DNA of 64,000 nucleotides, from NCBI RefSeq assembly GCF_027530345.1, contig NZ_JAPZQK010000002.1:1-64000 (forward strand). Reading direction: 5' to 3'. Origin of the DNA: Silanimonas sp. Lineage in GTDB: Bacteria > Pseudomonadota > Gammaproteobacteria > Xanthomonadales > Xanthomonadaceae. The translations under genes were made by a program, and so were the position numbers. This document shows positions 1 through 64,000 of the stretch, piece by piece. Below the pieces are notes generated by a model. That model saw nothing but the letters and a program-made list of their open reading frames with translations, was not told where the DNA came from and did no database searches. How positions within the stretch are numbered: position 1 is the stretch's first letter; each line of letters starts with the position of its first letter.

Positions 1-182
1 CCGGCGGCGGGGTAAGTGCGTCCGCTGGACGGGGAAACCCGTCTGGCGGCGCGAAAAAACCGCGAAATACGGCCAGATTGACGCGATTTCGGCCTTCAGG
101 CCGCGAAATCACGAGGGTTTGGCGGGTTGTTCAGACCATCCTTAGGCGGGGCTTTTCGTTGTCCTGAGTCTGGACGGTGCTG

Positions 183-710
183 ATGCCGCATCTGATCAAG
201 CGACTTCTCTTTTCGCTCATATGTGCAGGGGGCGCGCTCGCCTTGATCACGTTTCCTGTCGTTGACTTGTTCATGCCATCCAGAAAGGAGCTCGAGGATG
301 CCTTTTGGATCTTTCCGGGTCTTTTCCTCTTGCCGATCGCCATCTTCTTTATCGCCTGGCTGGTCATCGCGGGCACCGGGGCGCTTCTGGTAGGACTGTT
401 GGCGTATTGCGTATTCCCGCTTCTTGGGCCGCTGACCGCGCACTTTCGCGGAACGGCCGTTCAGGCGTATTGGGTGGTCAGAGACGACGCCCTCGAGGCG
501 AAGGACTGGAACACTGTCCTGCAGGCGTTTCCGGATGCTGCGTCAAGGGCTCACTGGATACCAACGGTTCCGGATGACCTTCCGGAGGAATTCCATCCTC
601 AGCCCGGCATCCGACTTCCCTACTCGGCAGAGAATCTCCGCTTGGCGAGGAAGATCGCCAAGCTGCTGGATGGATACGTCCAGGAGAGGCGTGCACCTCT
701 CGATGGCTAG
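183..710 (+). CDS. Hypothetical inner-membrane protein
   Basis: A 175-residue protein that I do not recognise. The first 80 residues hold two or three hydrophobic stretches, roughly residues 8-28, 43-62 and 66-82, so it is probably an inner-membrane protein. The remaining 90 residues are soluble and contain no motif I can name. A GTG two codons upstream at 177 is an alternative start; neither has a strong Shine-Dalgarno sequence. It stands alone, running toward the minus-strand cysteine-repeat gene, with 185 bases between the two 3' ends. Base use is slightly less GC-rich than its neighbours over the first 300 bases, which may indicate a more recent arrival. No function is proposed. Confidence 0.6.
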   Translation: MPHLIKRLLFSLICAGGALALITFPVVDLFMPSRKELEDAFWIFPGLFLLPIAIFFIAWLVIAGTGALLVGLLAYCVFPLLGPLTAHFRGTAVQAYWVVRDDALEAKDWNTVLQAFPDAASRAHWIPTVPDDLPEEFHPQPGIRLPYSAENLRLARKIAKLLDGYVQERRAPLDG

Positions 711-895
711 CGCAACAGGGGCGCAAATCGAAGCGCTGCTCCAGCCGACGAAAGCAGAGCCTGCCAATGAGCGGAGCACCGCCCCGCTCGCCACCGCGAT
801 CCTGCTGGCCTAGGCAGTCTGTCCGCCATCGAGCAGCCTCATCGAGACCGCTGGGGCGCACCGAAGACCGCCGCATCGCGCAATGGCCGTTTTCC

Positions 896-1372
896 TCAAC
901 CTCCAGCCCGGCACGCTGCCCGGCGGTCCGGATCGCGAATGAACCCGCACTGGGATTCCCCGCCGCCGGTGCGGGCGCGGCAGTGGGCACGCAGGTCGTC
1001 GTCGCGGATGAAGCCGCACTGGCTCGATTCACCGTCCGTGGTGGCGCGACAGAAGGCGCGCTGGTCGGGATCGCGGATGAAGCCGCATTGGCTCCCACCG
1101 CCACCGGTCTCGGCCCGACAGCGCGAACGGAGGTCGGCATCGCCGATGAAGCCGCATTGGGATTCACTGCCTTCCTGCTTGGCCCGACAGTAGGCCCGCT
1201 GGTCGGCATCGCGGATGAAGCCGCACTCGCTGCTGCTTCCGTCGGCCTCCGCACGGCAGGCCGCGCGGCGATCCGGGTCCTTGATGAAGCCGCATTCCGA
1301 CGAGCGGGCCTGAAGCCCCGACGCGGCGAGGAGGGCCAGCCAGAGCGGCAGGAAGGCGAGACGGAAGCGCAT
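896..1372 (-). CDS. Secreted protein of six 23-residue cysteine-pair repeats
   Basis: A 158-residue protein with a clear Sec signal peptide (residues 1-22, likely cleaved after LQA). The whole mature chain is six tandem copies of a 23-residue unit with the core CGFIRDxDxRxxCRA and a Ser/Gly/Glu-rich linker. The first cysteine of each unit falls at 27, 50, 73, 96, 119 and 142, and the second twelve residues later, giving 12 cysteines. Such spacing suits one disulfide or one metal site per unit in the periplasm or outside the cell. I cannot assign a function. It is divergent from the VWA lipoprotein gene, with only 88 bases between the two starts, so the two may share control. The 69-base DNA period keeps the opposite strand open, but that reading has no signal peptide. 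Confidence 0.75.
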   Translation of the reverse strand: MRFRLAFLPLWLALLAASGLQARSSECGFIKDPDRRAACRAEADGSSSECGFIRDADQRAYCRAKQEGSESQCGFIGDADLRSRCRAETGGGGSQCGFIRDPDQRAFCRATTDGESSQCGFIRDDDLRAHCRARTGGGESQCGFIRDPDRRAACRAGG

Positions 1373-1460
1373 GCGCGGAGCCTGCGCCCGAGCGCGGGCG
1401 GCTTCAACCCCGTTCCTTCGCTTCGGGCGTTGAAGCCGTCACCCACCCCGGAGCCACGCC

Positions 1461-3263
1461 ATGTCGACCCGTCCCAACCGCACCGCCCAAACCCTGCTCG
1501 CGACCGCCGTTCTGCTGGCCCTCTCGGGCTGCCGCTCCTCCAACGAGGTCGCCAGCACGCCACCGCCCGAGGAACCGGCCGTCCTGCAAGAGCGCAGCCG
1601 CGAACAGGAATCCCGGCGGCTAGAATCGTTGGTCGTGAACGGCGCACGGGTCCGCAGCGCCGGAGCGAACGCCATCGCCGACGTCGCCTACGCGCCCGCC
1701 CCGCCCCCCGCACCGCCTGCGCCCTCCGCCCAGTTGGGCTTCGCCGCGCCGTCCGTGGCCGCGCCGGCCGCGGATTTCGCCGCGCTTCCCGAGGCCAATA
1801 CCGAGCGCTATGCCGATGTGCCACCGAACCCGGTGCAGCGCGTGGCCGAGCAGCCGGTCTCGACCTTCAGCATCGACGTGGACACAGGCAGCTACAGCAA
1901 CCTGCGCCGCATGATCGGCTGGGGCCAGCGCCCGCCCGCCGACGCAGTGCGCGTCGAAGAACTGCTCAACTACTTCGACTACGCCGACGAAGCGCCCGCC
2001 TCGCGAAGCCAGCCGTTCGCGGTGCACACGGAGGTGGCCCCCGCACCATGGAACGCCCGCCGCCTGCTGATGCGCGTCGCCTTGAAGGCCTACGAGGTGC
2101 CGGCCACCGAGCTGCCGCCCAGCAACCTGGTCTTCCTCGTCGACACCAGCGGTTCGATGCAGGACGCCGACAAGCTTCCGCTGGTGAAGCAGGCCCTGCG
2201 CGAACTGGTGCTGCAAATGCGCCCACAGGACCGCATCGCCCTGGTCGTCTACGCGGGTAGCGCCGGCCTCGTGTTGCCGCCCACCTCCGGTGCCGAACGC
2301 GCCACGATCCTGGAAGCCCTGGATCGCCTCGAAGCCGGCGGTTCCACCAATGGCGGCGCCGGCATCGAACTCGCTTACCGCATCGCCCGCGAGGCGAAGA
2401 TCGACGGCGGCGTGAACCGCATCGTGCTGGCCACCGACGGTGACTTCAACGTCGGAACCACGGACCAGACCACGCTCGAGGCTTTCGTCGCCGAACAGCG
2501 CAAGCACGGCATCGCCCTGTCAACGCTCGGCTTCGGACAGGGCAACTACAACGACGCGATGGCCGAGCAGCTCGCGAACATCGGCGACGGCAACCATGCC
2601 TACATCGACAGCCCACGCGAGGCACGCAAGGTGCTGCGCGACGAAATGGCCGGCACCCTGCTGACCGTCGCCAAGGACGTGAAGATCCAGGTCGAGTTCA
2701 ATCCGGCGCAGGTGGCCGAGTACCGCCTCGTCGGCTACGAGAACCGCCAGCTGAAGCGCGAGGACTTCGCCAACGACGCGGTCGATGCTGGCGAGATCGG
2801 CGCGGGCCACGACGTGACGGCCCTTTACGAGATCGCGCTGGTGGGCAGCGGCGGGGAATGGAACGCGCCGCTGAAGTACGCCGCCGGAGCACGCACGCCT
2901 GCCACCGGTGCCGCGGGCGAGTTGGCCACCGTGCGCCTTCGGTACAAGGCGCCGGAAGGCGGCGCGAGCCGACTGCTGGAGCGCCCGGTCCGCCGCGCCG
3001 ACATAGCCACCACGGCATCGCCCGCACTGCAGTGGGCCGCCGCCGTGACGGCCTACGGCGAGCGCCTGCGCGGCGGTGAGGCGCTGGGCGGTGCAGGCTG
3101 GCCGGAGGTGGCTCGCTGGGTTGATGCGGCCTTCGCTGCCGCGCCGGACGCGCGCGATGCCGCCAGCCGCGACGAACTGCGTCGGATGGTGCGACAGGCC
3201 GCGACGCTCGACGGCGAATCCCTGCCAGAGGCCGAACGGCCTGCGCTGGCAGTGTCCGAATGA
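1461..3263 (+). CDS. VWA-domain lipoprotein (YfbK type)
   Basis: A 600-residue lipoprotein: the signal peptide ends in LSGC with the lipidated Cys24. After a low-complexity Ala/Pro linker comes the von Willebrand precursor-type domain (about residues 115-215). A VWA domain follows with the metal-ion-dependent adhesion motif DTSGS at 228-232, and then a C-terminal DUF3520-like region (about 410-595). This is the YfbK architecture. The protein should be tethered to the membrane facing the periplasm and bind a protein partner through a divalent metal; the partner is unknown. It is followed after 25 bases by an ECF sigma factor and its anti-sigma factor, an arrangement I associate with Xanthomonad genomes, so it probably takes part in the same envelope response. 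Confidence 0.9.
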   Translation: MSTRPNRTAQTLLATAVLLALSGCRSSNEVASTPPPEEPAVLQERSREQESRRLESLVVNGARVRSAGANAIADVAYAPAPPPAPPAPSAQLGFAAPSVAAPAADFAALPEANTERYADVPPNPVQRVAEQPVSTFSIDVDTGSYSNLRRMIGWGQRPPADAVRVEELLNYFDYADEAPASRSQPFAVHTEVAPAPWNARRLLMRVALKAYEVPATELPPSNLVFLVDTSGSMQDADKLPLVKQALRELVLQMRPQDRIALVVYAGSAGLVLPPTSGAERATILEALDRLEAGGSTNGGAGIELAYRIAREAKIDGGVNRIVLATDGDFNVGTTDQTTLEAFVAEQRKHGIALSTLGFGQGNYNDAMAEQLANIGDGNHAYIDSPREARKVLRDEMAGTLLTVAKDVKIQVEFNPAQVAEYRLVGYENRQLKREDFANDAVDAGEIGAGHDVTALYEIALVGSGGEWNAPLKYAAGARTPATGAAGELATVRLRYKAPEGGASRLLERPVRRADIATTASPALQWAAAVTAYGERLRGGEALGGAGWPEVARWVDAAFAAAPDARDAASRDELRRMVRQAATLDGESLPEAERPALAVSE

Positions 3264-3288
3264 GGCGAATTCGCCTACGCTCCCGAGC

Positions 3289-3882
3289 ATGGATGCCGAG
3301 CGCAGCGACGAAGCCTTGATGCTGGCCTATGCGGCCGGCGAGGCCGAGGCCTTCGAGCCGCTGTACGCGCGCCACCGCGGCCCGCTGTTCCGTTTCATCC
3401 TCCGCCAGGTGCGCGTGCAGGCCACGGCGGAGGAGCTCTTCCAGGACGTCTGGCAGAAGGTGGTCACCGCGCGCGACCGCTACCGGCCCGAGGCGAAGTT
3501 CAGCACCTGGCTGTACCAGATCGCGACGAACCGGCTCACCGACCACTGGCGTGCGGCGACGCACCGCCCGATGGCCAGCGAAGACGACATGGCGCGGCTG
3601 GAGCGCGAGGCCGATCCGGAAACGCCCGAGCACACGCTCTCCGTCTTCGAGGAACGCCGCCGCCTGCAGCGCGCCCTCGAAGCCCTGCCCCCCGACCAGC
3701 GCGAAGTCGTGGTGCTGCGGCTGGAGCAGGAGCTCTCGCTGGAGGCGATCGGCGAGATCACCGGCGCGGGCCGCGAAACCGTGAAATCGCGGCTGCGCTA
3801 TGCGATGGACAAACTGAGAGCCCGCCTGGGCGGCCAACGCGATGGCCCCGAGGCGCAAGCCGCGACAGGATCGAACCGATGA
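3289..3882 (+). CDS. ECF-type RNA polymerase sigma factor
   Basis: A 197-residue extracytoplasmic-function sigma factor. Region 2 lies around residues 20-90, with the AEELFQDVWQKVV and FSTWLYQIATNRLTDHWR segments. Region 4 (about 125-180) holds the helix-turn-helix LSLEAIGEITGAGRETVKSRL. The ATG at 3289 is chosen because it gives the usual short N-terminus before region 2; the frame stays open upstream into the VWA gene, but that part does not look like protein. Its stop overlaps the start of the next gene (ATGA), so sigma and anti-sigma are translationally coupled. It is distinct from the RpoE at 25494-26072; the target promoters cannot be read from this window. Confidence 0.93.
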   Translation: MDAERSDEALMLAYAAGEAEAFEPLYARHRGPLFRFILRQVRVQATAEELFQDVWQKVVTARDRYRPEAKFSTWLYQIATNRLTDHWRAATHRPMASEDDMARLEREADPETPEHTLSVFEERRRLQRALEALPPDQREVVVLRLEQELSLEAIGEITGAGRETVKSRLRYAMDKLRARLGGQRDGPEAQAATGSNR

Positions 3883-4811
3883 GCACCGACCGCCACGACC
3901 CGCTGGACGCCGACGAGCGCGAGCTCGCCCGCGTGCTGCGCGCGCTGCCGGCCGGCGAACCGCCGTCGGCCCTCGATGCGCGCATCCTCGCGATGGCGCG
4001 CGATGCCGTCGTCACCACGCCGGCGCAGAAGGACGAGGCGCAACCGCGCGCGCGCCGCGCGCCGCGCATCGCCTGGGGCTTGGGCGTGGCCGCGAGCTGC
4101 GTCTTCGCCGCCGGCCTCGTGTGGCGCATGGGCGGTTTCGGCACCGAGTCCTTCGACCTCGTCGGCACCGAACTGCGCGAGGAAGTGGCACCGAGCGCGG
4201 CGAATGCCGAGCCCGACGTGCAGCCTGCCGCGCCGCTGCCGCCCGCGCCGGAGGAGCACATCAGCGTGGAAATCGGCGTGGCGGCGACACCCGCGCGCAC
4301 GATCGCACCGCCACCGCCGCCTCCCCCGCCGATGGAAGCGCCCGCTCCGCAGGCGGCCGTTGCCAGCGCGCCTGCCGCGCCGCCACCGGCACCTCCAGCG
4401 CTACCCGCGCCAGCGGCACCGGCAGCCATGGCCGAAGCACGACCCGAAGCCGAGCGCGCCCGCGAGCAGTCGACGATGCGCATGGCGCCCGCGCCTGCCC
4501 CCGCGGCAGCTCCCGGCGGATCACTGGCGGACGACGCGGCGGACGAATCCGCCTCCCTCGAAAGCATCACCGTGTTCGGCTCGCGCGTGGCTGGCGTCGA
4601 CGCCGCCACCGTGGTGTCGGAAGACAGCAAGGCCGGGCCACAGACGTGGATCCAGCGCATCCGCGCGCGCATCGATCGCGGCGACACCGAAGGCGCGCGG
4701 CAAAGCCTCGAAGGCTTCATCGAACGCTACCCGCGCAAGCCCTTGCCGCAGGACCTGATCGACTTCGGCCAGGCGGCCGGCATCGACGGCCTCTCCCGCG
4801 ACGACGAGTGA
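3879..4811 (+). CDS. Proline-rich transmembrane anti-sigma factor
   Basis: A 310-residue protein translationally coupled to the ECF sigma factor. The cytoplasmic N-terminus (1-62) would bind sigma, and one membrane segment spans about residues 63-82. A long Pro/Ala-rich periplasmic linker follows (about 105-220, including eight consecutive prolines). At 228-236 stands ESITVFGSR, which looks like the TonB-box/plug start of outer-membrane TonB-dependent receptors in this group. The C-terminal part (about 255-310) is helical, with the pattern WIQRIRARIDRGDTEGA...ERYPRKPLP seen in Xanthomonad anti-sigma factors. The role as anti-sigma factor is inferred from position and topology; no zinc-binding anti-sigma motif is present. 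Confidence 0.75.
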   Translation: MSTDRHDPLDADERELARVLRALPAGEPPSALDARILAMARDAVVTTPAQKDEAQPRARRAPRIAWGLGVAASCVFAAGLVWRMGGFGTESFDLVGTELREEVAPSAANAEPDVQPAAPLPPAPEEHISVEIGVAATPARTIAPPPPPPPPMEAPAPQAAVASAPAAPPPAPPALPAPAAPAAMAEARPEAERAREQSTMRMAPAPAPAAAPGGSLADDAADESASLESITVFGSRVAGVDAATVVSEDSKAGPQTWIQRIRARIDRGDTEGARQSLEGFIERYPRKPLPQDLIDFGQAAGIDGLSRDDE

Positions 4812-5404
4812 GCGCGCCCCGCGAAACGCTGGCCGGGCCGGCCGAGGCGATGCTCGAGGTGAAGAAAAGCCGGCACCTCGCCCGCGCCGAGCCGGTCGAT
4901 TCCCCGCAGGCCGCCCTCGCCTTCATCGAACGCGTTTCCGTGCCAGAGGCCACCCACAACTGCTGGGCCTATCGCATCGGCGCCGCCTACCGCTTCAGCG
5001 ATGACGGCGAACCGGCCGGCACCGCCGGCAAACCCATCCTCGCCGCCATCGACGGGCAAGGGCTCGATGGCATCGCCGTCGTGGTCACCCGCTGGTTCGG
5101 CGGTATCAAGCTCGGCGCCGGCGGGTTGGTGCGCGCCTACGGCGGTGCCGCGGCCGAGGCCCTGCGCACCGCGCCGCGGAAGGCCATCGTCCACTGGGAA
5201 TCGCTGGTCGTGCAGGTCGGATTCGGCCACGTGCAGGCCCTGCATGCGGCGTTGGCGGCCTTCGGTGCCGTGAAGGGCGAGGAACAATTCGACGCCGAAG
5301 GCCTGCGGATCAGCTGTGACCTGCCGAACGACGCCGTCGAGGCCTTCGAGGAGCGCCTGCGGGACGCCACCCGTGGGCTGTCGCGGGTCTTCCGCGAACG
5401 CTGA
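4808..5404 (+). CDS. yigZ: YigZ/IMPACT family protein
   Basis: A 198-residue protein of the YigZ/IMPACT family (UPF0029 N-terminal domain plus the C-terminal DUF1949 ferredoxin-like domain). The signature is clear: KKSRHLARAEPV near the start, the segment SDDGEPAGTAGKPIL, and VTRWFGGIKLGAGGLVRAYG. Family members bind ribosomes or nucleic acid; in eukaryotes IMPACT blocks Gcn1-Gcn2 signalling, while the bacterial role is poorly defined. The GTG start at 4808 overlaps the anti-sigma stop (GTGA) and gives the normal family N-terminus. An in-frame ATG at 4850 is possible but would shorten it by 14 residues. Its tie to the sigma operon is probably only transcriptional. Confidence 0.92.
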   Translation: MSAPRETLAGPAEAMLEVKKSRHLARAEPVDSPQAALAFIERVSVPEATHNCWAYRIGAAYRFSDDGEPAGTAGKPILAAIDGQGLDGIAVVVTRWFGGIKLGAGGLVRAYGGAAAEALRTAPRKAIVHWESLVVQVGFGHVQALHAALAAFGAVKGEEQFDAEGLRISCDLPNDAVEAFEERLRDATRGLSRVFRER

Positions 5405-5436
5405 GCCCGCGCCCGGGGCAATGCGACAATGGCGGC

Positions 5437-7254
<1,818 letters not shown>

Positions 7255-7265
7255 CAGTGGCCCCG

Positions 7266-8318
7266 ATGTTCGACGCCTCCCTGTCCGACGCCGATCGACT
7301 GGCCCGCGCCCTCGGCGCGATGGCCGCCCTCGCCGAACTCCGCGGTCGCCCCGCCGACGTACTGCCCCGCCTGCTGGCCGAGCTGAAGGACGCTTGCGGC
7401 GCCGACGGCTTGGCCTTCGAACGGCGCGAGGGCGATGAACTCGTGCATGTCGCCACTGTCGGCAGTTTCGCCACCCTTGTCGGCTCGCGCGGTGGCGTGA
7501 CCGGCAGCCTCGGCGGTTCGGCCCTGCTCAGCCGCAACGTGGCCCTCGCCCCCGACACGATGACCGACGCGCGCGTCGATCGCAGCCTGTGCCTGCGCAG
7601 CGAATCGGCGGCACTCGTCGCCGTTCCCGTCGATGTCTCCGGCACGCCGGCCGGCGTACTCATGGCCGGCTGGCGCACGGCGCACGGCTACTCCGACGCC
7701 GCGGTGAACCTGTTGCGCATCGGCGCGGGCATCATCGCCGCGAGTGTCGCGCGCACGCTGCTCGCTGATCGCCCCGAAGACCCTGAGCGCCTGCTCGCCG
7801 GCGCGTTCTCGCAGACGAGCCACCGCGAAGCCGGCGAGCGTCGCCATGGCGACCTCGACGTCCTCACCGGCCTGCTCAAGCTGGAACCCTTCCAGACGGC
7901 GCTGAGCACCAGCGCGGCCCACTGGTCGCCCAGCCAGAACAGCGCCGTGCTCTTCATCGACCTCGATCGCTTCCACCGCATCAACGAGGCGCATGGCCAC
8001 GCGGTGGGCGACACCGTGCTGCAGCGCGTGGCGGACGTGCTTCACCGCTGCACCCGCGGCCACGACATCGTGGCGCGCCTCGGCGATGACGACTTCGCCG
8101 TGCTGCTGAACCGCCTGTCGAACCCCGAACTGCAGGCCGCCGTCGCCGCCGAGCGCATCATCGATGCCGTGCTCGCCGACAACCTCACCAACGAAACGAT
8201 GCCGCGCATCGAGCTGTGCATCGGTGCGGCACTGATCGACCGCGCCGGCCTCAACGCCGAGCGCGTGATGCGCGACGCCGAGCACGCGCTGCACGCGGAG
8301 AAAACCGACCGCCGCTGA
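7266..8318 (+). CDS. GAF domain protein with degenerate GGDEF domain
   Basis: A 350-residue cytoplasmic protein with no membrane segment. Residues about 20-170 resemble a GAF sensor domain; residues about 195-350 form a GGDEF (diguanylate cyclase) fold with the FIDLDRFHRINEAHGHAVGD metal-binding segment intact. The active-site signature is R271-L-G-D-D-D-F277 instead of RxGGDEF, so the second Gly is Asp and the Glu is Asp. This probably abolishes or weakens cyclic-di-GMP synthesis. No RxxD inhibitory site precedes it. It may serve as a GTP or c-di-GMP sensor. The ATG at 7266 is preferred; a TTG at 7251 overlaps the exporter stop and is possible. Confidence 0.85.
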   Translation: MFDASLSDADRLARALGAMAALAELRGRPADVLPRLLAELKDACGADGLAFERREGDELVHVATVGSFATLVGSRGGVTGSLGGSALLSRNVALAPDTMTDARVDRSLCLRSESAALVAVPVDVSGTPAGVLMAGWRTAHGYSDAAVNLLRIGAGIIAASVARTLLADRPEDPERLLAGAFSQTSHREAGERRHGDLDVLTGLLKLEPFQTALSTSAAHWSPSQNSAVLFIDLDRFHRINEAHGHAVGDTVLQRVADVLHRCTRGHDIVARLGDDDFAVLLNRLSNPELQAAVAAERIIDAVLADNLTNETMPRIELCIGAALIDRAGLNAERVMRDAEHALHAEKTDRR

Positions 8319-8334
8319 GCGCGGAAGCTCAGCG
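8313..8334. terminator. Hairpin spanning two convergent stop codons
   Basis: CGCTGAGC, six bases, GCTCAGCG: a perfect 8-bp stem that contains the stop codon of the GGDEF-type gene on one arm and that of the FAD monooxygenase on the other. It has no T-run on either side, so it may act only as a 3'-end stabiliser or a weak bidirectional terminator. Confidence 0.4.
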
Positions 8335-9615
8335 CGGGATCGCGGGGTCCCCACTGCCTGCCATGGACAGCGCCTCGAGTAGACCCTCGGGCAACGCATG
8401 CCGCCCCAGCCAGCCCCGCTGCGTGCCCGTCAAAACGCGCAGCATCTGGCCGCGCCCGCCCGGCAGGCGGCCCATCGGCACGAACAGCGCGTCGCGAAGC
8501 GCCGCGATGGTGTCCTGCTCACCTTGGAAGACCGGCGTCAGCCAGCGGCTCCAGAACTGGTAGATCCCGACATGGCGACGGCGCTCGTCGGCGAAGGTGC
8601 GAAGAGCGGCATCGAGGGCCTTTGCGTCCGCGGGAGCAGTTTCCAGCATCGTCCGGAGCGCATAGCGCAGCGCGAGCGCGTCGAGCAGGGCCATGTTCAC
8701 GCCCTGCCCCAACTGCGGGCTCATCGCGTGGGCGGAATCGCCGCAGAACACCAAGCGGCCGCGATGCCAGGGGCCGTCGATCACGACGTCGCGGTAGGTC
8801 GCGCGGGCGAGCGTTCCCGCCTCGGAAATGCCGGCCACGAGTTCGGCCGCTTCCGGCCACAGCGCCGCGAGTTCCGCCTTCCACGCGTCGAGGCCCTCGC
8901 GTTCCCAGGCCTCGAAGGCCTCGCGCGGCAGGCTCCAGAAGAAGCTCAGCATCGGCCGCGCATCACCGGGCCGCGTGCCCACGGGCAGCACGCCGACCAT
9001 CTTGCGGGCCTGCCGATACCGCTGGCGAAGCTCGTTCGGATGCGCCCAACCGCGGTCCTCGCACAGGCACCACAGCGCGCCCCACGGATAGACGGCATCC
9101 ATCGACGCCACGCCCGCCATCGATTGGCGCAACGCCGAGTGCGCGCCATCGGCAGCGATCACCAGATGGAAAGGGCCGTGGCGCTGGCCGCGCGCGTCCA
9201 CCAGCGTACCGGTATCGTCGACGCGCTCGATCCGCGTCCCCGTGGTGATGCGGTCGTGGTCGGGCCAAGCCGCCCGCAGCGCCTCGAACAGCGCGCCGCG
9301 CTGCAGGCCCCAGCCGAACAGGCGGGCGTCGAGACCGACATAGCGCATGTCCATCACCGCGCGATGCCCGTCGCCGCGCGGCGTGTCGCCGAACAGGCGA
9401 TCGATGCGCCGACCATGCGCCATGACGGAATCGAGCAAGCCCATCTGCCAGAGCGCGCCCAGCCCGGTGGGCTGCAGCAGGAAGCCCGCGCCGACCGGTC
9501 GCGGCGCTTCGGCCTGTTCGAACACCTGCAGGCGATGACCGTCGCGCGAGAGCAGCACGGCCAAGGCCTGGCCGGCGGTGCCGTAGCCGACGATGGCGAT
9601 GTCGAGGGGCCTCAT
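8329..9615 (-). CDS. FAD-dependent monooxygenase (PHBH/UbiH-like)
   Basis: A 428-residue flavoprotein of the class A aromatic hydroxylase family. It has the dinucleotide fold VGYGTAG (residues 9-15), the DG motif in VIAADGAHS, and the flavin-binding GD motif FCGDSAHAMSPQLGQGVN. It would use NAD(P)H and oxygen to hydroxylate a small aromatic or a related compound. It does not look like a ubiquinone-pathway enzyme in its C-terminus, and it stands apart from ubi genes, so the substrate is open. It faces the GGDEF-type gene tail to tail with 10 bases between. Downstream of its start, 25 bases away, lies the end of the purine-salvage operon transcribed in the same direction. Confidence 0.87.
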   Translation of the reverse strand: MRPLDIAIVGYGTAGQALAVLLSRDGHRLQVFEQAEAPRPVGAGFLLQPTGLGALWQMGLLDSVMAHGRRIDRLFGDTPRGDGHRAVMDMRYVGLDARLFGWGLQRGALFEALRAAWPDHDRITTGTRIERVDDTGTLVDARGQRHGPFHLVIAADGAHSALRQSMAGVASMDAVYPWGALWCLCEDRGWAHPNELRQRYRQARKMVGVLPVGTRPGDARPMLSFFWSLPREAFEAWEREGLDAWKAELAALWPEAAELVAGISEAGTLARATYRDVVIDGPWHRGRLVFCGDSAHAMSPQLGQGVNMALLDALALRYALRTMLETAPADAKALDAALRTFADERRRHVGIYQFWSRWLTPVFQGEQDTIAALRDALFVPMGRLPGGRGQMLRVLTGTQRGWLGRHALPEGLLEALSMAGSGDPAIPR

Positions 9616-9640
9616 GCGCGTCGGGGGCCGCGATCGAGGC

Positions 9641-10387
9641 TCAGGCCTTCAAGGCCCGCAGCATGCCGGGCAGCGGCTCCGTGGCGGCGGCCATGTTCGC
9701 CAGCACGTCCTCGAGGGTGATCACCTCGTCGGTCGGCGCGCGGCCCGCCGCCCAATTCGCAACGATGGCGAGGCAGGCGTAGTCGAGTCCGAGTTCGCGC
9801 GCGAGCGCGGCTTCCGGCATGCCGGTCATGCCGACGAGGTCGCAGCCGTCGCGACGCAGGCGTTCGATCTCGGCCTTGGTCTCCAGCCGCGGGCCCTGCG
9901 TGGCGCCGTAGCAGCCGCCGTCGACCACGGGCACGCCCGCGGCTTTCGCAGCCTCGACCAGCGCGCGGCGCAGCGAGGGCGTGTACGGGTCGCCGAAATC
10001 GACGTGCAGGGCTTCGCCCTCGCCGTCCCACAGGCTCACCGTGCGGCCGTGCGTGTAGTCGATGATCTGGTCGGGCACGCCGATGACGCGCGGGCCCCAG
10101 GCCTCGGTGATGCCGCCAACCGAATTGACGGCGACGACGCGGGTCGCGCCGATGGACTTCAGCGCCCACAGGTTGGCGCGGTAGTTGATGCGGTGCGGCG
10201 GCATCGCGTGGCCTTCGCCGTGGCGGGCCATGAAGGCGATGCGGTGCGGGCCGAAGCCACCGATGCGCACCGGCGCTGAGGGCGTGCCGTAGGGCGTCTC
10301 GACGCTGTGCGTCTCCACGCCCTCGAGTTCGGCCAGCTTGTACAGGCCGGTGCCGCCGATCACGGCGAAATCGATCGCGCGGCTCAT
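9641..10387 (-). CDS. S-methyl-5'-thioinosine phosphorylase (PNP/MTAP family)
   Basis: A 248-residue trimeric-type purine nucleoside phosphorylase. Family marks are IGGTGLY at the phosphate site, the RHGEGH segment, NSVGGI, GGCYGATQGPRLETKAEI and VGMTGMPEA. In MTA phosphorylases the base-site residue is Asp; here the equivalent stretch reads ANWAAG, with Asn, which favours a 6-oxopurine such as methylthioinosine. In Pseudomonas aeruginosa the MTI phosphorylase lies next to nagZ, as here. Hypoxanthine released from MTI would be taken by Hpt, whose gene overlaps the start by ATGA. The reading frame extends upstream into hpt, but ATG at 10387 gives the normal family start. Confidence 0.85.
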   Translation of the reverse strand: MSRAIDFAVIGGTGLYKLAELEGVETHSVETPYGTPSAPVRIGGFGPHRIAFMARHGEGHAMPPHRINYRANLWALKSIGATRVVAVNSVGGITEAWGPRVIGVPDQIIDYTHGRTVSLWDGEGEALHVDFGDPYTPSLRRALVEAAKAAGVPVVDGGCYGATQGPRLETKAEIERLRRDGCDLVGMTGMPEAALARELGLDYACLAIVANWAAGRAPTDEVITLEDVLANMAAATEPLPGMLRALKA

Positions 10388-10941
10388 GCCTTCGGCTCCC
10401 AGGCGTAGATGGCCGGCAGGTTGCGGCCCTGCTCGTGGAAATCCATGCCGTAGCCGTAGACGTAGAAGTCCGGCACCTCGAGGCCGATGTGCTCGGCCTT
10501 CGCATCGGGCGCGCAGCGGTCGTGGACCTTGCGGCATAGCACGGACACGCGCACTTCCGACGCGCCCTGGTCGCGGCACCATTGGGTGATGCCGACCAGC
10601 GTGTTGCCCTCGTCGAGGATGTCGTCCACGACGAGCACGCGGCGGCCCTTCAGCGCGGTCTGCGGGCGATGCAGCCACACCAGCGTCTCGCCGGTGGTCT
10701 TGCCGCGGTAGCGCGTGGCGTGCAGGTAGTCGAACTCGAAGTCGAAGCCGGCCTCCAGCGCGAGGCCGGTGGCGAACAGCATCCCGCCGTTCATCACGGT
10801 CAGGAACAACGGCGGCTCGGCGACATCGGCGTACACCGTGCGGAGCTCGGCGGCGACGCGAGCGATGGCGGCATCGATGGCTGCGCGGTCATGGATCACG
10901 CGCGAATCGCGCAGCGCATCGGCGAGCAGGGGGCGGGTCAT
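10384..10941 (-). CDS. hpt: Hypoxanthine(-guanine) phosphoribosyltransferase
   Basis: A 185-residue type-I phosphoribosyltransferase. The PRPP-binding motif VLVVDDILDEGNTL is complete and the flexible loop and pyrophosphate segment (VMNGGMLFA) are present. It converts hypoxanthine (and possibly guanine) plus PRPP to IMP or GMP in the cytoplasm. Length and the variant sequence CRKVHDRCAPDAKAEHIGLEVPDFYVYGYGMDF match the hypoxanthine-guanine branch. Its stop overlaps the phosphorylase start and nagZ ends 11 bases upstream, so the three are almost surely one transcript. The operon couples base release from methylthioinosine to salvage. Confidence 0.93.
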   Translation of the reverse strand: MTRPLLADALRDSRVIHDRAAIDAAIARVAAELRTVYADVAEPPLFLTVMNGGMLFATGLALEAGFDFEFDYLHATRYRGKTTGETLVWLHRPQTALKGRRVLVVDDILDEGNTLVGITQWCRDQGASEVRVSVLCRKVHDRCAPDAKAEHIGLEVPDFYVYGYGMDFHEQGRNLPAIYAWEPKA

Positions 10942-10952
10942 TGGGGGGAGCC

Positions 10953-11960
10953 TCAGGCGATGAACGGGGACGCGCCAAGCGCGGACTGGATGGCGGGGCG
11001 GCGGGCATCGGCGAGCAGTCCCTGCCAGCCCAGCGCGCCACGGCCCATCAGGCCGGTGAGCGCGGCCGTGTTGGCGGGGCCGCGGTGGTCGCAGGCCTTG
11101 AGGCTGTCCTCGACCAGCGCCGGGGCGCAGACCAGCACCACGTCGCAGCCGGCGTCGAGGTGGGCATCGATGCGCGCCTGGATGCCGCCGGCCGATTCCG
11201 CCGCGGCCATGCCGATGTCGTCGGAGAAGGCCACGCCGCGGAAGCCCATGCGATCGCGCAGCACATCCTTCAACCAGAACGGCGAGTAGCCGGCCGGTTC
11301 CGGCGCGATGGCCGGGTACGTGACGTGGGCCAGCATCACCGCTTCGGCGCCCGCTTCGATGCCGGCCGCGAAGGGCACGAGGTCCTCGCGCTCCAGCACG
11401 ACGAGCGGACGCGGGTCGATGGCTTCATCGAAGTGCGTGTCTTCCAGCACCGAGCCGTGGCCCGGGAAATGCTTCAGCGTCGCGGCCATGCCGGCGGCGT
11501 GCATGCCCTGCACGTAGGCGCGGGTGAAGGCGGCGACCACCTGCGGGTCGGCGTGGAAGGCGCGGTCGCCGATGGCGAGATTGCCGCGGCCGAGGTCCAC
11601 CACCGGGGCGAAGCTGAGGTCGAGGCCGATGGCGCGGACCTCGCTGGCCATCAGCCAAGCGTGCTCGTGCGCGAGGCGCAGCGCAGCGCCGGGGTCGCGA
11701 TCATGCAGCGGACCGAACGGCGCCAGCGCCGGCAGCTTGGTGAAGCCCTCGACGAAGCGCTGCACGCGGCCGCCTTCCTGGTCGACGCAGAGCAGCTGTT
11801 GGCGCGGTGCAGCCTCGCGGATGGCGGCGGCGAGTTCCGTCACCTGCTGGCGCGAGGCGAAGTTGCGCTTGAACAGGATCACGCCAGCCGCTTGCGGATG
11901 CTGCAGCCAGTCGCGCTCCTGCGCGGTAAGTTCCGTGCCGGCGATGCCGAAGATCAGCAC
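10953..11960 (-). CDS. nagZ: Beta-N-acetylglucosaminidase NagZ
   Basis: A 335-residue cytoplasmic GH3 glycosidase that removes GlcNAc from anhydro-muropeptides during cell-wall recycling. Conserved marks are DQEGGRVQRF, SFAPVVDLGRG, LKHFPGHG (the flexible catalytic loop) and FSDDIGM, which carries the nucleophilic Asp. The length matches E. coli NagZ (341). The start is GTG at 11960, overlapping the CYTH gene end; the preceding open frame is not family-like. Products of this enzyme feed an AmpD-type amidase; a gene of that type is at 37685. NagZ activity commonly tunes AmpC beta-lactamase induction, though no ampR or ampC is in this window. Confidence 0.95.
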   Translation of the reverse strand: MLIFGIAGTELTAQERDWLQHPQAAGVILFKRNFASRQQVTELAAAIREAAPRQQLLCVDQEGGRVQRFVEGFTKLPALAPFGPLHDRDPGAALRLAHEHAWLMASEVRAIGLDLSFAPVVDLGRGNLAIGDRAFHADPQVVAAFTRAYVQGMHAAGMAATLKHFPGHGSVLEDTHFDEAIDPRPLVVLEREDLVPFAAGIEAGAEAVMLAHVTYPAIAPEPAGYSPFWLKDVLRDRMGFRGVAFSDDIGMAAAESAGGIQARIDAHLDAGCDVVLVCAPALVEDSLKACDHRGPANTAALTGLMGRGALGWQGLLADARRPAIQSALGASPFIA

Positions 11961-12463
11961 GCGTGTTTCTCCTCGTCGGTCCACTGCGCGTATGGCCGGG
12001 CCGACAGCGCAAGGTTGTAGTAGCGGGCGTGTTCGGTGACTTCCGCACCGGCCCATGACGGTTTCTCGAAGGCCTCGTCGACCGCGCCCAGTTCGATCTC
12101 GGCGACGACGAGCCCGGCGTTGTCGCCGTGGAACTCGTCGACCTCCCACAAATGGGCGCCGATGGTGACGTAATGCCGCGTCTTGTCGATGACGCCACCG
12201 ACGCAGAGCGCCAGCAGGGCTTCCGCATCGGCCAGCGGGATGGCGTACTCGAACTCCTGCCGCGAGGCCCCGAGCTCGCGCGACTTCAGGTTCAGCGCGG
12301 CCTGCTCACCCGCGATCCGAACACGCACCGACGCCTTCTGCGCGCCGGCCTGCAGCGATGCCGCGTCGTTGAGGTAGCCCTGCGCCATGCGCTGCCTGCG
12401 CGAGGCCTGCGCGCGCCACGCGTCGCCCACCACGAGGAACTTGCGCTCGATCTCGATGCCCAT
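11954..12463 (-). CDS. CYTH domain protein (triphosphatase-like)
   Basis: A 169-residue single-domain CYTH protein. The ExExK signature is at the N-terminus (IEIERKFLV, residues 3-11), followed by the tunnel-lining residues: RVRI, LNLKSR, EFEY, IDKTRHY, WEVDEFHGDNAGLVVAEIELG. Proteins of this form are metal-dependent inorganic triphosphatases or bind nucleotide triphosphates. It lacks the CHAD domain found in longer relatives. Starts and ends overlap rlmD (ATGA) and nagZ, so it is translated within the operon. The physiological substrate is not shown by the sequence. Confidence 0.9.
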   Translation of the reverse strand: MGIEIERKFLVVGDAWRAQASRRQRMAQGYLNDAASLQAGAQKASVRVRIAGEQAALNLKSRELGASRQEFEYAIPLADAEALLALCVGGVIDKTRHYVTIGAHLWEVDEFHGDNAGLVVAEIELGAVDEAFEKPSWAGAEVTEHARYYNLALSARPYAQWTDEEKHAC

Positions 12464-13836
12464 CAGCGGCGCTCGAACACGGCGATCGACTCGACGTGCG
12501 CGGTGTGCGGGAACATGTCCATCACGCCGGCGCCGAGCAGGGTGTAGCCGCGCTCCTTGACGAGGAAGCCGGCGTCGCGCGCCAGCGAGCCCGGGTGGCA
12601 GCTCACGTAGACGATGCGCGGGATGTTCTTCAGCGGCAGCTGGGCCAGCACTTCGGCGGCCCCGGCGCGCGGCGGGTCGATCAGCAGCTTGTCGAAGCCA
12701 TCGCGCATCCACGGTTCGGCCGAGAGGTCCTTGGCGAGGTCGGCAGCGAAGAAGCGCGCGTTCGGCAGGCCATTGGCTTCCGCGTTCTGCCGCGCCCGCG
12801 CCACCAGCCCGGCATCGCCCTCGACGCCGACGACATCGAAGCCGCGTCGCGCGATCGGCAAGGTGAAATTGCCGAGGCCGCAGAACAGATCCAGCACGCG
12901 CTCGCCGGGCTTGAGGTCGAGCAGATCGATGGCCCGCGCGATCATCTGGCGGTTCAGGCCGGCATTGACCTGGATGAAGTCCAGCGGGCGGAACTGGAGG
13001 CGAACGCCCTCGGCCGCGCCGACGTCAGCGGCACTCAAGTCGAAATGCAGGTCGACGTGTTCGGGCCACAGCGGTGCGACCGTATCGATGCCGCCCGGCT
13101 GCAGGAACACCGCAACCGCCTCGCGCTTGGCGAAGTCCGTCAGCTTTTCGAGGTCGCCAGCCGACAGCGGCTCCAAATGGCGGAACACCAGCGCCAGCGC
13201 GCCGCTCTCGCGCGACACACCACCGTCCAGCGCGCCGTCGCCAGCGATGAACTCGATCTGCGGGATCGTGCGACGACCTTCGAGCGATTCCACCAGCGCC
13301 GACAGCGCCTGGATCCGCTGGCCCACGGCCGGGATCACCGTGTGGCATTCGGTCAGGTCGGCGACGAAGCGCGGGTCCTGCTCGCGGAAGCCCACCAGCG
13401 CCTTGGCCTTTTTCTCGACCCAGCGCACCGAGAGGCGCCCTTTGCGGCGGTAGCCCCATTGGGCATCGCGGATGGGCGTGAACCACTCGCGCGGCTCGAC
13501 GTGGCCGATGCGCGCCATGTTCTCGGTGAGCACGCGGTCCTTGGCCTCGATCTGCCGTGCCTCGTCGAGGTGCTGCATGGCGCAGCCACCGCAGGTGCCG
13601 AAGTGCGCGCAGCGCGGCGCCACGCGATCGGCCGAGGCCTCGAGTACCTCGAAAGCCGCCGCCTCGTCGAAGTGGCGGTTCTTCGCGGTCTGCTTCGCCC
13701 GCACGCGCTCGCCGGGCAACGCACCGGCCACGAACACCGCCTTGCCATCTCGGCGGCCGACGCCCCGGCCGTCGTGGGTCAGGCCGTCGATGGCGATTTC
13801 GAAATCAGGGTCCAGTCGTTGCCGCTGTCGCGCCAC
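12463..13836 (-). CDS. rlmD: 23S rRNA (uracil-1939-C5)-methyltransferase RlmD
   Basis: A 457-residue rRNA methyltransferase of the RlmD/RumA family. An N-terminal TRAM domain (about residues 10-70) is followed by the iron-sulfur cysteines CAHFGTCGGC and a fourth in LTECHTV. A SAM-binding domain follows (LDLFCGLGNFTLP) with IDPPRAG and the catalytic cysteine in YVSCHPGSLARD. It methylates U1939 of 23S rRNA. The start codon is GTG at 13836. It heads the overlapping run rlmD-CYTH-nagZ-hpt-phosphorylase. Relative to E. coli RlmD (433 residues) it is slightly longer, mainly in the central insertion. Confidence 0.95.
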   Translation of the reverse strand: MARQRQRLDPDFEIAIDGLTHDGRGVGRRDGKAVFVAGALPGERVRAKQTAKNRHFDEAAAFEVLEASADRVAPRCAHFGTCGGCAMQHLDEARQIEAKDRVLTENMARIGHVEPREWFTPIRDAQWGYRRKGRLSVRWVEKKAKALVGFREQDPRFVADLTECHTVIPAVGQRIQALSALVESLEGRRTIPQIEFIAGDGALDGGVSRESGALALVFRHLEPLSAGDLEKLTDFAKREAVAVFLQPGGIDTVAPLWPEHVDLHFDLSAADVGAAEGVRLQFRPLDFIQVNAGLNRQMIARAIDLLDLKPGERVLDLFCGLGNFTLPIARRGFDVVGVEGDAGLVARARQNAEANGLPNARFFAADLAKDLSAEPWMRDGFDKLLIDPPRAGAAEVLAQLPLKNIPRIVYVSCHPGSLARDAGFLVKERGYTLLGAGVMDMFPHTAHVESIAVFERR

Positions 13837-13881
13837 GGGAAAGCTCGGGAAGAACGGGGCGCGATTTTCGCACGCCCGGGC

Positions 13882-14547
13882 TTACTTCTGCTTCCAGGCC
13901 CCGGCACTGTCCTGGTACCACCAGCCGGCGCGGGCCTGGGCCACCCATTCCTTGGCGAAGGTCTGGCGGATCTGCGTCTCCCACTCCGGATGGCCGTTGG
14001 CCACGGCGATCTCGCGGTAGACAGCGTTGCGGTCACGGTTTTCCTCGGCGACGGCCTGGTTCGCGGCGGTGCGCTGTGCCAGCGGCACCTTGGCCGGGTC
14101 ACGCAGCACCACGAGACCGTCGTTGCCGAAGCCCATTGCTCCGGCGTCGAAGAGCGGCGCCAGCGTGCCCTGGAAGCGCTCCGCCATCCGCGTCTGGATG
14201 GCCTGGATGGCCGGCGTGCGGATGCGGATGTCGACGTTTTCCTGCGCGTGTGCGCTGGTGATGAAGAACCCGACCGGGTCGAAACGCGTTTCGGTGTGCG
14301 AGAAAACGCGGGCCGGAACGACGTCACGACCTTCGACCGTCGCCGCGACGAAGCGGGCGGCTTCGCCGCGCTCGAGGCTGGCCGAACCGCCGCTGGCCGT
14401 GGGCGCATCGCCAATCACGTCCTCGACGAATTCCTCTGCGGCCTTCTGGGCCTCGGCAGCCGGGAAGTACACGTTGATCGTCACACACGACGCCAGCAAC
14501 GCAACGGGCAGCAGCAGGGCGGAGAGCTTCAGCAGGGGCTGGCGCAT
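13882..14547 (-). CDS. ydbL: YdbL family (DUF1318) lipoprotein
   Basis: A 221-residue protein with signal peptide and lipobox LLASC, so it is a lipoprotein. The C-terminal third (about 130-221) is the DUF1318/YdbL domain, ending AVYREIAVANGHPEWETQIR...WYQDSAGAWKQK. E. coli YdbL is a shorter, soluble periplasmic protein working with the intermembrane protein YdbH and the small lipoprotein YnbE. Here residues 20-45 (CVTINVYFPAAEAQKAAEEFV) form an extra lipid-anchored segment. The ATG at 14547 is preferred over a GTG at 14556 because it follows a GAGGTG Shine-Dalgarno sequence. It lies 131 bases after the ydbH stop in the same direction. Confidence 0.82.
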   Translation of the reverse strand: MRQPLLKLSALLLPVALLASCVTINVYFPAAEAQKAAEEFVEDVIGDAPTASGGSASLERGEAARFVAATVEGRDVVPARVFSHTETRFDPVGFFITSAHAQENVDIRIRTPAIQAIQTRMAERFQGTLAPLFDAGAMGFGNDGLVVLRDPAKVPLAQRTAANQAVAEENRDRNAVYREIAVANGHPEWETQIRQTFAKEWVAQARAGWWYQDSAGAWKQK

Positions 14548-14678
14548 GGCGATCACCTCGATGGCGGGATGTCTTGGATGCTAACGCCGTGGCGCGCGCG
14601 CCGCGCAAGCCGATGGCCTGCCACCGTCGCCCGGCGTTCAGGCTGGCGACGACGCTCGCCGGCCACGCGAGGCCTCCC

Positions 14679-16745
14679 TCATTCGATGCGTAGCGTGTCG
14701 CCTTCGGTAGCGTCCTTCAGCCGCGAGACGAGCGTCGGCCAATCGACACTGCGCCGGAAGCCGACCACCTCGATCCGCGGCAGGCCACGCCCATCGATGA
14801 TCACGTAGCCGTCGCCGCGCTTCTTCAGGCCGCTCATGGCGCAGCGGTTGTCTTTAAGCACGCAGCCGATGCCGATGCGGTCGTAGCCGAAATCGTCGAA
14901 GGTGCGCAGCAGCCGCGCCTGCAGGCCGGCAATCAGGCCGGAGCCGCCGAGGTCGGAAATGTCCTGAACCGCGCGCTGGCTGACGCGGCGCGAGCCCTCC
15001 CAGTTCCGATCGGTGAGCAGCCGCGCATCGAAGGCCACGGGCGTCCAGTCGACGAGGCGCAAATCGCGGATGCGTCCGTCGAGGCGGCCGGTGATCTCGC
15101 CGAAACCGAAGGCGCCGGTCAGTGGCGCGAGGTCGATGTCCTGGAAACGGACGTTGGCCGCCAGTGAGGGCGCGACGCCGAACGGCCGCTCGAGCGCGAG
15201 ATCGTCGATGCGCACCTCACCGCCGAACAGCTGCATGGCCAGCCCGCCTTCGAAGCTCACGCGATTGCGCTCATAGAGCGCGTTCGGCAGCGTGCCGCCG
15301 ATCGTGCCTTCGAAGTCCGGCCAGCCGAGGCGCTGCGACAGGCTGCCGAGGTCGAGCGCTTCGAGGGCCAGCCCCATCTCGATCCGCAGCGGCGCCTCAC
15401 CACGCGCCGGCCGCCACACCAGCCGGTCGAGCCGCAGGTGCCCGCCGAGCATCCCGGTGCGCAGCGGCGCCGCAAGCGCGAGCTGGCCTTCGCTGCTGCG
15501 GAAGTCGAGTTGGCCCGCCTCGATGCCGATGCCGTACAGCGCAGCCGCGCGCCACGAGAAACGGCTGTTCGCCACTGCCGAATCGCGCGACCAGCGCACG
15601 CCGCCGTCGAGCCCGGCGAGCGAGAAGCGGCCCTTCGGGTCGATCGCGATCGCTTCGCGGAGATCGACATCAAGGGCCGAGAGCCCTTCGTCATCGAAAC
15701 CGAAGGCGCCGCTCCCCTGCCCGGCCAACTGGAGTTCTCCGAAGCCCGCGGGCGCGAGGACACCATCGAGATAGCGCGCGCGCAGACCGGCCAGGTCCGG
15801 CGAGCGCCAGCGCGCCGCGAGCCCCGTCACGTTGCCGGCCGCATCGAGCGACGCATCGCCCACCGCCGTCAGCGCACCCGCGTCCTCCCACTGCCAATGC
15901 GAGAGCCGCCAGCCGCCGCCCGCCTCGGATTCGGCATCCAGCTGCAGGCCCACTCCGGCGGCTGGAACGGCCAGATAGATCGGGCTCACCAGCAGCTCGC
16001 CGGCCTTCAGGGCCCCACGCAGCGTGAGGCGGGTTCGTTCCGGGGCCGCTGCCGACGCGGGCGTCGTCACATAGCGCAGCGTCAGGGGGACGGTCAGGCC
16101 GGCACCTGCCAGCAGGCCGTCCGGGGTATCGAAGGCGAGGCCGTCCAGCCGCAGCTCGGCGTCGACGCGGGTTTCGGGCGTTTCGACAGGCACTGACAGG
16201 GACCCCGAGAGCATGCCATCGCTGATGCGGCCGCCGGCCCAGAGCTGCTTCGCGAAATCCTCGAGCCAGACCAACGGGATGCGCTGGGCCGCCACCCGCC
16301 ATGGCGAGGCGAGATCCTTGTCGACGCGAATCGACCGCCGCCCCTGCGACCAATGCGCTTGGGTGCGCGCCTCCGAAAGATCGACGGCCAGCCGGCCGGC
16401 CGCGCGGCCGCCGACCTCCAGGGGCCCTTCACAGGCCAGAGGTTCCAAGGTCAGCACGCGCTCGCAGGTCCACGCCACGCGGTCCAGGCGCAGGGCGACG
16501 GCCGGGAGCGTCACTAGGCCGGCTTCCACCGTCAGCCCAACGGGCTCGGCGCCGGCCGCTCCCGTTCGGAGCCTCATCGCTACCGTCTCGGCCCGGGCCG
16601 CGCCGGCGTCGACGCGCCCTATGGCGACGCGCAGCTCACGGGCGCCCACCTCGGGGGCCGCGAGCATGAACGCCAACCCAAGCGCCGCCAGGGAGGCGAG
16701 CCGCGTCAGAATTTTCCTATAGTGGGTCGCCGCGAGGGCCGGCAT
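14679..16745 (-). CDS. ydbH: YdbH family AsmA-like intermembrane protein
   Basis: A 688-residue protein with an N-terminal membrane anchor or signal (about residues 12-34) and a long beta-strand-rich periplasmic body. The C-terminal part matches the YdbH family, with FGEITGRLDGRIRDLRLVDW followed by FDARL and the ending segment RAVQDISDLGGSG...FGYDRIGIGC. E. coli YdbH is one of three AsmA-like proteins (with TamB and YhdP) that move phospholipids to the outer membrane. Here it precedes ydbL, but the small ynbE gene found between them in E. coli is missing. The start is ATG 16745; an in-frame ATG at 16763 is possible. It is divergent from the REC-Hpt gene with about 30 bases between. Confidence 0.82.
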   Translation of the reverse strand: MPALAATHYRKILTRLASLAALGLAFMLAAPEVGARELRVAIGRVDAGAARAETVAMRLRTGAAGAEPVGLTVEAGLVTLPAVALRLDRVAWTCERVLTLEPLACEGPLEVGGRAAGRLAVDLSEARTQAHWSQGRRSIRVDKDLASPWRVAAQRIPLVWLEDFAKQLWAGGRISDGMLSGSLSVPVETPETRVDAELRLDGLAFDTPDGLLAGAGLTVPLTLRYVTTPASAAAPERTRLTLRGALKAGELLVSPIYLAVPAAGVGLQLDAESEAGGGWRLSHWQWEDAGALTAVGDASLDAAGNVTGLAARWRSPDLAGLRARYLDGVLAPAGFGELQLAGQGSGAFGFDDEGLSALDVDLREAIAIDPKGRFSLAGLDGGVRWSRDSAVANSRFSWRAAALYGIGIEAGQLDFRSSEGQLALAAPLRTGMLGGHLRLDRLVWRPARGEAPLRIEMGLALEALDLGSLSQRLGWPDFEGTIGGTLPNALYERNRVSFEGGLAMQLFGGEVRIDDLALERPFGVAPSLAANVRFQDIDLAPLTGAFGFGEITGRLDGRIRDLRLVDWTPVAFDARLLTDRNWEGSRRVSQRAVQDISDLGGSGLIAGLQARLLRTFDDFGYDRIGIGCVLKDNRCAMSGLKKRGDGYVIIDGRGLPRIEVVGFRRSVDWPTLVSRLKDATEGDTLRIE

Positions 16746-16776
16746 CCTGCTTGAGGAACGCATCGAGGAGGGATCC

Positions 16777-17445
16777 GTGAGCCTACGCTTCCTGGTGGTC
16801 GAAGATGACCCCGCCAGCCGCGAATTCGCCCGCAGCAGTCTGGCGCCGTTCGGCATCGTCGACACCGCCCGGACCCTGGCGGACGCCGGTGCGCTCTGTG
16901 CCGACAACGAATATGCACTCCTGCTGCTCGATGTCTCGCTGCCCGACGGGCAGGGCGACGGCTGGCTGGCCCGCCAGCGCGCCCTCTCCAACCGCACGCC
17001 GGCGGTGGCACTCACGGCCGAACTCGATGCCGAGCGACGTCGACGCCTGATGGCCAGCGGGTTCATCGAGGCCCTCGGCAAGCCACTGTCGGAGGCGGCG
17101 CTGCGACAGGCCTTGGCGCCCTGGCTCGGAGCGTCCACCGCGGCCTGGGACGATGCCCGGGCGCTCTCGGCGCTCGGCGGCTCCGATGCCGCGTTGCGAC
17201 GGATGCGTGCCCTGTTCATCGAGGAATTGCCCCGCCAGCGCGAACGGGTGGTTGCCGCGCTTGCCGACAGCGACAGCGCCGGGCTTCGTGCCGTCCTGCA
17301 TCAGATGCGCGCTGGCTGTGGTTTCGTCGGCGCCACCGCACTGGCGGGTGCCGTCGAGGCGCTTCATGCGGAACCGACCAACGGCGAAGCCGCGACGCGG
17401 CTACTCCGGCGGATCGACGAGGCGCTCGCCAGCCCCGGGGGCTGA
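16777..17445 (+). CDS. REC-Hpt two-domain signalling protein
   Basis: A 222-residue cytoplasmic protein. Residues 1-118 are a receiver domain with acidic pair D10/D11, phospho-acceptor D52, T80 and K102 all in place. Residues about 125-220 form a histidine phosphotransfer domain: FIEELPRQRERV and the phospho-site LHQMRAGCGFVGATAL with H175. It has no output domain, so it should pass phosphate within a relay whose kinase and effector are elsewhere. GTG at 16777 is preceded by GAGGAGG at good spacing. A TATAGT at 16718-16723, within the ydbH start on the other strand, could be its -10 element. Its last 45 bases overlap the end of recO. Confidence 0.88.
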   Translation: MSLRFLVVEDDPASREFARSSLAPFGIVDTARTLADAGALCADNEYALLLLDVSLPDGQGDGWLARQRALSNRTPAVALTAELDAERRRRLMASGFIEALGKPLSEAALRQALAPWLGASTAAWDDARALSALGGSDAALRRMRALFIEELPRQRERVVAALADSDSAGLRAVLHQMRAGCGFVGATALAGAVEALHAEPTNGEAATRLLRRIDEALASPGG

Positions 17446-18171
17446 ACGCCCCACCCGCGCGACCTCGGACATCAGGCTCCAAGCCTTCAGGGGCTTGCCG
17501 CCGAGATGATGCGCCAGGATGGCGCGCAGCCCGCGACGCAACTCGCCCAGCTCTTCGGCCGGCGGGCAGCGGTCCTCAGCGAGCGCCAGTAGCGCGCTGC
17601 CGCGCAGGCTGTCCGGTGCATGGCTGCGATCCCGCCAGGCGCCATGCTCGGGATCAATGCGGTAGCGCGCCGCCGGGTCGAGCGCCTCGCTTTCGGCGGT
17701 TTCGCCCCAGGGCAGCCCGAGGCCGAGGGCGTCCAGCAGGTCGCGTTCGAAGCGGCGCAGCGTCCAAGCCAGCGGCTGCGCGCCGGTCGGCGGCGTCACC
17801 TGCGCCAGTTCCTCGCGCAAGGCCGCGTAGCGCACGAACACCTCGGGAACGGCGTCCTGACGGGGCAACAACCGGAGTAATAGCTCGTGCACGTAGAAGC
17901 CCGCCAGCGCCGCGTCGCCGGCATGCCGCGGCGCGGCATCCACGGCCTCCCAGCGCGCCAAGGTCCACAGTTCGCCGCGTTGGGCGGCGTCGAATTCGAT
18001 GGCCTGCCAAGGCTGCAACGCAGCGCGACGCGCCTGCTGCTTCGCCCCCTGCACGCCGCGCGCCACCACGCCGATGCGGCCGTGGTGCTCGCTCAGCAGT
18101 TCGACCAGCAGGCTGGTCTCGCGCCAAGGCCGCGCATGCAGCACGAAGGCGCGTTCACCGCCGACGCGCAC
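17401..18171 (-). CDS. recO: DNA repair protein RecO
   Basis: A 256-residue RecO. The N-terminal OB fold begins with the family start RAFVLHARPWRETSLLVELLSEHHGRIGVVARGVQG. The helical C-terminal domain lacks the CxxC...CxxC zinc cysteines, as usual in gammaproteobacteria. RecO with RecR loads RecA at SSB-coated gaps; recR is at 56767. The GTG start at 18171 lies 10 bases after the era stop, continuing the lepA-lepB-rnc-era-recO run. The 3' end overlaps the convergent REC-Hpt gene by 45 bases. Confidence 0.93.
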   Translation of the reverse strand: MRVGGERAFVLHARPWRETSLLVELLSEHHGRIGVVARGVQGAKQQARRAALQPWQAIEFDAAQRGELWTLARWEAVDAAPRHAGDAALAGFYVHELLLRLLPRQDAVPEVFVRYAALREELAQVTPPTGAQPLAWTLRRFERDLLDALGLGLPWGETAESEALDPAARYRIDPEHGAWRDRSHAPDSLRGSALLALAEDRCPPAEELGELRRGLRAILAHHLGGKPLKAWSLMSEVARVGRSAPGAGERLVDPPE

Positions 18172-18180
18172 GGCGAGGCG

Positions 18181-19095
18181 TTACTCGCCGTAGCCGAACT
18201 GGCGCAGCGCGGATTCGTCGTCCGACCAGCCCTCGCGCACGCGCACCCAGGTCTGCAGGAAGACGCGGCGCCCGAAGAGCTTTTCCATCGAGATGCGCGC
18301 AGCGCTGCCGATGGTCTTCAACATCTCGCCGCCCTGTCCGATCACGATGGCCTTCTGGCCGTCGCGCTCGACCCAGATGATGGCGGCGATGCGCAGCTTG
18401 TCGCCTTCTTCCTCGAACTTCTCGATCTCGACGGTCGTCGAGTAGGGCACTTCCTGCCCGAGCTTGCGCATCAACTGCTCGCGCACCAGCTCGGCGGCGA
18501 GGAAGCGTTCGCTACGGTCGGTGATCTCGTCCTCGGCGAACAGCGGCGGCGATTCCGGCAGCACCGAGATCAGGCTCTTCACCAGCGGGCGCAGGCCGTC
18601 CTGCTTGCGCGCGGCGATCGGGTGCACCGCGGCGAACTCGCGGTCCTTGGTGACTTCGGCGATGAAGGGCAGCAGCGCCCCCTTCTCGACCAGTTTGTCG
18701 ACCTTGTTGATGACCAGCACGACCGGCACGCCGGCGTCGCGCAGCACCTTGTAGGCGAGGGTGTCCTCGTCGGTCCAACGCCCGGCTTCGACGACCAGGG
18801 CCGCGCCGTCGACGTCCTCGACGGCGCCGCGGGCGGCGCGGTTCATGTAGCGGTTCATCGCTCGCCCGCTCTGGTCGCGGTGCAGGCCGGGCGTGTCCAC
18901 CAGCGCGATCTGGCCGTCCTGGAACGTGGCGATGCCAAGCAGGCGATGGCGCGTGGTCTGCGGCTTCGGCGAGACGATGCTCACCTTGGCGCCGACCAGT
19001 GCGTTCACGAGGGTGGACTTGCCCACGTTGGGGCGGCCGAGCACGGCGATGGTGCCGGCGCGGTGCGGGGTGTCGGTATCGAGGGTGTCGCTCAT
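18181..19095 (-). CDS. era: GTPase Era
   Basis: A 304-residue GTPase with G1 [10 protein letters not shown]3 DTPG and G4 NKVD, switch regions typical of Era ([14 protein letters not shown]), and a C-terminal KH domain ([23 protein letters not shown]). It binds the 3' end of 16S rRNA and assists 30S assembly at the membrane. It starts inside the rnc stop (ATGA), so it is translationally coupled to RNase III, the standard order in proteobacteria. Length matches the family (301 in E. coli). Confidence 0.97.
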
Positions 19096-19784
19096 GCCGG
19101 CAGTGTAGCGGCGCCGCGGCCCTTCGGATGCTCGCGCTCCAGCGCGGCCAGCAGGGCTTCAGCGGAGGCCTGTTCGGCATTGCGGAGCGACGTGCCCTCG
19201 CCGTCCACCTCGAGCAGGGGCTCGCCGGCCCGGGCACGCACGCGGAAATGCCGCGAATGGTCGGGCCCGCGGGCCTCCACCAGCTCGTACTCAGGCCGCG
19301 CCCACTGGCGGGCCTGCAGCCATTCCTGCAGCCGGGTCTTCGGGTCCTTGTCGACCTTGCCGGTCGGCATAGCCGCCAGCCCGGCCTCGAACCACGGCAG
19401 GGCGACCATCCGGCAGGCCTCGAGCCCGCCATCGAGGTAGATCGCCCCGACCACCGCCTCGAGGGCGTCGGCGAGGATCGAATCGCGGTGCTTACCGCCG
19501 GACTTCATCTCACCGGGGCCGAGCTGCAGCCGGTCGCCAAGGCCAAGGCTGCGCGCGATGCCGGCGAGGTTGGATTCCCGCACCAAGGCCGAACGAGCCC
19601 GGGTCAGGGCGCCTTCGTCGGCCTGCGGCCAGCGCTCGTGCAGGGCTTCCGCGATCAGCAGGGCCAATACAGCGTCGCCGAGGAATTCCAGCCGCTCGTT
19701 ATGCGGCGCCCCGGCGCTGCGGTGGCGCAGCGCCGTGTCCAGCCGGCCGGGGTCGGCGAAGCGATGCCCGAAACCGGCACTCAC
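19092..19784 (-). CDS. rnc: Ribonuclease III
   Basis: A 230-residue RNase III. The signature [12 protein letters not shown] carries catalytic Glu and Asp; a second acidic site lies in [15 protein letters not shown]. The C-terminal double-stranded-RNA-binding domain (about 150-220) includes [11 protein letters not shown] and [14 protein letters not shown]. It processes rRNA precursors and double-stranded RNA. The start is GTG at 19784, 10 bases after the DUF4845 stop. It overlaps era by four bases. Confidence 0.97.
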
Positions 19785-19794
19785 GCGAGGGCCG

Positions 19795-20157
19795 TCAAGG
19801 CTGGCTGATCGGCGCCGAGTGCTGGAACTTGGCGACGAAGTCGAGGTTGTAGATCAGCGGCTTGCGGATCTCGTAATTCAGAACGAGGTTGAGCTGGTTG
19901 CCGTCGCGGATAACGCGCACGAACTCCGCCTTGTACGAGTCGGCGTAGTCGATCGTCATTTGCCGGTCCATCGCCCTGCGGATCTCATTGATGTCGCCCC
20001 CCTGCGCCTCGGCAGCGACCTTGTTGACCGCGTTGCGGATCGAGTAGTACTCGATGTACGTCGGGCCGATCTTCATGCCGAGGAACAGGAAGAAGCCGAC
20101 CACGGCGAGGACGACGATGAAGCCGATGAAACTGATGCCGCGCTGACGCTGGTGCAT
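19795..20157 (-). CDS. DUF4845 membrane-anchored protein
   Basis: A 120-residue protein with one N-terminal membrane segment ([21 protein letters not shown], about residues 7-27). This follows a short basic stretch and looks like a pilin-type start without a proven cleavage site. The rest is a small periplasmic alpha/beta domain. DUF4845 proteins regularly sit between lepB and rnc in gammaproteobacteria, as here, but have no known function. It lies 16 bases after lepB. Confidence 0.9.
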
Positions 20158-20173
20158 GGGCGACCCCGGGGGT

Positions 20174-20992
20174 TTAGCGGATGACTTCGCCCATTCGACG
20201 CCAATCGAAGCTGTCCATGCAAGCCCAGTTGGCGCAGTTGAGCCAGATCACGTCGGCGCGGCCGGCCAGGTTGGCCTCGGGGACAAAGCCCCAGAAGCGC
20301 CCGTCGTCGGAGGCCACGCGGTTATCGCCGAGCACGAAGTAGTGCCCTTCCGGCACCACGTACTCGCCGTCACCGAAGGCCATCTGGCGCGACCATTTGT
20401 CCAGGATGGCGTGCTCCTTGCCCGGGGCGAGGGCCTCGCTGACGCGGGTGGCGCCGGTCATCTCGATGGCCGCGGGGGCACCGGCGCCGACGTAGATCGC
20501 TTCTTCGCCGTAGGCGATCGGCCTGCCGTTCACCGTCAGGCGGTTCTGGCGCACGCCGATGACGTCGCCGGGCAGGCCGATCACGCGCTTGATGTAGTCG
20601 GTGCCGACCGGCGGATCGGTGGCCACGGGCGGGTTGCGCCCAGGATAGCGGAACACCACCACGTCGCCGCGCTCGGGTGCGCCGGTATCGAACAGCACGG
20701 TGTTGGTCACCGGCAGCCGCACGCCGTAGGCGAACTTGTTGACGAGGATGAAGTCGCCGATCAGCAGCGTCGGCATCATCGACGAGGACGGGATGCGGAA
20801 GGGCTCGTACACGAAGCTCCGCAGGCAGAGGACAATCGCCAGCACCGGGAACAGCGAAGCGAAGAAATCGACCGTCTCGTTCGGCTTGCCGTCGGGGCCG
20901 CGGCGCTTGGCCAGCACCAGCTTGTCCACCGCCCAGAAGGCGCCGCAGAGCAGCGTGAGGGCGGTGAGGATCAGGGCGAAATCGAGCTTCAC
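20174..20992 (-). CDS. lepB: Signal peptidase I
   Basis: A 272-residue signal peptidase I. Two N-terminal membrane segments (about 3-21 and 42-60) flank a basic cytoplasmic loop. The catalytic serine is S71 in PSSSMMPTLLIGD and the general-base lysine is K135 in DYIKRVIGLPGD. Box E is GDNRVASDDGRFWGFV. It removes Sec and Tat signal peptides, such as that of the cysteine-repeat protein. The start is GTG at 20992; lepA ends 9 bases upstream, the usual lepA-lepB order. Confidence 0.97.
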   Translation of the reverse strand: MKLDFALILTALTLLCGAFWAVDKLVLAKRRGPDGKPNETVDFFASLFPVLAIVLCLRSFVYEPFRIPSSSMMPTLLIGDFILVNKFAYGVRLPVTNTVLFDTGAPERGDVVVFRYPGRNPPVATDPPVGTDYIKRVIGLPGDVIGVRQNRLTVNGRPIAYGEEAIYVGAGAPAAIEMTGATRVSEALAPGKEHAILDKWSRQMAFGDGEYVVPEGHYFVLGDNRVASDDGRFWGFVPEANLAGRADVIWLNCANWACMDSFDWRRMGEVIR

Positions 20993-21001
20993 GCGGCGTC
21001 C

Positions 21002-22801
21002 TTATTTGGAGTTGTTGTCGACCGACAGCACCGCGAGGAAGGCCTCCTGCGGGATTTCCACCTTGCCGAACTGCTTCATGCGCTTCTTGCCCTCTTTCTG
21101 TTTCTCGAGGAGCTTCTTCTTGCGCGTGGCGTCGCCGCCGTAGCACTTCGCCAGCACGTTCTTGCGCATCGCCTTGACCGTCGAGCGGGCGATGATCTGC
21201 GAACCGACGGCGGCCTGGATGGCGACGTCGAACATCTGCCGCGGGATCAGCTCGCGCATGCGCTCGCAGAGGTCACGGCCGCGGCGATCGGCGTGGGCGC
21301 GGTGCAGGATCATCGACATGGCATCGACCTTGTCGCCGTTGATGAGCACGTCGACGCGCACGAACGGGCCGGCCTCGAAACGCAGGAAGTGGTAGTCGAG
21401 CGAGGCATAGCCGCGCGACACCGACTTCAGGCGGTCGAAGAAGTCGAGAACCACCTCGGCCATCGGAAGCTCGTAGGCGATCTGCACCTGGCTGCCGAGG
21501 TAGGTGATGCCGATCTGGCTGCCGCGCTTCTCCTCGCAGAGCTTGATGATGTTGCCGATGTACTCCTCGGGCGTGAGGATGTTGGCGCGGATGATCGGCT
21601 CGCGGATTTCCTGGATCTTGTTCACCGCCGGCAGGCGTGCCGGGTTGTCCAGCTTCATCACCTCGCCATCCGTCTGCACCAGCTCGTAGACGACGGTGGG
21701 GGCGGTGGTGACGAGGTCGAGGTCGTACTCGCGCTCGAGGCGCTCCTGCACGATCTCCATGTGCAGCATGCCGAGGAAGCCGCAGCGGAAACCGAAGCCC
21801 ATGGCCTCCGAGCTCTCCGGCTCGAACTGCAGGGCGGCGTCGTTGAGGCGCAGCTTCTCGAGGGCCTCGCGCAGCGCCGGGTAATCGTCGGCGGCCGTCG
21901 GGAACAGGCCGGCGAACACGCGCGGCTGCATTTTCTGGAAGCCCGGGAGCGGCGAGGCCGCCGGATCGCGCGCCGAGGTGAGCGTGTCGCCGACCGGCGC
22001 GCCGTGCACGTCCTTGATCGACGCGGTGAGGAAGCCCACCTCGCCCGGCAGCAGCGCGTCCTTGATCTTCCGCTTCGGCGTGAACACGCCGACGCTGTCG
22101 ATCTCGTGCACGCGGCCCGTCGACATCACCTGGATCTTGTCGCCCTTGCGGATCTCGCCCTGCATGACGCGCACCAGTGAGACCACGCCGAGGTAGTTGT
22201 CGAACCAGGAGTCGATGATCAGGGCCTGCAGCTTGTCGGTGTCACCGACCTTCGGCGGCGGGATGCGGGCCACGATCGCCTCGAGCACGTCGCGCACGTT
22301 GAGGCCGGTCTTGGCCGAGATGGCCACCGCGTCCTCGGCGTCGATGCCGATCACCGCTTCGATCTCGCGCTTCGCCCGCTCGGTATCGGCCGTCGGCAGG
22401 TCGATCTTGTTGAGCACAGGCACCACTTCGAGGCCCTGCTCGACCGCGGTGTAGCAGTTCGCCACCGACTGGGCCTCGACGCCCTGCGCGGCGTCGACGA
22501 CGAGCAGCGCGCCCTCGCAGGCCGCCAGCGAGCGCGACACTTCGTAGCTGAAGTCGACGTGGCCGGGGGTGTCAATGAAGTTCAGCTGGTAGGTCTGGCC
22601 GTTCTTCGCCGTGTACGGCAGCGAGACGGACTGGGCCTTGATGGTGATGCCGCGCTCGCGCTCGATGGGGTTCGAGTCGAGCACCTGCGCCTCCATCTCG
22701 CGATCCTCGAGGCCGCCGCAGAGCTGGATGATGCGGTCGGCGAGCGTCGACTTGCCGTGGTCGACGTGGGCGATGATCGAGAAGTTACGGATGTGCTGCA
22801 T
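21002..22801 (-). CDS. lepA: Elongation factor 4 (LepA)
   Basis: A 599-residue translational GTPase, exactly the E. coli length. G1 is [10 protein letters not shown]3 DTPGHVDF and G4 NKIDLP. The LepA-specific C-terminal domain ends [18 protein letters not shown]. It remodels stalled or initiating ribosomes. ATG at 22801 begins [17 protein letters not shown]; 18 extra residues upstream in the open frame are not family-like. It is the first gene of the lepA-lepB stretch and lies 76 bases after mucD. Confidence 0.98.
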
Positions 22802-22877
22802 GGGGTCGGTGCCGGGAAGACGGTGCCCGTTCGGGCAAGCCTGCGATTGTCGCATACGGGCCTGCCCCGAGCGGCCT

Positions 22878-24335
22878 TCACGGCATGGGCAGCTCGACGA
22901 AGCCGGTGCTGCTGGCGTTGCGCACCAGCAGGCGCAGCATGCTGCCCGCCTTCACCTTGCCCAGCTCGGCCTCGAAGGCCGCCGCCGTGCCCACGTCTCG
23001 GCCGTTGACGGCCAGGACCACGTCGCCGGGATTCAGGCCGGCCTGGCGGGCCAGGGCCGACCCGACGCGGCTGATCCGCACGCCCTCGCCGGCCTGCAGG
23101 CCCAAGCGCTGGCGGGTGGCGGCATCCACCGCCTCCGTCGCCAGGCCCAGCGCGTTGGCCGGGGCGGCGGCCGGGGCGACCGGGGTCGCCGGCGCGCCCG
23201 CGGTGGCGCCATCGAGGGCGTCGAGCGACACGACCAGGTCACGTCGACCGCCATCCCGCAGCACCGTCACCGTGGCGCGGCTGCCGGGAGGCAGCAGGCC
23301 CACCTGGGGCGGCAGATCGGAGGCAGTGAGGATCTCGCGGCCGTTGAAGGCGGTGATGACGTCGCCCGGACGGATGCCGGCCTTGTCGGCCGCGCTGCCG
23401 TTGTTGACGCTGTTCACGAAGGCCCCCACCGGGCGCGGCAGGCCCAGCTCCTGCGCCCGTTCGCGGGTGAGCTGGCCGATCTGCACGCCGAGCACGCCGC
23501 GGCGCACGGTGCCGCTCTCGCGCAACTGTCGCGCGGTGTTCATGGCCACGTCCACCGGGATCGCGAAGCTCACGCCGATGAAGCCGCCGGTGTTGCTGAA
23601 GATCTGCGAGTTCACGCCGACCACCTCACCCCGCACGTTGAGCAGCGGGCCACCGGAGTTGCCGCGGTTGATGGCGACGTCGGTCTGGATGAAGGGCACG
23701 TACTGCTGGCCCGGGTCGAGGCTGCGGCGGTTCACGCCGGAGACGATGCCGGCCGTCACCGAGTAGTCGAAGCCGAAGGGCGAGCCGATCGCCACGACCC
23801 ATTGCCCCGGCTTGAGGCTGCGCGCGTCGCCGATGCGCACGGCCGGCAGGCCGGTGGCTTCGACCTTCAGCACCGCGATGTCGGACAGCGCGTCGGAGCC
23901 GACGATCTTCGCCTCGAGCTCGCGCCGATCGTTGAAGCGGACGATCACCTTGTCGGCGCCGTCGATGACGTGGTGGTTGGTGATGATGTAGCCGTCGGCG
24001 CTGGTGACGAAGCCGGTGCCCTGCGAGACGCCGCCGCGCTGCTGTGGCTGGGGCATACCGGGACCGATGAAGCGGCGGAAAATCTCGGGGATCTCCTCGC
24101 CTTCGGGCATTCCCTGCGCCTTGGCGCCCGCGCCCGGCGTGCTCGTAGCTTCGATGTTGACGACGGCCGGGGAGACCTGCTCGACCAAGCGGGTGAAGTC
24201 GGGCAGCTGGACGAGCGGTGCGGACGCTGCAGCCGGGGACGCGGGCGTGGCGGTCTGCGCGTCGACTGCGGCCGGCGCCAGCAGCGCGGCGGCCAGCACG
24301 GGGACGAGGGGAAGCAGACGGACCGGGGTCATCAT
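22878..24335 (-). CDS. mucD: Periplasmic serine protease MucD/DegP family
   Basis: A 485-residue HtrA-family protease with a Sec signal peptide (about residues 1-26). The catalytic triad is H122 (TNHHVIDG), D152 (SDIAVL) and S227 (GNSGGP). Two PDZ domains follow (about 285-375 and 410-480), separated by an Ala/Pro-rich linker. It degrades misfolded periplasmic proteins and, in Pseudomonas and Xanthomonas, is the last gene of the sigma-E operon. The ATG at 24335 overlaps the rseC stop and has AAGGAG upstream. Its place in the rpoE operon means it should be induced by envelope stress. Confidence 0.95.
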
Positions 24336-24817
24336 CGTAGGAGCTCCTTGGGGTCGGACTCGAGTTCGGAAGGGCATTCGGGGCAAGGCCGCACATGCAG
24401 CGGCGGCGAGGCATCGAGGCGCTTGGTCAACACGCCCGCAAGGAAAGTTCCCAGCAGCAGCCCGACGAGTGCGCCGGCATTCGCAGCGCCCCACCGGGCA
24501 CCGAGGGCATGGCCGAGGACAGCACCGGCGATCAGAGCGACGAGCGCCAAGCCGTAGGCCCGCATGGCGGCATGGCGAAGTCGGGGCGCGGAAACCTCTA
24601 CATCAACGGCGGCGCCTGGCTGCAGCGCCTGAGCGTCGTGCTCGAGGCGGACCACGCCGGCATCGTCGGCGGCGAAGAGGCCGCATCGGCCGCCGCACCC
24701 GACGCAGCCGCGGCATTGGGATTCCGTCCAGCGCAGCGCGAGCCGCCCGTCCTCGGCAGAGACGACGACGGCGCGACGGCGGATCGCCTCCCCGGCGGCC
24801 AGTGGAGTCGGGGTCAC
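24332..24817 (-). CDS. rseC: RseC/MucC family membrane protein
   Basis: A 161-residue protein with an N-terminal cysteine cluster (QCRGCVGCGGRCGLF, about residues 34-48) and two membrane segments (about 85-105 and 110-132). This is the RseC/MucC layout. In E. coli RseC takes part in the SoxR-reducing complex and modestly affects sigma-E. It overlaps rseA (GTGA or ATGA-type, 4 bases) and mucD. Extra cysteines at the C-terminus (PCPECPS) are notable and could bind metal or an iron-sulfur cluster. Confidence 0.85.
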   Translation of the reverse strand: MTPTPLAAGEAIRRRAVVVSAEDGRLALRWTESQCRGCVGCGGRCGLFAADDAGVVRLEHDAQALQPGAAVDVEVSAPRLRHAAMRAYGLALVALIAGAVLGHALGARWGAANAGALVGLLLGTFLAGVLTKRLDASPPLHVRPCPECPSELESDPKELLR

Positions 24818-25497
24818 TGCCGTGGCGGCGCGGCGGCCGGCACGCTGTAGTCCACGGTGTAGACGTCCTGCTCTGACGCGCTACGCGGCCAGGGACGGCT
24901 CGGCGCATCGACGGCAGGCAGCGGCGCGAGCTGTTCGGCGGTCGGCTGCGGGGCACGCACCAGCGGCGGAACGGCGGCCACGAGCGAGGCCGAGGGGCTC
25001 GCTTCCGCGCGCCGCGGCGGCATCGGCAACGGGGGGCTTGGCCGTGCCGGAAGCACCGTCGCGGCCGAGGGAACGGGCGCCTCGGCCAGGAGGGTTCCGG
25101 CGTCGCCAGCCACCGGCACCGGGTCGGACGGCCACATCAGGACAGCCACCAGGCCCAGCGCCGCGGCCGTCGCCAGCCAGCGCAGCGAACCCGAACGCAC
25201 GGGGAAGACGCCCGGGATCGCGGGCGCGTGGGCAGCCCCTCGCGCCTCGTCCGCCGCGATCGCCGCGGCCACGCGAGCCGGCAGATCCCCCGCGGGACGC
25301 TGGTGAGGCTGGCGCCGCAGCGCATCGCCGATCACCTGCCAGCGACCGACTTCGGCACGCAGCGCGTCGTCGCTGAGCAAGCGCTTCAGCACGAATCGCG
25401 AGGCCTCGTCGGCCAAGGCGCCGTCGTGCCAGGCGCTCAGCTGTTCGCGGAAGTCATCGGGGCCGGCAGGAGCGTTCGGGGACATCGGCGTACTCAT
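24814..25497 (-). CDS. rseA: Anti-sigma-E factor RseA
   Basis: A 227-residue single-pass protein. Its N-terminal cytoplasmic domain begins FREQLSAWHDGALADEASRFVLKRLLSDDALRAEVGRWQVIGDALR, the RseA/MucA sigma-binding fold. One membrane segment lies at about 128-145. The periplasmic part is Pro/Ala-rich and ends with YTVDYSVPAAAPPRQ. Stress-triggered cleavage by DegS- and RseP-type proteases (not in this window) would free sigma-E. ATG at 25497 overlaps the rpoE stop (ATGA); an ATG at 25485 is the alternative. Confidence 0.9.
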   Translation of the reverse strand: MSTPMSPNAPAGPDDFREQLSAWHDGALADEASRFVLKRLLSDDALRAEVGRWQVIGDALRRQPHQRPAGDLPARVAAAIAADEARGAAHAPAIPGVFPVRSGSLRWLATAAALGLVAVLMWPSDPVPVAGDAGTLLAEAPVPSAATVLPARPSPPLPMPPRRAEASPSASLVAAVPPLVRAPQPTAEQLAPLPAVDAPSRPWPRSASEQDVYTVDYSVPAAAPPRQ

Positions 25498-26072
25498 GGG
25501 TTCAACAGCGGCTTCAATCGGGCGTCGATGGCGTCGCGGGCGCGGAAGATGCGCGAGCGCACGGTGCCGATGGGGCACTGCATCCGCTCGGCGATCTCCT
25601 CGTAGCTCAATCCCTCGACCTCACGGAGGGTCAGTGCCTCGCGCAGCTCGGGGGCGAGGCCGTCGACGGCGGCCAGCACCAGCGCCTCCATCTCGTTGCG
25701 CAGGGCCTCGTGCTCCGGCGTCGCCACGTCATGCAGGCGCTCGGCCTCGCGGACGGTCGTGAGCTCCTCATCGTCGATGTCGTCGGTGGCCGGGCGGCGG
25801 CCAAGGCTGACGAGGTGGTTCTTGGCGGTGTTCACGGCGATCCGGTAGAGCCAGGTGTAGAACTGGGCGTCGCCGCGGAACTGCGGCAGGGCGCGCCAAG
25901 CGCGGATGAAGGCCTCCTGCACCACGTCCTCAGCCTCGGCCTCGTCGCGGATGTAACGCCGCACCAGGGCCGCGATGCGGTACTGGTACTTGCGGACGAG
26001 CAGGTCGAAGGCAGAGCGGTCACCGGCTTGGACGCGTTGCACGAGTTGGAGGTCGTTGGGGTCGTCGCCCAT
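25494..26072 (-). CDS. rpoE: Sigma-E factor RpoE (AlgU)
   Basis: A 192-residue ECF sigma factor closely following RpoE/AlgU: DLQLVQRVQAGDRSAFDLLVRKYQ in region 2.1, RDEAEAEDVVQEAFIRAWRAL in 2.2-2.3, FYTWLYRIAVNTAKNHLVSLGRRP in 2.4, and region 4 ending LSYEEIAERMQCPIGTVRSRIFRARDAID. It directs the envelope-stress regulon. ATG at 26072 is the family start. A matching sigma-E promoter lies upstream (26130-26156), so the operon is probably self-activated. Translational coupling to rseA keeps sigma and anti-sigma in balance. Confidence 0.97.
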   Translation of the reverse strand: MGDDPNDLQLVQRVQAGDRSAFDLLVRKYQYRIAALVRRYIRDEAEAEDVVQEAFIRAWRALPQFRGDAQFYTWLYRIAVNTAKNHLVSLGRRPATDDIDDEELTTVREAERLHDVATPEHEALRNEMEALVLAAVDGLAPELREALTLREVEGLSYEEIAERMQCPIGTVRSRIFRARDAIDARLKPLLNP

Positions 26073-26129
26073 CCCGGGCCCGCTCCTGGCTGCTTGGCGC
26101 CGGGATCGGCCGCGGATGGAACGCAGGCC

Positions 26130-26156
26130 TAGACCGGACTTTCGAAGAAAAGTTCC
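26130..26156 (-). promoter_or_regulatory. Sigma-E type promoter of rpoE
   Basis: On the minus strand, GGAACTT (26156-26150), a 16-base spacer and TCTA (26133-26130) match the sigma-E consensus GGAACTT-N16-TCtgA. Transcription would start near 26123, about 50 bases before the rpoE ATG. This is the expected autoregulatory promoter of rpoE-rseA-rseC-mucD. Confidence 0.75.
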
Positions 26157-26164
26157 CGGCCGAT

Positions 26165-26194
26165 TTGACCGGGGGAAAGTGCAGCCCGGATGAT
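26165..26194 (+). promoter_or_regulatory. Probable sigma-70 promoter of the fadJ-like gene
   Basis: TTGACC at 26165-26170 and GATGAT at 26189-26194, 18 bases apart, precede the fadJ-like gene. Transcription would start near 26201, after the in-frame ATG at 26190, which supports ATG 26232 as the true start. Confidence 0.5.
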
Positions 26195-26231
26195 ACCGGC
26201 CCATCACCCTACTCTTCCGTACGGACTCCCC

Positions 26232-28262
26232 ATGTTCGAAGGTCTTCGCCTGCAGCATTGGCGCACCCAGGTGCGTGCGGACGGCATCGTCGTGCTCACC
26301 CTCGACCGCGCCGACCAGAACGTCAACGCGCTCTCCCGCGGCGTGCTCGACGAGCTCGCCTCCCTGGTCGAGCGCCTCGCCATCGAAAAACCGAAGGGCG
26401 TGGTGTTCATCTCCGGCAAGAAGGCCGGCTTCATCCCCGGCGCCGACATCAAGGGCTTCGAGGCGATCCACGCGCGCGGCGAGACCTTCGACTGGATCCG
26501 CTCCGGCCAGCTGCTGTTCGACCGCATCAGCAAGCTGCCCTTCCCCACGGTGGCGGCCATCCACGGCCACTGCATGGGTGGCGGCACCGAACTCTCGCTG
26601 GCCTGCCGCTACCGCGTGGCCAGCAACGCCGACAACACCCGCATCGGCCTGCCGGAAGTGAAGCTGGGCATCTACCCGGGTTGGGGCGGCAGCGTGCGCG
26701 CGCTGAAGCTGCTCGGCGCACCCGCCGCCTTCGACCTGATGCTGACCGGCCGCGGCCTGCGTGCCTCGCAGGCGCGGGCCATCGGCCTCGTCGACAAGGT
26801 GGTGGAAGGCGCGCTGCTGGAAGACGCCGCCATCGAGCTGGCGAAGAAGGGCATCCAGCGCCCGCTGAAGCAGCGCCTCACGGCCTGGGCCACCAACACC
26901 TGGTTGGCGCGCCAGGTGCTCGCCAACATGATGGTGAAGCAGGTGTCGCGGAAGGCCCGCAAGGAGCACTACCCCGCGCCGTTCGCGATGATCGAGGCCT
27001 GGCGCCGCAACGGCGTCGGCAACGTCGGCAAGGCGCTGATGGCCGAGGCCAAGGCCGTTTCGAAGCTCGCCACCGGTCCGACGGCGATGAATCTCGTGCG
27101 CGTGTTCCTGCTGATGGAGCGCCTGAAGGGCCTCGGCGGCAAGGACCACGGCATCCAGCACGTGCACGTGGTGGGTGCGGGCGTGATGGGCGGCGACATT
27201 GCGGCCTGGGCCGCCTTCCGCGGCTTCAACGTGACCCTGCAGGACCGCGAGATGAAGTTCATCGAGCCGGCCCTGAAGCGCGCCGACGAGTTCTACGCGA
27301 AGAAGATCAAGGACGAGGCCAAGCGCGCCGAGACCCGCGCCCGCCTGCAGGCCGATGTCGACGGCGCCGGCGTGGCCAAGGCGGATCTCGTCATCGAGGC
27401 CATCTACGAGAACGCCGAGGCCAAGCATGCGCTGTTCAAGAAGGCCGAGGAAACGCTGAAGCCCGGCGCGATTCTGGCGACCAATACGAGCTCGATCGCG
27501 CTGGAGATCCTGCGCGAGGGCCGCACCGACGCCGCCCGCTTCGCCGGCCTGCACTTCTTCAACCCGGTGGCGATGATGCCGCTGGTCGAAATCGTCCAGC
27601 ACGACGGCCTCGATGCCGAGACCACGCGCCGCCTCGCTGCCTTCTGCAAGGCCATCGACAAGCTGCCGGTGCCGGTGGCGGGCACGCCGGGCTTCCTCGT
27701 CAACCGCATCCTCGCGCCCTACATGCAGGAAGCCATCCTGCTGTTCAAGGAAGGCGTGCCGGGCGCGGTGATCGACAAGGCTGCGCTGAAGTTCGGCATG
27801 CCGATGGGCCCCATCGAACTGGTCGACACCGTCGGCCTCGACGTGGCCGCGAGCGTCGGCAAGATCATGGCGGCCTTCCACGGCCAGCCCCTGCCCGAGG
27901 GCCTGACCGTCGAGGAAGGCAAGCGCGGCAAGAAGGACGGCCAGGGCCTGTACAAGTGGGAGAACAGCAAGGCCGTCAAGCCGCAGGTTCCCGCCGACTA
28001 CAAGGCACCGGAAGACCTCGAAGACCGCCTGATCCTGCCGCTCGTCAACGAAGCGGTGAGCTGCCTCGCCGACGGCACCGTCGCCGACGCCGACCTTCTG
28101 GATGCCGGCGTGATCTTCGGCACCGGCTTCGCCCCCTTCCGCGGTGGCCCCATCGCCCACGCGCGGGCTGCCGGCCCGGCCAAGCTGAAGGCCACCCTGG
28201 AGGCCCTGGCCGCCAAGCACGGCGACCGCTTCAAGCCGCGCCCCGGCTGGGACGCGCTCTGA
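26232..28262 (+). CDS. fadJ: FadJ-type bifunctional enoyl-CoA hydratase/3-hydroxyacyl-CoA dehydrogenase
   Basis: A 676-residue bifunctional enzyme of fatty-acid beta-oxidation. The N-terminal crotonase domain has the oxyanion-hole segment AAIHGHCMGGGTELSLAC and GLPEVKLGIYPGWGG, whose two glutamates serve hydration. The dehydrogenase part starts VHVVGAGVMGGDIAAWAA (NAD site, about residue 310) with NTSSI and HFFNPV; the second dehydrogenase half follows. It converts enoyl-CoA to 3-ketoacyl-CoA. No thiolase gene is adjacent, as would be expected for a fadBA or fadIJ pair, so the thiolase must lie elsewhere. The fadJ/fadB distinction is by general resemblance only. It is divergent from rpoE. Confidence 0.88.
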   Translation: MFEGLRLQHWRTQVRADGIVVLTLDRADQNVNALSRGVLDELASLVERLAIEKPKGVVFISGKKAGFIPGADIKGFEAIHARGETFDWIRSGQLLFDRISKLPFPTVAAIHGHCMGGGTELSLACRYRVASNADNTRIGLPEVKLGIYPGWGGSVRALKLLGAPAAFDLMLTGRGLRASQARAIGLVDKVVEGALLEDAAIELAKKGIQRPLKQRLTAWATNTWLARQVLANMMVKQVSRKARKEHYPAPFAMIEAWRRNGVGNVGKALMAEAKAVSKLATGPTAMNLVRVFLLMERLKGLGGKDHGIQHVHVVGAGVMGGDIAAWAAFRGFNVTLQDREMKFIEPALKRADEFYAKKIKDEAKRAETRARLQADVDGAGVAKADLVIEAIYENAEAKHALFKKAEETLKPGAILATNTSSIALEILREGRTDAARFAGLHFFNPVAMMPLVEIVQHDGLDAETTRRLAAFCKAIDKLPVPVAGTPGFLVNRILAPYMQEAILLFKEGVPGAVIDKAALKFGMPMGPIELVDTVGLDVAASVGKIMAAFHGQPLPEGLTVEEGKRGKKDGQGLYKWENSKAVKPQVPADYKAPEDLEDRLILPLVNEAVSCLADGTVADADLLDAGVIFGTGFAPFRGGPIAHARAAGPAKLKATLEALAAKHGDRFKPRPGWDAL

Positions 28263-28309
28263 GCCCGGAGCCGGGGTGAAGGCGGCGCGAGCCGCCTCGC
28301 CCGTCCGCG

Positions 28310-28338
28310 TTGACACCTCTAGAGGCCGCATCGACCAT
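28310..28338 (+). promoter_or_regulatory. Candidate promoter of the polyamine transport operon
   Basis: A perfect TTGACA (28310-28315) is followed after 17 bases by GACCAT (28333-28338), a weak -10. A palindrome CCTCTAGAGG (28316-28325) lies in the spacer and could be an operator. The -10 falls in the loop and arm of the hairpin below. Confidence 0.45.
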
Positions 28339-28353
28339 GCGGCCTTCGCTTTT
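28323..28353 (+). terminator. Rho-independent terminator after fadJ
   Basis: AGGCCGCAT, five-base loop CGACC, ATGCGGCCT is a perfect 9-bp stem followed by TCGCTTTT. It ends 13 bases before the potF start and would stop read-through from fadJ. A further GC hairpin (GGCGGC-GCGA-GCCGCC, 28281-28296) precedes it. Confidence 0.75.
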
Positions 28354-28366
28354 CAAGGAGTTCCAC

Positions 28367-29497
28367 ATGCGTCCGACCCTGACCGCCCTCGCCGCCGCCC
28401 TGCTTCTCGCTGCCTGCGGGGGGCAAGCTGACGCGCCTGCCGACGACGCCGCCAAGCCGGACGGCAACGGCAAGCGCCAAGTGAACGTTTACAACTGGTC
28501 GGACTACATCACGCCGGAGACCCTCGAGCGCTTCACGCAGGAGACGGGCATCGAAGTGGTCTACGACGTCTATGCCGACAACGAGACGCTCGACGCGAAG
28601 CTCGTCGCCGGGCAGAGCGGCTACGACGTGATCTTCCCGTCGGCGCCGTTCGCGCAGCAGCACATCGCCAACAACCTCTACGCCGCGCTCGACAAAGCCG
28701 CGCTGCCGAACCTCGCCAACGTCGATCCGGCGCTGGCTGCCGGCCTCGCCGCCGCCGACCCGGAGGGCAACCACATCGTCCCCTACATGTGGGGCACCAC
28801 GGCGATCGGCTACAACAAGCAGAAGGTCGCCGAAGTGATGGGGCCGGACTTCATGTTGGACAGCTGGTCGGCGATCTTCGACCCGGCCATCAGCGGCAAG
28901 CTCGCGAGCTGCGGCATCGCCATCCTCGACGACCAGCAGGAAGCCTTTTCGGCCGCCCTGTTCTTCAAGGGCCGCGACCCGAACGGGATGGGCAACGGCG
29001 AGATCGAGCTCGTGCAACAGACCTACGCACCGATCCGCCAGAACATCCGCTACTTCAATTCCAGCCGCTACATCGACGACCTCGCCAACGGCGAGATCTG
29101 CGTGGCGCTGGGCTACAACGGCGACGTGCTGCAAGCCCGGGCCCGTGCCGAGGAGGCCGGCACCGGCGTCGAGATCGCCTACGTCATTCCCAAGGAGGGC
29201 GCGATCCGCTGGTTCGACGTCATGGCCATCCCGGCCGATGCGCCGAACAAGGCCGAAGCGCACGCGTTCATCGACTTCATGCTCAAGCCCGACGTCATCG
29301 CGCCGGTCACGGAGTTCGTCGGCTATGCCTCGGCGAACGCACCGGCCAAGGCGCTGGTGAGCGAGGACCTCCGCAACGATCCGGCCGTGTACCCGCCGGA
29401 AGACGTGATCGGCAAGCTCGTCGACACGCGCAAACTGCCGCTCGAGGAGAACGACGCGCGGCAGCGCGCCTGGACGACCATCAAGAGCGGCGGCTGA
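28367..29497 (+). CDS. potF: Polyamine ABC transporter substrate-binding lipoprotein
   Basis: A 376-residue periplasmic binding protein (SBP family 1, PotD/PotF type). The signal ends LAAC with lipidated Cys17, unlike E. coli PotF, which is soluble. The mature part begins with the family-typical VNVYNWSDYITPETLERFTQETGIEVVYDVY; YDVIFPSAPF and WGTTAIGYNKQKV follow. It should bind putrescine or spermidine and deliver it to the PotGHI complex encoded directly downstream. A strong AAGGAG precedes ATG 28367; the open frame begins earlier at a TTG that belongs to the promoter. Confidence 0.92.
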   Translation: MRPTLTALAAALLLAACGGQADAPADDAAKPDGNGKRQVNVYNWSDYITPETLERFTQETGIEVVYDVYADNETLDAKLVAGQSGYDVIFPSAPFAQQHIANNLYAALDKAALPNLANVDPALAAGLAAADPEGNHIVPYMWGTTAIGYNKQKVAEVMGPDFMLDSWSAIFDPAISGKLASCGIAILDDQQEAFSAALFFKGRDPNGMGNGEIELVQQTYAPIRQNIRYFNSSRYIDDLANGEICVALGYNGDVLQARARAEEAGTGVEIAYVIPKEGAIRWFDVMAIPADAPNKAEAHAFIDFMLKPDVIAPVTEFVGYASANAPAKALVSEDLRNDPAVYPPEDVIGKLVDTRKLPLEENDARQRAWTTIKSGG

Positions 29498-29501
29498 GCC
29501 A

Positions 29502-30644
29502 ATGAGCACGCCCGCGCGCCGGCAGGCCCAGGTCGATCCCTGGCAGGACCCGAACGCGGAGCCGATCCTCCGCATCGAGGGTGTCACCAAGACCTTCGGC
29601 AAGACCTACGCCGTGGACGATGTCTCGCTCGATATCTTCCGCGGCGAGTTCTTCGCCCTGCTGGGCGGCTCGGGCTGCGGCAAATCGACGCTGCTTCGCA
29701 TCCTCGGCGGCTTCGAGGTGCCGGACAAAGGCCGCGTGCTGATCGACGGCACCGACATGACGCACGTGCCGCCCTACGAGCGGCCGGTGAACATGATGTT
29801 CCAGAGCTACGCGCTGTTCCCGCACATGACGGTCGAGCAGAACATCGCCTTCGGCCTCAAGCAGGACAAGCGCCCGGCCAGCGAGATCGGCGACCGCGTG
29901 GCCGCCATGCTCGATCTCGTGAAGATGGGCCAACTGGGCCGCCGGAAGCCGGACCAACTCAGCGGCGGCCAGCGGCAGCGCGTGGCCCTGGCCCGGGCGC
30001 TGGCCAAGGCGCCGAAGCTGCTGCTGCTCGACGAGCCGCTCGGCGCGTTGGACAAAAAGCTGCGCGAACACACGCAGTTCGAACTCGTGAACATCCAGGA
30101 GCGCACCGGCACCACCTTCGTCATGGTCACCCACGACCAGGAGGAAGCGATGACGATGTCGACGCGCGTGGCGGTGATGGATGCCGGGCGCATCGTGCAG
30201 GTCTCCACGCCCTCGAACCTCTACGAGTACCCGAACTCGAAGTTCGTCGCCGAGTTCATCGGCGCGGTGAACATGCTGCGCGGCACCGTCGTCGACCAGC
30301 AGGATGAGCGGGTGCTGGTGCATTGCCACGACGTCGAGCTCGATGTCTGGGCGCGCTACGTGGAGCCCATCCCGATGGGCACCGACGTGAACGTGGCCAT
30401 CCGCCCTGAGAAGATCGACGTCGCCGAAGCCGAGCCCCACGGCGTGGAGAACGTCGTGCGCGGCCGCGTCGTCGAGATCGCCTACCTCGGCGATGTCTCG
30501 ATCTACCACCTGCAGACCGACGACGGCTTCGTGCTGCGCGTGCAGGAAACCCACGCCGCGCGCAGCGCCGACCCGCACTACAACTGGGGCGACGTGCTGT
30601 ACCTCGTGTGGCACGCCCGCGACGCGATCGTGCTGACCGCCTGA
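29502..30644 (+). CDS. potG: Polyamine ABC transporter ATP-binding protein
   Basis: A 380-residue ATPase. Walker A is GGSGCGKST, the signature LSGGQRQRVALARAL and Walker B LLLLDEPLGALDKKLR, which is the PotA/PotG form. A C-terminal regulatory TOBE domain (about 290-380) includes NVAIRPEKIDV. It powers polyamine import from the cytoplasmic face. It starts 4 bases after potF and its stop overlaps the potH start (TGATG). Confidence 0.95.
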   Translation: MSTPARRQAQVDPWQDPNAEPILRIEGVTKTFGKTYAVDDVSLDIFRGEFFALLGGSGCGKSTLLRILGGFEVPDKGRVLIDGTDMTHVPPYERPVNMMFQSYALFPHMTVEQNIAFGLKQDKRPASEIGDRVAAMLDLVKMGQLGRRKPDQLSGGQRQRVALARALAKAPKLLLLDEPLGALDKKLREHTQFELVNIQERTGTTFVMVTHDQEEAMTMSTRVAVMDAGRIVQVSTPSNLYEYPNSKFVAEFIGAVNMLRGTVVDQQDERVLVHCHDVELDVWARYVEPIPMGTDVNVAIRPEKIDVAEAEPHGVENVVRGRVVEIAYLGDVSIYHLQTDDGFVLRVQETHAARSADPHYNWGDVLYLVWHARDAIVLTA

Positions 30645-31642
30645 TGCAGCGCCCAGCCCCTCACGACGGCGGCGCCTGGTGGGACCTCTGGTTCCAGGTG
30701 GTCGTCGGCCTGTTCCGGCAGATCGGCGCACTCGGCCGCGAACTGCGCGGCAGCCGCGGGCGCTACGTGGTGATCGCCATCCCGATGCTGTGGCTGCTGG
30801 CCTTCTTCCTCGCCCCGCTGCTGGTGGTGCTGAAGATCAGCGTCGCCCAGCGCACCGGCGGCGTGCCGCCCTACTCCGACCTCGTGGCGATCGGCGAGCA
30901 GGGCCTCGTCCAGATCAACCTGAGCTTCAAGGGCTACGCGACCCTGCTCACCGACCCGCTGTACGTCGAGAGCTATCTGAACTCCCTGCAGTTCGCCTCG
31001 ATCTCCACGCTGGGCTGCCTGCTGCTCGGCTACCCCATCGCCTATGGCATCGCCCGCGCCACGCCGGCTTGGCGCATGTTCCTGCTGGTGCTGGTGGTGC
31101 TGCCGTTCTGGACGAGTTCGCTGCTGCGCACCTATGCGCTCACCGGCCTGCTGCGCGACAACGGGATGGTGAACCAGCTGCTGATGGCGATCGGCGCGAC
31201 GGACGCGCCGATCCGACTGATCGATACGCCGTTCGCGGTGTATGTCGGCATCACCTACAACTACCTCCCCTTCATGGTGCTGCCGCTGGTGGCGAACCTG
31301 ATGCGGCTCGACTTCACCCTGCTGCAGGCGGCGGCCGACCTCGGTGCGAAGCCGTGGCGCGCCTTCCTCTCGGTGACGCTGCCGCTCTCCTTGCCGGGGA
31401 TCATCGCCGGCTCGCTGCTGGTGTTCATCCCGGCGGTCGGCGAGTACGTCATCCCCGCCCTGCTCGGTGGGCCGGAAGCCCTGAGCATCGGCTCGCGCAT
31501 CTGGGAGGACTTCTTCAATGCCCGCAATTACCCGCTGGCCGCGGCGGTGGCCGTGGCGATGCTGGTGTTGATCGTCGTGCCGATGCTGCTCTTCGAAGCC
31601 TCGCAGGAACGCCGCGCCGAGAAGGAAGCGCAGCGCACATGA
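30644..31642 (+). CDS. potH: Polyamine ABC transporter permease PotH
   Basis: A 332-residue permease with about six to seven membrane segments. The EAA loop is AAADLGAKPWRAFLSVTLPLSLPGI, which docks to the ATPase. A cytoplasmic N-terminal extension of about 45 residues precedes the first membrane segment (VVIAIPMLWLLAFFLAPLL). ATG at 30644 overlaps the potG stop; upstream open frame is not protein-like. PotH and PotI form the membrane channel. Confidence 0.94.
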   Translation: MQRPAPHDGGAWWDLWFQVVVGLFRQIGALGRELRGSRGRYVVIAIPMLWLLAFFLAPLLVVLKISVAQRTGGVPPYSDLVAIGEQGLVQINLSFKGYATLLTDPLYVESYLNSLQFASISTLGCLLLGYPIAYGIARATPAWRMFLLVLVVLPFWTSSLLRTYALTGLLRDNGMVNQLLMAIGATDAPIRLIDTPFAVYVGITYNYLPFMVLPLVANLMRLDFTLLQAAADLGAKPWRAFLSVTLPLSLPGIIAGSLLVFIPAVGEYVIPALLGGPEALSIGSRIWEDFFNARNYPLAAAVAVAMLVLIVVPMLLFEASQERRAEKEAQRT

Positions 31643-32448
31643 ACCTGCGGAGACCTTTCGTCCTCTACACCCTGATGGCCTTCGGCTACGCCTTCCTGTA
31701 CCTGCCGATCGCCAGCGTCGTGGCGTTCTCCTTCAACGAGACCCGCTCGGTGAGCCTGTGGAAGGGCTTCTCGCTGCAGTGGTACGGCCGGCTGCTGGAG
31801 AACCAGGCGGTCATCGACGCCGCCCTGCTGTCGCTGCTGATCGCCGCGATGGCGTCCACGCTGGCGGTGGTGATCGGCACGATGGCCGCCCTCGCGCTCT
31901 CGCGCTTCGGGCGTTTCAAGGGCCGCGGCATGCTCTCGCTGCTGAGCTCCGCGCCGCTGGTGATGCCCGACGTGATGCTCGGCATCAGCGCGCTGTTCCT
32001 CTTCATCACGCTGCAGCAGCTCATCGGCTGGCCGGAAGGCCGCGGTATCGACACCATCACCATCGCGCACGTGACGCTCTGCGTCTGCTACGTCACCGTG
32101 GTGGTGCGCTCGCGGCTTGCGCAGACCGACCACAGCCTCGAGGAAGCGGCGATGGACCTCGGCGCGCGGCCGTGGAAGGTTTTCTTCCTCGTGACGCTGC
32201 CGCTGATCTGGCCGGCCCTGCTGGCCGGTTGGCTGCTCGCCTTCACGCTGTCGCTGGATGACGTGGTCATCGCCAGCTTCACGTCGGGCCCGGGCTCAAG
32301 CACCCTGCCCGTGCTGATCCTCTCGAAGGTGCGCTTCGGCGTGACGCCCGAGATCAATGCGCTGGCCACGCTCATCATCGTGGCGGTGTGCATCGGCGTG
32401 AGCCTCGCCGGCTGGCTGATGCATCGCAACGCGCGCAACACGGCGTGA
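31639..32448 (+). CDS. potI: Polyamine ABC transporter permease PotI
   Basis: A 269-residue permease, the partner of PotH. The first segment reads FGYAFLYLPIASVVAFSFN, typical of PotC/PotI. The EAA loop is AAMDLGARPWKVFFLVTLPLIWPAL and the following DDVVIASFTSGPGSSTLPVLI is characteristic. Its ATG overlaps the potH stop (ATGA). It is the last gene of potFGHI; about 240 bases follow before the amylase gene. Confidence 0.95.
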   Translation: MNLRRPFVLYTLMAFGYAFLYLPIASVVAFSFNETRSVSLWKGFSLQWYGRLLENQAVIDAALLSLLIAAMASTLAVVIGTMAALALSRFGRFKGRGMLSLLSSAPLVMPDVMLGISALFLFITLQQLIGWPEGRGIDTITIAHVTLCVCYVTVVVRSRLAQTDHSLEEAAMDLGARPWKVFFLVTLPLIWPALLAGWLLAFTLSLDDVVIASFTSGPGSSTLPVLILSKVRFGVTPEINALATLIIVAVCIGVSLAGWLMHRNARNTA

Positions 32449-32500
32449 TGCCGCGATTGCTGCGGGCCACCGCATGCGACGAGCTGCATACGTATTCAGC

Positions 32501-32533
32501 CGACGACCAACGTCGTTAGAGCCTAGGCTCTAA
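32501..32533. promoter_or_regulatory. Two adjacent inverted repeats upstream of amylase
   Basis: CGACG-ACCAA-CGTCG (32501-32515) is followed immediately by the perfect 18-bp palindrome TTAGAGCCTAGGCTCTAA (32516-32533). They lie 52 bases after potI and 153 bases before the amylase start. There is no T-run for intrinsic termination. The palindrome has the symmetry of a repressor operator, but I cannot assign a regulator. Confidence 0.5.
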
Positions 32534-32685
32534 ACCGAGCAAGCCCCCCGGTCCTGCTCACCGACGCGCCTGGAACTCAGGGCCGGGCGTCGTGCAGACG
32601 TTCCACCCAGGACGCACCGCAGTCGCAAGGATGGCCGACCCGGCCCGTGCTCGAAGCGCTCCCTCCCACGTTTGGAGCCACAACG

Positions 32686-34110
32686 ATGATCTCCCGTGCT
32701 TTCCGCCCGTTCAGGGCGCTCCGTGCTTCGTTCCGTACCCTCGCCTTCCTCGTTTTGGCGGCGATCGCCGCACCCGCGGCCCAGGCCGACGCCATCCTCC
32801 ACGCCTTCAACTGGCGCTATGCCGACGTGCAGGCGCGCGCCGACCAGATCCGCGATGCCGGCTACCGGATCGTTCTGGTCTCGCCGGCCTACAAGAGCGA
32901 AGGCAGCGCCTGGTGGGCGCGCTACCAGCCGCAGGATTTCCGGCTGATCCACAGCCCGCTGGGCGACACCACCGCCTTCCGCAACATGGTCACGGCCCTG
33001 CAGCAGCGCGGCATCCGCGTGTACGCCGACATCGTCATGAACCACATGGCGAACGAGGCCTTCAAGCGCAGCGACCTGAACTATCCGGGCAGCGCGGTGC
33101 TCTCGACGTACGCGAGCAACACCGCCTACTACAACGGCATCCGACTGTTCGGCGACCTGCGCTTCAACGTGCTCTCCGGCAACGACTTCGGCCCGGCGCG
33201 CTGCATCGTCGACTACAACAACGTCTGGGAAGTGCAGAACTACCGCCTCTGCGGCGGCGGCGGCGACGCCGGCCTGCCGGACCTCGTGGGCAACAGTTGG
33301 GTCGTCGCGCAACAGCAGCAGTACCTCCAGGCCCTGAAGACCATGGGCGTGAAGGGCTTTCGCATTGATGCCGCCAAGCACATGCCGGCGAGCTTCATGA
33401 ATGCCGTGCTGACGCCCACGATCAAGTCGGGCATGCACGTGTTCGGCGAGGTCATCACCGGCGGCGGTGCCGGCAACGGCGAGTACGACCGTTTCCTCGC
33501 GCCCTACCTGCGCGACACCGACCACGCGGCCTACGACTTCCCGCTGCACAACCAGATGCGCAGTGCCTTCGGCTTCGGTGGCCGCATGAGCCAGCTGGTG
33601 GATCCGCTGGCGGTGGGACAGGCACTGCAACCCTCGCGCGCGATCACCTTCACCATCACGCACGACATCCCGAACAACGCCGGCTTCCGCTACCTGATCA
33701 TGGACCCGACCGACGAGACGCTGGCCTACGCGTACATCTTCGGCCGCAACGGCGGCGTGCCGATGCTGTACTCGGACAACAACGAGAGTGGCGACAACCG
33801 CTGGGTCAACGCGTGGAACCGTAGTGACCTGAAGGCGATGGTGCGCTTCCACAACACCGCGCAGGGCACCGACCAGCAGGTACTGGCCTCCGGTGACTGC
33901 CATCTGATCTTCCGCCGCGGCGACCGCGGCATCGTCGCCATCAACAAGTGCGGGAACTCGGTGGCCGTGCCGGTGAACATGAACAACAGCGTGCTCTGGT
34001 GGAACACCGACTACCGCGATGCCCTCGACAGCACGAATGTCGTTCGCATCACCAATGGCACCTACACCTTCAACCTGCCGCCGCGCCGCGCACGGATGTG
34101 GCTGCGCTGA
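32686..34110 (+). CDS. Secreted alpha-amylase (GH13)
   Basis: A 474-residue alpha-amylase with a Sec signal peptide (about residues 1-35, AAQA before ADAILHAFNW). The GH13 regions are DIVMNH (I), GFRIDAAKH with nucleophile D228 (II), VFGEVI with acid/base E255 (III) and THDIPNN with D327 (IV). A C-terminal beta domain ends LPPRRARMWLR, and no starch-binding module is attached. It cleaves internal alpha-1,4 bonds of starch or glycogen outside the cytoplasm. No transporter or maltose gene is adjacent, so it appears to be a lone extracellular enzyme, perhaps under the palindrome upstream. ATG 32686 is the start; 13 extra codons upstream are not signal-like. Confidence 0.93.
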   Translation: MISRAFRPFRALRASFRTLAFLVLAAIAAPAAQADAILHAFNWRYADVQARADQIRDAGYRIVLVSPAYKSEGSAWWARYQPQDFRLIHSPLGDTTAFRNMVTALQQRGIRVYADIVMNHMANEAFKRSDLNYPGSAVLSTYASNTAYYNGIRLFGDLRFNVLSGNDFGPARCIVDYNNVWEVQNYRLCGGGGDAGLPDLVGNSWVVAQQQQYLQALKTMGVKGFRIDAAKHMPASFMNAVLTPTIKSGMHVFGEVITGGGAGNGEYDRFLAPYLRDTDHAAYDFPLHNQMRSAFGFGGRMSQLVDPLAVGQALQPSRAITFTITHDIPNNAGFRYLIMDPTDETLAYAYIFGRNGGVPMLYSDNNESGDNRWVNAWNRSDLKAMVRFHNTAQGTDQQVLASGDCHLIFRRGDRGIVAINKCGNSVAVPVNMNNSVLWWNTDYRDALDSTNVVRITNGTYTFNLPPRRARMWLR

Positions 34111-34131
34111 TCGCCCTGCGCCGCGTCGGGC

Positions 34132-34773
34132 TCAACCGGCGCGGCGCCCCATCGGCTGGGCCTGCACGGCCGTCGAACGCTGCCGCTCGTAGACGTACAC
34201 CGTCGCCGGCGGCACGTTCCACCAGGTGAAGCTGGCGCGGCGCGAGGTGAGCTTCAGGTCGTCGAGCACCTCGCGGGCCACCGGGCTGGCCGGCCCGTAG
34301 GTGAACTGCACGAAGCGTCCATCCGGGCGCAAACAGGCGAAGGCTTCAGAGACGATATCGCGCTGCAGCGGCCGCGGCATCGACAGCAGGCCCAGGCCGG
34401 AGACCACCGCATCGGCGGGGCCGGCACCGAGGAAACCGCTCTCCCGCGCGATGCGCTGGACGTCGGCGGCATTGGCGAGGTGCAGGTGGATGTCCGGGAA
34501 GCGCTGGCGAAGCGTCTGGTGCATCGCTTCGTTAAGCTCCAACACCATCAGGTCCGCCGGCGCGATGCCATGGCGGAGCAGCTGCTCCGTGATCGCCCCG
34601 GTGCCACCACCGAGCTCGATCAGCCGGCTGGACTTCGGCGGCAGCGCCGCGATCATCTGGCGCGCCAGTTGTGGGCTCGACGGCGAAACCGCCGCAACGC
34701 CCAGCGGGTTCTTCAACCATTGCCGGAAGAAGGCCCAGCGGGCCAAGCGGTCGTCGACGGTCGAATCGCGCAT
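34132..34773 (-). CDS. Class I SAM methyltransferase, phospholipid N-methyltransferase-like
   Basis: A 213-residue methyltransferase. FFRQWLKNPLGVAAVSPSSPQLARQMI is the N-terminal mark of the PmtA-like phospholipid N-methyltransferase group. The SAM-binding motif is LIELGGGTGAITEQLL, with an acidic end in LMVLELNEAM. Such enzymes methylate phosphatidylethanolamine; some relatives act on other substrates, so the product is inferred. The ATG at 34773 is chosen because the family start follows; the open frame runs much further upstream. A run of eight C (34859-34866) lies in its leader. It converges on the amylase gene. Confidence 0.75.
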   Translation of the reverse strand: MRDSTVDDRLARWAFFRQWLKNPLGVAAVSPSSPQLARQMIAALPPKSSRLIELGGGTGAITEQLLRHGIAPADLMVLELNEAMHQTLRQRFPDIHLHLANAADVQRIARESGFLGAGPADAVVSGLGLLSMPRPLQRDIVSEAFACLRPDGRFVQFTYGPASPVAREVLDDLKLTSRRASFTWWNVPPATVYVYERQRSTAVQAQPMGRRAG

Positions 34774-34892
34774 GGATGGCCGGATCAGGAAGCAGGTGCG
34801 CCAGCATGCCACGGCGGGGCCTTCACTGGCGTTACGCCTCCCCTTGGCTGGGTTCTTGCCCCCCCCAAGGCACCTGCATCGCGGCCCGCACC

Positions 34893-37061
34893 TCAGTCGC
34901 GCGGCCGCCCGCGGTGCAACAGCCACGCGCGGTGGATGCGCGGGTTGCGTTCGAAATCCGGCCCAATGGTGTCCGGCGTGATCTCCTCGATCTCGGCGAA
35001 TTTCCCGATGGTCTCGAGGTCGGGCTTGAAGCGGCGGAAGTTGTTCGAGAACAGCAGCACACCGCCGGGCGCCAATCGGCGCATCGCCGCACCCAGCAGG
35101 TCGACGTGGTGCTTCTGCACGTCGAAGTCGTCCTTGTCCTTGCTGTTCGAGAAGGTCGGCGGGTCGCAGAAGATCAGGTCGTATTCGCCCTTCTCGGCGC
35201 GCAGCCAGCTCATCACGTCGGCCTTGACGTAGCGGTGCTGCGGTCCGACCTGGCCATTGATGGCCATGTTGCGCGCGGCCCACTCGAGGTAGGTGGAGCT
35301 CAGGTCGACCGACGTGGTGCTGGCCGCGCCGCCCACGGCGGCGTGCACGGTGGCCGCGCCGGTGTAGCAGAACAGGTTGAGGAAGCGCGCGTCCTTCGAC
35401 TCTTCGAAAATGCGCGTGCGCAGCGGGCGATGGTCGAGGAAGAGGCCGGTGTCGAGGTAGTCGAACAGGTTCACCTCGAGCCGCACGGCGCCCTCGCGGA
35501 CGATGAAGGCCTCCTGCCGCTCGTCCATCCGTCCGTACTTGCTGCCCCCCTTGCCGCGCGCGCGCGTCTTGGTGGCGATGCGCTCCTTCGGCACGCCGAA
35601 GACCTCGCGCAGTGCCGCGAGCAATTCGCCGAAGCGGCGGCGCGCATCGTGCTCGGCCACGCTGGCCGGCGGCGCGTACTCCTGCACGTGCAGGAAGGTG
35701 CGCGCTTCGCCCTCATCATCGTCCTCGGCATAGACATCGACGGCGGCCGCGTACTCGGGCAGATCGGCATCGTATGCGCGGAAACAGGTGACGCCCTCGC
35801 GCTCACGCCAGCGCGCCGAATGCTTCAAGGTCTTCTTCAGCCGGTTGGCGATCATCTGCGCGCCCTCGCTCAGCGCGCGCGCCTCGCCCTCCACGCGCGG
35901 CGGCGGCGGCGCAAACGAATCGCAGGCCAGCAGCGTGCACTCCAGCGCGCCATTGCTGATCGCGTAGCGCTTGCGAGCCCTGAGCCGCGTGGCATGCGCC
36001 AGCGATTCATTGCCGCAAAGGATCGCGCCGCGCCACTCGGGCACCGCCCGCTGCAGGGCCGAACCGATCGCCGCATAAAGCGCTTCGTCGGCGGCCAGGC
36101 GCTCGTCGTAGGGCGGGTTGCAGGCGACCACGCCGGGGCCTTCGCAGGGGCGCTGCAGATCGGCGATATCGCCGGTCCGGAAGTCGATGGCGTCGAACAC
36201 GCCCGCCGCTTCGGCGTTGCGGCGCGCCTGCTGGACGATGCGCATGTCGAGGTCGACCCCGAAGAAGCGCGCCGGCAGGTCGGCGCGATGGTCACGCCCC
36301 TTGGCCTCCTCGACCAGCCGCTGCCACAACGCATGGTCGAAGCCGCGCCAACGGGTCGGCGGCTCCTCGCCGTGGCGCAACAGGCCGGGCGCGGTGTCGG
36401 CCGCGATGAGGGCACCTTCCACCAGCACGGTGCCGCTGCCGCACATCGGATCGAGCAGGGCCAGCGGCGTGCCGACGGCGTCCGCGGCGGCCAGCGCTTC
36501 GCGCGTCCATCCGGCGCGTGCCAGCACGGCGCAGGCGAGGTTCTCCTTCAGCGGCGCATCGCCCTGCCCTTGCCGCCAGCCGCGGCGGTGCAGCGGGCCG
36601 GCGAGGTCCACGGAAAGGATCGCCTTGCCTTTGCGCACCACGAGATCGAGGCGCAGGTCGGGGTTGTCGACGTCCACCGACGGCCGCGTGCCGGTGTCGA
36701 AGCGCAGCCGGTCGACGATCGCGTCCTTCACCCGCTGCGCGGCGTAGCGCGAGTGGTTGAAGCCGGGGCCAGAGACCGTGGCGTGCACGGCCAGCGTGCC
36801 TTCCGGCTCGAGGTGCTCGCGCCAGTCGATCGCGTGCACCGCGGCATACAGGTCGTCCTCGCTGGCGCAGTCGAATTCGAGCAGCGGCCACAGCGCACGG
36901 CTGCCGAAGCGCGACCACAGCGCGCAGCGCAACAGGCTCTCCGCCTCGCCTTCGACGTTCACGCCAGACTGCGCGGCGGTGGCTTTGTCGGCACCCAACG
37001 CGAGGAGCTCGTCAGCCAGCAGGTATTCGAGGCCGCGGCCACAGGGCACGAAGTACTGCAT
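34893..37061 (-). CDS. rlmL: Bifunctional 23S rRNA methyltransferase RlmKL
   Basis: A 722-residue fusion enzyme. The N-terminal half (THUMP domain then a methyltransferase with [15 protein letters not shown] and [10 protein letters not shown]) makes m2G2445. The C-terminal half ([20 protein letters not shown] and [12 protein letters not shown]) makes m7G2069 of 23S rRNA. Length is close to E. coli RlmKL (702). Its ATG overlaps the small hydrolase stop (ATGA). Confidence 0.96.
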
Positions 37062-37621
37062 CAGGCGTCCACCCGCTTCAGGAGGTCGGCGAAAGCGCTC
37101 GCGCTGTAATCGACGTGCGCGGCGAGGCGATGCGAATCATCCACCAGTCGGAGCTCGGCCTTGCGGGCGGCGCACCAGTCGATGACGGCGGCGGCCGGGA
37201 TCAGTTCGTCGTCCCAGCCGTGCACCACCATCGTCGGAAGGGACGCCGGCGCTTGCAGCGGGGTCGGCCACCAGCCCGGCATCGCGATCGGCGGCGCCAT
37301 CAGGAACAGGCCCAACAGCGTCGGGCCAGTGGACGAGGTGCCGCCGCCGCCCGCCAGATGCCCCGCCACTTCGCCGCTGATGAAGGCGCCCATGCTCGAA
37401 CCGGCCAGCACCAGCGGCCCGGTGTGGGCGCGAGCGAGCGCCTGCAGCCGCGCGAGGCGCGCCGCGATGTCCTCGGGGCGACGGCCGGCATCGAGATCGC
37501 GGTAGTCCGGACGCTCATGGCTCCAGCCGAGGTGTTCGGCGACCTGCGCCAAGGCCGAGACCTTGGTGGCCTCGGGGCCGCTTTCGAGGCCATGCGACAG
37601 GATGACGTGGCCTCGGGCCAT
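37061..37621 (-). CDS. Small alpha/beta hydrolase
   Basis: A 186-residue alpha/beta hydrolase starting [24 protein letters not shown]. The nucleophile is S76 in GSSMGAF, the acid D137 or D138 in HGWDDELIP and the base H164 in DDSHRLAAH. It is the size of YqiA/RsbQ-like esterases. No signal peptide is seen, so it is cytoplasmic. The substrate is unknown. It is coupled to rlmL by an ATGA overlap and is divergent from the amidase gene with 63 bases between. Confidence 0.82.
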
Positions 37622-37684
37622 GCGGGGTTCACTCGTGAAGCGCGGCGCCAGGGCGCCAAGGGTCGCGATGCTAGCATCCGGCCC

Positions 37685-38251
37685 ATGGCCGACCCTGACT
37701 CCGCGCCCTACCAGCCGCTGCCCTACACCGAGCGCCTGCCGCGACGCGACCCCGCCAGCATCGACCTCGTGGTCATGCACTGCACCGAAACGCCCACGCT
37801 CGCCAGCGCGCGTGAATTCGGCGAGCGCGTGCTCTACCCGGACACCGGTACCGGTGCTTGCGGCCACTACTACATCGACCGCGACGGCACGCTCGTCTGC
37901 TACGTCGAACCCGAGCGCATCGCCAACCACGTGCGGGGATGGAACCCGCGCTCGATCGGCGTCGAGATCGTCAACACCGGCCGCTACCCGCACTGGTACG
38001 ACAGCCGCCACCAGGCGTTGGACGAGCCGTACACGGACGCACAGTTGACTGCGCTGCTCTCGCTGCTCGCCGACCTGCGCGAACGCTTTCCGTCCCTCCG
38101 CTTCATCGCCGGCCACGAAGACCTCGACACCGCGCGGGTGGAAGCCAGCGACGACCCGTCGCTCACGGTGTGGCGCAAGCGTGATCCCGGGCCGCTGTTT
38201 CCCTGGACACAGGTGCTCGAAGCCTGTGGACTGGAGCGCCTGAAGCCCTGA
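37685..38251 (+). CDS. N-acetylmuramoyl-L-alanine amidase (AmpD-type, Amidase_2)
   Basis: A 188-residue zinc amidase. Expected metal ligands are H32 (MHCTETP), the histidine in IAGHEDLD and the Asp in KRDPGPLFPW; GHYYIDRDGTLVCYV and NPRSIGVEIVN are typical. No signal peptide is present, so it would act on muropeptides in the cytoplasm as AmpD does, downstream of NagZ. It differs from classical AmpD in its N-terminus, so it might be an AmpDh-like paralogue. I leave the symbol open. Confidence 0.85.
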   Translation: MADPDSAPYQPLPYTERLPRRDPASIDLVVMHCTETPTLASAREFGERVLYPDTGTGACGHYYIDRDGTLVCYVEPERIANHVRGWNPRSIGVEIVNTGRYPHWYDSRHQALDEPYTDAQLTALLSLLADLRERFPSLRFIAGHEDLDTARVEASDDPSLTVWRKRDPGPLFPWTQVLEACGLERLKP

Positions 38252-38264
38252 ACAGGGCGAACGC

Positions 38265-38270
38265 TATACT
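38265..38270 (+). promoter_or_regulatory. Possible -10 element of tesB
   Basis: TATACT is a good -10 hexamer 30 bases before the tesB start. The -35 position (near 38241-38247) is poor, so this is a weak call. Confidence 0.3.
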
Positions 38271-38300
38271 TCGCGGCCGCGATCCAACGCCCGTGCCGCC

Positions 38301-39173
38301 ATGACCCATCCCGTCGTCGCCGACCTCGTCCAGCTGCTGAAGCTGGAGCGCCTCGAGGACAACCTCTACCGCGGCCAGAGCCGCGACATCGGCACGAAGT
38401 TCGTGTTCGGCGGCCAGGTGATGGGGCAGGCCCTCGCGGCGGCCCAAGCCACCGTCGACGCGGCCCGGCACGTGAACTCCCTGCACGCCTACTTCCTGCG
38501 GCCCGGCGACATCGAGGCCCCGATCGTCTATTCGGTGGATCGGACGCGGGACGGCCGCAGTTTCAGCACGCGGCGCGTCACCGCCATCCAGCATGGCCAG
38601 CCGATCTGCGTGTTCGCCAGTTCGTTCCACATCGAGGAACCCGGCGCCGAGCACCAGATCAACAAGCCCGAGGTCCCCGATCCGGAAGACCTCGAGCCGA
38701 TGGTCATGCCCGCACCGGAGTTGCTCGCCAAGCTCCCGCCGATGATGCAGCGCTGGCTGTCGCGGCAGGTGCCGTTCGAGGTTCGCCCCGTCTATCCGCG
38801 CGATGAACTGAAGCCGGCCAAGCGCCCGCCCTACCAGCAGGTCTGGTTCCGGCTGATCGACCGGGTCGACGACACGCCCCTGCTGCACCGCGCGCTACTG
38901 GCCTACGCGTCGGATTTCCACCTGCTCGGCACCGCCACCCTGCCGCACGGCATCAGCTACTACGACCCGCGCGTGCAGATGGCATCGATCGACCACGCGA
39001 TGTGGTTCCACCGCCCGTTCCGCGCCGACGACTGGCTGCTGTACGCGCTCGATAGCCCGACCGCCCAAGGCGCGCGTGGCCTCGGCCGCGGCAGCATCTA
39101 TTCGCGCGACGGCCGCCTGGTGGCCAGTACCGCCCAGGAAGGCATGATCCGCATCGTCGAGGGCGAGGACTGA
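38301..39173 (+). CDS. tesB: Acyl-CoA thioesterase II
   Basis: A 290-residue double-hotdog thioesterase. The family core is FVFGGQVMGQALAAA, with YASDFHLL carrying the catalytic Asp and VASTAQEG carrying the Gln. The third residue of the E. coli triad (Thr in ATIDHSMWFH) is Ser here (MASIDHAMWFHRPF), a conservative change. It hydrolyses medium- and long-chain acyl-CoA in the cytoplasm. It overlaps the next gene by TGATG. Confidence 0.95.
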   Translation: MTHPVVADLVQLLKLERLEDNLYRGQSRDIGTKFVFGGQVMGQALAAAQATVDAARHVNSLHAYFLRPGDIEAPIVYSVDRTRDGRSFSTRRVTAIQHGQPICVFASSFHIEEPGAEHQINKPEVPDPEDLEPMVMPAPELLAKLPPMMQRWLSRQVPFEVRPVYPRDELKPAKRPPYQQVWFRLIDRVDDTPLLHRALLAYASDFHLLGTATLPHGISYYDPRVQMASIDHAMWFHRPFRADDWLLYALDSPTAQGARGLGRGSIYSRDGRLVASTAQEGMIRIVEGED

Positions 39174-39571
39174 TGCGCGAGGTCTACCGCTCGCTGCGCG
39201 TCGAACAGGTCGAAGGCGCGGCGACCCTGCTCAACGAGGCCGGCATCGAGACCAGCATCCAGAACGGCCGCTCCTACAAGGGCGGCCGGCGGCGGAATTT
39301 CAGCTTCCGCGAGACGCCGGATTCCGCGAAGGCCGCGGTGCTCTACGTCACCCACAACGGCGACCTGCCGGAAGCGCGCCGGCTGCTGCGCGAAGCGGGG
39401 CTCATGGAGCCCGGCCAGCGCGAAAGCTACCTCCCGCAGGAGCTGCAGTTCCAGCTGCGCGAAGAGAAGAAGCCCCGCATCGACCCGCGTCGCCTGCGCA
39501 CGGTGCTCTTGATGATGATCGTGATCATCATCGCGCTGTTCACGTTCTTCGGGCCCTACCTCGCGCGCTGA
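39173..39571 (+). CDS. DUF2007-like protein with C-terminal membrane anchor
   Basis: A 132-residue protein. The N-terminal part (MREVYRSLRVEQVEGAATLLNEAGIETSI) resembles DUF2007 ferredoxin-like signalling domains. The end is a hydrophobic tail (VLLMMIVIIIALFTFFGPYL, about 110-130), so it should be tail-anchored with the domain in the cytoplasm. Coupled to tesB by overlapping stop and start. No function is known. Confidence 0.7.
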   Translation: MREVYRSLRVEQVEGAATLLNEAGIETSIQNGRSYKGGRRRNFSFRETPDSAKAAVLYVTHNGDLPEARRLLREAGLMEPGQRESYLPQELQFQLREEKKPRIDPRRLRTVLLMMIVIIIALFTFFGPYLAR

Positions 39572-39580
39572 GCGCGGGCG

Positions 39581-39937
39581 TCACATCGTGGCGGTCGGCT
39601 TGTCGGAATCGATGATGCCGGCGAGGTGGGTTTCGATCTTGCCCTTCACCATTTCCGCTTCGGGGGTCTCGGCGAACTGCACGCCGATGCCGGCAGCCCG
39701 GCCACCTTGCGCACCCGTCGGGGTGATCCACACGACCTTGCCGGCGACCGGCAGGCGGTCCTTGTCGTCGAGCAGCGTCAGCAGCAGGAAGACCTCGTCG
39801 CCGATCTGGTAGCGCTTGGTCGTCGGCACGAACAGGCCGCCGCCGCGCAGGAAGGACATGTAGGACGTGTGCAGCGAGCCCTTGTCCTTGATGGCGAGGG
39901 AAAGAATGCCCTGGCGGGCACCACCGGCTCCAATCAT
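39581..39937 (-). CDS. pilZ: Type IV pilus assembly protein PilZ
   Basis: A 118-residue PilZ, exactly the length of the Pseudomonas protein. The sequence (ILSLAIKDKGSLHTSYMSFLRGGGLFVPT, then GKVVWITP and GIGVQF) follows the divergent PilZ class that lacks the RxxxR c-di-GMP-binding motif. Such PilZ proteins bind PilB and FimX in Xanthomonas to control pilus extension. ATG 39937 overlaps holB (ATGA-type); the open frame upstream is inside holB. It ends the fab-pab-mltG-tmk-holB-pilZ run. Confidence 0.93.
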   Translation of the reverse strand: MIGAGGARQGILSLAIKDKGSLHTSYMSFLRGGGLFVPTTKRYQIGDEVFLLLTLLDDKDRLPVAGKVVWITPTGAQGGRAAGIGVQFAETPEAEMVKGKIETHLAGIIDSDKPTATM

Positions 39938-40917
39938 CGACGTGTCTCCGTTGTCGCCATCAGGCCGCGCCACTCGGCGAGGAGGCCCGCGAGGGCCAAT
40001 TCATGCTTGAGCGGGGCGGACAGCTGCAGGCGCAGGCGATTCAGCTGGTCAAACCACGCCGCCAGCTTGTCCACATCGGCGGGCGGGGTCAATCCGGCCA
40101 CGGCCGGTGCCCCGGCGATCCCGCGCGCGAGCGCGACCGCCGCATCGGCCACGAAGCGCAGGCGCAGTCCAGCGAGGGCGGGCTCAGCCATCCACAGCTG
40201 CGCGATGCCGAGCGGAGAGGCGATGCCGCGGGCCACGCCGGCCCACTCCTTCAGCGTGGTGTCGCGCAGCGCGAGATGCCCGGCGCGCAGCCAGGCATCG
40301 GCGAGGCCGGGATGCCCCTGGGCGGCGTCGAGCGCCTCGGTGGCGCGGGGAGCCGGGTGGCCTTGCGAAGCCAGCCAGCCCAGCGCGACCTCCCGCTCGG
40401 GGACCGAGAATTCGATGCGCTGGCAGCGGCTGCGGATCGTCGCGGGCAGGCGCTGCGGCGCCGCGCTCACAAGCAGCAGGAAGCGGTTGTCGGCGGGTTC
40501 CTCGAGCGTCTTCAGCAGCGCGTTGGCGGCCGAGGTGTTCAGCGCGTCAGCCGGATCGATCAGCACCACTTGCGCGCCGCCACGCTGCGCGGTCATCTGC
40601 ATCGAGCCGCTCAGGGCGCGCACCTGGTCGATCACCAGCTCGGTGCGCAGCTTGCCGGTGTTGGCGTTCTCTTCGAAGGTGATGATGCGGAAATCAGGGT
40701 GCGTCCCGGCCTCGCGCAGCGCGCAACCGCGGCAGCGACCGCAGGGCGGCTGGTCCTTCGGTGAATCGCAGAGCAAACGGGCCGCGAGGGCGTCGGCCAC
40801 CGCGCGCTTGCCGAGCTGCTCGGGGCCGCAAAGCAACTGGGCGTGGCCGAGCCGTCCGGCGCGCCAGGCCGCCAGCGCGGTATCGAGCCGCTGCTGCTGC
40901 CAGGGCGCGAGGCTCAC
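39934..40917 (-). CDS. holB: DNA polymerase III delta' subunit
   Basis: A 327-residue clamp-loader delta' subunit. It has the AAA+ fold with a degenerate Walker A (GPEQLGKRAVA), a zinc-binding cysteine set (CGRCRGCALRE plus Cys49-type residue upstream) and the conserved LLKTLEEPADN. The lysine/threonine of a working P-loop are partly lost, normal for delta'. It opens the beta clamp with HolA and DnaX (57734). The start is GTG at 40917, overlapping tmk (GTGA). Confidence 0.94.
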   Translation of the reverse strand: MSLAPWQQQRLDTALAAWRAGRLGHAQLLCGPEQLGKRAVADALAARLLCDSPKDQPPCGRCRGCALREAGTHPDFRIITFEENANTGKLRTELVIDQVRALSGSMQMTAQRGGAQVVLIDPADALNTSAANALLKTLEEPADNRFLLLVSAAPQRLPATIRSRCQRIEFSVPEREVALGWLASQGHPAPRATEALDAAQGHPGLADAWLRAGHLALRDTTLKEWAGVARGIASPLGIAQLWMAEPALAGLRLRFVADAAVALARGIAGAPAVAGLTPPADVDKLAAWFDQLNRLRLQLSAPLKHELALAGLLAEWRGLMATTETRR

Positions 40918-41555
40918 GGCGCGCTCCAGCGATCGAGGAAGGCATCGAGCGCGGCGCAGGCGTCACGCACGACGGCCTCGACCGGCTGCGAGGCATCGAC
41001 CACGGCGATGCGCTGCGGCTGCGCCGCGGCGCGGGCACGGTACGCACCGCGCACGCGCTCGAAGAACTCGTCCTTCTCGCGCTCGATGCGGTCCGCCGGC
41101 GCACCGCGTGAGCGGGCACGCGCAAGACCGGCCTGCACATCGAGGTCGAGCAGGAGGGTGAAGTCGGGTACGCGGCCGACGAACACGCGTTCCAGATCGG
41201 CGATGACGCCCATCGGCAGGCCGCGTCCGCCGCCCTGATAGGCGAAGCTGGCGTCGGTGAAGCGGTCGGCCAACACCATGTCGCCGCGCGCGAGCGCCGG
41301 CTCCACCAGCGTCTCCACGAGCTGCGCGCGCGAGGCGAACATCAGCAGCAGCTCCGTACTCGGCACCAGCGGCTGCGCGGGGTCGAGCAGCAGCGCGCGG
41401 ATGGCTTCGCCCGCCGGCGTGCCACCGGGCTCGCGCGTGCCGACCACGGCATGGCCGCGCGCCTCGAGGCGCGCCCGCAAGGCGACGAGCACGGTGGTCT
41501 TGCCCGCGCCCTCGCCGCCTTCGAGGCTGATCAGCGCGCCACGGGTGGACGCCAT
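40914..41555 (-). CDS. tmk: Thymidylate kinase
   Basis: A 213-residue kinase with P-loop EGGEGAGKTT, the DR(F/Y) motif LADRFTDASFAYQG and the lid LDVQAGLARARSRG. It phosphorylates dTMP to dTDP for DNA synthesis. ATG 41555 begins MASTRGALISLEG, the family start. It lies one base after mltG and overlaps holB. Confidence 0.97.
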   Translation of the reverse strand: MASTRGALISLEGGEGAGKTTVLVALRARLEARGHAVVGTREPGGTPAGEAIRALLLDPAQPLVPSTELLLMFASRAQLVETLVEPALARGDMVLADRFTDASFAYQGGGRGLPMGVIADLERVFVGRVPDFTLLLDLDVQAGLARARSRGAPADRIEREKDEFFERVRGAYRARAAAQPQRIAVVDASQPVEAVVRDACAALDAFLDRWSAP

Positions 41556-41556
41556 C

Positions 41557-42588
41557 TCAACGCCCTCCCAGCTGGTAGCGCACGACGGCGCGCCGGTGCT
41601 CGGCATAGGTGCGCGAGAACTGGTGGCTGCCGTCGCCGCGGGCGACGAAGTACAGCGTCTCGCCATCGAGCGGCTGCGCGGCGGCCATCAGCGCGGCGCG
41701 GCCCGGCATCGCGATGGCGTGCGGCGGCAGGCCGAAGCGCGTGTACGTGTTGAACGGGGTATCGGTTTCGAGGTCGCGGCGGCGCAGGTTGCCGTCGAAG
41801 GCCGCGCCGAGGCCGTAGATCACGGTGGGGTCGGTCTGCATGCGCATGCCGATGCGCAGGCGGCGCACGAACACGCCGGCGATCTCCGGGCGTTCGCTGG
41901 CCTTGCCGGTTTCCTTCTCGACGATCGAGGCGAGGGTCAGCAGTTGTTCGGGGGAATCGAACGGCAGGTTGGGTTGGCGCGCCGCCCAGGCGTCGGCCAA
42001 GGCCGCATCCATCGCGTCCGCGGCCTGGTCGAGCAGCGAAACCGTCGTTTCGCCCCGTGTGAACAGGTAGGTCTCAGGCAGGAAGCGCCCTTCCGCCGGC
42101 ACGCCCTCGCGACCCAAGGAAACCATCAACTCGACGTCGTCGAGCGCCGAGAGGTCGTCCTCCAGCACCGCATCACGGGAGAGCGCGGCGCGAAGGTCGC
42201 GCATCGACCAGCCTTCGACGATCGTGAAGCGGTAGCGGATGACATCGCCACGCACGAGTTTCTCGATCAGCTGGCGCGGCGTCAGCGCCGGGTCGAGGGC
42301 GTATTCGCCGACCTGGATGCGCGGCAACGCCTGCATGCGGGTGGCGAGGACCTTCCATTCGAGGTCGTGGCCGGCCTCGACGCCGACAGCGCGCAGCTTG
42401 CCCAGCACCTGCACGAAGGAATCGCCGCGCGCGACGACAACCGTGGTGCCTTCCGGCGCTCCGGCTGGCGCATCGGCGAAGGCCTCGAAGTGCCGCCACG
42501 CGAAGTAGCCGCCGACGGCGATGACGAGGGCCAGCACGAGGCCGAGCTTGACCAGGAAGCGGAAGAGCTTGCGCAGCAGGGAACGCAT
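41557..42588 (-). CDS. mltG: Endolytic transglycosylase MltG
   Basis: A 343-residue inner-membrane lytic transglycosylase. One N-terminal membrane segment (about 12-30) precedes a LysM-like region. In the YceG domain the catalytic glutamate is in LASIVEKETGK, followed by MRMQTDPTVIYGLG and FNTYTRFGLPPHAI. It cuts nascent glycan strands to set their length. ATG 42588 overlaps the pabC stop (ATGA). Confidence 0.96.
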   Translation of the reverse strand: MRSLLRKLFRFLVKLGLVLALVIAVGGYFAWRHFEAFADAPAGAPEGTTVVVARGDSFVQVLGKLRAVGVEAGHDLEWKVLATRMQALPRIQVGEYALDPALTPRQLIEKLVRGDVIRYRFTIVEGWSMRDLRAALSRDAVLEDDLSALDDVELMVSLGREGVPAEGRFLPETYLFTRGETTVSLLDQAADAMDAALADAWAARQPNLPFDSPEQLLTLASIVEKETGKASERPEIAGVFVRRLRIGMRMQTDPTVIYGLGAAFDGNLRRRDLETDTPFNTYTRFGLPPHAIAMPGRAALMAAAQPLDGETLYFVARGDGSHQFSRTYAEHRRAVVRYQLGGR

Positions 42589-43376
42589 CAGGACTCGCGG
42601 AAAGCGGGATGGGACGCCGCCAACGCGGCGCGGGCCTCGGCGAAGCCCACCGGCCGCGGATCGAGCGCTCGTGCGCCGCAGCGGCCGACCGGCAGGATAC
42701 CCCGCACGGCATTGCTCAGCAGCAGCGCATCGACACGCGGCCACGCATCCATCGGCAAGGGCATCACGTGAAGCCCGCCCGACGGCGACCAGGTGTCCAG
42801 CAGCACGCCGCGCGCCACGCCGGCCACGCCGGCGCGATCGACCGGCGGCGTGATCCAGCGCCCGTCGAGTCGCGCGAACAGGTTGGCGCGCGTGCTGCAG
42901 GTGAGGAACCCGTCCACGTCGACCATGAGGCCGTCATCCAGTCCGCGCTCGGCGGCCTCGCGAGCGCCGAGCACCTGCTCGAGACGATTGAGGTGCTTCA
43001 TGCCGGCCAACGCCGGCTGCACGCCAAGGCGAAGCGCCAGCACATCGACCGCGAGGGCTGGGGCCGCCGCCACCGGGGCGACCGATGCCGTGACGAGGAG
43101 GGTCGGCGCCGCACCGGGCGTCGGCGCGTAGCCGCGCGTGCCGGCGCCTCGCGTGAGGATCAACTTGATCACGCCCTCCGGCGAAGCCTGCACGGCATCG
43201 GCCAGCGCGGTGTCGAGCGCCACATCGGAAGGCATCGGGATGCCGAGCCGCGCTGCGCCGGCGAGCAGCCGCGCACGATGCCGGGGCCACCAGGGCAAGG
43301 TGCCCCGACACGCACGCATCGTCTCGAACAGGCCGTCGCCGTAGGCGAGGCCGCGGTCGATGGCCTCAGGCCCCAT
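42588..43376 (-). CDS. pabC: Aminodeoxychorismate lyase
   Basis: A 262-residue fold-type IV PLP enzyme. The PLP lysine is in GMKHLNRLEQVLG, with EDGF-like DVDGFLTCSTRANLF and LLSNAVRGILPV. It forms 4-aminobenzoate for folate from the product of PabAB. ATG 43376 starts inside the end of pabB (11-base overlap), so translation is coupled. Confidence 0.93.
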   Translation of the reverse strand: MGPEAIDRGLAYGDGLFETMRACRGTLPWWPRHRARLLAGAARLGIPMPSDVALDTALADAVQASPEGVIKLILTRGAGTRGYAPTPGAAPTLLVTASVAPVAAAPALAVDVLALRLGVQPALAGMKHLNRLEQVLGAREAAERGLDDGLMVDVDGFLTCSTRANLFARLDGRWITPPVDRAGVAGVARGVLLDTWSPSGGLHVMPLPMDAWPRVDALLLSNAVRGILPVGRCGARALDPRPVGFAEARAALAASHPAFRES

Positions 43377-44787
43377 CGCCGTACCCCAGCGCGCGCAGCA
43401 GGCCGCGGGCCTTGGCACGGGTCTCCATCAGTTCCTTGTCGGCGCGCGAATCCACCACGATGCCCGCGCCGGCGCGGAAGGCCACGTCGCACCCGTCCGT
43501 CCACAGCGTGCGGATCAGGATGTTGAGGTCCATATCGCCGCCGGCATCCAGATAGCCCATCGCACCGGTGTAAGGGCCGCGGCCCTCGCCCTCCAGCTCG
43601 GCGATGATCTGCATGCAGCGCACCTTCGGGCAGCCGGTGATGGTGCCGCCGGGGAACACCGCCGCGATGGCCTGCCCGGCGGTCACACCGTCGCGCAGAT
43701 CGCCGGACACGTTGCTGACGATGTGGTGCACGTGCGCGTAGCTCTCGACGCTCATCAGTTCATCGACGCGCACCGAGCCCGGCGCGCAGACCCGGCCGAG
43801 GTCGTTGCGCTCGAGGTCGATCAGCATCACGTGTTCGGCGCGTTCCTTCGGATGGCCAACGAGCTCGGCGATGCGCGCCGCGTCGTCATCGCCTTCGAAG
43901 CGCGGGCGCGTGCCGGCGATCGGCCGCGTCTCGATGCGCCGCCCGCGAATCGACACCAGACGCTCCGGCGAGGAACTCGCGACGCTGCCGCCGGGCAACG
44001 CGAACAGGCCCGCAAACGGCGCGGGGTTCGCCTGCCGCAGCGCGGCGTAGAGCGCGACGGGATCGGGGGCAGCCTCGAAACCCGCCCGCCAGCCGCGGGA
44101 AAGATTCACTTGGAACACGTCGCCGGCGCGCAGGTACTCGTGCACCCGCGCCACGCCGTCGAGGAAACGCTGGTCGGCGTCTTCGGTGAGCCTTGGTGGC
44201 TTCGGCAACGCGCTGGCCGCCTGCAGCGAATCCCCGGCCGGTCGCAACCCATCGACGACGTTCGCGATGCGCGCCAGCCATGCCTCATGCCCGGGCAGCG
44301 CCACGGCGAGACAGCGACCGCTCGCGCGATCGCGAAGCACCGCCGCCGGGCAGAACAGGGCCGCGGCCACGGGCAAGCCGCCGCGGAACGCCGGAAGGCG
44401 CAGGCTAGGTTCCACCTGCGCGGCGAGCTCGTAGCCGAGATAGAGCGCCCAGCCGCCGCGGTATGGCAGGTCGGCCGCCCCGGCGTCGAGCACGTCGTCA
44501 GCGCCCTCCCGGCAGGCGGCGATGCGAGCCAAGCGATCGCGCAGTTCCGATTGGGCGTGATCGAGGACCTCGAGGAAACGACCGGCGACGGCATGCCCGC
44601 TTTCGCGCCGCGTCACGCCGTCCGCACCCAAATAGAGCCCGCTCTCGCCACCGGCCAGCAACAGGTCCCAGCGCGCCTTGCCGCCCTGGGCTGCCGATTC
44701 CAACAGCAGCGGAAACTCCTCCGGCGCGGCGCGCTTCAGCGCGAGCAGGTCGAGGCCCGCGGGCAATTCGCGGACCGTCGCGCTCAT
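43366..44787 (-). CDS. pabB: Aminodeoxychorismate synthase component I
   Basis: A 473-residue chorismate-using enzyme. The core holds GDVFQVNLSRG, SSSPERLVSIRG, RPIAGTRPRF, LIDLERNDLGRVC and GGTITGCPKVRCMQIIAELE. Signature residues place it as PabB or TrpE-like; the pabC next door makes PabB likely. The partner glutaminase PabA is not in this window. The start at 44787 is 4 bases after fabF ends. Confidence 0.93.
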   Translation of the reverse strand: MSATVRELPAGLDLLALKRAAPEEFPLLLESAAQGGKARWDLLLAGGESGLYLGADGVTRRESGHAVAGRFLEVLDHAQSELRDRLARIAACREGADDVLDAGAADLPYRGGWALYLGYELAAQVEPSLRLPAFRGGLPVAAALFCPAAVLRDRASGRCLAVALPGHEAWLARIANVVDGLRPAGDSLQAASALPKPPRLTEDADQRFLDGVARVHEYLRAGDVFQVNLSRGWRAGFEAAPDPVALYAALRQANPAPFAGLFALPGGSVASSSPERLVSIRGRRIETRPIAGTRPRFEGDDDAARIAELVGHPKERAEHVMLIDLERNDLGRVCAPGSVRVDELMSVESYAHVHHIVSNVSGDLRDGVTAGQAIAAVFPGGTITGCPKVRCMQIIAELEGEGRGPYTGAMGYLDAGGDMDLNILIRTLWTDGCDVAFRAGAGIVVDSRADKELMETRAKARGLLRALGYGDGA

Positions 44788-44791
44788 GGCG

Positions 44792-46030
44792 TCACAGGCG
44801 GCGGAACACCAGCGTGGCGTTGGTGCCGCCGAAGCCGAAACCGTTCGACACGACGAGGTCGAGCTTGGCGTCGCGGGCGACGTTGGGCACGTAGTCGAGG
44901 TCGCAGCCCTCGCTCGGGTTCTCGAGGTTGATCGTCGGCGGCACGACGTCATCGACCATCGCCATGATCGAGAAGATCGCTTCGACGCCGCCCGCGGCAC
45001 CCAGCAGGTGGCCGGTCATCGACTTCGTCGAGCTGACCATCATCTTGTAGGCGTGGTCGCCGAAGGCGCGCTTCATCGCCAGCGTTTCCGCGAGGTCGCC
45101 GAGCGGCGTCGAGGTGCCGTGCGCATTGAGGTACTGCACGTCGGTGGCGTTGGCCTTGGCATCCTTCAGCGCGGCCGCCATGCAGCGCGCCGGACCTTCG
45201 CCGCCCTCGCTGGGCGCGGTCATGTGGTACGCGTCGGAGCTGGCGCCGAAGCCGACAAGCTCGCAATAGATGCGCGCACCGCGGGCCTTCGCATGCTCGT
45301 ACTCTTCAAGCACGAGGATGCCGGCGCCGTCGCCGAGCACGAAGCCGTCGCGGTCCTTGTCCCAGGGGCGCGAGGCACGGGTCGGATCATCGTTGCGCGT
45401 GGAGAGCGCGCGCATCGAGCAGAAGCCGCCGACCGAGGTCGGGGTGCAGCCGTGCTCGGCGCCACCGGCCACCATCACGTCGGCGTCGCCGTACTGGATC
45501 ATGCGCATCGCCATGCCGACGCTGTGGTTCGCCGTGGCGCAGGCCGAGACAGCGGAGAAATTCGGTCCCTTCAGGCCCTTGATGAGCGAAAGCTGGCCCG
45601 GAAGCATGTTGATGATCGTGCTGGGCACGTAGAACGGCGAAACCTTGCGCGGGCCGCCGGTGTGCAGGTCGATGGCGGTTTCCTCGATGCCACGCACGCC
45701 GCCGATGCCCGAGCCGATCAGCGCGCCGATGCGCTCCGCATTCGCTTCGGTGATCGCCAGCCCGGAATCGTCCAGCGCCTGGAACGACGCGGCGAGGCCG
45801 TAGTGGATGAAGGTGTCCATCTTCTTCGCGTCCTTCGGCGGCACGATCGACTTGACGTCGAAATCGCGCACCTCACCGGCGATCTGCGCGGTGTAGGCCG
45901 AAGGGTCGAAGTGGGTGATGCGCCCGATGCCGGAGCGGCCGTTGCGGATGTTGTCCCACGCGCTGGCGAGGGTGTTGCCCACGGGCGAGACGATGCCCAT
46001 GCCGGTGACGACGACGCGACGCTGGCTCAT
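44792..46030 (-). CDS. fabF: 3-oxoacyl-ACP synthase II
   Basis: A 412-residue condensing enzyme. The nucleophilic Cys is in [12 protein letters not shown], and the two catalytic histidines are in [11 protein letters not shown] and [11 protein letters not shown]. It elongates acyl-ACP with malonyl-ACP. ATG 46030 has AAGGAG eight bases upstream; GTG-like codons three residues earlier are less likely. It follows acpP, with a terminator-like hairpin between. Confidence 0.97.
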
Positions 46031-46074
46031 GAGGAGCACTCCTTGGATCGGATTCCGGCGGCGAGGTCCGCCGA

Positions 46075-46110
46075 TAACAAAACGCCGCGCCCCGTGAAGG
46101 ACGCGGCGCC
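46075..46110 (-). terminator. Terminator-like hairpin between acpP and fabF
   Basis: On the minus strand CGCCGCGTCC and GGGGCGCGGCG pair over about 10 bp, followed by TTTTGTTA. It starts 15 bases after the acpP stop. It should end most acpP transcripts and let a fraction pass to fabF, which fits the high need for acyl carrier protein. Confidence 0.75.
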
Positions 46111-46124
46111 TGACGCAATCGGGC

Positions 46125-46364
46125 TTACGCCTTGACGTGCGCCTTGATGTAGTCGATGGCCTGCTGGACCGACGTGATCTTCTCGGCTTCCTCGTCCGGG
46201 ATCTCGCACTCGAACTCTTCCTCGAGGGCCATCACCAGCTCGACGGTGTCCAGCGAGTCGGCGCCGAGGTCGTCGACGAAGGAGGCCGTGTTGGTCACGT
46301 CCTCTTCCTTCACGCCCAGCTGTTCGATGACGATCTTCTTGACGCGCTCTTCGATGGTGCTCAT
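46125..46364 (-). CDS. acpP: Acyl carrier protein
   Basis: A 79-residue acidic carrier. The phosphopantetheine serine lies in [19 protein letters not shown]. It shuttles acyl chains among the Fab enzymes. ATG 46364 follows GGAGGG; the open frame upstream adds nine non-family residues. E. coli AcpP is 78 residues. Confidence 0.98.
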
Positions 46365-46471
46365 GGGTCTTGATCCCTCCCGGGTATGCAACGTTTCAGA
46401 CGCTTGTTGTCGGGGCGGGGCCGTGCGCGTCTAAGCAGCGGGCCGCCGGATTCAGGCTTGCGGGCCGGATT

Positions 46472-47215
46472 CTATGCCATGTGCATGCCGCCGTTGACAT
46501 GCAGGGTTTCGCCGGTGATGTAGGCGGCCGCCGGGCCGGCCAGGAAGGCCACGGCCTCGGCGATGTCGCGGGGGCTACCGAGGCGGCCCAGCGCGATGTC
46601 GGCGAGCATCTTGGCCTTGGCCTCTTCCGGCAGGTCGCGGGTCATGTCGGTTTCGATGAAACCGGGTGCCACGACGTTGACGGTGATGTTGCGCGACCCG
46701 ATCTCGCGGGCCATCGACTTCGAGAAGCCGATGATGCCTGCCTTGGCGGCGGCGTAGTTCGCTTGGCCGGCATTGCCGGTGACCCCGATGACGGAGGCGA
46801 TGTTGATGATGCGGCCCTTGCGCGCCTTCATCATGCCGCGCATGACCGCCTTGCTGGTGCGGAAGATCGAGCTGAGGTTGGTGTCGATGATGGCGTTCCA
46901 GTCCTCGTCCTTCATCCGCATCAGCAGGTTGTCGCGGGTGATGCCGGCGTTGTTGACGAGGATGCCCACCGCGCCGAATTCCTTGGCGAGCGCATCAATG
47001 AGCGCCTCGACGGCAGTGCCGTCGGTGACGTCGAGCGCGCGCCCATGGCCGCCCAGCGGCTTGAGGCGTTCACCGATGGCCGCCGCACCGGACTCGGTGG
47101 TGGCCGTGCCGATGACGGTCGCACCCTTCGACGCGAGCAGGTCGGCGATCGCGGCACCGATGCCGCGGCTGGCACCGGTGACGAGGGCGATTTCACCGTT
47201 CAGTTCGTTGGACAT
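46472..47215 (-). CDS. fabG: 3-oxoacyl-ACP reductase
   Basis: A 247-residue short-chain dehydrogenase. The NADPH site is TGASRGIG, NNAG is present, and the catalytic set is S (INIASVIG), Y and K (YAAAKAG). It reduces 3-ketoacyl-ACP. It lies 57 bases after fabD and 107 bases before acpP; that gap probably holds the acpP promoter. Confidence 0.96.
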   Translation of the reverse strand: MSNELNGEIALVTGASRGIGAAIADLLASKGATVIGTATTESGAAAIGERLKPLGGHGRALDVTDGTAVEALIDALAKEFGAVGILVNNAGITRDNLLMRMKDEDWNAIIDTNLSSIFRTSKAVMRGMMKARKGRIINIASVIGVTGNAGQANYAAAKAGIIGFSKSMAREIGSRNITVNVVAPGFIETDMTRDLPEEAKAKMLADIALGRLGSPRDIAEAVAFLAGPAAAYITGETLHVNGGMHMA

Positions 47216-47272
47216 GGCAATTCGGCGTAAGGATCAAGGAAAAGGGAACACCGCTGGTGCGCGCGGCGCGGC

Positions 47273-48214
47273 TCAGGCCGCGGGGCCACCCAGCGCAGCG
47301 TCGAAATCCGCGGGTGTCGAGGTCGACTTGCCGTCGATCGACTTGTCGATGCGCTTGGCGAGGCCAGTGAGCACCTTGCCGGGGCCACACTCGACGAGCG
47401 TGGTTGCGCCCATGCCGGCGAGCGCCTGCACGCAGCGCGTCCACTGCACCGGGAGGTAGAGCTGGCGCACGAGCGCCTCGGCGATGGCTTCGACCGAAGC
47501 GTGCACCGCAGCATCGACGTTCTGCACGACCGGGATCGACGGGGCGCGCCAGTCCAGGCCCGCCACGACCTGGGCCAGCCGGTTGGCCGCTTCGCGCATC
47601 AGCGGCGTATGCGACGGCACCGAAACGGCGAGCTTGACGGCCTTGCGCACGCCCCGCTCGGCCAGCAAGGCGATGGCGCGATCGACGGCCGCGGCATGGC
47701 CGCCAATGACGATCTGGCCGGGCGAGTTGTAATTGGCCGGCACGACCACTTCGGCATGGGCAGCGTCGGCGCAGGCGGCTTCGACCACCGCATCCTCGGC
47801 GCCGAGCACGGCGGCCATTGCGCCGGTACCGGCGGGCGCGGCGTCCTGCATCAGCTGGCCGCGCAGGCGCACGAGGTGGGCCGCGTCGCGGAGCGTCAGT
47901 GCACCGGCGGCCACGAGGGCGCTGTACTCGCCAAGGCTGTGCCCAGCCAGCGCGCGCGGCGTGGCGCCGCCGCGGGCCTGCCACAGTCGCCACACGGCGA
48001 CGCTGGCGGCGAGCAGGGCCGGCTGGGTGTACTCGGTGCGGTTGAGCTGCTCTTCCGGGCCACCCTGCGACAGCGCCCAGAGATCCACGCCCGCACCGTC
48101 GCTGGCCTCGTCGAAGGTCGCGCGCACGCCGGGGTTCAGCTCGGAGAGTTCGGCGAGCATGCCGATGCTCTGCGAGCCCTGGCCGGGGAACACGAAGGCG
48201 AGCGGTGCAGTCAT
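47273..48214 (-). CDS. fabD: Malonyl-CoA:ACP transacylase
   Basis: A 313-residue acyltransferase. The nucleophile motif GHSLGEYSAL, FPGQGSQ at the N-terminus and the catalytic His in VPSHTPLM are present. It loads malonate onto ACP. ATG 48214 begins MTAPLAFVFPGQGS. A terminator-like hairpin separates it from fabH. Confidence 0.97.
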   Translation of the reverse strand: MTAPLAFVFPGQGSQSIGMLAELSELNPGVRATFDEASDGAGVDLWALSQGGPEEQLNRTEYTQPALLAASVAVWRLWQARGGATPRALAGHSLGEYSALVAAGALTLRDAAHLVRLRGQLMQDAAPAGTGAMAAVLGAEDAVVEAACADAAHAEVVVPANYNSPGQIVIGGHAAAVDRAIALLAERGVRKAVKLAVSVPSHTPLMREAANRLAQVVAGLDWRAPSIPVVQNVDAAVHASVEAIAEALVRQLYLPVQWTRCVQALAGMGATTLVECGPGKVLTGLAKRIDKSIDGKSTSTPADFDAALGGPAA

Positions 48215-48228
48215 GCAGCGGGTCCGGA

Positions 48229-48261
48229 AAACGAGACGGGCGGCCATGATAGGGCCGCCCG
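48229..48261 (-). terminator. Terminator-like hairpin between fabH and fabD
   Basis: CGGGCGGCC and GGCCGCCCG form a perfect 9-bp stem with a 7-base loop. On the minus strand the tail reads TCTCGTTTT. It lies 53 bases after fabH and just before the fabD ribosome-binding region, so it may attenuate. Confidence 0.65.
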
Positions 48262-48314
48262 CGCGAATCCGTCTGTACGAGGCGGTATGGCGCCGCCCCG
48301 CCGAGCCCGTGGGC

Positions 48315-49289
48315 TCAGTAGCGCATCAGCGCCGAGCCCCAGGTGAAGCCGCCGCCGAAGGCCTCCATCAGCACCAGCTGGCCGCGCTGCACCTTGCCCG
48401 AACGCACGGCTTCGTCCAGCGCCAGCGGCACCGACGCCGCCGAGGTGTTGCCGTGCTTGTGCACCGTGAGCACCACGCGGTCCATCGGCATGGCGAGGCG
48501 CTTGGCCGTCGCTTCGATGATGCGCAGGTTGGCCTGGTGCGGGATCAGCCAATCGAGCTGGGCCTTGTCGATGCCATTGGCCTCGAGGGCCTCGTCCACG
48601 ACGCTGTCCAACGCCTTCACCGCGTACTTGAAGACGTCACTGCCCGCCATCAACACGCGCACGCCGGCGTTCTTCTCGTCGAGCTTGAAGCCCGCGGACA
48701 CGCCGACCGGGTTGTACAGCAGCTCTTTCTTGCCGCCGTCGGAATGCAGGTGCGTGCTCAGGATGCCGGTCTCGGCGTCGGCCTTCAGCACCACCGCGCC
48801 GGCACCATCGCCGAACAGCACGCAGGTGTTGCGGTCCGACCAGTCGAGCATGCGCGTCAAGGTCTCGGAGCCGACGACCAGCACCGTCTTCGCCGCGCCC
48901 GAGCGGATGAACTTGTCGGCCGTGGTGAGTGCGAAAATGAAGCCCGAACAGGCGGCGTTGACGTCGAAGGCCGGGCAACCGTTGGCGCCGAGGCGCGCCT
49001 GCAGCAGGCAGGCCGAGCTCGGGAAAATGATGTCGGGCGTGGTGGTGCCCATGACGATCAGGTCGAGGTCGGCGCCCGTCACGCCGGCCGCCTCCATGGC
49101 GCGCAGCGCGGCCTGTTCGGCGAGGTCGACGGTGGTCTGGCCTTCGGCAGCGATATGGCGCTGCTGGATGCCGGTGCGCTCGCGGATCCACTGGTCCGAG
49201 GTCTCGACGATCTTCTCGAGGTCGGCGTTGGTGAGGATCTTCTCCGGCAGGTAGCTGCCGGTGCCAGCGATGCGCGAATAGACGGTCAT
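48315..49289 (-). CDS. fabH: 3-oxoacyl-ACP synthase III
   Basis: A 324-residue KAS III. The catalytic Cys is in [12 protein letters not shown], His in [10 protein letters not shown] and Asn in [10 protein letters not shown]. It starts fatty-acid synthesis from acetyl- or branched acyl-CoA; iso-branched fatty acids are common in Lysobacterales, though specificity is not readable here. No plsX lies between it and rpmF. Confidence 0.97.
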
Positions 49290-49342
49290 TCTCGAAGGCT
49301 CCAGGGCACCCCGACGCCCTTCGCGGGCGTACGGTGGCGCAG

Positions 49343-49375
49343 AAAAACGAAACGCGACGGGGCGAACCGTCGCGT
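49343..49375 (-). terminator. Rho-independent terminator after rpmF
   Basis: On the minus strand ACGCGACGG, six-base loop, CCGTCGCGT is a perfect 9-bp stem followed by TTCGTTTTT. It lies 84 bases after rpmF and 53 bases before fabH. Confidence 0.85.
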
Positions 49376-49459
49376 CATCGCAGCGTCACCCGAAGGGCCG
49401 CCGTTGGCAAGCCCTTCGAGGACAGTCTGAAGGCTGGCGCAGGGCGCCATGCCGGCCGA

Positions 49460-49654
49460 TCACTCGGCGTCGGAAACCTTCGACTTGGTGTCGATCACCT
49501 TCTTGCCGCGGTAGAAGCCGTCGGCGGTGACGTGGTGGCGCAGGTGCGTCTCACCGCTGGTCGGGTCGGTGGCGAGCTGCTTGGCGGAAAGCGCATCGTG
49601 CGAGCGGCGCTGGCCACGACGGGACGGGGTGACGCGGGATTTCTGGACGGCCAT
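49460..49654 (-). CDS. rpmF: 50S ribosomal protein L32
   Basis: A 64-residue basic protein, [20 protein letters not shown] at the start and [18 protein letters not shown] near the end, which is the L32 core. It lacks zinc cysteines, as in most gammaproteobacteria. It lies 3 bases after yceD; the yceD-rpmF pair is conserved. Confidence 0.97.
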
Positions 49655-49657
49655 GGG

Positions 49658-50191
49658 TCAATCTCCGAGGGTCTTGCGGCCTTTCAGCGCGGCGAGCGCG
49701 GCGAAAGGGTTGGTTCTGGGTTGTTCTTCTTCCACTTCGGCGGTGGCGTCGTTCCAGACCGCCTCCACTTCCGCACTGCCCGGCTTCACCGGGAAGGCCG
49801 GCACCGCGAGGATCAGTTCGTCCTCGACCAGCTCCAGCGGGTGCAACGTGCCATCCGGGCCCACCAGGGCGGGCTCGACCCCTTCCGGGAGCGCGGCCTC
49901 TTCCGATTCGTCGGCCAGCAGACCAAGCTGCTGCCGCGACGACACCGGGTACAGGAAGCGCTCGAGCGACCGCTGGCAAACCAGCGGCAACTCGGCCTCG
50001 GCGACGATGTCGATCGTCGCCAGACCGGAGAGATCACGCCCGAACTCGATCTCGTAGCGGCACTCGCCCTCGGTGTCCGCCAGCAGGCCGGCGAGCCGGG
50101 TGAAGGAGGACAGCGGGACGCGGCCGGTGAAGATACGCGCGGCGGAAACCATCCGCCATGCGTCCACCACGGAAAGCGAGGTCGCGGACAT
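49658..50191 (-). CDS. yceD: YceD family protein (DUF177)
   Basis: A 177-residue protein with the DUF177 marks TEGECRYEIEFGRD and NPFAALAALKGRK at the end. YceD-family proteins affect 23S rRNA or RNA metabolism; the exact role is unclear. A near-perfect promoter lies so close that the transcript would have almost no leader. The N-terminus aligns with other YceD proteins, supporting ATG 50191. Confidence 0.92.
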   Translation of the reverse strand: MSATSLSVVDAWRMVSAARIFTGRVPLSSFTRLAGLLADTEGECRYEIEFGRDLSGLATIDIVAEAELPLVCQRSLERFLYPVSSRQQLGLLADESEEAALPEGVEPALVGPDGTLHPLELVEDELILAVPAFPVKPGSAEVEAVWNDATAEVEEEQPRTNPFAALAALKGRKTLGD

Positions 50192-50200
50192 AAGCGCGCA

Positions 50201-50229
50201 AGGGTAAGGAGGGCCGCCCCCTGTGTCAA
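50201..50229 (-). promoter_or_regulatory. Promoter of yceD-rpmF
   Basis: On the minus strand, TTGACA (50229-50224), a 17-base spacer and TACCCT (50206-50201). The start would be near 50194, about three bases before the yceD ATG, and no Shine-Dalgarno sequence precedes that ATG. Confidence 0.55.
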
Positions 50230-50335
50230 ATCAAGGACCTGGGGCCGTTCAGACGCCCATCCCCCCGCGGCCCCGCGTTGCCCTGCGTGAAGCGCGGGGG
50301 GCACACTCGAGACCCGCCCTCCAACCCGGTTACGC

Positions 50336-50836
50336 ATGGACTTCGGTTTTTCCACCTTCGCCCTCGTCGCCTTTGTGCTGGTCGCCGCCGTGGTGGGGAT
50401 CGTCTACCGCGGGCGCCGGGTCCGCGAGCGGCGCCTGCGCGAACTGCTGGACCTCGCCGATGCCGTCCAGATCCTTCTGGCCCGCGCCAGCGAGCGCATG
50501 ACGGCCTGGCGGAGCGTCGTCGGCCGGCTGGCGGGCGATCTGGGCTCGGGTGCACAACAGGCGCTGGACGGCGAGCCGCTGATCCGCGAAGCCAAACGCG
50601 ACCTGCTGCAGCACCGCCTCTGGATCCAGTCGAACGGCCTGCGCGCCACCCGCCTCGAACTCGACGACGCCCGCGCTGCACTGCAGCGGGCCCACAACCG
50701 CCTCGCCGAACAGCTGGCCGCACTGGAATCCGCGGGCGACGCCCTCACCCAGGCCACTGATGCGGCCCATGAAGCCGCGCTGCGCGAACCCGCTTCATTG
50801 CGGCGCGCGACCGACGGTGAAGGCCCTCAAGCCTGA
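50336..50836 (+). CDS. Membrane-anchored coiled-coil protein
   Basis: A 166-residue protein that I do not recognise. One N-terminal membrane segment (about 6-24) is followed by a basic stretch and an almost entirely helical body. Heptad-like repeats around 80-150 (LELDDARAALQRAHNRLAEQLAALESAGDAL) suggest a coiled coil. It would sit on the cytoplasmic face of the inner membrane. It is divergent from yceD and converges on the glycosyltransferase gene. Confidence 0.65.
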   Translation: MDFGFSTFALVAFVLVAAVVGIVYRGRRVRERRLRELLDLADAVQILLARASERMTAWRSVVGRLAGDLGSGAQQALDGEPLIREAKRDLLQHRLWIQSNGLRATRLELDDARAALQRAHNRLAEQLAALESAGDALTQATDAAHEAALREPASLRRATDGEGPQA

Positions 50837-50854
50837 GGAGCGGGCGGCCCTGAC

Positions 50855-52414
50855 CTAGCGGACGGGCGGCCGGGCGTCGCAGACGAGGTCGGTCGGCTCC
50901 ATCGAGCCCGCGCGGCGGACGCCGCGGTACAGCCAGAAGCGCTTGCCACCGCCGGGACCATCGATCGTGGCGACGTACTCCACGGATTCGAACCATCGGC
51001 ACGGGCGCGCCACCCACGCCGCGTGGTCGCGCTCCGGCGTCTCGGCGACCTCGAAGGCGATCCAAGCCCGCGTGCCGGGCGCGATCCGCGACAGCGCCGC
51101 TTCGTCGTAACCCCAGAGGGCGATCTGTGGCGCCCGGCCGTGCTTGTGGTTGTTCCAGTGGTCGAGCACGAACACCTCGGCGCGGTCACCGAGCGAGAAG
51201 CTGAGCTGGGCGGCGAGCATGAAGTGGTCGGCAACCACGACGTCGCTGGGCGCCAGTCGAGGCCGCAGCGAACTGGCGATCTCCTCCCAGCCGACGAAGT
51301 TGTCCGGATAGAACGCGGTCCCGGCGGTGCGTGCCGCCAGCTTCGGCGACGAAGGCAGGACGAAGGCCGCCAGCATCAGGGCCGTCGCACCCGCGGCCAT
51401 GCCCGCTGCCCAAGGCACCAGACGCCCGGCCCAACGACTCCTTGCGGCATCAAGGGCGATCGGAAGCAAGGCCGCGGCCAACAGGTAGGCGGGAACGGGC
51501 CAGTGCAAGGAGAACCGCGCCTTGTCGACGAAGGGCGCGAGCAACGCGTAGAGCAGCCAGAGCCCGCCGCCGGCCAGTGCGACGAAACGCACGGCGGGCT
51601 TCGCCGCCCGGCGATTCGCCCACAGGGCCCAGCCGAACAGGCCGTAGAGCAGCGGCGTGGTGATCACCGCCTGCAGCAGCGGCTGCAACAGGCCTTTCGC
51701 GTTGAAGTGCCAGGGATGCCGTTCCACGAGTTGGAAGTGCAGGCCCGCACCCTGCATCTCGAGGTTGTACTGGATGATCGGCCACCAAGCCGCGGCACCG
51801 ACAAGCAGCGCCAGCCAAAGGCCGGCATCCCCGCGCCGGCGCCACCCACCCGCCGCGAAGAATGCGGCGGCACCGACTAGCAGGATCGGGCCGAAACGGT
51901 AGTGGGTCAGTGCGCCGAGGGCGAGGGCGATCGCGAACTGTGCATAAAGCCGGCCTCGCGGCGCCTCGTCGTCATGCAGCAGGCCGGCACAGGCATCGAG
52001 GGCGAGCAGGGCCGCCAGCGTCATCAAAGCGTCGGGCAAGGCCATCACGCCCATCGGCATGAGCAGCGGGATCGGCAGGCTCCAAAGCCCCGCACGCCAC
52101 GCCTGCTCGCACGTGCCCAGACGGCGCGCGATGCGGACCACCAGCCACGGGATCGCGGCACCGGCCAGGAGAAAGACGAGTCGCACGCCGAGCTCGCGAG
52201 GCAGCGGCAGCCCATCGAACAAGGCCGAACCCACCACCACGGCGGCGGCCGTGCCACCCGGCAGGTCGGAATAGGCCCACGCGGGATGCAGGGCCTCCCA
52301 CGCGTAGAAGGCCTCGTCGCCGAACAGGGGCATGCTCGCGGCGAAGGCGAGTTTCGCGACCAGCAGCAGCGCCCAGAGCGCGATGAACTTCACGCGGGCC
52401 GACGAATCCGCCAT
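50855..52414 (-). CDS. ArnT-like glycosyltransferase (GT39/GT83 type)
   Basis: A 519-residue polytopic protein with about 10-12 membrane segments up to residue 370, then a periplasmic domain. The acidic motif FGDEAFYAWEALHPAWAYSDLPGGTAA near residue 25 matches the GT-C lipid-linked sugar transferases of the ArnT/PMT group. These move a sugar from an undecaprenyl or dolichyl carrier to lipid A, protein or another acceptor on the outer face. The acceptor is unknown and no arn cluster is adjacent. It is divergent from moxR, with 31 bases between the chosen starts. Confidence 0.8.
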   Translation of the reverse strand: MADSSARVKFIALWALLLVAKLAFAASMPLFGDEAFYAWEALHPAWAYSDLPGGTAAAVVVGSALFDGLPLPRELGVRLVFLLAGAAIPWLVVRIARRLGTCEQAWRAGLWSLPIPLLMPMGVMALPDALMTLAALLALDACAGLLHDDEAPRGRLYAQFAIALALGALTHYRFGPILLVGAAAFFAAGGWRRRGDAGLWLALLVGAAAWWPIIQYNLEMQGAGLHFQLVERHPWHFNAKGLLQPLLQAVITTPLLYGLFGWALWANRRAAKPAVRFVALAGGGLWLLYALLAPFVDKARFSLHWPVPAYLLAAALLPIALDAARSRWAGRLVPWAAGMAAGATALMLAAFVLPSSPKLAARTAGTAFYPDNFVGWEEIASSLRPRLAPSDVVVADHFMLAAQLSFSLGDRAEVFVLDHWNNHKHGRAPQIALWGYDEAALSRIAPGTRAWIAFEVAETPERDHAAWVARPCRWFESVEYVATIDGPGGGKRFWLYRGVRRAGSMEPTDLVCDARPPVR

Positions 52415-52445
52415 GCGAGACTCGACGCCTTCCCCTGCAGCCGAA

Positions 52446-53405
<960 letters not shown>

Positions 53406-53407
53406 CG

Positions 53408-54394
53408 ATGCCGTCCCGGCCCGACGTGCTCGAGCGCATCGAGGACCGCCTCGCGCGGCTGCCCTTCGTACGCGGGCGGAAGCCCGAGCCGCTGCCGATC
53501 ACCCTCGACCGCAAGCGCATCTACGTCTTGCCGACGCGGCAGGGCCTGCTGGTCGGCGTGCTGGTGCTGGGCATGCTGCTCGGCGCGCTCAACTACAACA
53601 ACAACCCCGGCCTGATGCTGGCTTTCCTGCTGGCGGCGATCGTCCACAACGGCGTGGTGCTCGCGCACCTCCGGCTCTCCGGCCTGCGCATCACCGCGCT
53701 GCATGCCGAGCCGGTGCACGCGGGTGAATCGCTGGCGCTGAGGCTGCGCCTCGAATCCGGTAAACGGTCGCGCGAAGGGGTGCAGCTTCGCGCCGCGACC
53801 GGCGAGGCCGTGGACCTGCCCGCCAGCCTGCTCGTCACCGGCGCGGACGCCGAGGTCGAGCTGACGATCCCGACCGCGCGACGCGGCCTGATGGACCTCG
53901 GTCGACTGCGCCTGAGTACCACGCGCCCACTCGGCCTCGCGCGCGCCTGGAGCTGGTGGCGCCCGCAGCAGCGCGTTCTCGTCTACCCGGCGCTGGAGCG
54001 CAGCGGCCCGCCGTTACCGGGCACAGCCAGCGACGGCGCGCGACAGCCTCGCGCCCAGCGCAGCGGCGAGGACACCCACCACCTCCGCGACTACCGGAAT
54101 GGCGACGCACCGCGCCAGATCGCGTGGAAAGCGAGTGCCCGACTCGAGCGCCTGATGGTCCGCGAGTACGAAGCCGGCGTTGCGCGCGACGTGATGCTCG
54201 ATTGGCAGGCGCTGCGCCAACTGCCGCATGAGCAGCGCATCGCCCGGCTGGCGCGATGGGTGCTGGAGGCCGAACGCGAAGGCCGGCGCTATCGCCTGCA
54301 GATCCCCGGCACCACGCTGGGGCCGGCCCGCGGGACCGAGCATCGCCACGCCTGCCTGCGGGCGCTGGCCCTGCTGCCGGAGGCCGGCGCATGA
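53408..54394 (+). CDS. DUF58 domain protein
   Basis: A 328-residue protein. Two membrane segments (about 40-58 and 60-80) precede an immunoglobulin-like periplasmic part and the DUF58 region HHLRDYRNGDAPRQIAWKASAR, which looks VWA-related. It is a likely client of the MoxR ATPase. It starts 2 bases after moxR and overlaps the next gene by ATGA. Confidence 0.9.
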   Translation: MPSRPDVLERIEDRLARLPFVRGRKPEPLPITLDRKRIYVLPTRQGLLVGVLVLGMLLGALNYNNNPGLMLAFLLAAIVHNGVVLAHLRLSGLRITALHAEPVHAGESLALRLRLESGKRSREGVQLRAATGEAVDLPASLLVTGADAEVELTIPTARRGLMDLGRLRLSTTRPLGLARAWSWWRPQQRVLVYPALERSGPPLPGTASDGARQPRAQRSGEDTHHLRDYRNGDAPRQIAWKASARLERLMVREYEAGVARDVMLDWQALRQLPHEQRIARLARWVLEAEREGRRYRLQIPGTTLGPARGTEHRHACLRALALLPEAGA

Positions 54395-56355
54395 GTGTTG
54401 CCCCTGCAGCCGCGCGCGCCCCCGTGCTGACCCCGTCGCTGCGACGCGCCGTGGTGGTCGCCGTGCTGGCCGCCGCCCTGCCCCTGCTGTTGCACCTGCC
54501 GGAGACGGTTGGCATGGGCATCGGCGCGGTCGCCCTGGTGTCGGGCTGGAGCGCTCTTCGCAAGCCGCTCCCGCTCGCGCTCCGCCTGCTGCTGGTCGTG
54601 GTGATCACCGGCGCCGTCCTGATGGGGTTCGGCTTCCGGGTGGGACGCGACGCTGGCAGCGCGCTGATGCTATCGATGCTGGTGCTGAAGCTGTCCGAGC
54701 TGCGCGAGTTCGACGACGCCAAACGCGTGGTCGCCTATGCCCTGTTCGCGCCGTTCGCCGCTTTCCTGCAGGACCAAGGGCCGATCACCCTCGCCCTCGG
54801 CCTGTTGGCCGCCATGGGCGTGCTGCTGGCCATGGGACGGTTGGCGGAAGCGCCGGCCGCGCCCAAGCCGTTGCGCCGCGAGCTTCCTGGACTGCTGCGT
54901 TCGCTGGCACTCGCCACGCCGCTGGCGCTCGTCGGCTTCTGGCTGTTCCCACGGTTGCCCACGCCACTCTGGGGCCTGCCGGAGAACGCCGTCGCCCGCA
55001 CCGGCCTCAGCGAATCGATGGCCCCGGGCGACTGGATCGACCTGATGGGGAGTGACAAGCCGGCGTTCCGGGTGCGCTTCGACGGCCCGACACCGCCGAG
55101 CGAAACGCTGTATTGGCGGGGGCCGGTGCTGACACGCTTCGACGGGCGCGCGTGGACGCGCAGCGAATGGCTCGGCGGCTTCCCGGCACCGCCACTGCCC
55201 AGCGCACCGCCGACGGGCGGTGTCGCCTATACGCTGACGCTCGAACCCACCGATCGCCGCTACGTCTTCGCCCTCGAATCCCCGACGGGCTGGTCACCGG
55301 ACCTCGAGCTGGGCTTCGATGCCACGCTGCGCAGTCGCACCCCCCTGCGCGCACTCAGCCAGCACCGACTGCGCGCGCTACCACCGCAGCCTTACGAGCC
55401 GATGCTGGATGGCAGCCTGCGGCAGAGCTTCCTGCGCTTGCCTGACGACTACAACCCGCGCACCCTGCAGCGCGCCCGCGAATGGCGCGATGCCGCCGTG
55501 GACGAGCGCGCCTACATCCGACGCATACTGGAATGGTTCAACGCGGAACACGCCTACAGCATCTCGGCGCCGCCGCTGGGGCGCCACACGGCGGACGAGT
55601 TCCTGTTCGATACGCGGGAAGGCTTCTGCGAGCACTTCAGCTCGGCCTTCGTGATCCTGATGCGTGGCGCTGGCATCCCCGCGCGCGTGGTCACGGGCTA
55701 CACCGGCGGCGTACCGAACCGCGTCGGCGGCTACTGGGTGGTGCGACAGATGGACGCCCACGCGTGGAGCGAAGTGTGGCTCGACGGTGAAGGCTGGGTG
55801 CGCGTCGACCCGACCGCGGCCGTGGCACCGGAGCGCATCTACGACACGCTCGACGACATGCTGGGCACTGGCGGCTCGAGTGCAGGAGCCCTGCAGCCGG
55901 TGTTCGACATCGGTGACAGCCTGCGCGAGGCCTGGAACAACTTCGTGGTGCGCTACGACGCGCTGCGCCAAGCCGAGCTGCTGCAGAACCTCGGCTGGCG
56001 CGGCGCCGGTGCGACCCAGGTGGGGCAGGCCTTCGTCATTGCCGCCGGCATCGCCCTTGGCCTCACCCTGCTGGTGCTGATGTGGCCACCGAAGGGCGAA
56101 CGTGACCCCCTGCTGCGCGCCTGGCGCGGGTTCCTCAGGCGCTGGGCGAAACAGGGGCTCGAGAAGCGATCGAACGAGACCGCCGAGGCCTTCCTCCAGC
56201 GCCTGCGCTCACGCGCGTCGACGGCCTCCGCTGCGGACGACGCGGAGAGCCTCGTGCGCCGGTTCATCGCGCAGCGCTATGCGCCGTCCAACACCGATAC
56301 CAACCACGAGCGGGCGGCATTGATCGAGGCGCTCAAGCGCCATCGCCCGCGCTGA
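54391..56355 (+). CDS. DUF3488/transglutaminase-like membrane protein
   Basis: A 654-residue protein. The N-terminal DUF3488 region has about six membrane segments (residues 15-190). The periplasmic transglutaminase domain carries the triad C413 (EGFCEHF), H457 (DAHAWSEVW) and D473 (WVRVDPTA). One more membrane segment lies at about 550-570, followed by a cytoplasmic DUF4129-like tail. Such proteins may crosslink or cleave periplasmic peptides; the substrate is unknown. It ends 6 bases from the convergent hinT gene. Confidence 0.92.
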   Translation: MSVAPAAARAPVLTPSLRRAVVVAVLAAALPLLLHLPETVGMGIGAVALVSGWSALRKPLPLALRLLLVVVITGAVLMGFGFRVGRDAGSALMLSMLVLKLSELREFDDAKRVVAYALFAPFAAFLQDQGPITLALGLLAAMGVLLAMGRLAEAPAAPKPLRRELPGLLRSLALATPLALVGFWLFPRLPTPLWGLPENAVARTGLSESMAPGDWIDLMGSDKPAFRVRFDGPTPPSETLYWRGPVLTRFDGRAWTRSEWLGGFPAPPLPSAPPTGGVAYTLTLEPTDRRYVFALESPTGWSPDLELGFDATLRSRTPLRALSQHRLRALPPQPYEPMLDGSLRQSFLRLPDDYNPRTLQRAREWRDAAVDERAYIRRILEWFNAEHAYSISAPPLGRHTADEFLFDTREGFCEHFSSAFVILMRGAGIPARVVTGYTGGVPNRVGGYWVVRQMDAHAWSEVWLDGEGWVRVDPTAAVAPERIYDTLDDMLGTGGSSAGALQPVFDIGDSLREAWNNFVVRYDALRQAELLQNLGWRGAGATQVGQAFVIAAGIALGLTLLVLMWPPKGERDPLLRAWRGFLRRWAKQGLEKRSNETAEAFLQRLRSRASTASAADDAESLVRRFIAQRYAPSNTDTNHERAALIEALKRHRPR

Positions 56356-56361
56356 GCGGGT

Positions 56362-56706
56362 TCAGCCCGGCGGCCAGGCCATCGCCCGACCGGCCAGCAG
56401 GTGCAGGTGGATGTGGAACACCGTCTGGCCGCCGTCGCCATTGCAGTTCATCACCACGCGGTAGCCGTTCTCGGCGAAGCCTTGGGCCTTCGCCCAGCCC
56501 GCCGCGGCGAGCATCAGCCGGCCCAGGAGTTCCGCCTGCGCGGGCGACGCGTCGTTGAGGGTGGCAATGGGCTGTTTCGGGATGAACAGCACGTGCACCG
56601 GCGCCTTCGGCGCGATGTCGCGGAAGGCCAGCACGTGGTCGTCCTCGAAGACGATGTCGGCGGGAATCTCGCGGCGGATGATCTTGTCGAAAATCGTCTC
56701 GGGCAT
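56362..56706 (-). CDS. hinT: HIT family nucleotide hydrolase
   Basis: A 114-residue histidine-triad protein with FHIHLHLLAGR (the HxHxH motif), IFDKIIRREIPADIVFEDDHVLAFRDI at the start, and length like E. coli HinT (119). It hydrolyses adenosine phosphoramidates in the cytoplasm. ATG 56706 begins MPETIFDKI; four further residues upstream are optional. Confidence 0.94.
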   Translation of the reverse strand: MPETIFDKIIRREIPADIVFEDDHVLAFRDIAPKAPVHVLFIPKQPIATLNDASPAQAELLGRLMLAAAGWAKAQGFAENGYRVVMNCNGDGGQTVFHIHLHLLAGRAMAWPPG

Positions 56707-56766
56707 GGTCGGCTCCAACGGTCCGCCGCGAGCATGCCAGCGCGGCGCGGCGCGGAGTAGCCCGTC

Positions 56767-57366
56767 TCAGCCCGATGCTTCGCTGCGCTGCCCGAAGGCG
56801 TGCGCCAGCGTGCCGCGATCGACATACTCGAGTTCGCCGCCCAGCGGCAAACCCTGCGCGAGCCGGCTCGGAGTGACGCCGGCGGCGCGCGCCATCTGTG
56901 CGAGGTAGTGCGCCGTGGCTTCGCCTTCGACGGTGGGATTGGTCGCGATGATCATCTCCCGCACCTCGCCGGCGGCGAGGCGCGCGCCGAGGAGGTCGAG
57001 CCCGAGCTGGCGCGGCCCGATCCCATCCAGCGGCGAAAGCCGACCCTGCAGCACGAAGTACAGGCCGCGGTAGCCCGTGGCCTGCTCGATGGCGAGGCGG
57101 TCCGCCGGCGTCTCGACGATGCACAGCACGCTGCGGTCGCGCGAGGCGCTGGCGCAAATCGCGCAGACTTCGGCTTCGCTGAAATCCCGGCATTGCACGC
57201 AATGGCGGATGCGCTCGACCGCGGCTTGCAGGCGCTCCGCAAGCCGCGACGCGCCTTCACGGTCGCGCTCCAGCAGGTGGTAGGCCATGCGCTGGGCGCT
57301 CTTCGCCCCCACGCCCGGCAGCACGCGCAAACCCTCGATGAGCTGCTCGAGCAGGGGACTGCTCAT
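56767..57366 (-). CDS. recR: Recombination protein RecR
   Basis: A 199-residue RecR. It has the helix-hairpin-helix [17 protein letters not shown], a zinc finger with [16 protein letters not shown], and a TOPRIM domain ([20 protein letters not shown]). With RecO it loads RecA at gaps. It follows ybaB, the conserved dnaX-ybaB-recR order. Confidence 0.97.
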
Positions 57367-57400
57367 GCGCCCGCCGTCCGCGTCCTCGCGCGCTTGGGGC

Positions 57401-57730
57401 TCACGCGCCGAACATGCCCTTCATCCCGGGCGGGATCGGCATGCCGGCCGTCGCCGCCGACATGCGCTTGCCGGATTCCTCGTTGACCTTCGCCACCGCG
57501 TCGTTCAACGCGACCAGCAGCAGGTCCTCGAGCATCTCGGCATCGCCGAGCGCCTGCGGATCGACATGCACCTTGCGGGCGTCGAACTTGCCGCTCAGCG
57601 TGACGCTGACCAGGCCGCCACCGGCACTGCCGGTGACTTCCAGCGCGGCCAGCTCGTCCTGCGCCTTCTTCATGTTGTCCTGCATGCGCTGCGCCATCTG
57701 CATGGCCTGCGCGATGTTGCCCTTGAACAT
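57401..57730 (-). CDS. ybaB: YbaB/EbfC family nucleoid-associated protein
   Basis: A 109-residue protein with the family pattern [37 protein letters not shown]. It binds DNA as a dimer. It lies 3 bases after dnaX and 34 bases before recR. Confidence 0.95.
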
Positions 57731-57733
57731 GGC

Positions 57734-59494
57734 TTACTCCTCGATCGGTCGGATGGACCCGTCGACGAGCTTGGCGCCCTGCGCCATCAGCTGCTTCACG
57801 ACGGGATCGGAAAGGAAACGCGCCTCGGCGTCCTGCTGGCGCTCGGATTTCTGCCGCTGCTGGCGGTCGAACAGCGTCTCGGCGCCGGAAGTCTCGCCAC
57901 GCGGCGCATCAACGAAACGCAGCTGCGGCGGGCGGCCGTAAAGCGGCGCGAGCCCTTCGGCCAGGCGACGGACGCTGATGTCGGACTTCATCGCTTCGCC
58001 CTCGGGCAGCAGCGCGAGCGTGAGGCTGTCGGCATCGCCACTGACGAAGCGCGCATGCGCGGCCAGCTGGCCCGCAGGACCGCCAAGCGCCTGGCGCTGC
58101 AGCGCCGCCAACCAGTCTTCGTTCGAGGCGATCGGCGCCGACGCGGGCGTCGCCTCGACGACAGGTCGCTCGATCATCCGCGCCGCACTACCGTCCATCG
58201 ACGCGGCTTCGACGAAAGGCGACGGCGTCGGCGGGCGGGGCGGCTCCACGGAACGCGGGGGCTCGACCGCGCGCGCGAACGGCGACGGCGGCGCCTTGCG
58301 TGGGGCCGGCGCATCGACGACCGGCACCGCGACGCTGCGCGAGACATCGGTGGCGGGCGGCCGCGCCGGATCGGTCGCGCGCTCGCCGCCGCGCGGCCCC
58401 GGCGCATCGCCAGCGGGCATCGGCTTGAACGCCAGCATGCGCAGCAACCCCATCTCGAAACCGACGCGCGGCGTCGGCGCCAGCGCGAGGTCGCGCGAGC
58501 CGTTGATCGCCATCTGGTACCAGAGCTGCACCAGTTCGGCCGGCACCTGAGTGGCCAGCGCCTCCGTATCCACGCCGTCGACGGCGCGCGCCGCTTCGGG
58601 CACGAGCTGCTTCACCTGAACGGCGTGCAGCGCCGCGGCCACGTCGTCGAGCACCTGGGCGTAGTCCGGCGAAAAAGCGGCCATCGCTTCGATCTGCGCG
58701 AGCAGCGATGGGCCATCGAAGGTCGCCAGCGCCGCCAGCAGCCCGCCGATGGCCTGATGGTCGAGCGTGCCGAGCATCGCGTGCACGGCCTCGGCGGTGA
58801 GTTGCCCGCCCGAATACGCGATGGCCTGGTCGAGCAGCGACAGGCCGTCGCGCAACGAGCCGTCCGCTCCGCGGGCGAGCAGGGCCAGTGCCGGCTCGTC
58901 GGCGGGAATGCCCTCGGCATCGACGATGCGGCGCATCTGGCCGTGGATCTGCTCCTGCTCCAGCCGGCGCAGGTTGAACTGCAGGCAGCGGCTCAACACC
59001 GTGACCGGCAACTTCTGCGGGTCGGTCGTGGCGAGCAGGAACTTCACGTGTTCCGGCGGCTCCTCCAGCGTCTTGAGTAGCGCGTTGAACGCGCTCTTCG
59101 ACAGCATGTGGACTTCGTCGATCAGGTAGACCTTCACACGGCCGCGCGAAGGCAAGTACTGGGCGTTGTCGATCAGCTCGCGGACGTCGTCCACGCCGGT
59201 GTGGCTGGCGGCATCGATCTCGATCAGGTCGACGAAACGGCCGGCGTCGACATCGACGCAGACGTTGCAGACGCCGCAGGGGTCGGCGCCGCTGCCGCGC
59301 TCGCAGTTCAGCGACTTCGCGAAAATGCGCGAGATGGTGGTCTTGCCGACACCGCGGGTGCCGGTGAACAGGAAGGCATGGTGGACGCGGCCGGATTCGA
59401 GCGCGTTCGACAGGGCACGCACGACGTGCTCCTGCCCGACGAGTTCGGCGAAGCGCTTCGGACGCCACTTTCGAGCAAGAACGAGATAGGCCAT
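57734..59494 (-). CDS. dnaX: DNA polymerase III subunits tau/gamma
   Basis: A 586-residue clamp-loader ATPase. Walker A is GTRGVGKTT, the zinc module has CERGSGADPCGVCNVC, Walker B DEVHMLS and sensor LLKTLEEPPEHVKF. Residues about 370-465 form a Pro-rich linker and the C-terminal tau domain follows. I see no obvious A-rich slippery heptamer for a gamma frameshift in this GC-rich region, but it was not searched exhaustively. ATG 59494 begins MAYLVLARKWRPK; 18 upstream codons are not family-like. It works with HolB (39934). Confidence 0.95.
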   Translation of the reverse strand: MAYLVLARKWRPKRFAELVGQEHVVRALSNALESGRVHHAFLFTGTRGVGKTTISRIFAKSLNCERGSGADPCGVCNVCVDVDAGRFVDLIEIDAASHTGVDDVRELIDNAQYLPSRGRVKVYLIDEVHMLSKSAFNALLKTLEEPPEHVKFLLATTDPQKLPVTVLSRCLQFNLRRLEQEQIHGQMRRIVDAEGIPADEPALALLARGADGSLRDGLSLLDQAIAYSGGQLTAEAVHAMLGTLDHQAIGGLLAALATFDGPSLLAQIEAMAAFSPDYAQVLDDVAAALHAVQVKQLVPEAARAVDGVDTEALATQVPAELVQLWYQMAINGSRDLALAPTPRVGFEMGLLRMLAFKPMPAGDAPGPRGGERATDPARPPATDVSRSVAVPVVDAPAPRKAPPSPFARAVEPPRSVEPPRPPTPSPFVEAASMDGSAARMIERPVVEATPASAPIASNEDWLAALQRQALGGPAGQLAAHARFVSGDADSLTLALLPEGEAMKSDISVRRLAEGLAPLYGRPPQLRFVDAPRGETSGAETLFDRQQRQKSERQQDAEARFLSDPVVKQLMAQGAKLVDGSIRPIEE

Positions 59495-59564
59495 GCCGCA
59501 CCCCGGAAACCGACGGGCATTGTGCCAACCGGGCCGTCCCGGCGCCACGCGAATCCCCGTTCAT

Positions 59565-59593
59565 TTGTGCCCTCGCCGCCCGGCCGGTATGAT
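59565..59593 (+). promoter_or_regulatory. Promoter of tRNA-Ser (and perhaps ffs)
   Basis: TTGTGC (59565-59570), a 17-base spacer and TATGAT (59588-59593) are followed by a GC-rich discriminator (CCGCGGC), typical of growth-rate-controlled stable-RNA promoters. The start would be near 59600, 48 bases before the tRNA. Confidence 0.6.
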
Positions 59594-59647
59594 CCGCGGC
59601 TCCCTGAGGCAGGCCGGAGGCCGCCCAAGGGAGTGCAGCACGAGCGT

Positions 59648-59739
59648 GGACAGGTGTCCGAGCGGTTGAAGGAGCACGCCTGGAAAGTGTGTAAGCGGCT
59701 AAACCCCGCTTCGCGGGTTCGAATCCCGCCCTGTCCGCC
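59648..59739 (+). tRNA. tRNA-Ser (anticodon GGA)
   Basis: A 92-base class II tRNA. Acceptor arm GGACAGG pairs with CCTGTCC, followed by G and an encoded CCA. The anticodon loop CTGGAAA gives GGA, reading UCC and UCU. A long variable arm (around GTAAGCGGCTAAACCCCGC) and the TTCGAAT T-loop are as expected for tRNA-Ser. It lies 30 bases before ffs. Confidence 0.95.
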
Positions 59740-59769
59740 ACTTCGAAGCTGTTGAGCGGAACCCTCTAT

Positions 59770-59879
59770 GGCGGCCCCGTTGGCGCCTCCGCGACGATAG
59801 GCTGAAAACCCCGCCAGGCCCGGAAGGGAGCAACGGTATCGGCTGATTCGGGTGCCGGAGTCACGCTGGCGGGGCCGTC
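59770..59879 (+). ncRNA. ffs: 4.5S signal recognition particle RNA
   Basis: About 110 bases, close to E. coli 4.5S (114). The ends pair (GGCGGCCCCGTTGGCG with CGCTGGCGGGGCCGTC), and the apical Ffh-binding domain with CAGGCCCGGAAGGGAGCA has the GGAA tetraloop and conserved internal loop. It joins Ffh to target ribosomes to the membrane. Exact ends are estimated. Its last 19 bases overlap the 3' end of the convergent hydrolase gene. Confidence 0.93.
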
Positions 59880-60628
59880 ACCCGCTCCGCCGTCGGCGCC
59901 TGCAGCGCCAGCCGCTCCCCCGCCCTCGCCACCCGCTGGCCGCGCGCGCGCATGGCCTCGCCGTCGGCGTCGCTCGCATAGTGGTAGAGCACGCAGCGGG
60001 CCATCAGCTCACGCGGGTACTCCCGCTCAAGGTCGTCCAGACCCGAATGCGACGGATTGCCGTGCAGCCCGCAGTCGTGCGCGATCACCTCGCCATCGTC
60101 AGCCACCGCGGCCAGCACCTCCGGGATGGGCCGTGTGTCGCCGGTCCACACCACGCTGCCGCGCAGGCGCAGGCCGAAGGCGGTGTCGGGGCGGTGATGG
60201 CGAACGGGGAAGACGTCGAACCGCCAGCCGGCGTGCCAGAACGACTCGCTCACCGGCACCAACTGGAACGCGTCCCAGAAGTTCGCACCACCCTCGGCGA
60301 GCACGCCGGGATAGTCCGCAAGCCGCCGCTGCAGGTGCGGCACCACGGGCGCCGGCACGTACAGCCGCACCCGGCCGCGCAGGGCCGGATCGAAATACGC
60401 CGAATAGAACAACCGCTCGAGGCCGGCAACGTGGTCCATGTGCACATGGGTGATGAACAGCGCCTCGGGCAAACGACCGTAGGTGGCGAGGAAGGCGCTC
60501 AGCGCTTCCTGCCCGCAATCGATCATCAGCAACGGCGCGCCATCGCGCTCGATGACGGCGGAGGCTGCGCCGAGCACGGGGGCCGCGCCGGCATTGCCCA
60601 CGCCCAGCAGGTGGAGCGTCCAGGTCAT
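59861..60628 (-). CDS. Metallo-beta-lactamase fold hydrolase (RNase Z-like)
   Basis: A 255-residue metallo-beta-lactamase fold protein. The metal motif is H61-V-H63-M-D65-H66 in THVHMDHVAGL; further ligands are in VRHHRPD, GDTRP and AHDC. It resembles RNase Z/ElaC and the YfhI-like group, but lacks the long exosite arm, so the substrate may not be tRNA. Its start overlaps the kdkA stop (ATGA) and its last 19 bases lie on the opposite strand of ffs. Confidence 0.82.
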   Translation of the reverse strand: MTWTLHLLGVGNAGAAPVLGAASAVIERDGAPLLMIDCGQEALSAFLATYGRLPEALFITHVHMDHVAGLERLFYSAYFDPALRGRVRLYVPAPVVPHLQRRLADYPGVLAEGGANFWDAFQLVPVSESFWHAGWRFDVFPVRHHRPDTAFGLRLRGSVVWTGDTRPIPEVLAAVADDGEVIAHDCGLHGNPSHSGLDDLEREYPRELMARCVLYHYASDADGEAMRARGQRVARAGERLALQAPTAERVTAPPA

Positions 60629-61359
60629 CGCGCCGCTCCGTTCGAGACCATCGCTTCGCGCCACGCCGCGCGCAATCGCGCCATGCCTTGGCCGATGCGC
60701 GCCGGGTCCACGTGGCGCCGGTACTTCAGTAGCGAACGCTCGAGGCGGGCGATCTCGTCCTCGCACCACCGCCCCGGTGCGTGGCCCGACGTACCGCGGT
60801 CCCAGTCGATCAGCGTGATGCCACCGTCCGTCCGCTGCAGCACGTTTCGCGCATTGAGATCGGGATGGTGCGCCCCGAAGCGGTGGAACCGGGCCAAAGT
60901 GGTGCCCACGGCCTCCCACGGCGCACTCGCGACGTCCTCGTGCACCAGACTCATCAGGTCGGCACGGACCGGCACGCGCGCCATCAACAGCGCCGCACGA
61001 TAGAAGAAGCCCTCACGCCACCACGCCCCCGCGATGGGCGCAGGCACCGGCAGGCCCGCGGCCACCAAGGCCTCGAGCAAATCGACCTCGCGCACGCAGC
61101 GTGCGTGACGCTCGCCCAGCCACAGGTAGTGTCGCGTGCTGAGCCGCGCCATCAGGCCGCCGCGACGGTAATGGCGCAGCACGCCGGCGCCGAACGGCCC
61201 TTCGACATACCAGGCGTCGCCGCGGCCACCGACGCCGATCGGCAGGGCGTTCGCGCCATAGCGCGACACATCGAACCACTCGGCTCGCGCACGCTCGCGC
61301 CATGCCGTGGCGGCATGCAGCTGGAGCGCAGGTTGGCTGGCGGGCGCGGACGTTATCAT
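60625..61359 (-). CDS. kdkA: 3-deoxy-D-manno-octulosonic acid (Kdo) kinase
   Basis: A 244-residue small kinase-fold protein. The catalytic segment HHPDLNARNVL and the metal-binding LIDWDRGTSG match KdkA. It phosphorylates Kdo of the lipopolysaccharide inner core at O-4, as in Haemophilus and Xanthomonas, where a single Kdo carries phosphate. The start at 61359 (ATG) is only 27 bases from the divergent glycosyltransferase start, so promoters must overlap the coding sequences. Confidence 0.9.
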   Translation of the reverse strand: MITSAPASQPALQLHAATAWRERARAEWFDVSRYGANALPIGVGGRGDAWYVEGPFGAGVLRHYRRGGLMARLSTRHYLWLGERHARCVREVDLLEALVAAGLPVPAPIAGAWWREGFFYRAALLMARVPVRADLMSLVHEDVASAPWEAVGTTLARFHRFGAHHPDLNARNVLQRTDGGITLIDWDRGTSGHAPGRWCEDEIARLERSLLKYRRHVDPARIGQGMARLRAAWREAMVSNGAAR

Positions 61360-61386
61360 CCGCGGCAGTCTAGCAAGGCCCTTCCC

Positions 61387-62433
61387 GTGCCCTCTCCGCC
61401 CGCTTCCGTCTGCATCCTGCGGCTGTCCGCACTTGGCGATGCCACGCACGTCGTGCCCGTGGTCCGGACGCTGCAACGCCATCGCCCCGACATCGCCATC
61501 ACCTGGATCATCGGCAAGGCCGAGGCGGCGATGCTGAAGGGGCTCGAGGGCGTGGAGTTCGTGGTCTTCGACAAAAAGTCGGGCTGGCCGGGACTGAAGC
61601 AACTCCGTGCGACGCTCGCTGGACGTCGATTCGATGCCCTGCTGCAGATGCAGCTCGCCTTCCGCGCGAACGTGCTGTCGACGTTGGTGCGCGCAGACCG
61701 CCGCATCGGCTACGACGCCGCGCGCAGCAAGGAAGGCCACGGGCTCGTCGTCAACGAGCGCATCCTTCCCGGGGGCCACCATGTGCTGGATGCCTTCGGG
61801 CAGTTCGCGGAAGCCCTCGGATGCCCCCAGGACCGCGTCGAATGGCGCCTGCCGGTGCCGGACGAGGCCCACGACTGGGCTTCGGCGCAGCTTCCCGGCG
61901 AGACGCCCACCCTGCTGGTCTCGCCCTGCTCCAGCCATCGACTGCGCAACTGGCGAGCCGAGCGCTACGCCGCGGTCGCCTCCCAAGCGCTGGCGCGCGG
62001 CTGGCGCGTGGTGCTGTGTGGCGGGCCAAGCGCTCTGGAGCGCGAGGTCGGCGATGCCATCCTCGCGGCCATGACCGGGCGCGAGCGCGTCCTCGACCTC
62101 ATCGGCAAGGACACGTTCAAGCGCTTCCTCGCACTTTGCGGGCGCGCCTCGATCCTGCTCGGCCCCGATTCCGGGCCGGTGCACATGGCGAATGCGATGG
62201 GCTGCCGCGTCATCGCCCTGCACGCCTGCACCGATGCCGAGCGCAGCGGTCCGTACTCCGACCGCCGCTGGTCGCCGAACCGTTATGCCGAGGCGGCGGA
62301 GCGCTTCCTGCGCAAGCCCGCCACGGCGCTGCCCTGGGGCAAGCGCGTCGAGTTCGAAGGGGTCATGGACCTCATCGGCATTGACGAGGTCATCGAGCGT
62401 TTCGAGGCCTGCGCTGCCGACCTCGGGCGCTGA
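61387..62433 (+). CDS. GT9 family heptosyltransferase-like glycosyltransferase
   Basis: A 348-residue GT9 enzyme. The N-terminus ILRLSALGDATHVVPVVRTLQRHRPD is the heptosyltransferase start and the donor-site motif is GPDSGPVHMANAMG. It likely adds heptose (or another sugar) to the inner core, close to the Kdo phosphate made by KdkA. No ATG is available; GTG 61387 is chosen. The stop TGA abuts the next gene's stop in the palindrome TGATCA. Confidence 0.85.
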   Translation: MPSPPASVCILRLSALGDATHVVPVVRTLQRHRPDIAITWIIGKAEAAMLKGLEGVEFVVFDKKSGWPGLKQLRATLAGRRFDALLQMQLAFRANVLSTLVRADRRIGYDAARSKEGHGLVVNERILPGGHHVLDAFGQFAEALGCPQDRVEWRLPVPDEAHDWASAQLPGETPTLLVSPCSSHRLRNWRAERYAAVASQALARGWRVVLCGGPSALEREVGDAILAAMTGRERVLDLIGKDTFKRFLALCGRASILLGPDSGPVHMANAMGCRVIALHACTDAERSGPYSDRRWSPNRYAEAAERFLRKPATALPWGKRVEFEGVMDLIGIDEVIERFEACAADLGR

Positions 62434-62844
62434 TCAGCGCGCCGCGCCGGGCACCTTGTAGTCCTCGTAGCTCTTCTCCTCGACATAGGTCGAGCCGAGC
62501 GCGAGGTTGATGTCCTTCTTCACCTTGGCGCGCTCGTCGTTCTCGAAGTAGACGGCACGGGCGAGGCGGATGAATTCCTGGTCGAAGGCCTGCGCCTTCT
62601 CCTTGATGCGGATGTCGTCCTCGATCACCCACAGGCGCTCGTTGACCGCCTTCAGGGCCACGAGGAGCGCGGCGATGTCGACCCGCGATGCCGGATGCGC
62701 CGCCCAGGTCGCGCGCAGCGCGTCGAGCTCGCGGCGGATGTTGACCAGCTTCGCCTCATCGCGGATCCGCTCGGACTTGATCTCGAGGATGGCGATCTTG
62801 TCGAGCAGTTCGCCGAACGACACCGGCACGCTGATCTCGGACAT
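62434..62844 (-). CDS. DUF6165 family protein
   Basis: A 136-residue protein with VPVSFGELLDKIAILEIKSERI, NIRRELDAL and ERLWVIEDDIRIKEKAQAFDQEFI, which I match to DUF6165. These are small helical proteins often found among polysaccharide or LPS genes; no function is established. It converges with the glycosyltransferase and is transcribed toward it. The ATG 62844 gives the normal start MSEISVPVSFGELL. Confidence 0.75.
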   Translation of the reverse strand: MSEISVPVSFGELLDKIAILEIKSERIRDEAKLVNIRRELDALRATWAAHPASRVDIAALLVALKAVNERLWVIEDDIRIKEKAQAFDQEFIRLARAVYFENDERAKVKKDINLALGSTYVEEKSYEDYKVPGAAR

Positions 62845-62858
62845 CGGGAGTACTCCGT

Positions 62859-64000
62859 TCACGGGGCGCGCAGTTTAGCGCGGCGGCGCTCCCGCCAGCG
62901 TCGGGCGGCGGCGAGGACGGGGCGCTCGATGGCCCACCAGGACAGGGCCGCGACGGCCAGCGAGACGAGCAGGCTGGCGACGACGTAACCCGCCAAACCC
63001 CAGGTCGGCGGGACGTAGCCGCCGAGGGCCGCGCGCAGCGCCCACTGCACCGGGTAGTGCCACAGGTAGAGGCCGAAACTGACCGTGCCCAGCGCGACCA
63101 GCGGCGCGCTGCCCAGCGCGCGCGCGACCCGGCCCTCCGGGGCACGCACCAGCGATACCAGCAGCACCGCGACCGGCGCGGCGGTGAACAAGGGCCAGAA
63201 CCATGTCCAAACGCGCGCATCGATGATTCCAACGTATGCGCGATCGCCGCCGAGTTGCGGCAGCAGCACCAGCACGGCGAAGGCCAGCAGGGCCAAGGCA
63301 TCAGCCCACAGGGGCGCCCGAGCGGCGCCGAGGGACTCCTGAGCCATGCCGCCACGGCCTTTGCGCTCTCCAGTCGACATCCACCGCGCCAGGGCCATGC
63401 CCGCGACGAACTGCACCAGCCGGCCCGGCAGGTGCTCCGACCAACCGATGCGCTGTTCGATGGCCGTGACGTCATGCATCGCGAAGCGCCACGCCACCGC
63501 GAGGATCGCCGCGCCGAGCAGCAGCCCGAGCATCCGCCGCGATGCCCCCCACGCCCACCAGAGCAAGGGCAGGACCGCATAGAAGCCCGCTTCCACGGGC
63601 AAGCTCCACCACGGCCCCAGATGCGCCGGCATCCAGGGCCAGGCGTTGAGCCAGAGGGCCACATGGGCCAGCGTCTCGCCGTTCGACGCGGGCGTCCACG
63701 CGATGGCGGGCGTCAGCAAGACGGCGGCGGCCGGCAGGGCGAACACCGCCAATTGCGCGTAGTAGGCCGGAAGGATGCGCGCCACGCGCATCAGCGCGAA
63801 GGCAGTCCAGTCGGGGCGCCGTTCCCCACCCGCGAGTTCATCTCCAAGCCCACGGGCCAACAGGAACCCCGACAGCACGAAGAACACGTCGACGCCCAGC
63901 CATCCCGCGCCTAGCAGTGCTGTCATCGGTGCAGGCAGCCCAGCCCCGGCGGCACCCGACAGTGCCCAGGCGTGGAAGACGAGGACCCAGAGCGCGGCGA
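62859..64000 (-). CDS. Acyltransferase 3 family protein, 5' end beyond window
   Basis: The coding sequence runs from the TGA at 62859 past the window edge. An ATG at 63926 is in frame, but the open frame continues upstream (LWVLVFHAWALSGAAGAGLPAP) with family-typical sequence including the likely catalytic His of VFHAW, so the start lies beyond 64000. Inside the window are about ten membrane segments and GWLGVDVFFVLSGFLLARG. These OafA/NodX-like proteins O-acetylate surface polysaccharide or peptidoglycan. Its neighbours suggest LPS. Confidence 0.88.
   Translation of the reverse strand, partial: AALWVLVFHAWALSGAAGAGLPAPMTALLGAGWLGVDVFFVLSGFLLARGLGDELAGGERRPDWTAFALMRVARILPAYYAQLAVFALPAAAVLLTPAIAWTPASNGETLAHVALWLNAWPWMPAHLGPWWSLPVEAGFYAVLPLLWWAWGASRRMLGLLLGAAILAVAWRFAMHDVTAIEQRIGWSEHLPGRLVQFVAGMALARWMSTGERKGRGGMAQESLGAARAPLWADALALLAFAVLVLLPQLGGDRAYVGIIDARVWTWFWPLFTAAPVAVLLVSLVRAPEGRVARALGSAPLVALGTVSFGLYLWHYPVQWALRAALGGYVPPTWGLAGYVVASLLVSLAVAALSWWAIERPVLAAARRWRERRRAKLRAP

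Follow-up and report, generated by a model that had tools for sequence, protein, structure and literature searches.

Among the described systems closest to the locus reported here, LprI (PF07007) is an exported, helical family, and the bufferins carry DUF2282. Disulfide-bridged alpha/alpha repeats have been described in the Hcp proteins, whose unit has 36 residues (PMC2581425). A small phage-encoded protein, Spackle (gp61.3) of T4, is fully helical and secreted into the periplasm, and it inhibits the tail lysozyme (PMC7650644). In the window, by which we mean the whole stretch of 64,000 nucleotides of the Silanimonas sp. contig that was analysed, one gene encodes a tandem repeat with a period of 23 residues, and its layout, relatives, predicted fold and possible function are compared below with these systems.

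A Gene for Six 23-Residue Units

The open reading frame at 896-1372 (-) starts with ATG and encodes 158 amino acids, and a single copy was found on searching its genome. Residues 1-22 form a hydrophobic leader ending in LQA, a Sec-type signal peptide as judged by sequence. The unit-start cysteines (C27, C50, C73, C96, C119, and C142) follow one another at a period of exactly 23 residues, and in each of the six units the second cysteine lies 12 residues after the first (C-x11-C); the 69-base array was also picked up on the DNA, independently, by TRF. The six 23-residue units and the paired cysteines at fixed spacing given in a preliminary description of this DNA were thus borne out. Its wording that the mature protein is nothing but six units holds except for RSSE at the front of the mature part and a Gly-Gly tail. 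The features are as follows.

896..1372 (-), gene of the six-unit hairpin-repeat protein, putatively exported, 158 aa (ORF, genome search, unit layout, codon comparison)
1307..1372 (-), predicted signal peptide, residues 1-22 (sequence; cleavage after LQA placed by eye)
1226..1294 (-), unit 1 (unit layout)
1157..1225 (-), unit 2 (unit layout)
1088..1156 (-), unit 3 (unit layout)
1019..1087 (-), unit 4 (unit layout)
950..1018 (-), unit 5 (unit layout)
899..949 (-), unit 6, shortened, ending CRAGG (unit layout)
1461..3263 (+), divergent neighbour, VWA protein with YfbK C-terminal domain (Pfam, relatives' loci)

We propose to define the family by a hydrophobic leader followed by tandem C..I.[DN].D....C.A units with cysteines 12 apart, and the window protein has both. 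The aspartate at unit position 8 and the arginine at position 10 had been called invariant. Over 134 units of 49 hand-picked proteins, which include 38 of the 44 viral-contig members described below, aspartate occupies position 8 in 88%, a figure raised by the search pattern, and position 10 is Arg in 72% and Gln in 15%. The invariance of the arginine holds within the window protein and fails in most Burkholderiales units, which have Gln there.

Coding Selection and Local History

The gene was compared with its counterpart, 92% identical, in a Silanimonas MAG of the same genus (L007). The two differ at 9, 4, and 35 first, second, and third codon positions, respectively, and in the gene's frame 29 of the differing codons are synonymous and 12 non-synonymous, giving a dN of 0.046 and a dS of 0.347. 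One antisense frame is also rich in synonymous changes (23 vs. 16), yet it contains stops in both species. Likewise, dN is below dS in two plasmid pairs (0.025/0.100 and 0.006/0.049) and in one Burkholderiales pair (0.034/0.352). The repeat gene is a real gene, not a chance or non-coding repeat. Moreover, the units within the window protein have 57-74% of their nucleotides in common, and therefore the array is old and no fresh duplication. Both halves of the earlier proposal, coding selection and no recent DNA duplication, agree with these values. Across seven proteins, units at the same position are slightly more alike (0.779 vs. 0.737; none of 2,000 shuffles reached 0.779); for the window protein alone this excess is small, and it is reversed against the homologue L015.

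Two genomes of the same genus, G003 (by its coordinates the genome of L007) and G007 (apparently that of L022), share the gene order aldehyde dehydrogenase, repeat gene, yfbK-like gene. In a third, G006, the aldehyde dehydrogenase and yfbK-like genes are direct neighbours, separated by about 90 bases, and the site is empty (L148:1026-1116). The gene of G007 encodes a single unit with two mature cysteines (L022:4222-4335 / L147), whose sequence corresponds to unit 1 running straight into the end of unit 6 and which apparently arose by in-frame loss. Between the window and L007 the yfbK side is kept, and the alignment ends at the stop codon of the repeat gene; the aldehyde dehydrogenase of the L007 type was not found in the window. 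Four other genomes of the genus (G001, G002, G004, and G005, with completeness of 99, 100, 90, and 83%) gave no yfbK match and no convincing repeat gene.

Loss of the signal peptide and of the frame in close relatives had been named as the observation that would speak against a selected, secreted protein. Both are kept in the two same-genus carriers, although one of the two is down to a single unit and a third relative is without the gene. The single unit in one relative of the genus and the empty site in another make the repeat gene look dispensable. YfbK was considered as a functional partner and rejected, because a relative of the same genus has yfbK without the repeat gene and the Burkholderiales homologues have other neighbours. 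Within positions 1-895 of the window, an ORF at 177-710 (+) looks membrane-bound; it had no match in Pfam or PADLOC and one in NCBIfam, far under the cut-off.

Distribution in Bacterial Genomes

Relatives are encoded by 16 of the 81 candidate stretches obtained in a search of genome contigs. They come from the family of the window (L007 and L022) and from MAGs of Burkholderiales or Beta/Gammaproteobacteria, and the named sources are Zwartia panacis, Z. vadi, and Pseudomonas rubra. One relative labelled Crocinitomicaceae (L021) lies on a 3.1-kb contig end, and since its sequence is like that of the beta-proteobacterial members, it may be misbinned. All eleven proteins whose units were mapped, Burkholderiales homologues among them, have six units. 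In five of the eleven (L009, L012, L013, L015, and L017) a gap of 29-30 residues between unit starts splits the array into 3+3, and in P. rubra (L020) there are unit starts 20 and 21 residues apart.

The genome surveys differ in draw, profile, and cut-off, so that the following fractions, each including the genome of the window, do not express one common rate: 6 of 60 relatives' genomes at E<=0.01, three of which (its own, G003, and G007) were counted as members; with the six-unit profile at E<=1e-6, 3 of 369 class genomes; with a three-unit profile at E<=1e-4, 2 of 398 phylum genomes; and with the two-unit profile at E<=1e-3, 4 of 369 class genomes, one of them with an internal stop. The weak matches in G001, G014, G023, G534, and G331 (internal stop) were not counted as members. 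The repeat gene is rare, and with 3 of 369 class genomes matching it is therefore not a core envelope function.

Plasmids, Phages, and Viral Contigs

Similar repeats had been thought to be known only from uncharacterised proteobacterial proteins. This proved too narrow, since the family also occurs in viral contigs, named phages, and plasmids. By tblastn, the window protein matched 118 of 72,556 plasmid records, and Pseudomonas accounted for 116 of the 118. With the three-unit protein of pBT2436 (L028:4950-5204) as query, 117 plasmid records matched; in 109 of them a single place covered 80% or more of the query, and 106 were at least 90% identical. The pBT2436-like plasmids are presumably IncP-2, and the plasmid listing agrees. 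In 36 of the 40 rows listed for this query no gene was annotated under the match, as read from a gene table of the plasmid collection that is incomplete and from which the original records may differ. The three-unit member of the Pseudomonas plasmids is a small, putatively secreted protein of a kind easily missed. Three units are encoded on pBT2436, pHN232-3, pNY11382-IMP, and pPniHBP1_1, six on a P. rhodesiae plasmid and on a plasmid of Pseudomonas sp. 4810-S13, and two on an Atlantibacter plasmid. One plasmid member, searched as DNA against E. coli genomes, gave no match.

Viral contigs were searched for one unit pair, written as C..I.[DN].D....C.A, eight residues, then C..I. The pattern occurred in 66 stretches, 62 of which lay within an open frame. 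The same pattern shifted by one base had no match in viral contigs, and with the period set to 22, 24, or 20 residues as a control the viral stretches numbered 2, 0, and 0, respectively, the 2 being no clear members. Removal of duplicates, of truncated frames, and of rows lacking a suitable ATG left 44 distinct complete viral proteins; two units were present in 34, three in 9, and six in 1. The six-unit protein (L074) is on a 7.2-kb contig that may be bacterial DNA.

The pattern fixes the period, the Cys, Ile, Asp, and Ala of the first unit and the Cys and Ile of the second, and these carry no information; the hydrophobic N-terminus, the absence of further cysteines, and the Arg at position 10 are not part of it. 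In the 44 viral-contig members and the window protein together, a hydrophobic stretch of 10 residues precedes the first unit in 45 of 45, which supports the export signal claimed before. The distance between the two cysteines is 12 in 106 of 107 units, and 44 of the 45 proteins contain, from the first unit onwards, two cysteines in every unit and no others.

Six of 50,697 phage records matched one query by tblastn, namely Touem01, PHB04 (two records), Dolphis, Jeremy, and ST4. In Touem01, Dolphis, and ST4 the repeat gene is flanked by the portal gene on one side and the capsid genes on the other; the PHB04 copy lies between a helicase gene before it and the capsid gene after it, the portal being outside the stretch examined. 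In a second phage group of 14 loci (L096 and 13 others) it lies directly 3' of the gene for a protein of 187-193 aa, which has an N-terminal hydrophobic stretch and, in the one protein scanned, a weak SLT match (E 0.13). Other phage loci examined have different neighbours. Some members are on very large viral contigs (L053, 608 kb; L090, 298 kb; L091, 216 kb; L099, 309 kb), possibly jumbo phages.

No conserved partner gene was found among the neighbours of the phage and bacterial loci examined, and 10 nearby genes of 7 homologue loci included no modifying enzyme, DUF692, or metal-transport family at E<=1e-4. The differing neighbours in phages and bacteria, together with the empty same-genus site, fit a stand-alone accessory gene.

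Predicted Structure and Probable Disulfides

The AlphaFold2 model of the window protein, built on 13 alignment rows, has a mean pLDDT of 85.2 and a pTM of 0.73 and consists of six short alpha-hairpins. Most units in the model begin with a helix of six residues, which a short loop connects to a second one of about 10-13 residues, and the first short helix continues from the leader. A two-unit phage protein modelled on 36 rows (pTM 0.60; pLDDT 87-96 by blocks from residue 21) has the same helix pattern. The preliminary description had pictured beads on a string; a continuous array of short hairpins with a pTM of 0.73 instead suggests that the units would be packed rather than loose.

As to what holds the hairpins, a disulfide or a metal had been proposed, and with exactly two cysteines per unit in almost all members the disulfide is favoured. 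Each hairpin probably contains one disulfide within its own unit, as the cysteine spacing indicates. In such a hairpin, unit positions 1 and 13 would be expected to lie opposite one another at the turn, which makes a bond within the unit the natural reading. Such pairing is supported by the one-unit protein of G007, which has just two mature cysteines, and by the Cys-Cys distance, which stays at 12 while unit starts vary among 20, 21, 23, 29, and 30 residues.

Foldseek returned no match at E<=0.001 for the six-unit model in PDB or BFVD, nor for the two-unit model in PDB. With VIA-align, the two-unit model had no row with Z>=2, and the six-unit model had none with Z>=8; the top row of the latter was an AimR receptor (Z 5.6), and Sel1 proteins were among its better rows (up to Z 5.3). 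The alignment with 8sxq_B had a Z of 5.3 with an rmsd of 12.0 over 133 residues, and unrelated helical repeats reach a Z of about 5. Judged by these predicted models, no solved structure resembles either of them beyond common helical arrangements.

Searches for a Named Family

The window protein reached no curated cut-off in Pfam or NCBIfam, and none of six proteins (five family members and the ORF at 177-710) matched PADLOC at E<=0.1. The absence of a named family, as first described, was therefore upheld in the libraries searched. Among the weak matches, the best in PHROGs for the window protein was phrog_4319 (E 0.008), and one plasmid member matched zf-Paramyx-P in Pfam (E 0.004). Over the 13 six-unit proteins, Pfam gave Ski_Sno_DHD in 6 (best E 0.00034), ArfA in 6 (0.0013), YBR230W-A (0.0014), and Spp-24 and Toxin_5 in 3 each. 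These identities were rejected; they belong to unrelated families scattered over the members and were taken as effects of a repetitive, Cys-rich composition. The Pfam scan covered the window protein and two alignments of 13 and 36 rows, the window being within the 13. By sequence, these 49 alignment rows have scattered weak matches and no coherent family, read from a table in which bit scores are not given for every row and standing under the cut-off is not stated row by row.

The only weak match recurring over most of its profile was DUF7741 (PF24888, cut-off 27 bits), with 14.2 bits (E 0.057) for the window protein (899-1372) and 14.5 bits (E 0.045) for L023. It appeared in 2 of the 13 six-unit proteins (best E 0.022) and in none of the 36 phage proteins at E<=1. 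No DUF7741 proteins for comparison were found in 150 genomes or 14 controls, and no paper naming this domain was found in the literature searched.

The six-unit profile matched no PDB sequence at E<=10. The best PDB sequence for the two-unit profile was the aragonite protein AP7 of abalone nacre (2jyp; E 0.11, not significant), in which the stretch resembling one unit is probably due to chance. The unit motif strings tried occurred in no paper of the literature searched, and no paper on such a family was found. None of the libraries searched yielded a disulfide-bridged alpha/alpha repeat of 23 residues; the longer kind is already known.

Proposed Function and Alternative Explanations

Our main reading, to which as a whole we assign a probability of about 0.6, is that the protein is an exported, disulfide-clamped hairpin scaffold binding a target in the envelope. 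Sec would export the protein, as its leader suggests; each C-x11-C unit would fold into a hairpin of short helix, turn, and long helix, in which a disulfide links the two cysteines of that unit; and stacking of these hairpins would give a small rigid array acting as a non-enzymatic binder of the envelope target. A binding scaffold fits a protein that is probably exported, would be rigid if its cysteines pair, has no conserved catalytic set, gave no conserved partner in the loci examined, and looks dispensable, mobile, and variable in unit number.

The two-unit copies in phages and the two-, three-, and six-unit copies on plasmids make it most likely that the ancestral job paid for a mobile element, which it would have benefited inside the envelope of its host. 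Candidate jobs would be the blocking of a later phage, or the restraint of a wall-cutting enzyme or a receptor in the manner of T4 Spackle, and the six units encoded on chromosomes would make a multivalent form for the host. Given the carriage by phages and plasmids, an envelope-guard role of this kind, either superinfection exclusion or lysis control, is our leading single guess, a conjecture drawn from analogy that we put forward tentatively. Just as tentative is the wider picture of a group of unnamed, phage-borne periplasmic effectors built on a minimal 23-residue disulfide hairpin, with which phages and megaplasmids might guard the envelope of the cell they occupy against rivals or time lysis and which bacteria might have taken over and multiplied to six units.

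Four other explanations were weighed. The protein could be an inhibitor of a lysozyme or transglycosylase, either as a distant relative of LprI or in the way of Spackle. In its favour, LprI domains of the window's relatives also carry a C-x11-C pair, one plasmid copy is next but one to an LprI-family gene, and in the 14 phage loci the repeat gene directly follows the 187-193-aa protein gene with its weak SLT match. However, those 14 loci are one phage group with a shared gene order, and the other neighbours examined are of other kinds. Homology to LprI was itself not supported: hhalign against 7 LprI domains gave a probability of 1.9% and an E of 0.025, which is not significant, and LprI was absent from the Pfam matches of the window protein, of 13 other members scanned singly, and of the 36 and 13 alignment members. 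We consider this explanation unlikely.

Paired cysteines in a probably exported, Cys-rich protein could also bind copper or zinc, which would make it a periplasmic metal buffer like metallothioneins or bufferins. One member, that of the P. rhodesiae plasmid, even scored against DUF2282, but its 9.7 bits (E 1.1) were the best of any member and far under the cut-off of 22.4. There are only two cysteines per unit, 12 apart on two predicted helices, the unit profile has no conserved histidine, and the nearby genes scanned contained neither DUF692 nor a metal-transport family, so a metal buffer is quite unlikely.

That the helical repeats polymerise or sheath a structure, as a surface or extracellular structural protein like CagY, would accord with a unit number that varies among 1, 2, 3, and 6, a variation reported for CagY (PMC2581425). 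On the other hand, 34 of the 44 viral members have only two units, and the even number of cysteines leaves none for intermolecular bonds if all pair within units; this makes a structural role very unlikely. The last explanation is a RiPP-type precursor with several cores, from which the units would be excised as small modified peptides. It draws on the similar repeated units with cysteines and Gly-rich spacers but is barely credible beside two-unit members with short spacers, nearby genes without a modifying enzyme, and a confident predicted fold of the mature chain.

Returning to the hairpin scaffold, if its predicted fold is true, the repeat is a helical one clamped by disulfides and far shorter than that of the Hcp type. 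No family library searched names the family, despite its presence in named phages and in the 116 Pseudomonas plasmid records, where the gene is often unlisted. With a single defined unit motif the family can be searched for, and the phage proteins of two units, at about 63-85 aa with the leader, are small enough for direct functional tests.

Comparison with Known Systems

The SEL1-like repeats of Helicobacter HcpB and HcpC are tandem alpha/alpha repeats with disulfides, the arrangement predicted here. They differ in having a period of 36 residues instead of 23, and no Sel1 match was obtained in Pfam at E<=1. Several LprI domains also have a C-x11-C pair near the N-terminus, a shared spacing that is no homology, whereas LprI is without such tandem repeats and has other conserved residues. 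T4 Spackle is a small secreted helical phage protein (PMC7650644), and its likeness to the phage members would be a functional analogy, with no relation of sequence claimed. In contrast to the predicted hairpin arrays, Spackle is one domain of five helices, for which no repeats are described, and its Cys29 and Cys81 are 52 residues apart (PMC7650644). The repeats of CagY in Helicobacter pylori are likewise Cys-containing and in tandem, are helical as the units here are predicted to be, and tolerate changes in copy number (PMC2581425). Nevertheless, its motif A has 38-39 aa and is rich in Lys and Glu, and CagY belongs to a type IV secretion system (PMC2581425).
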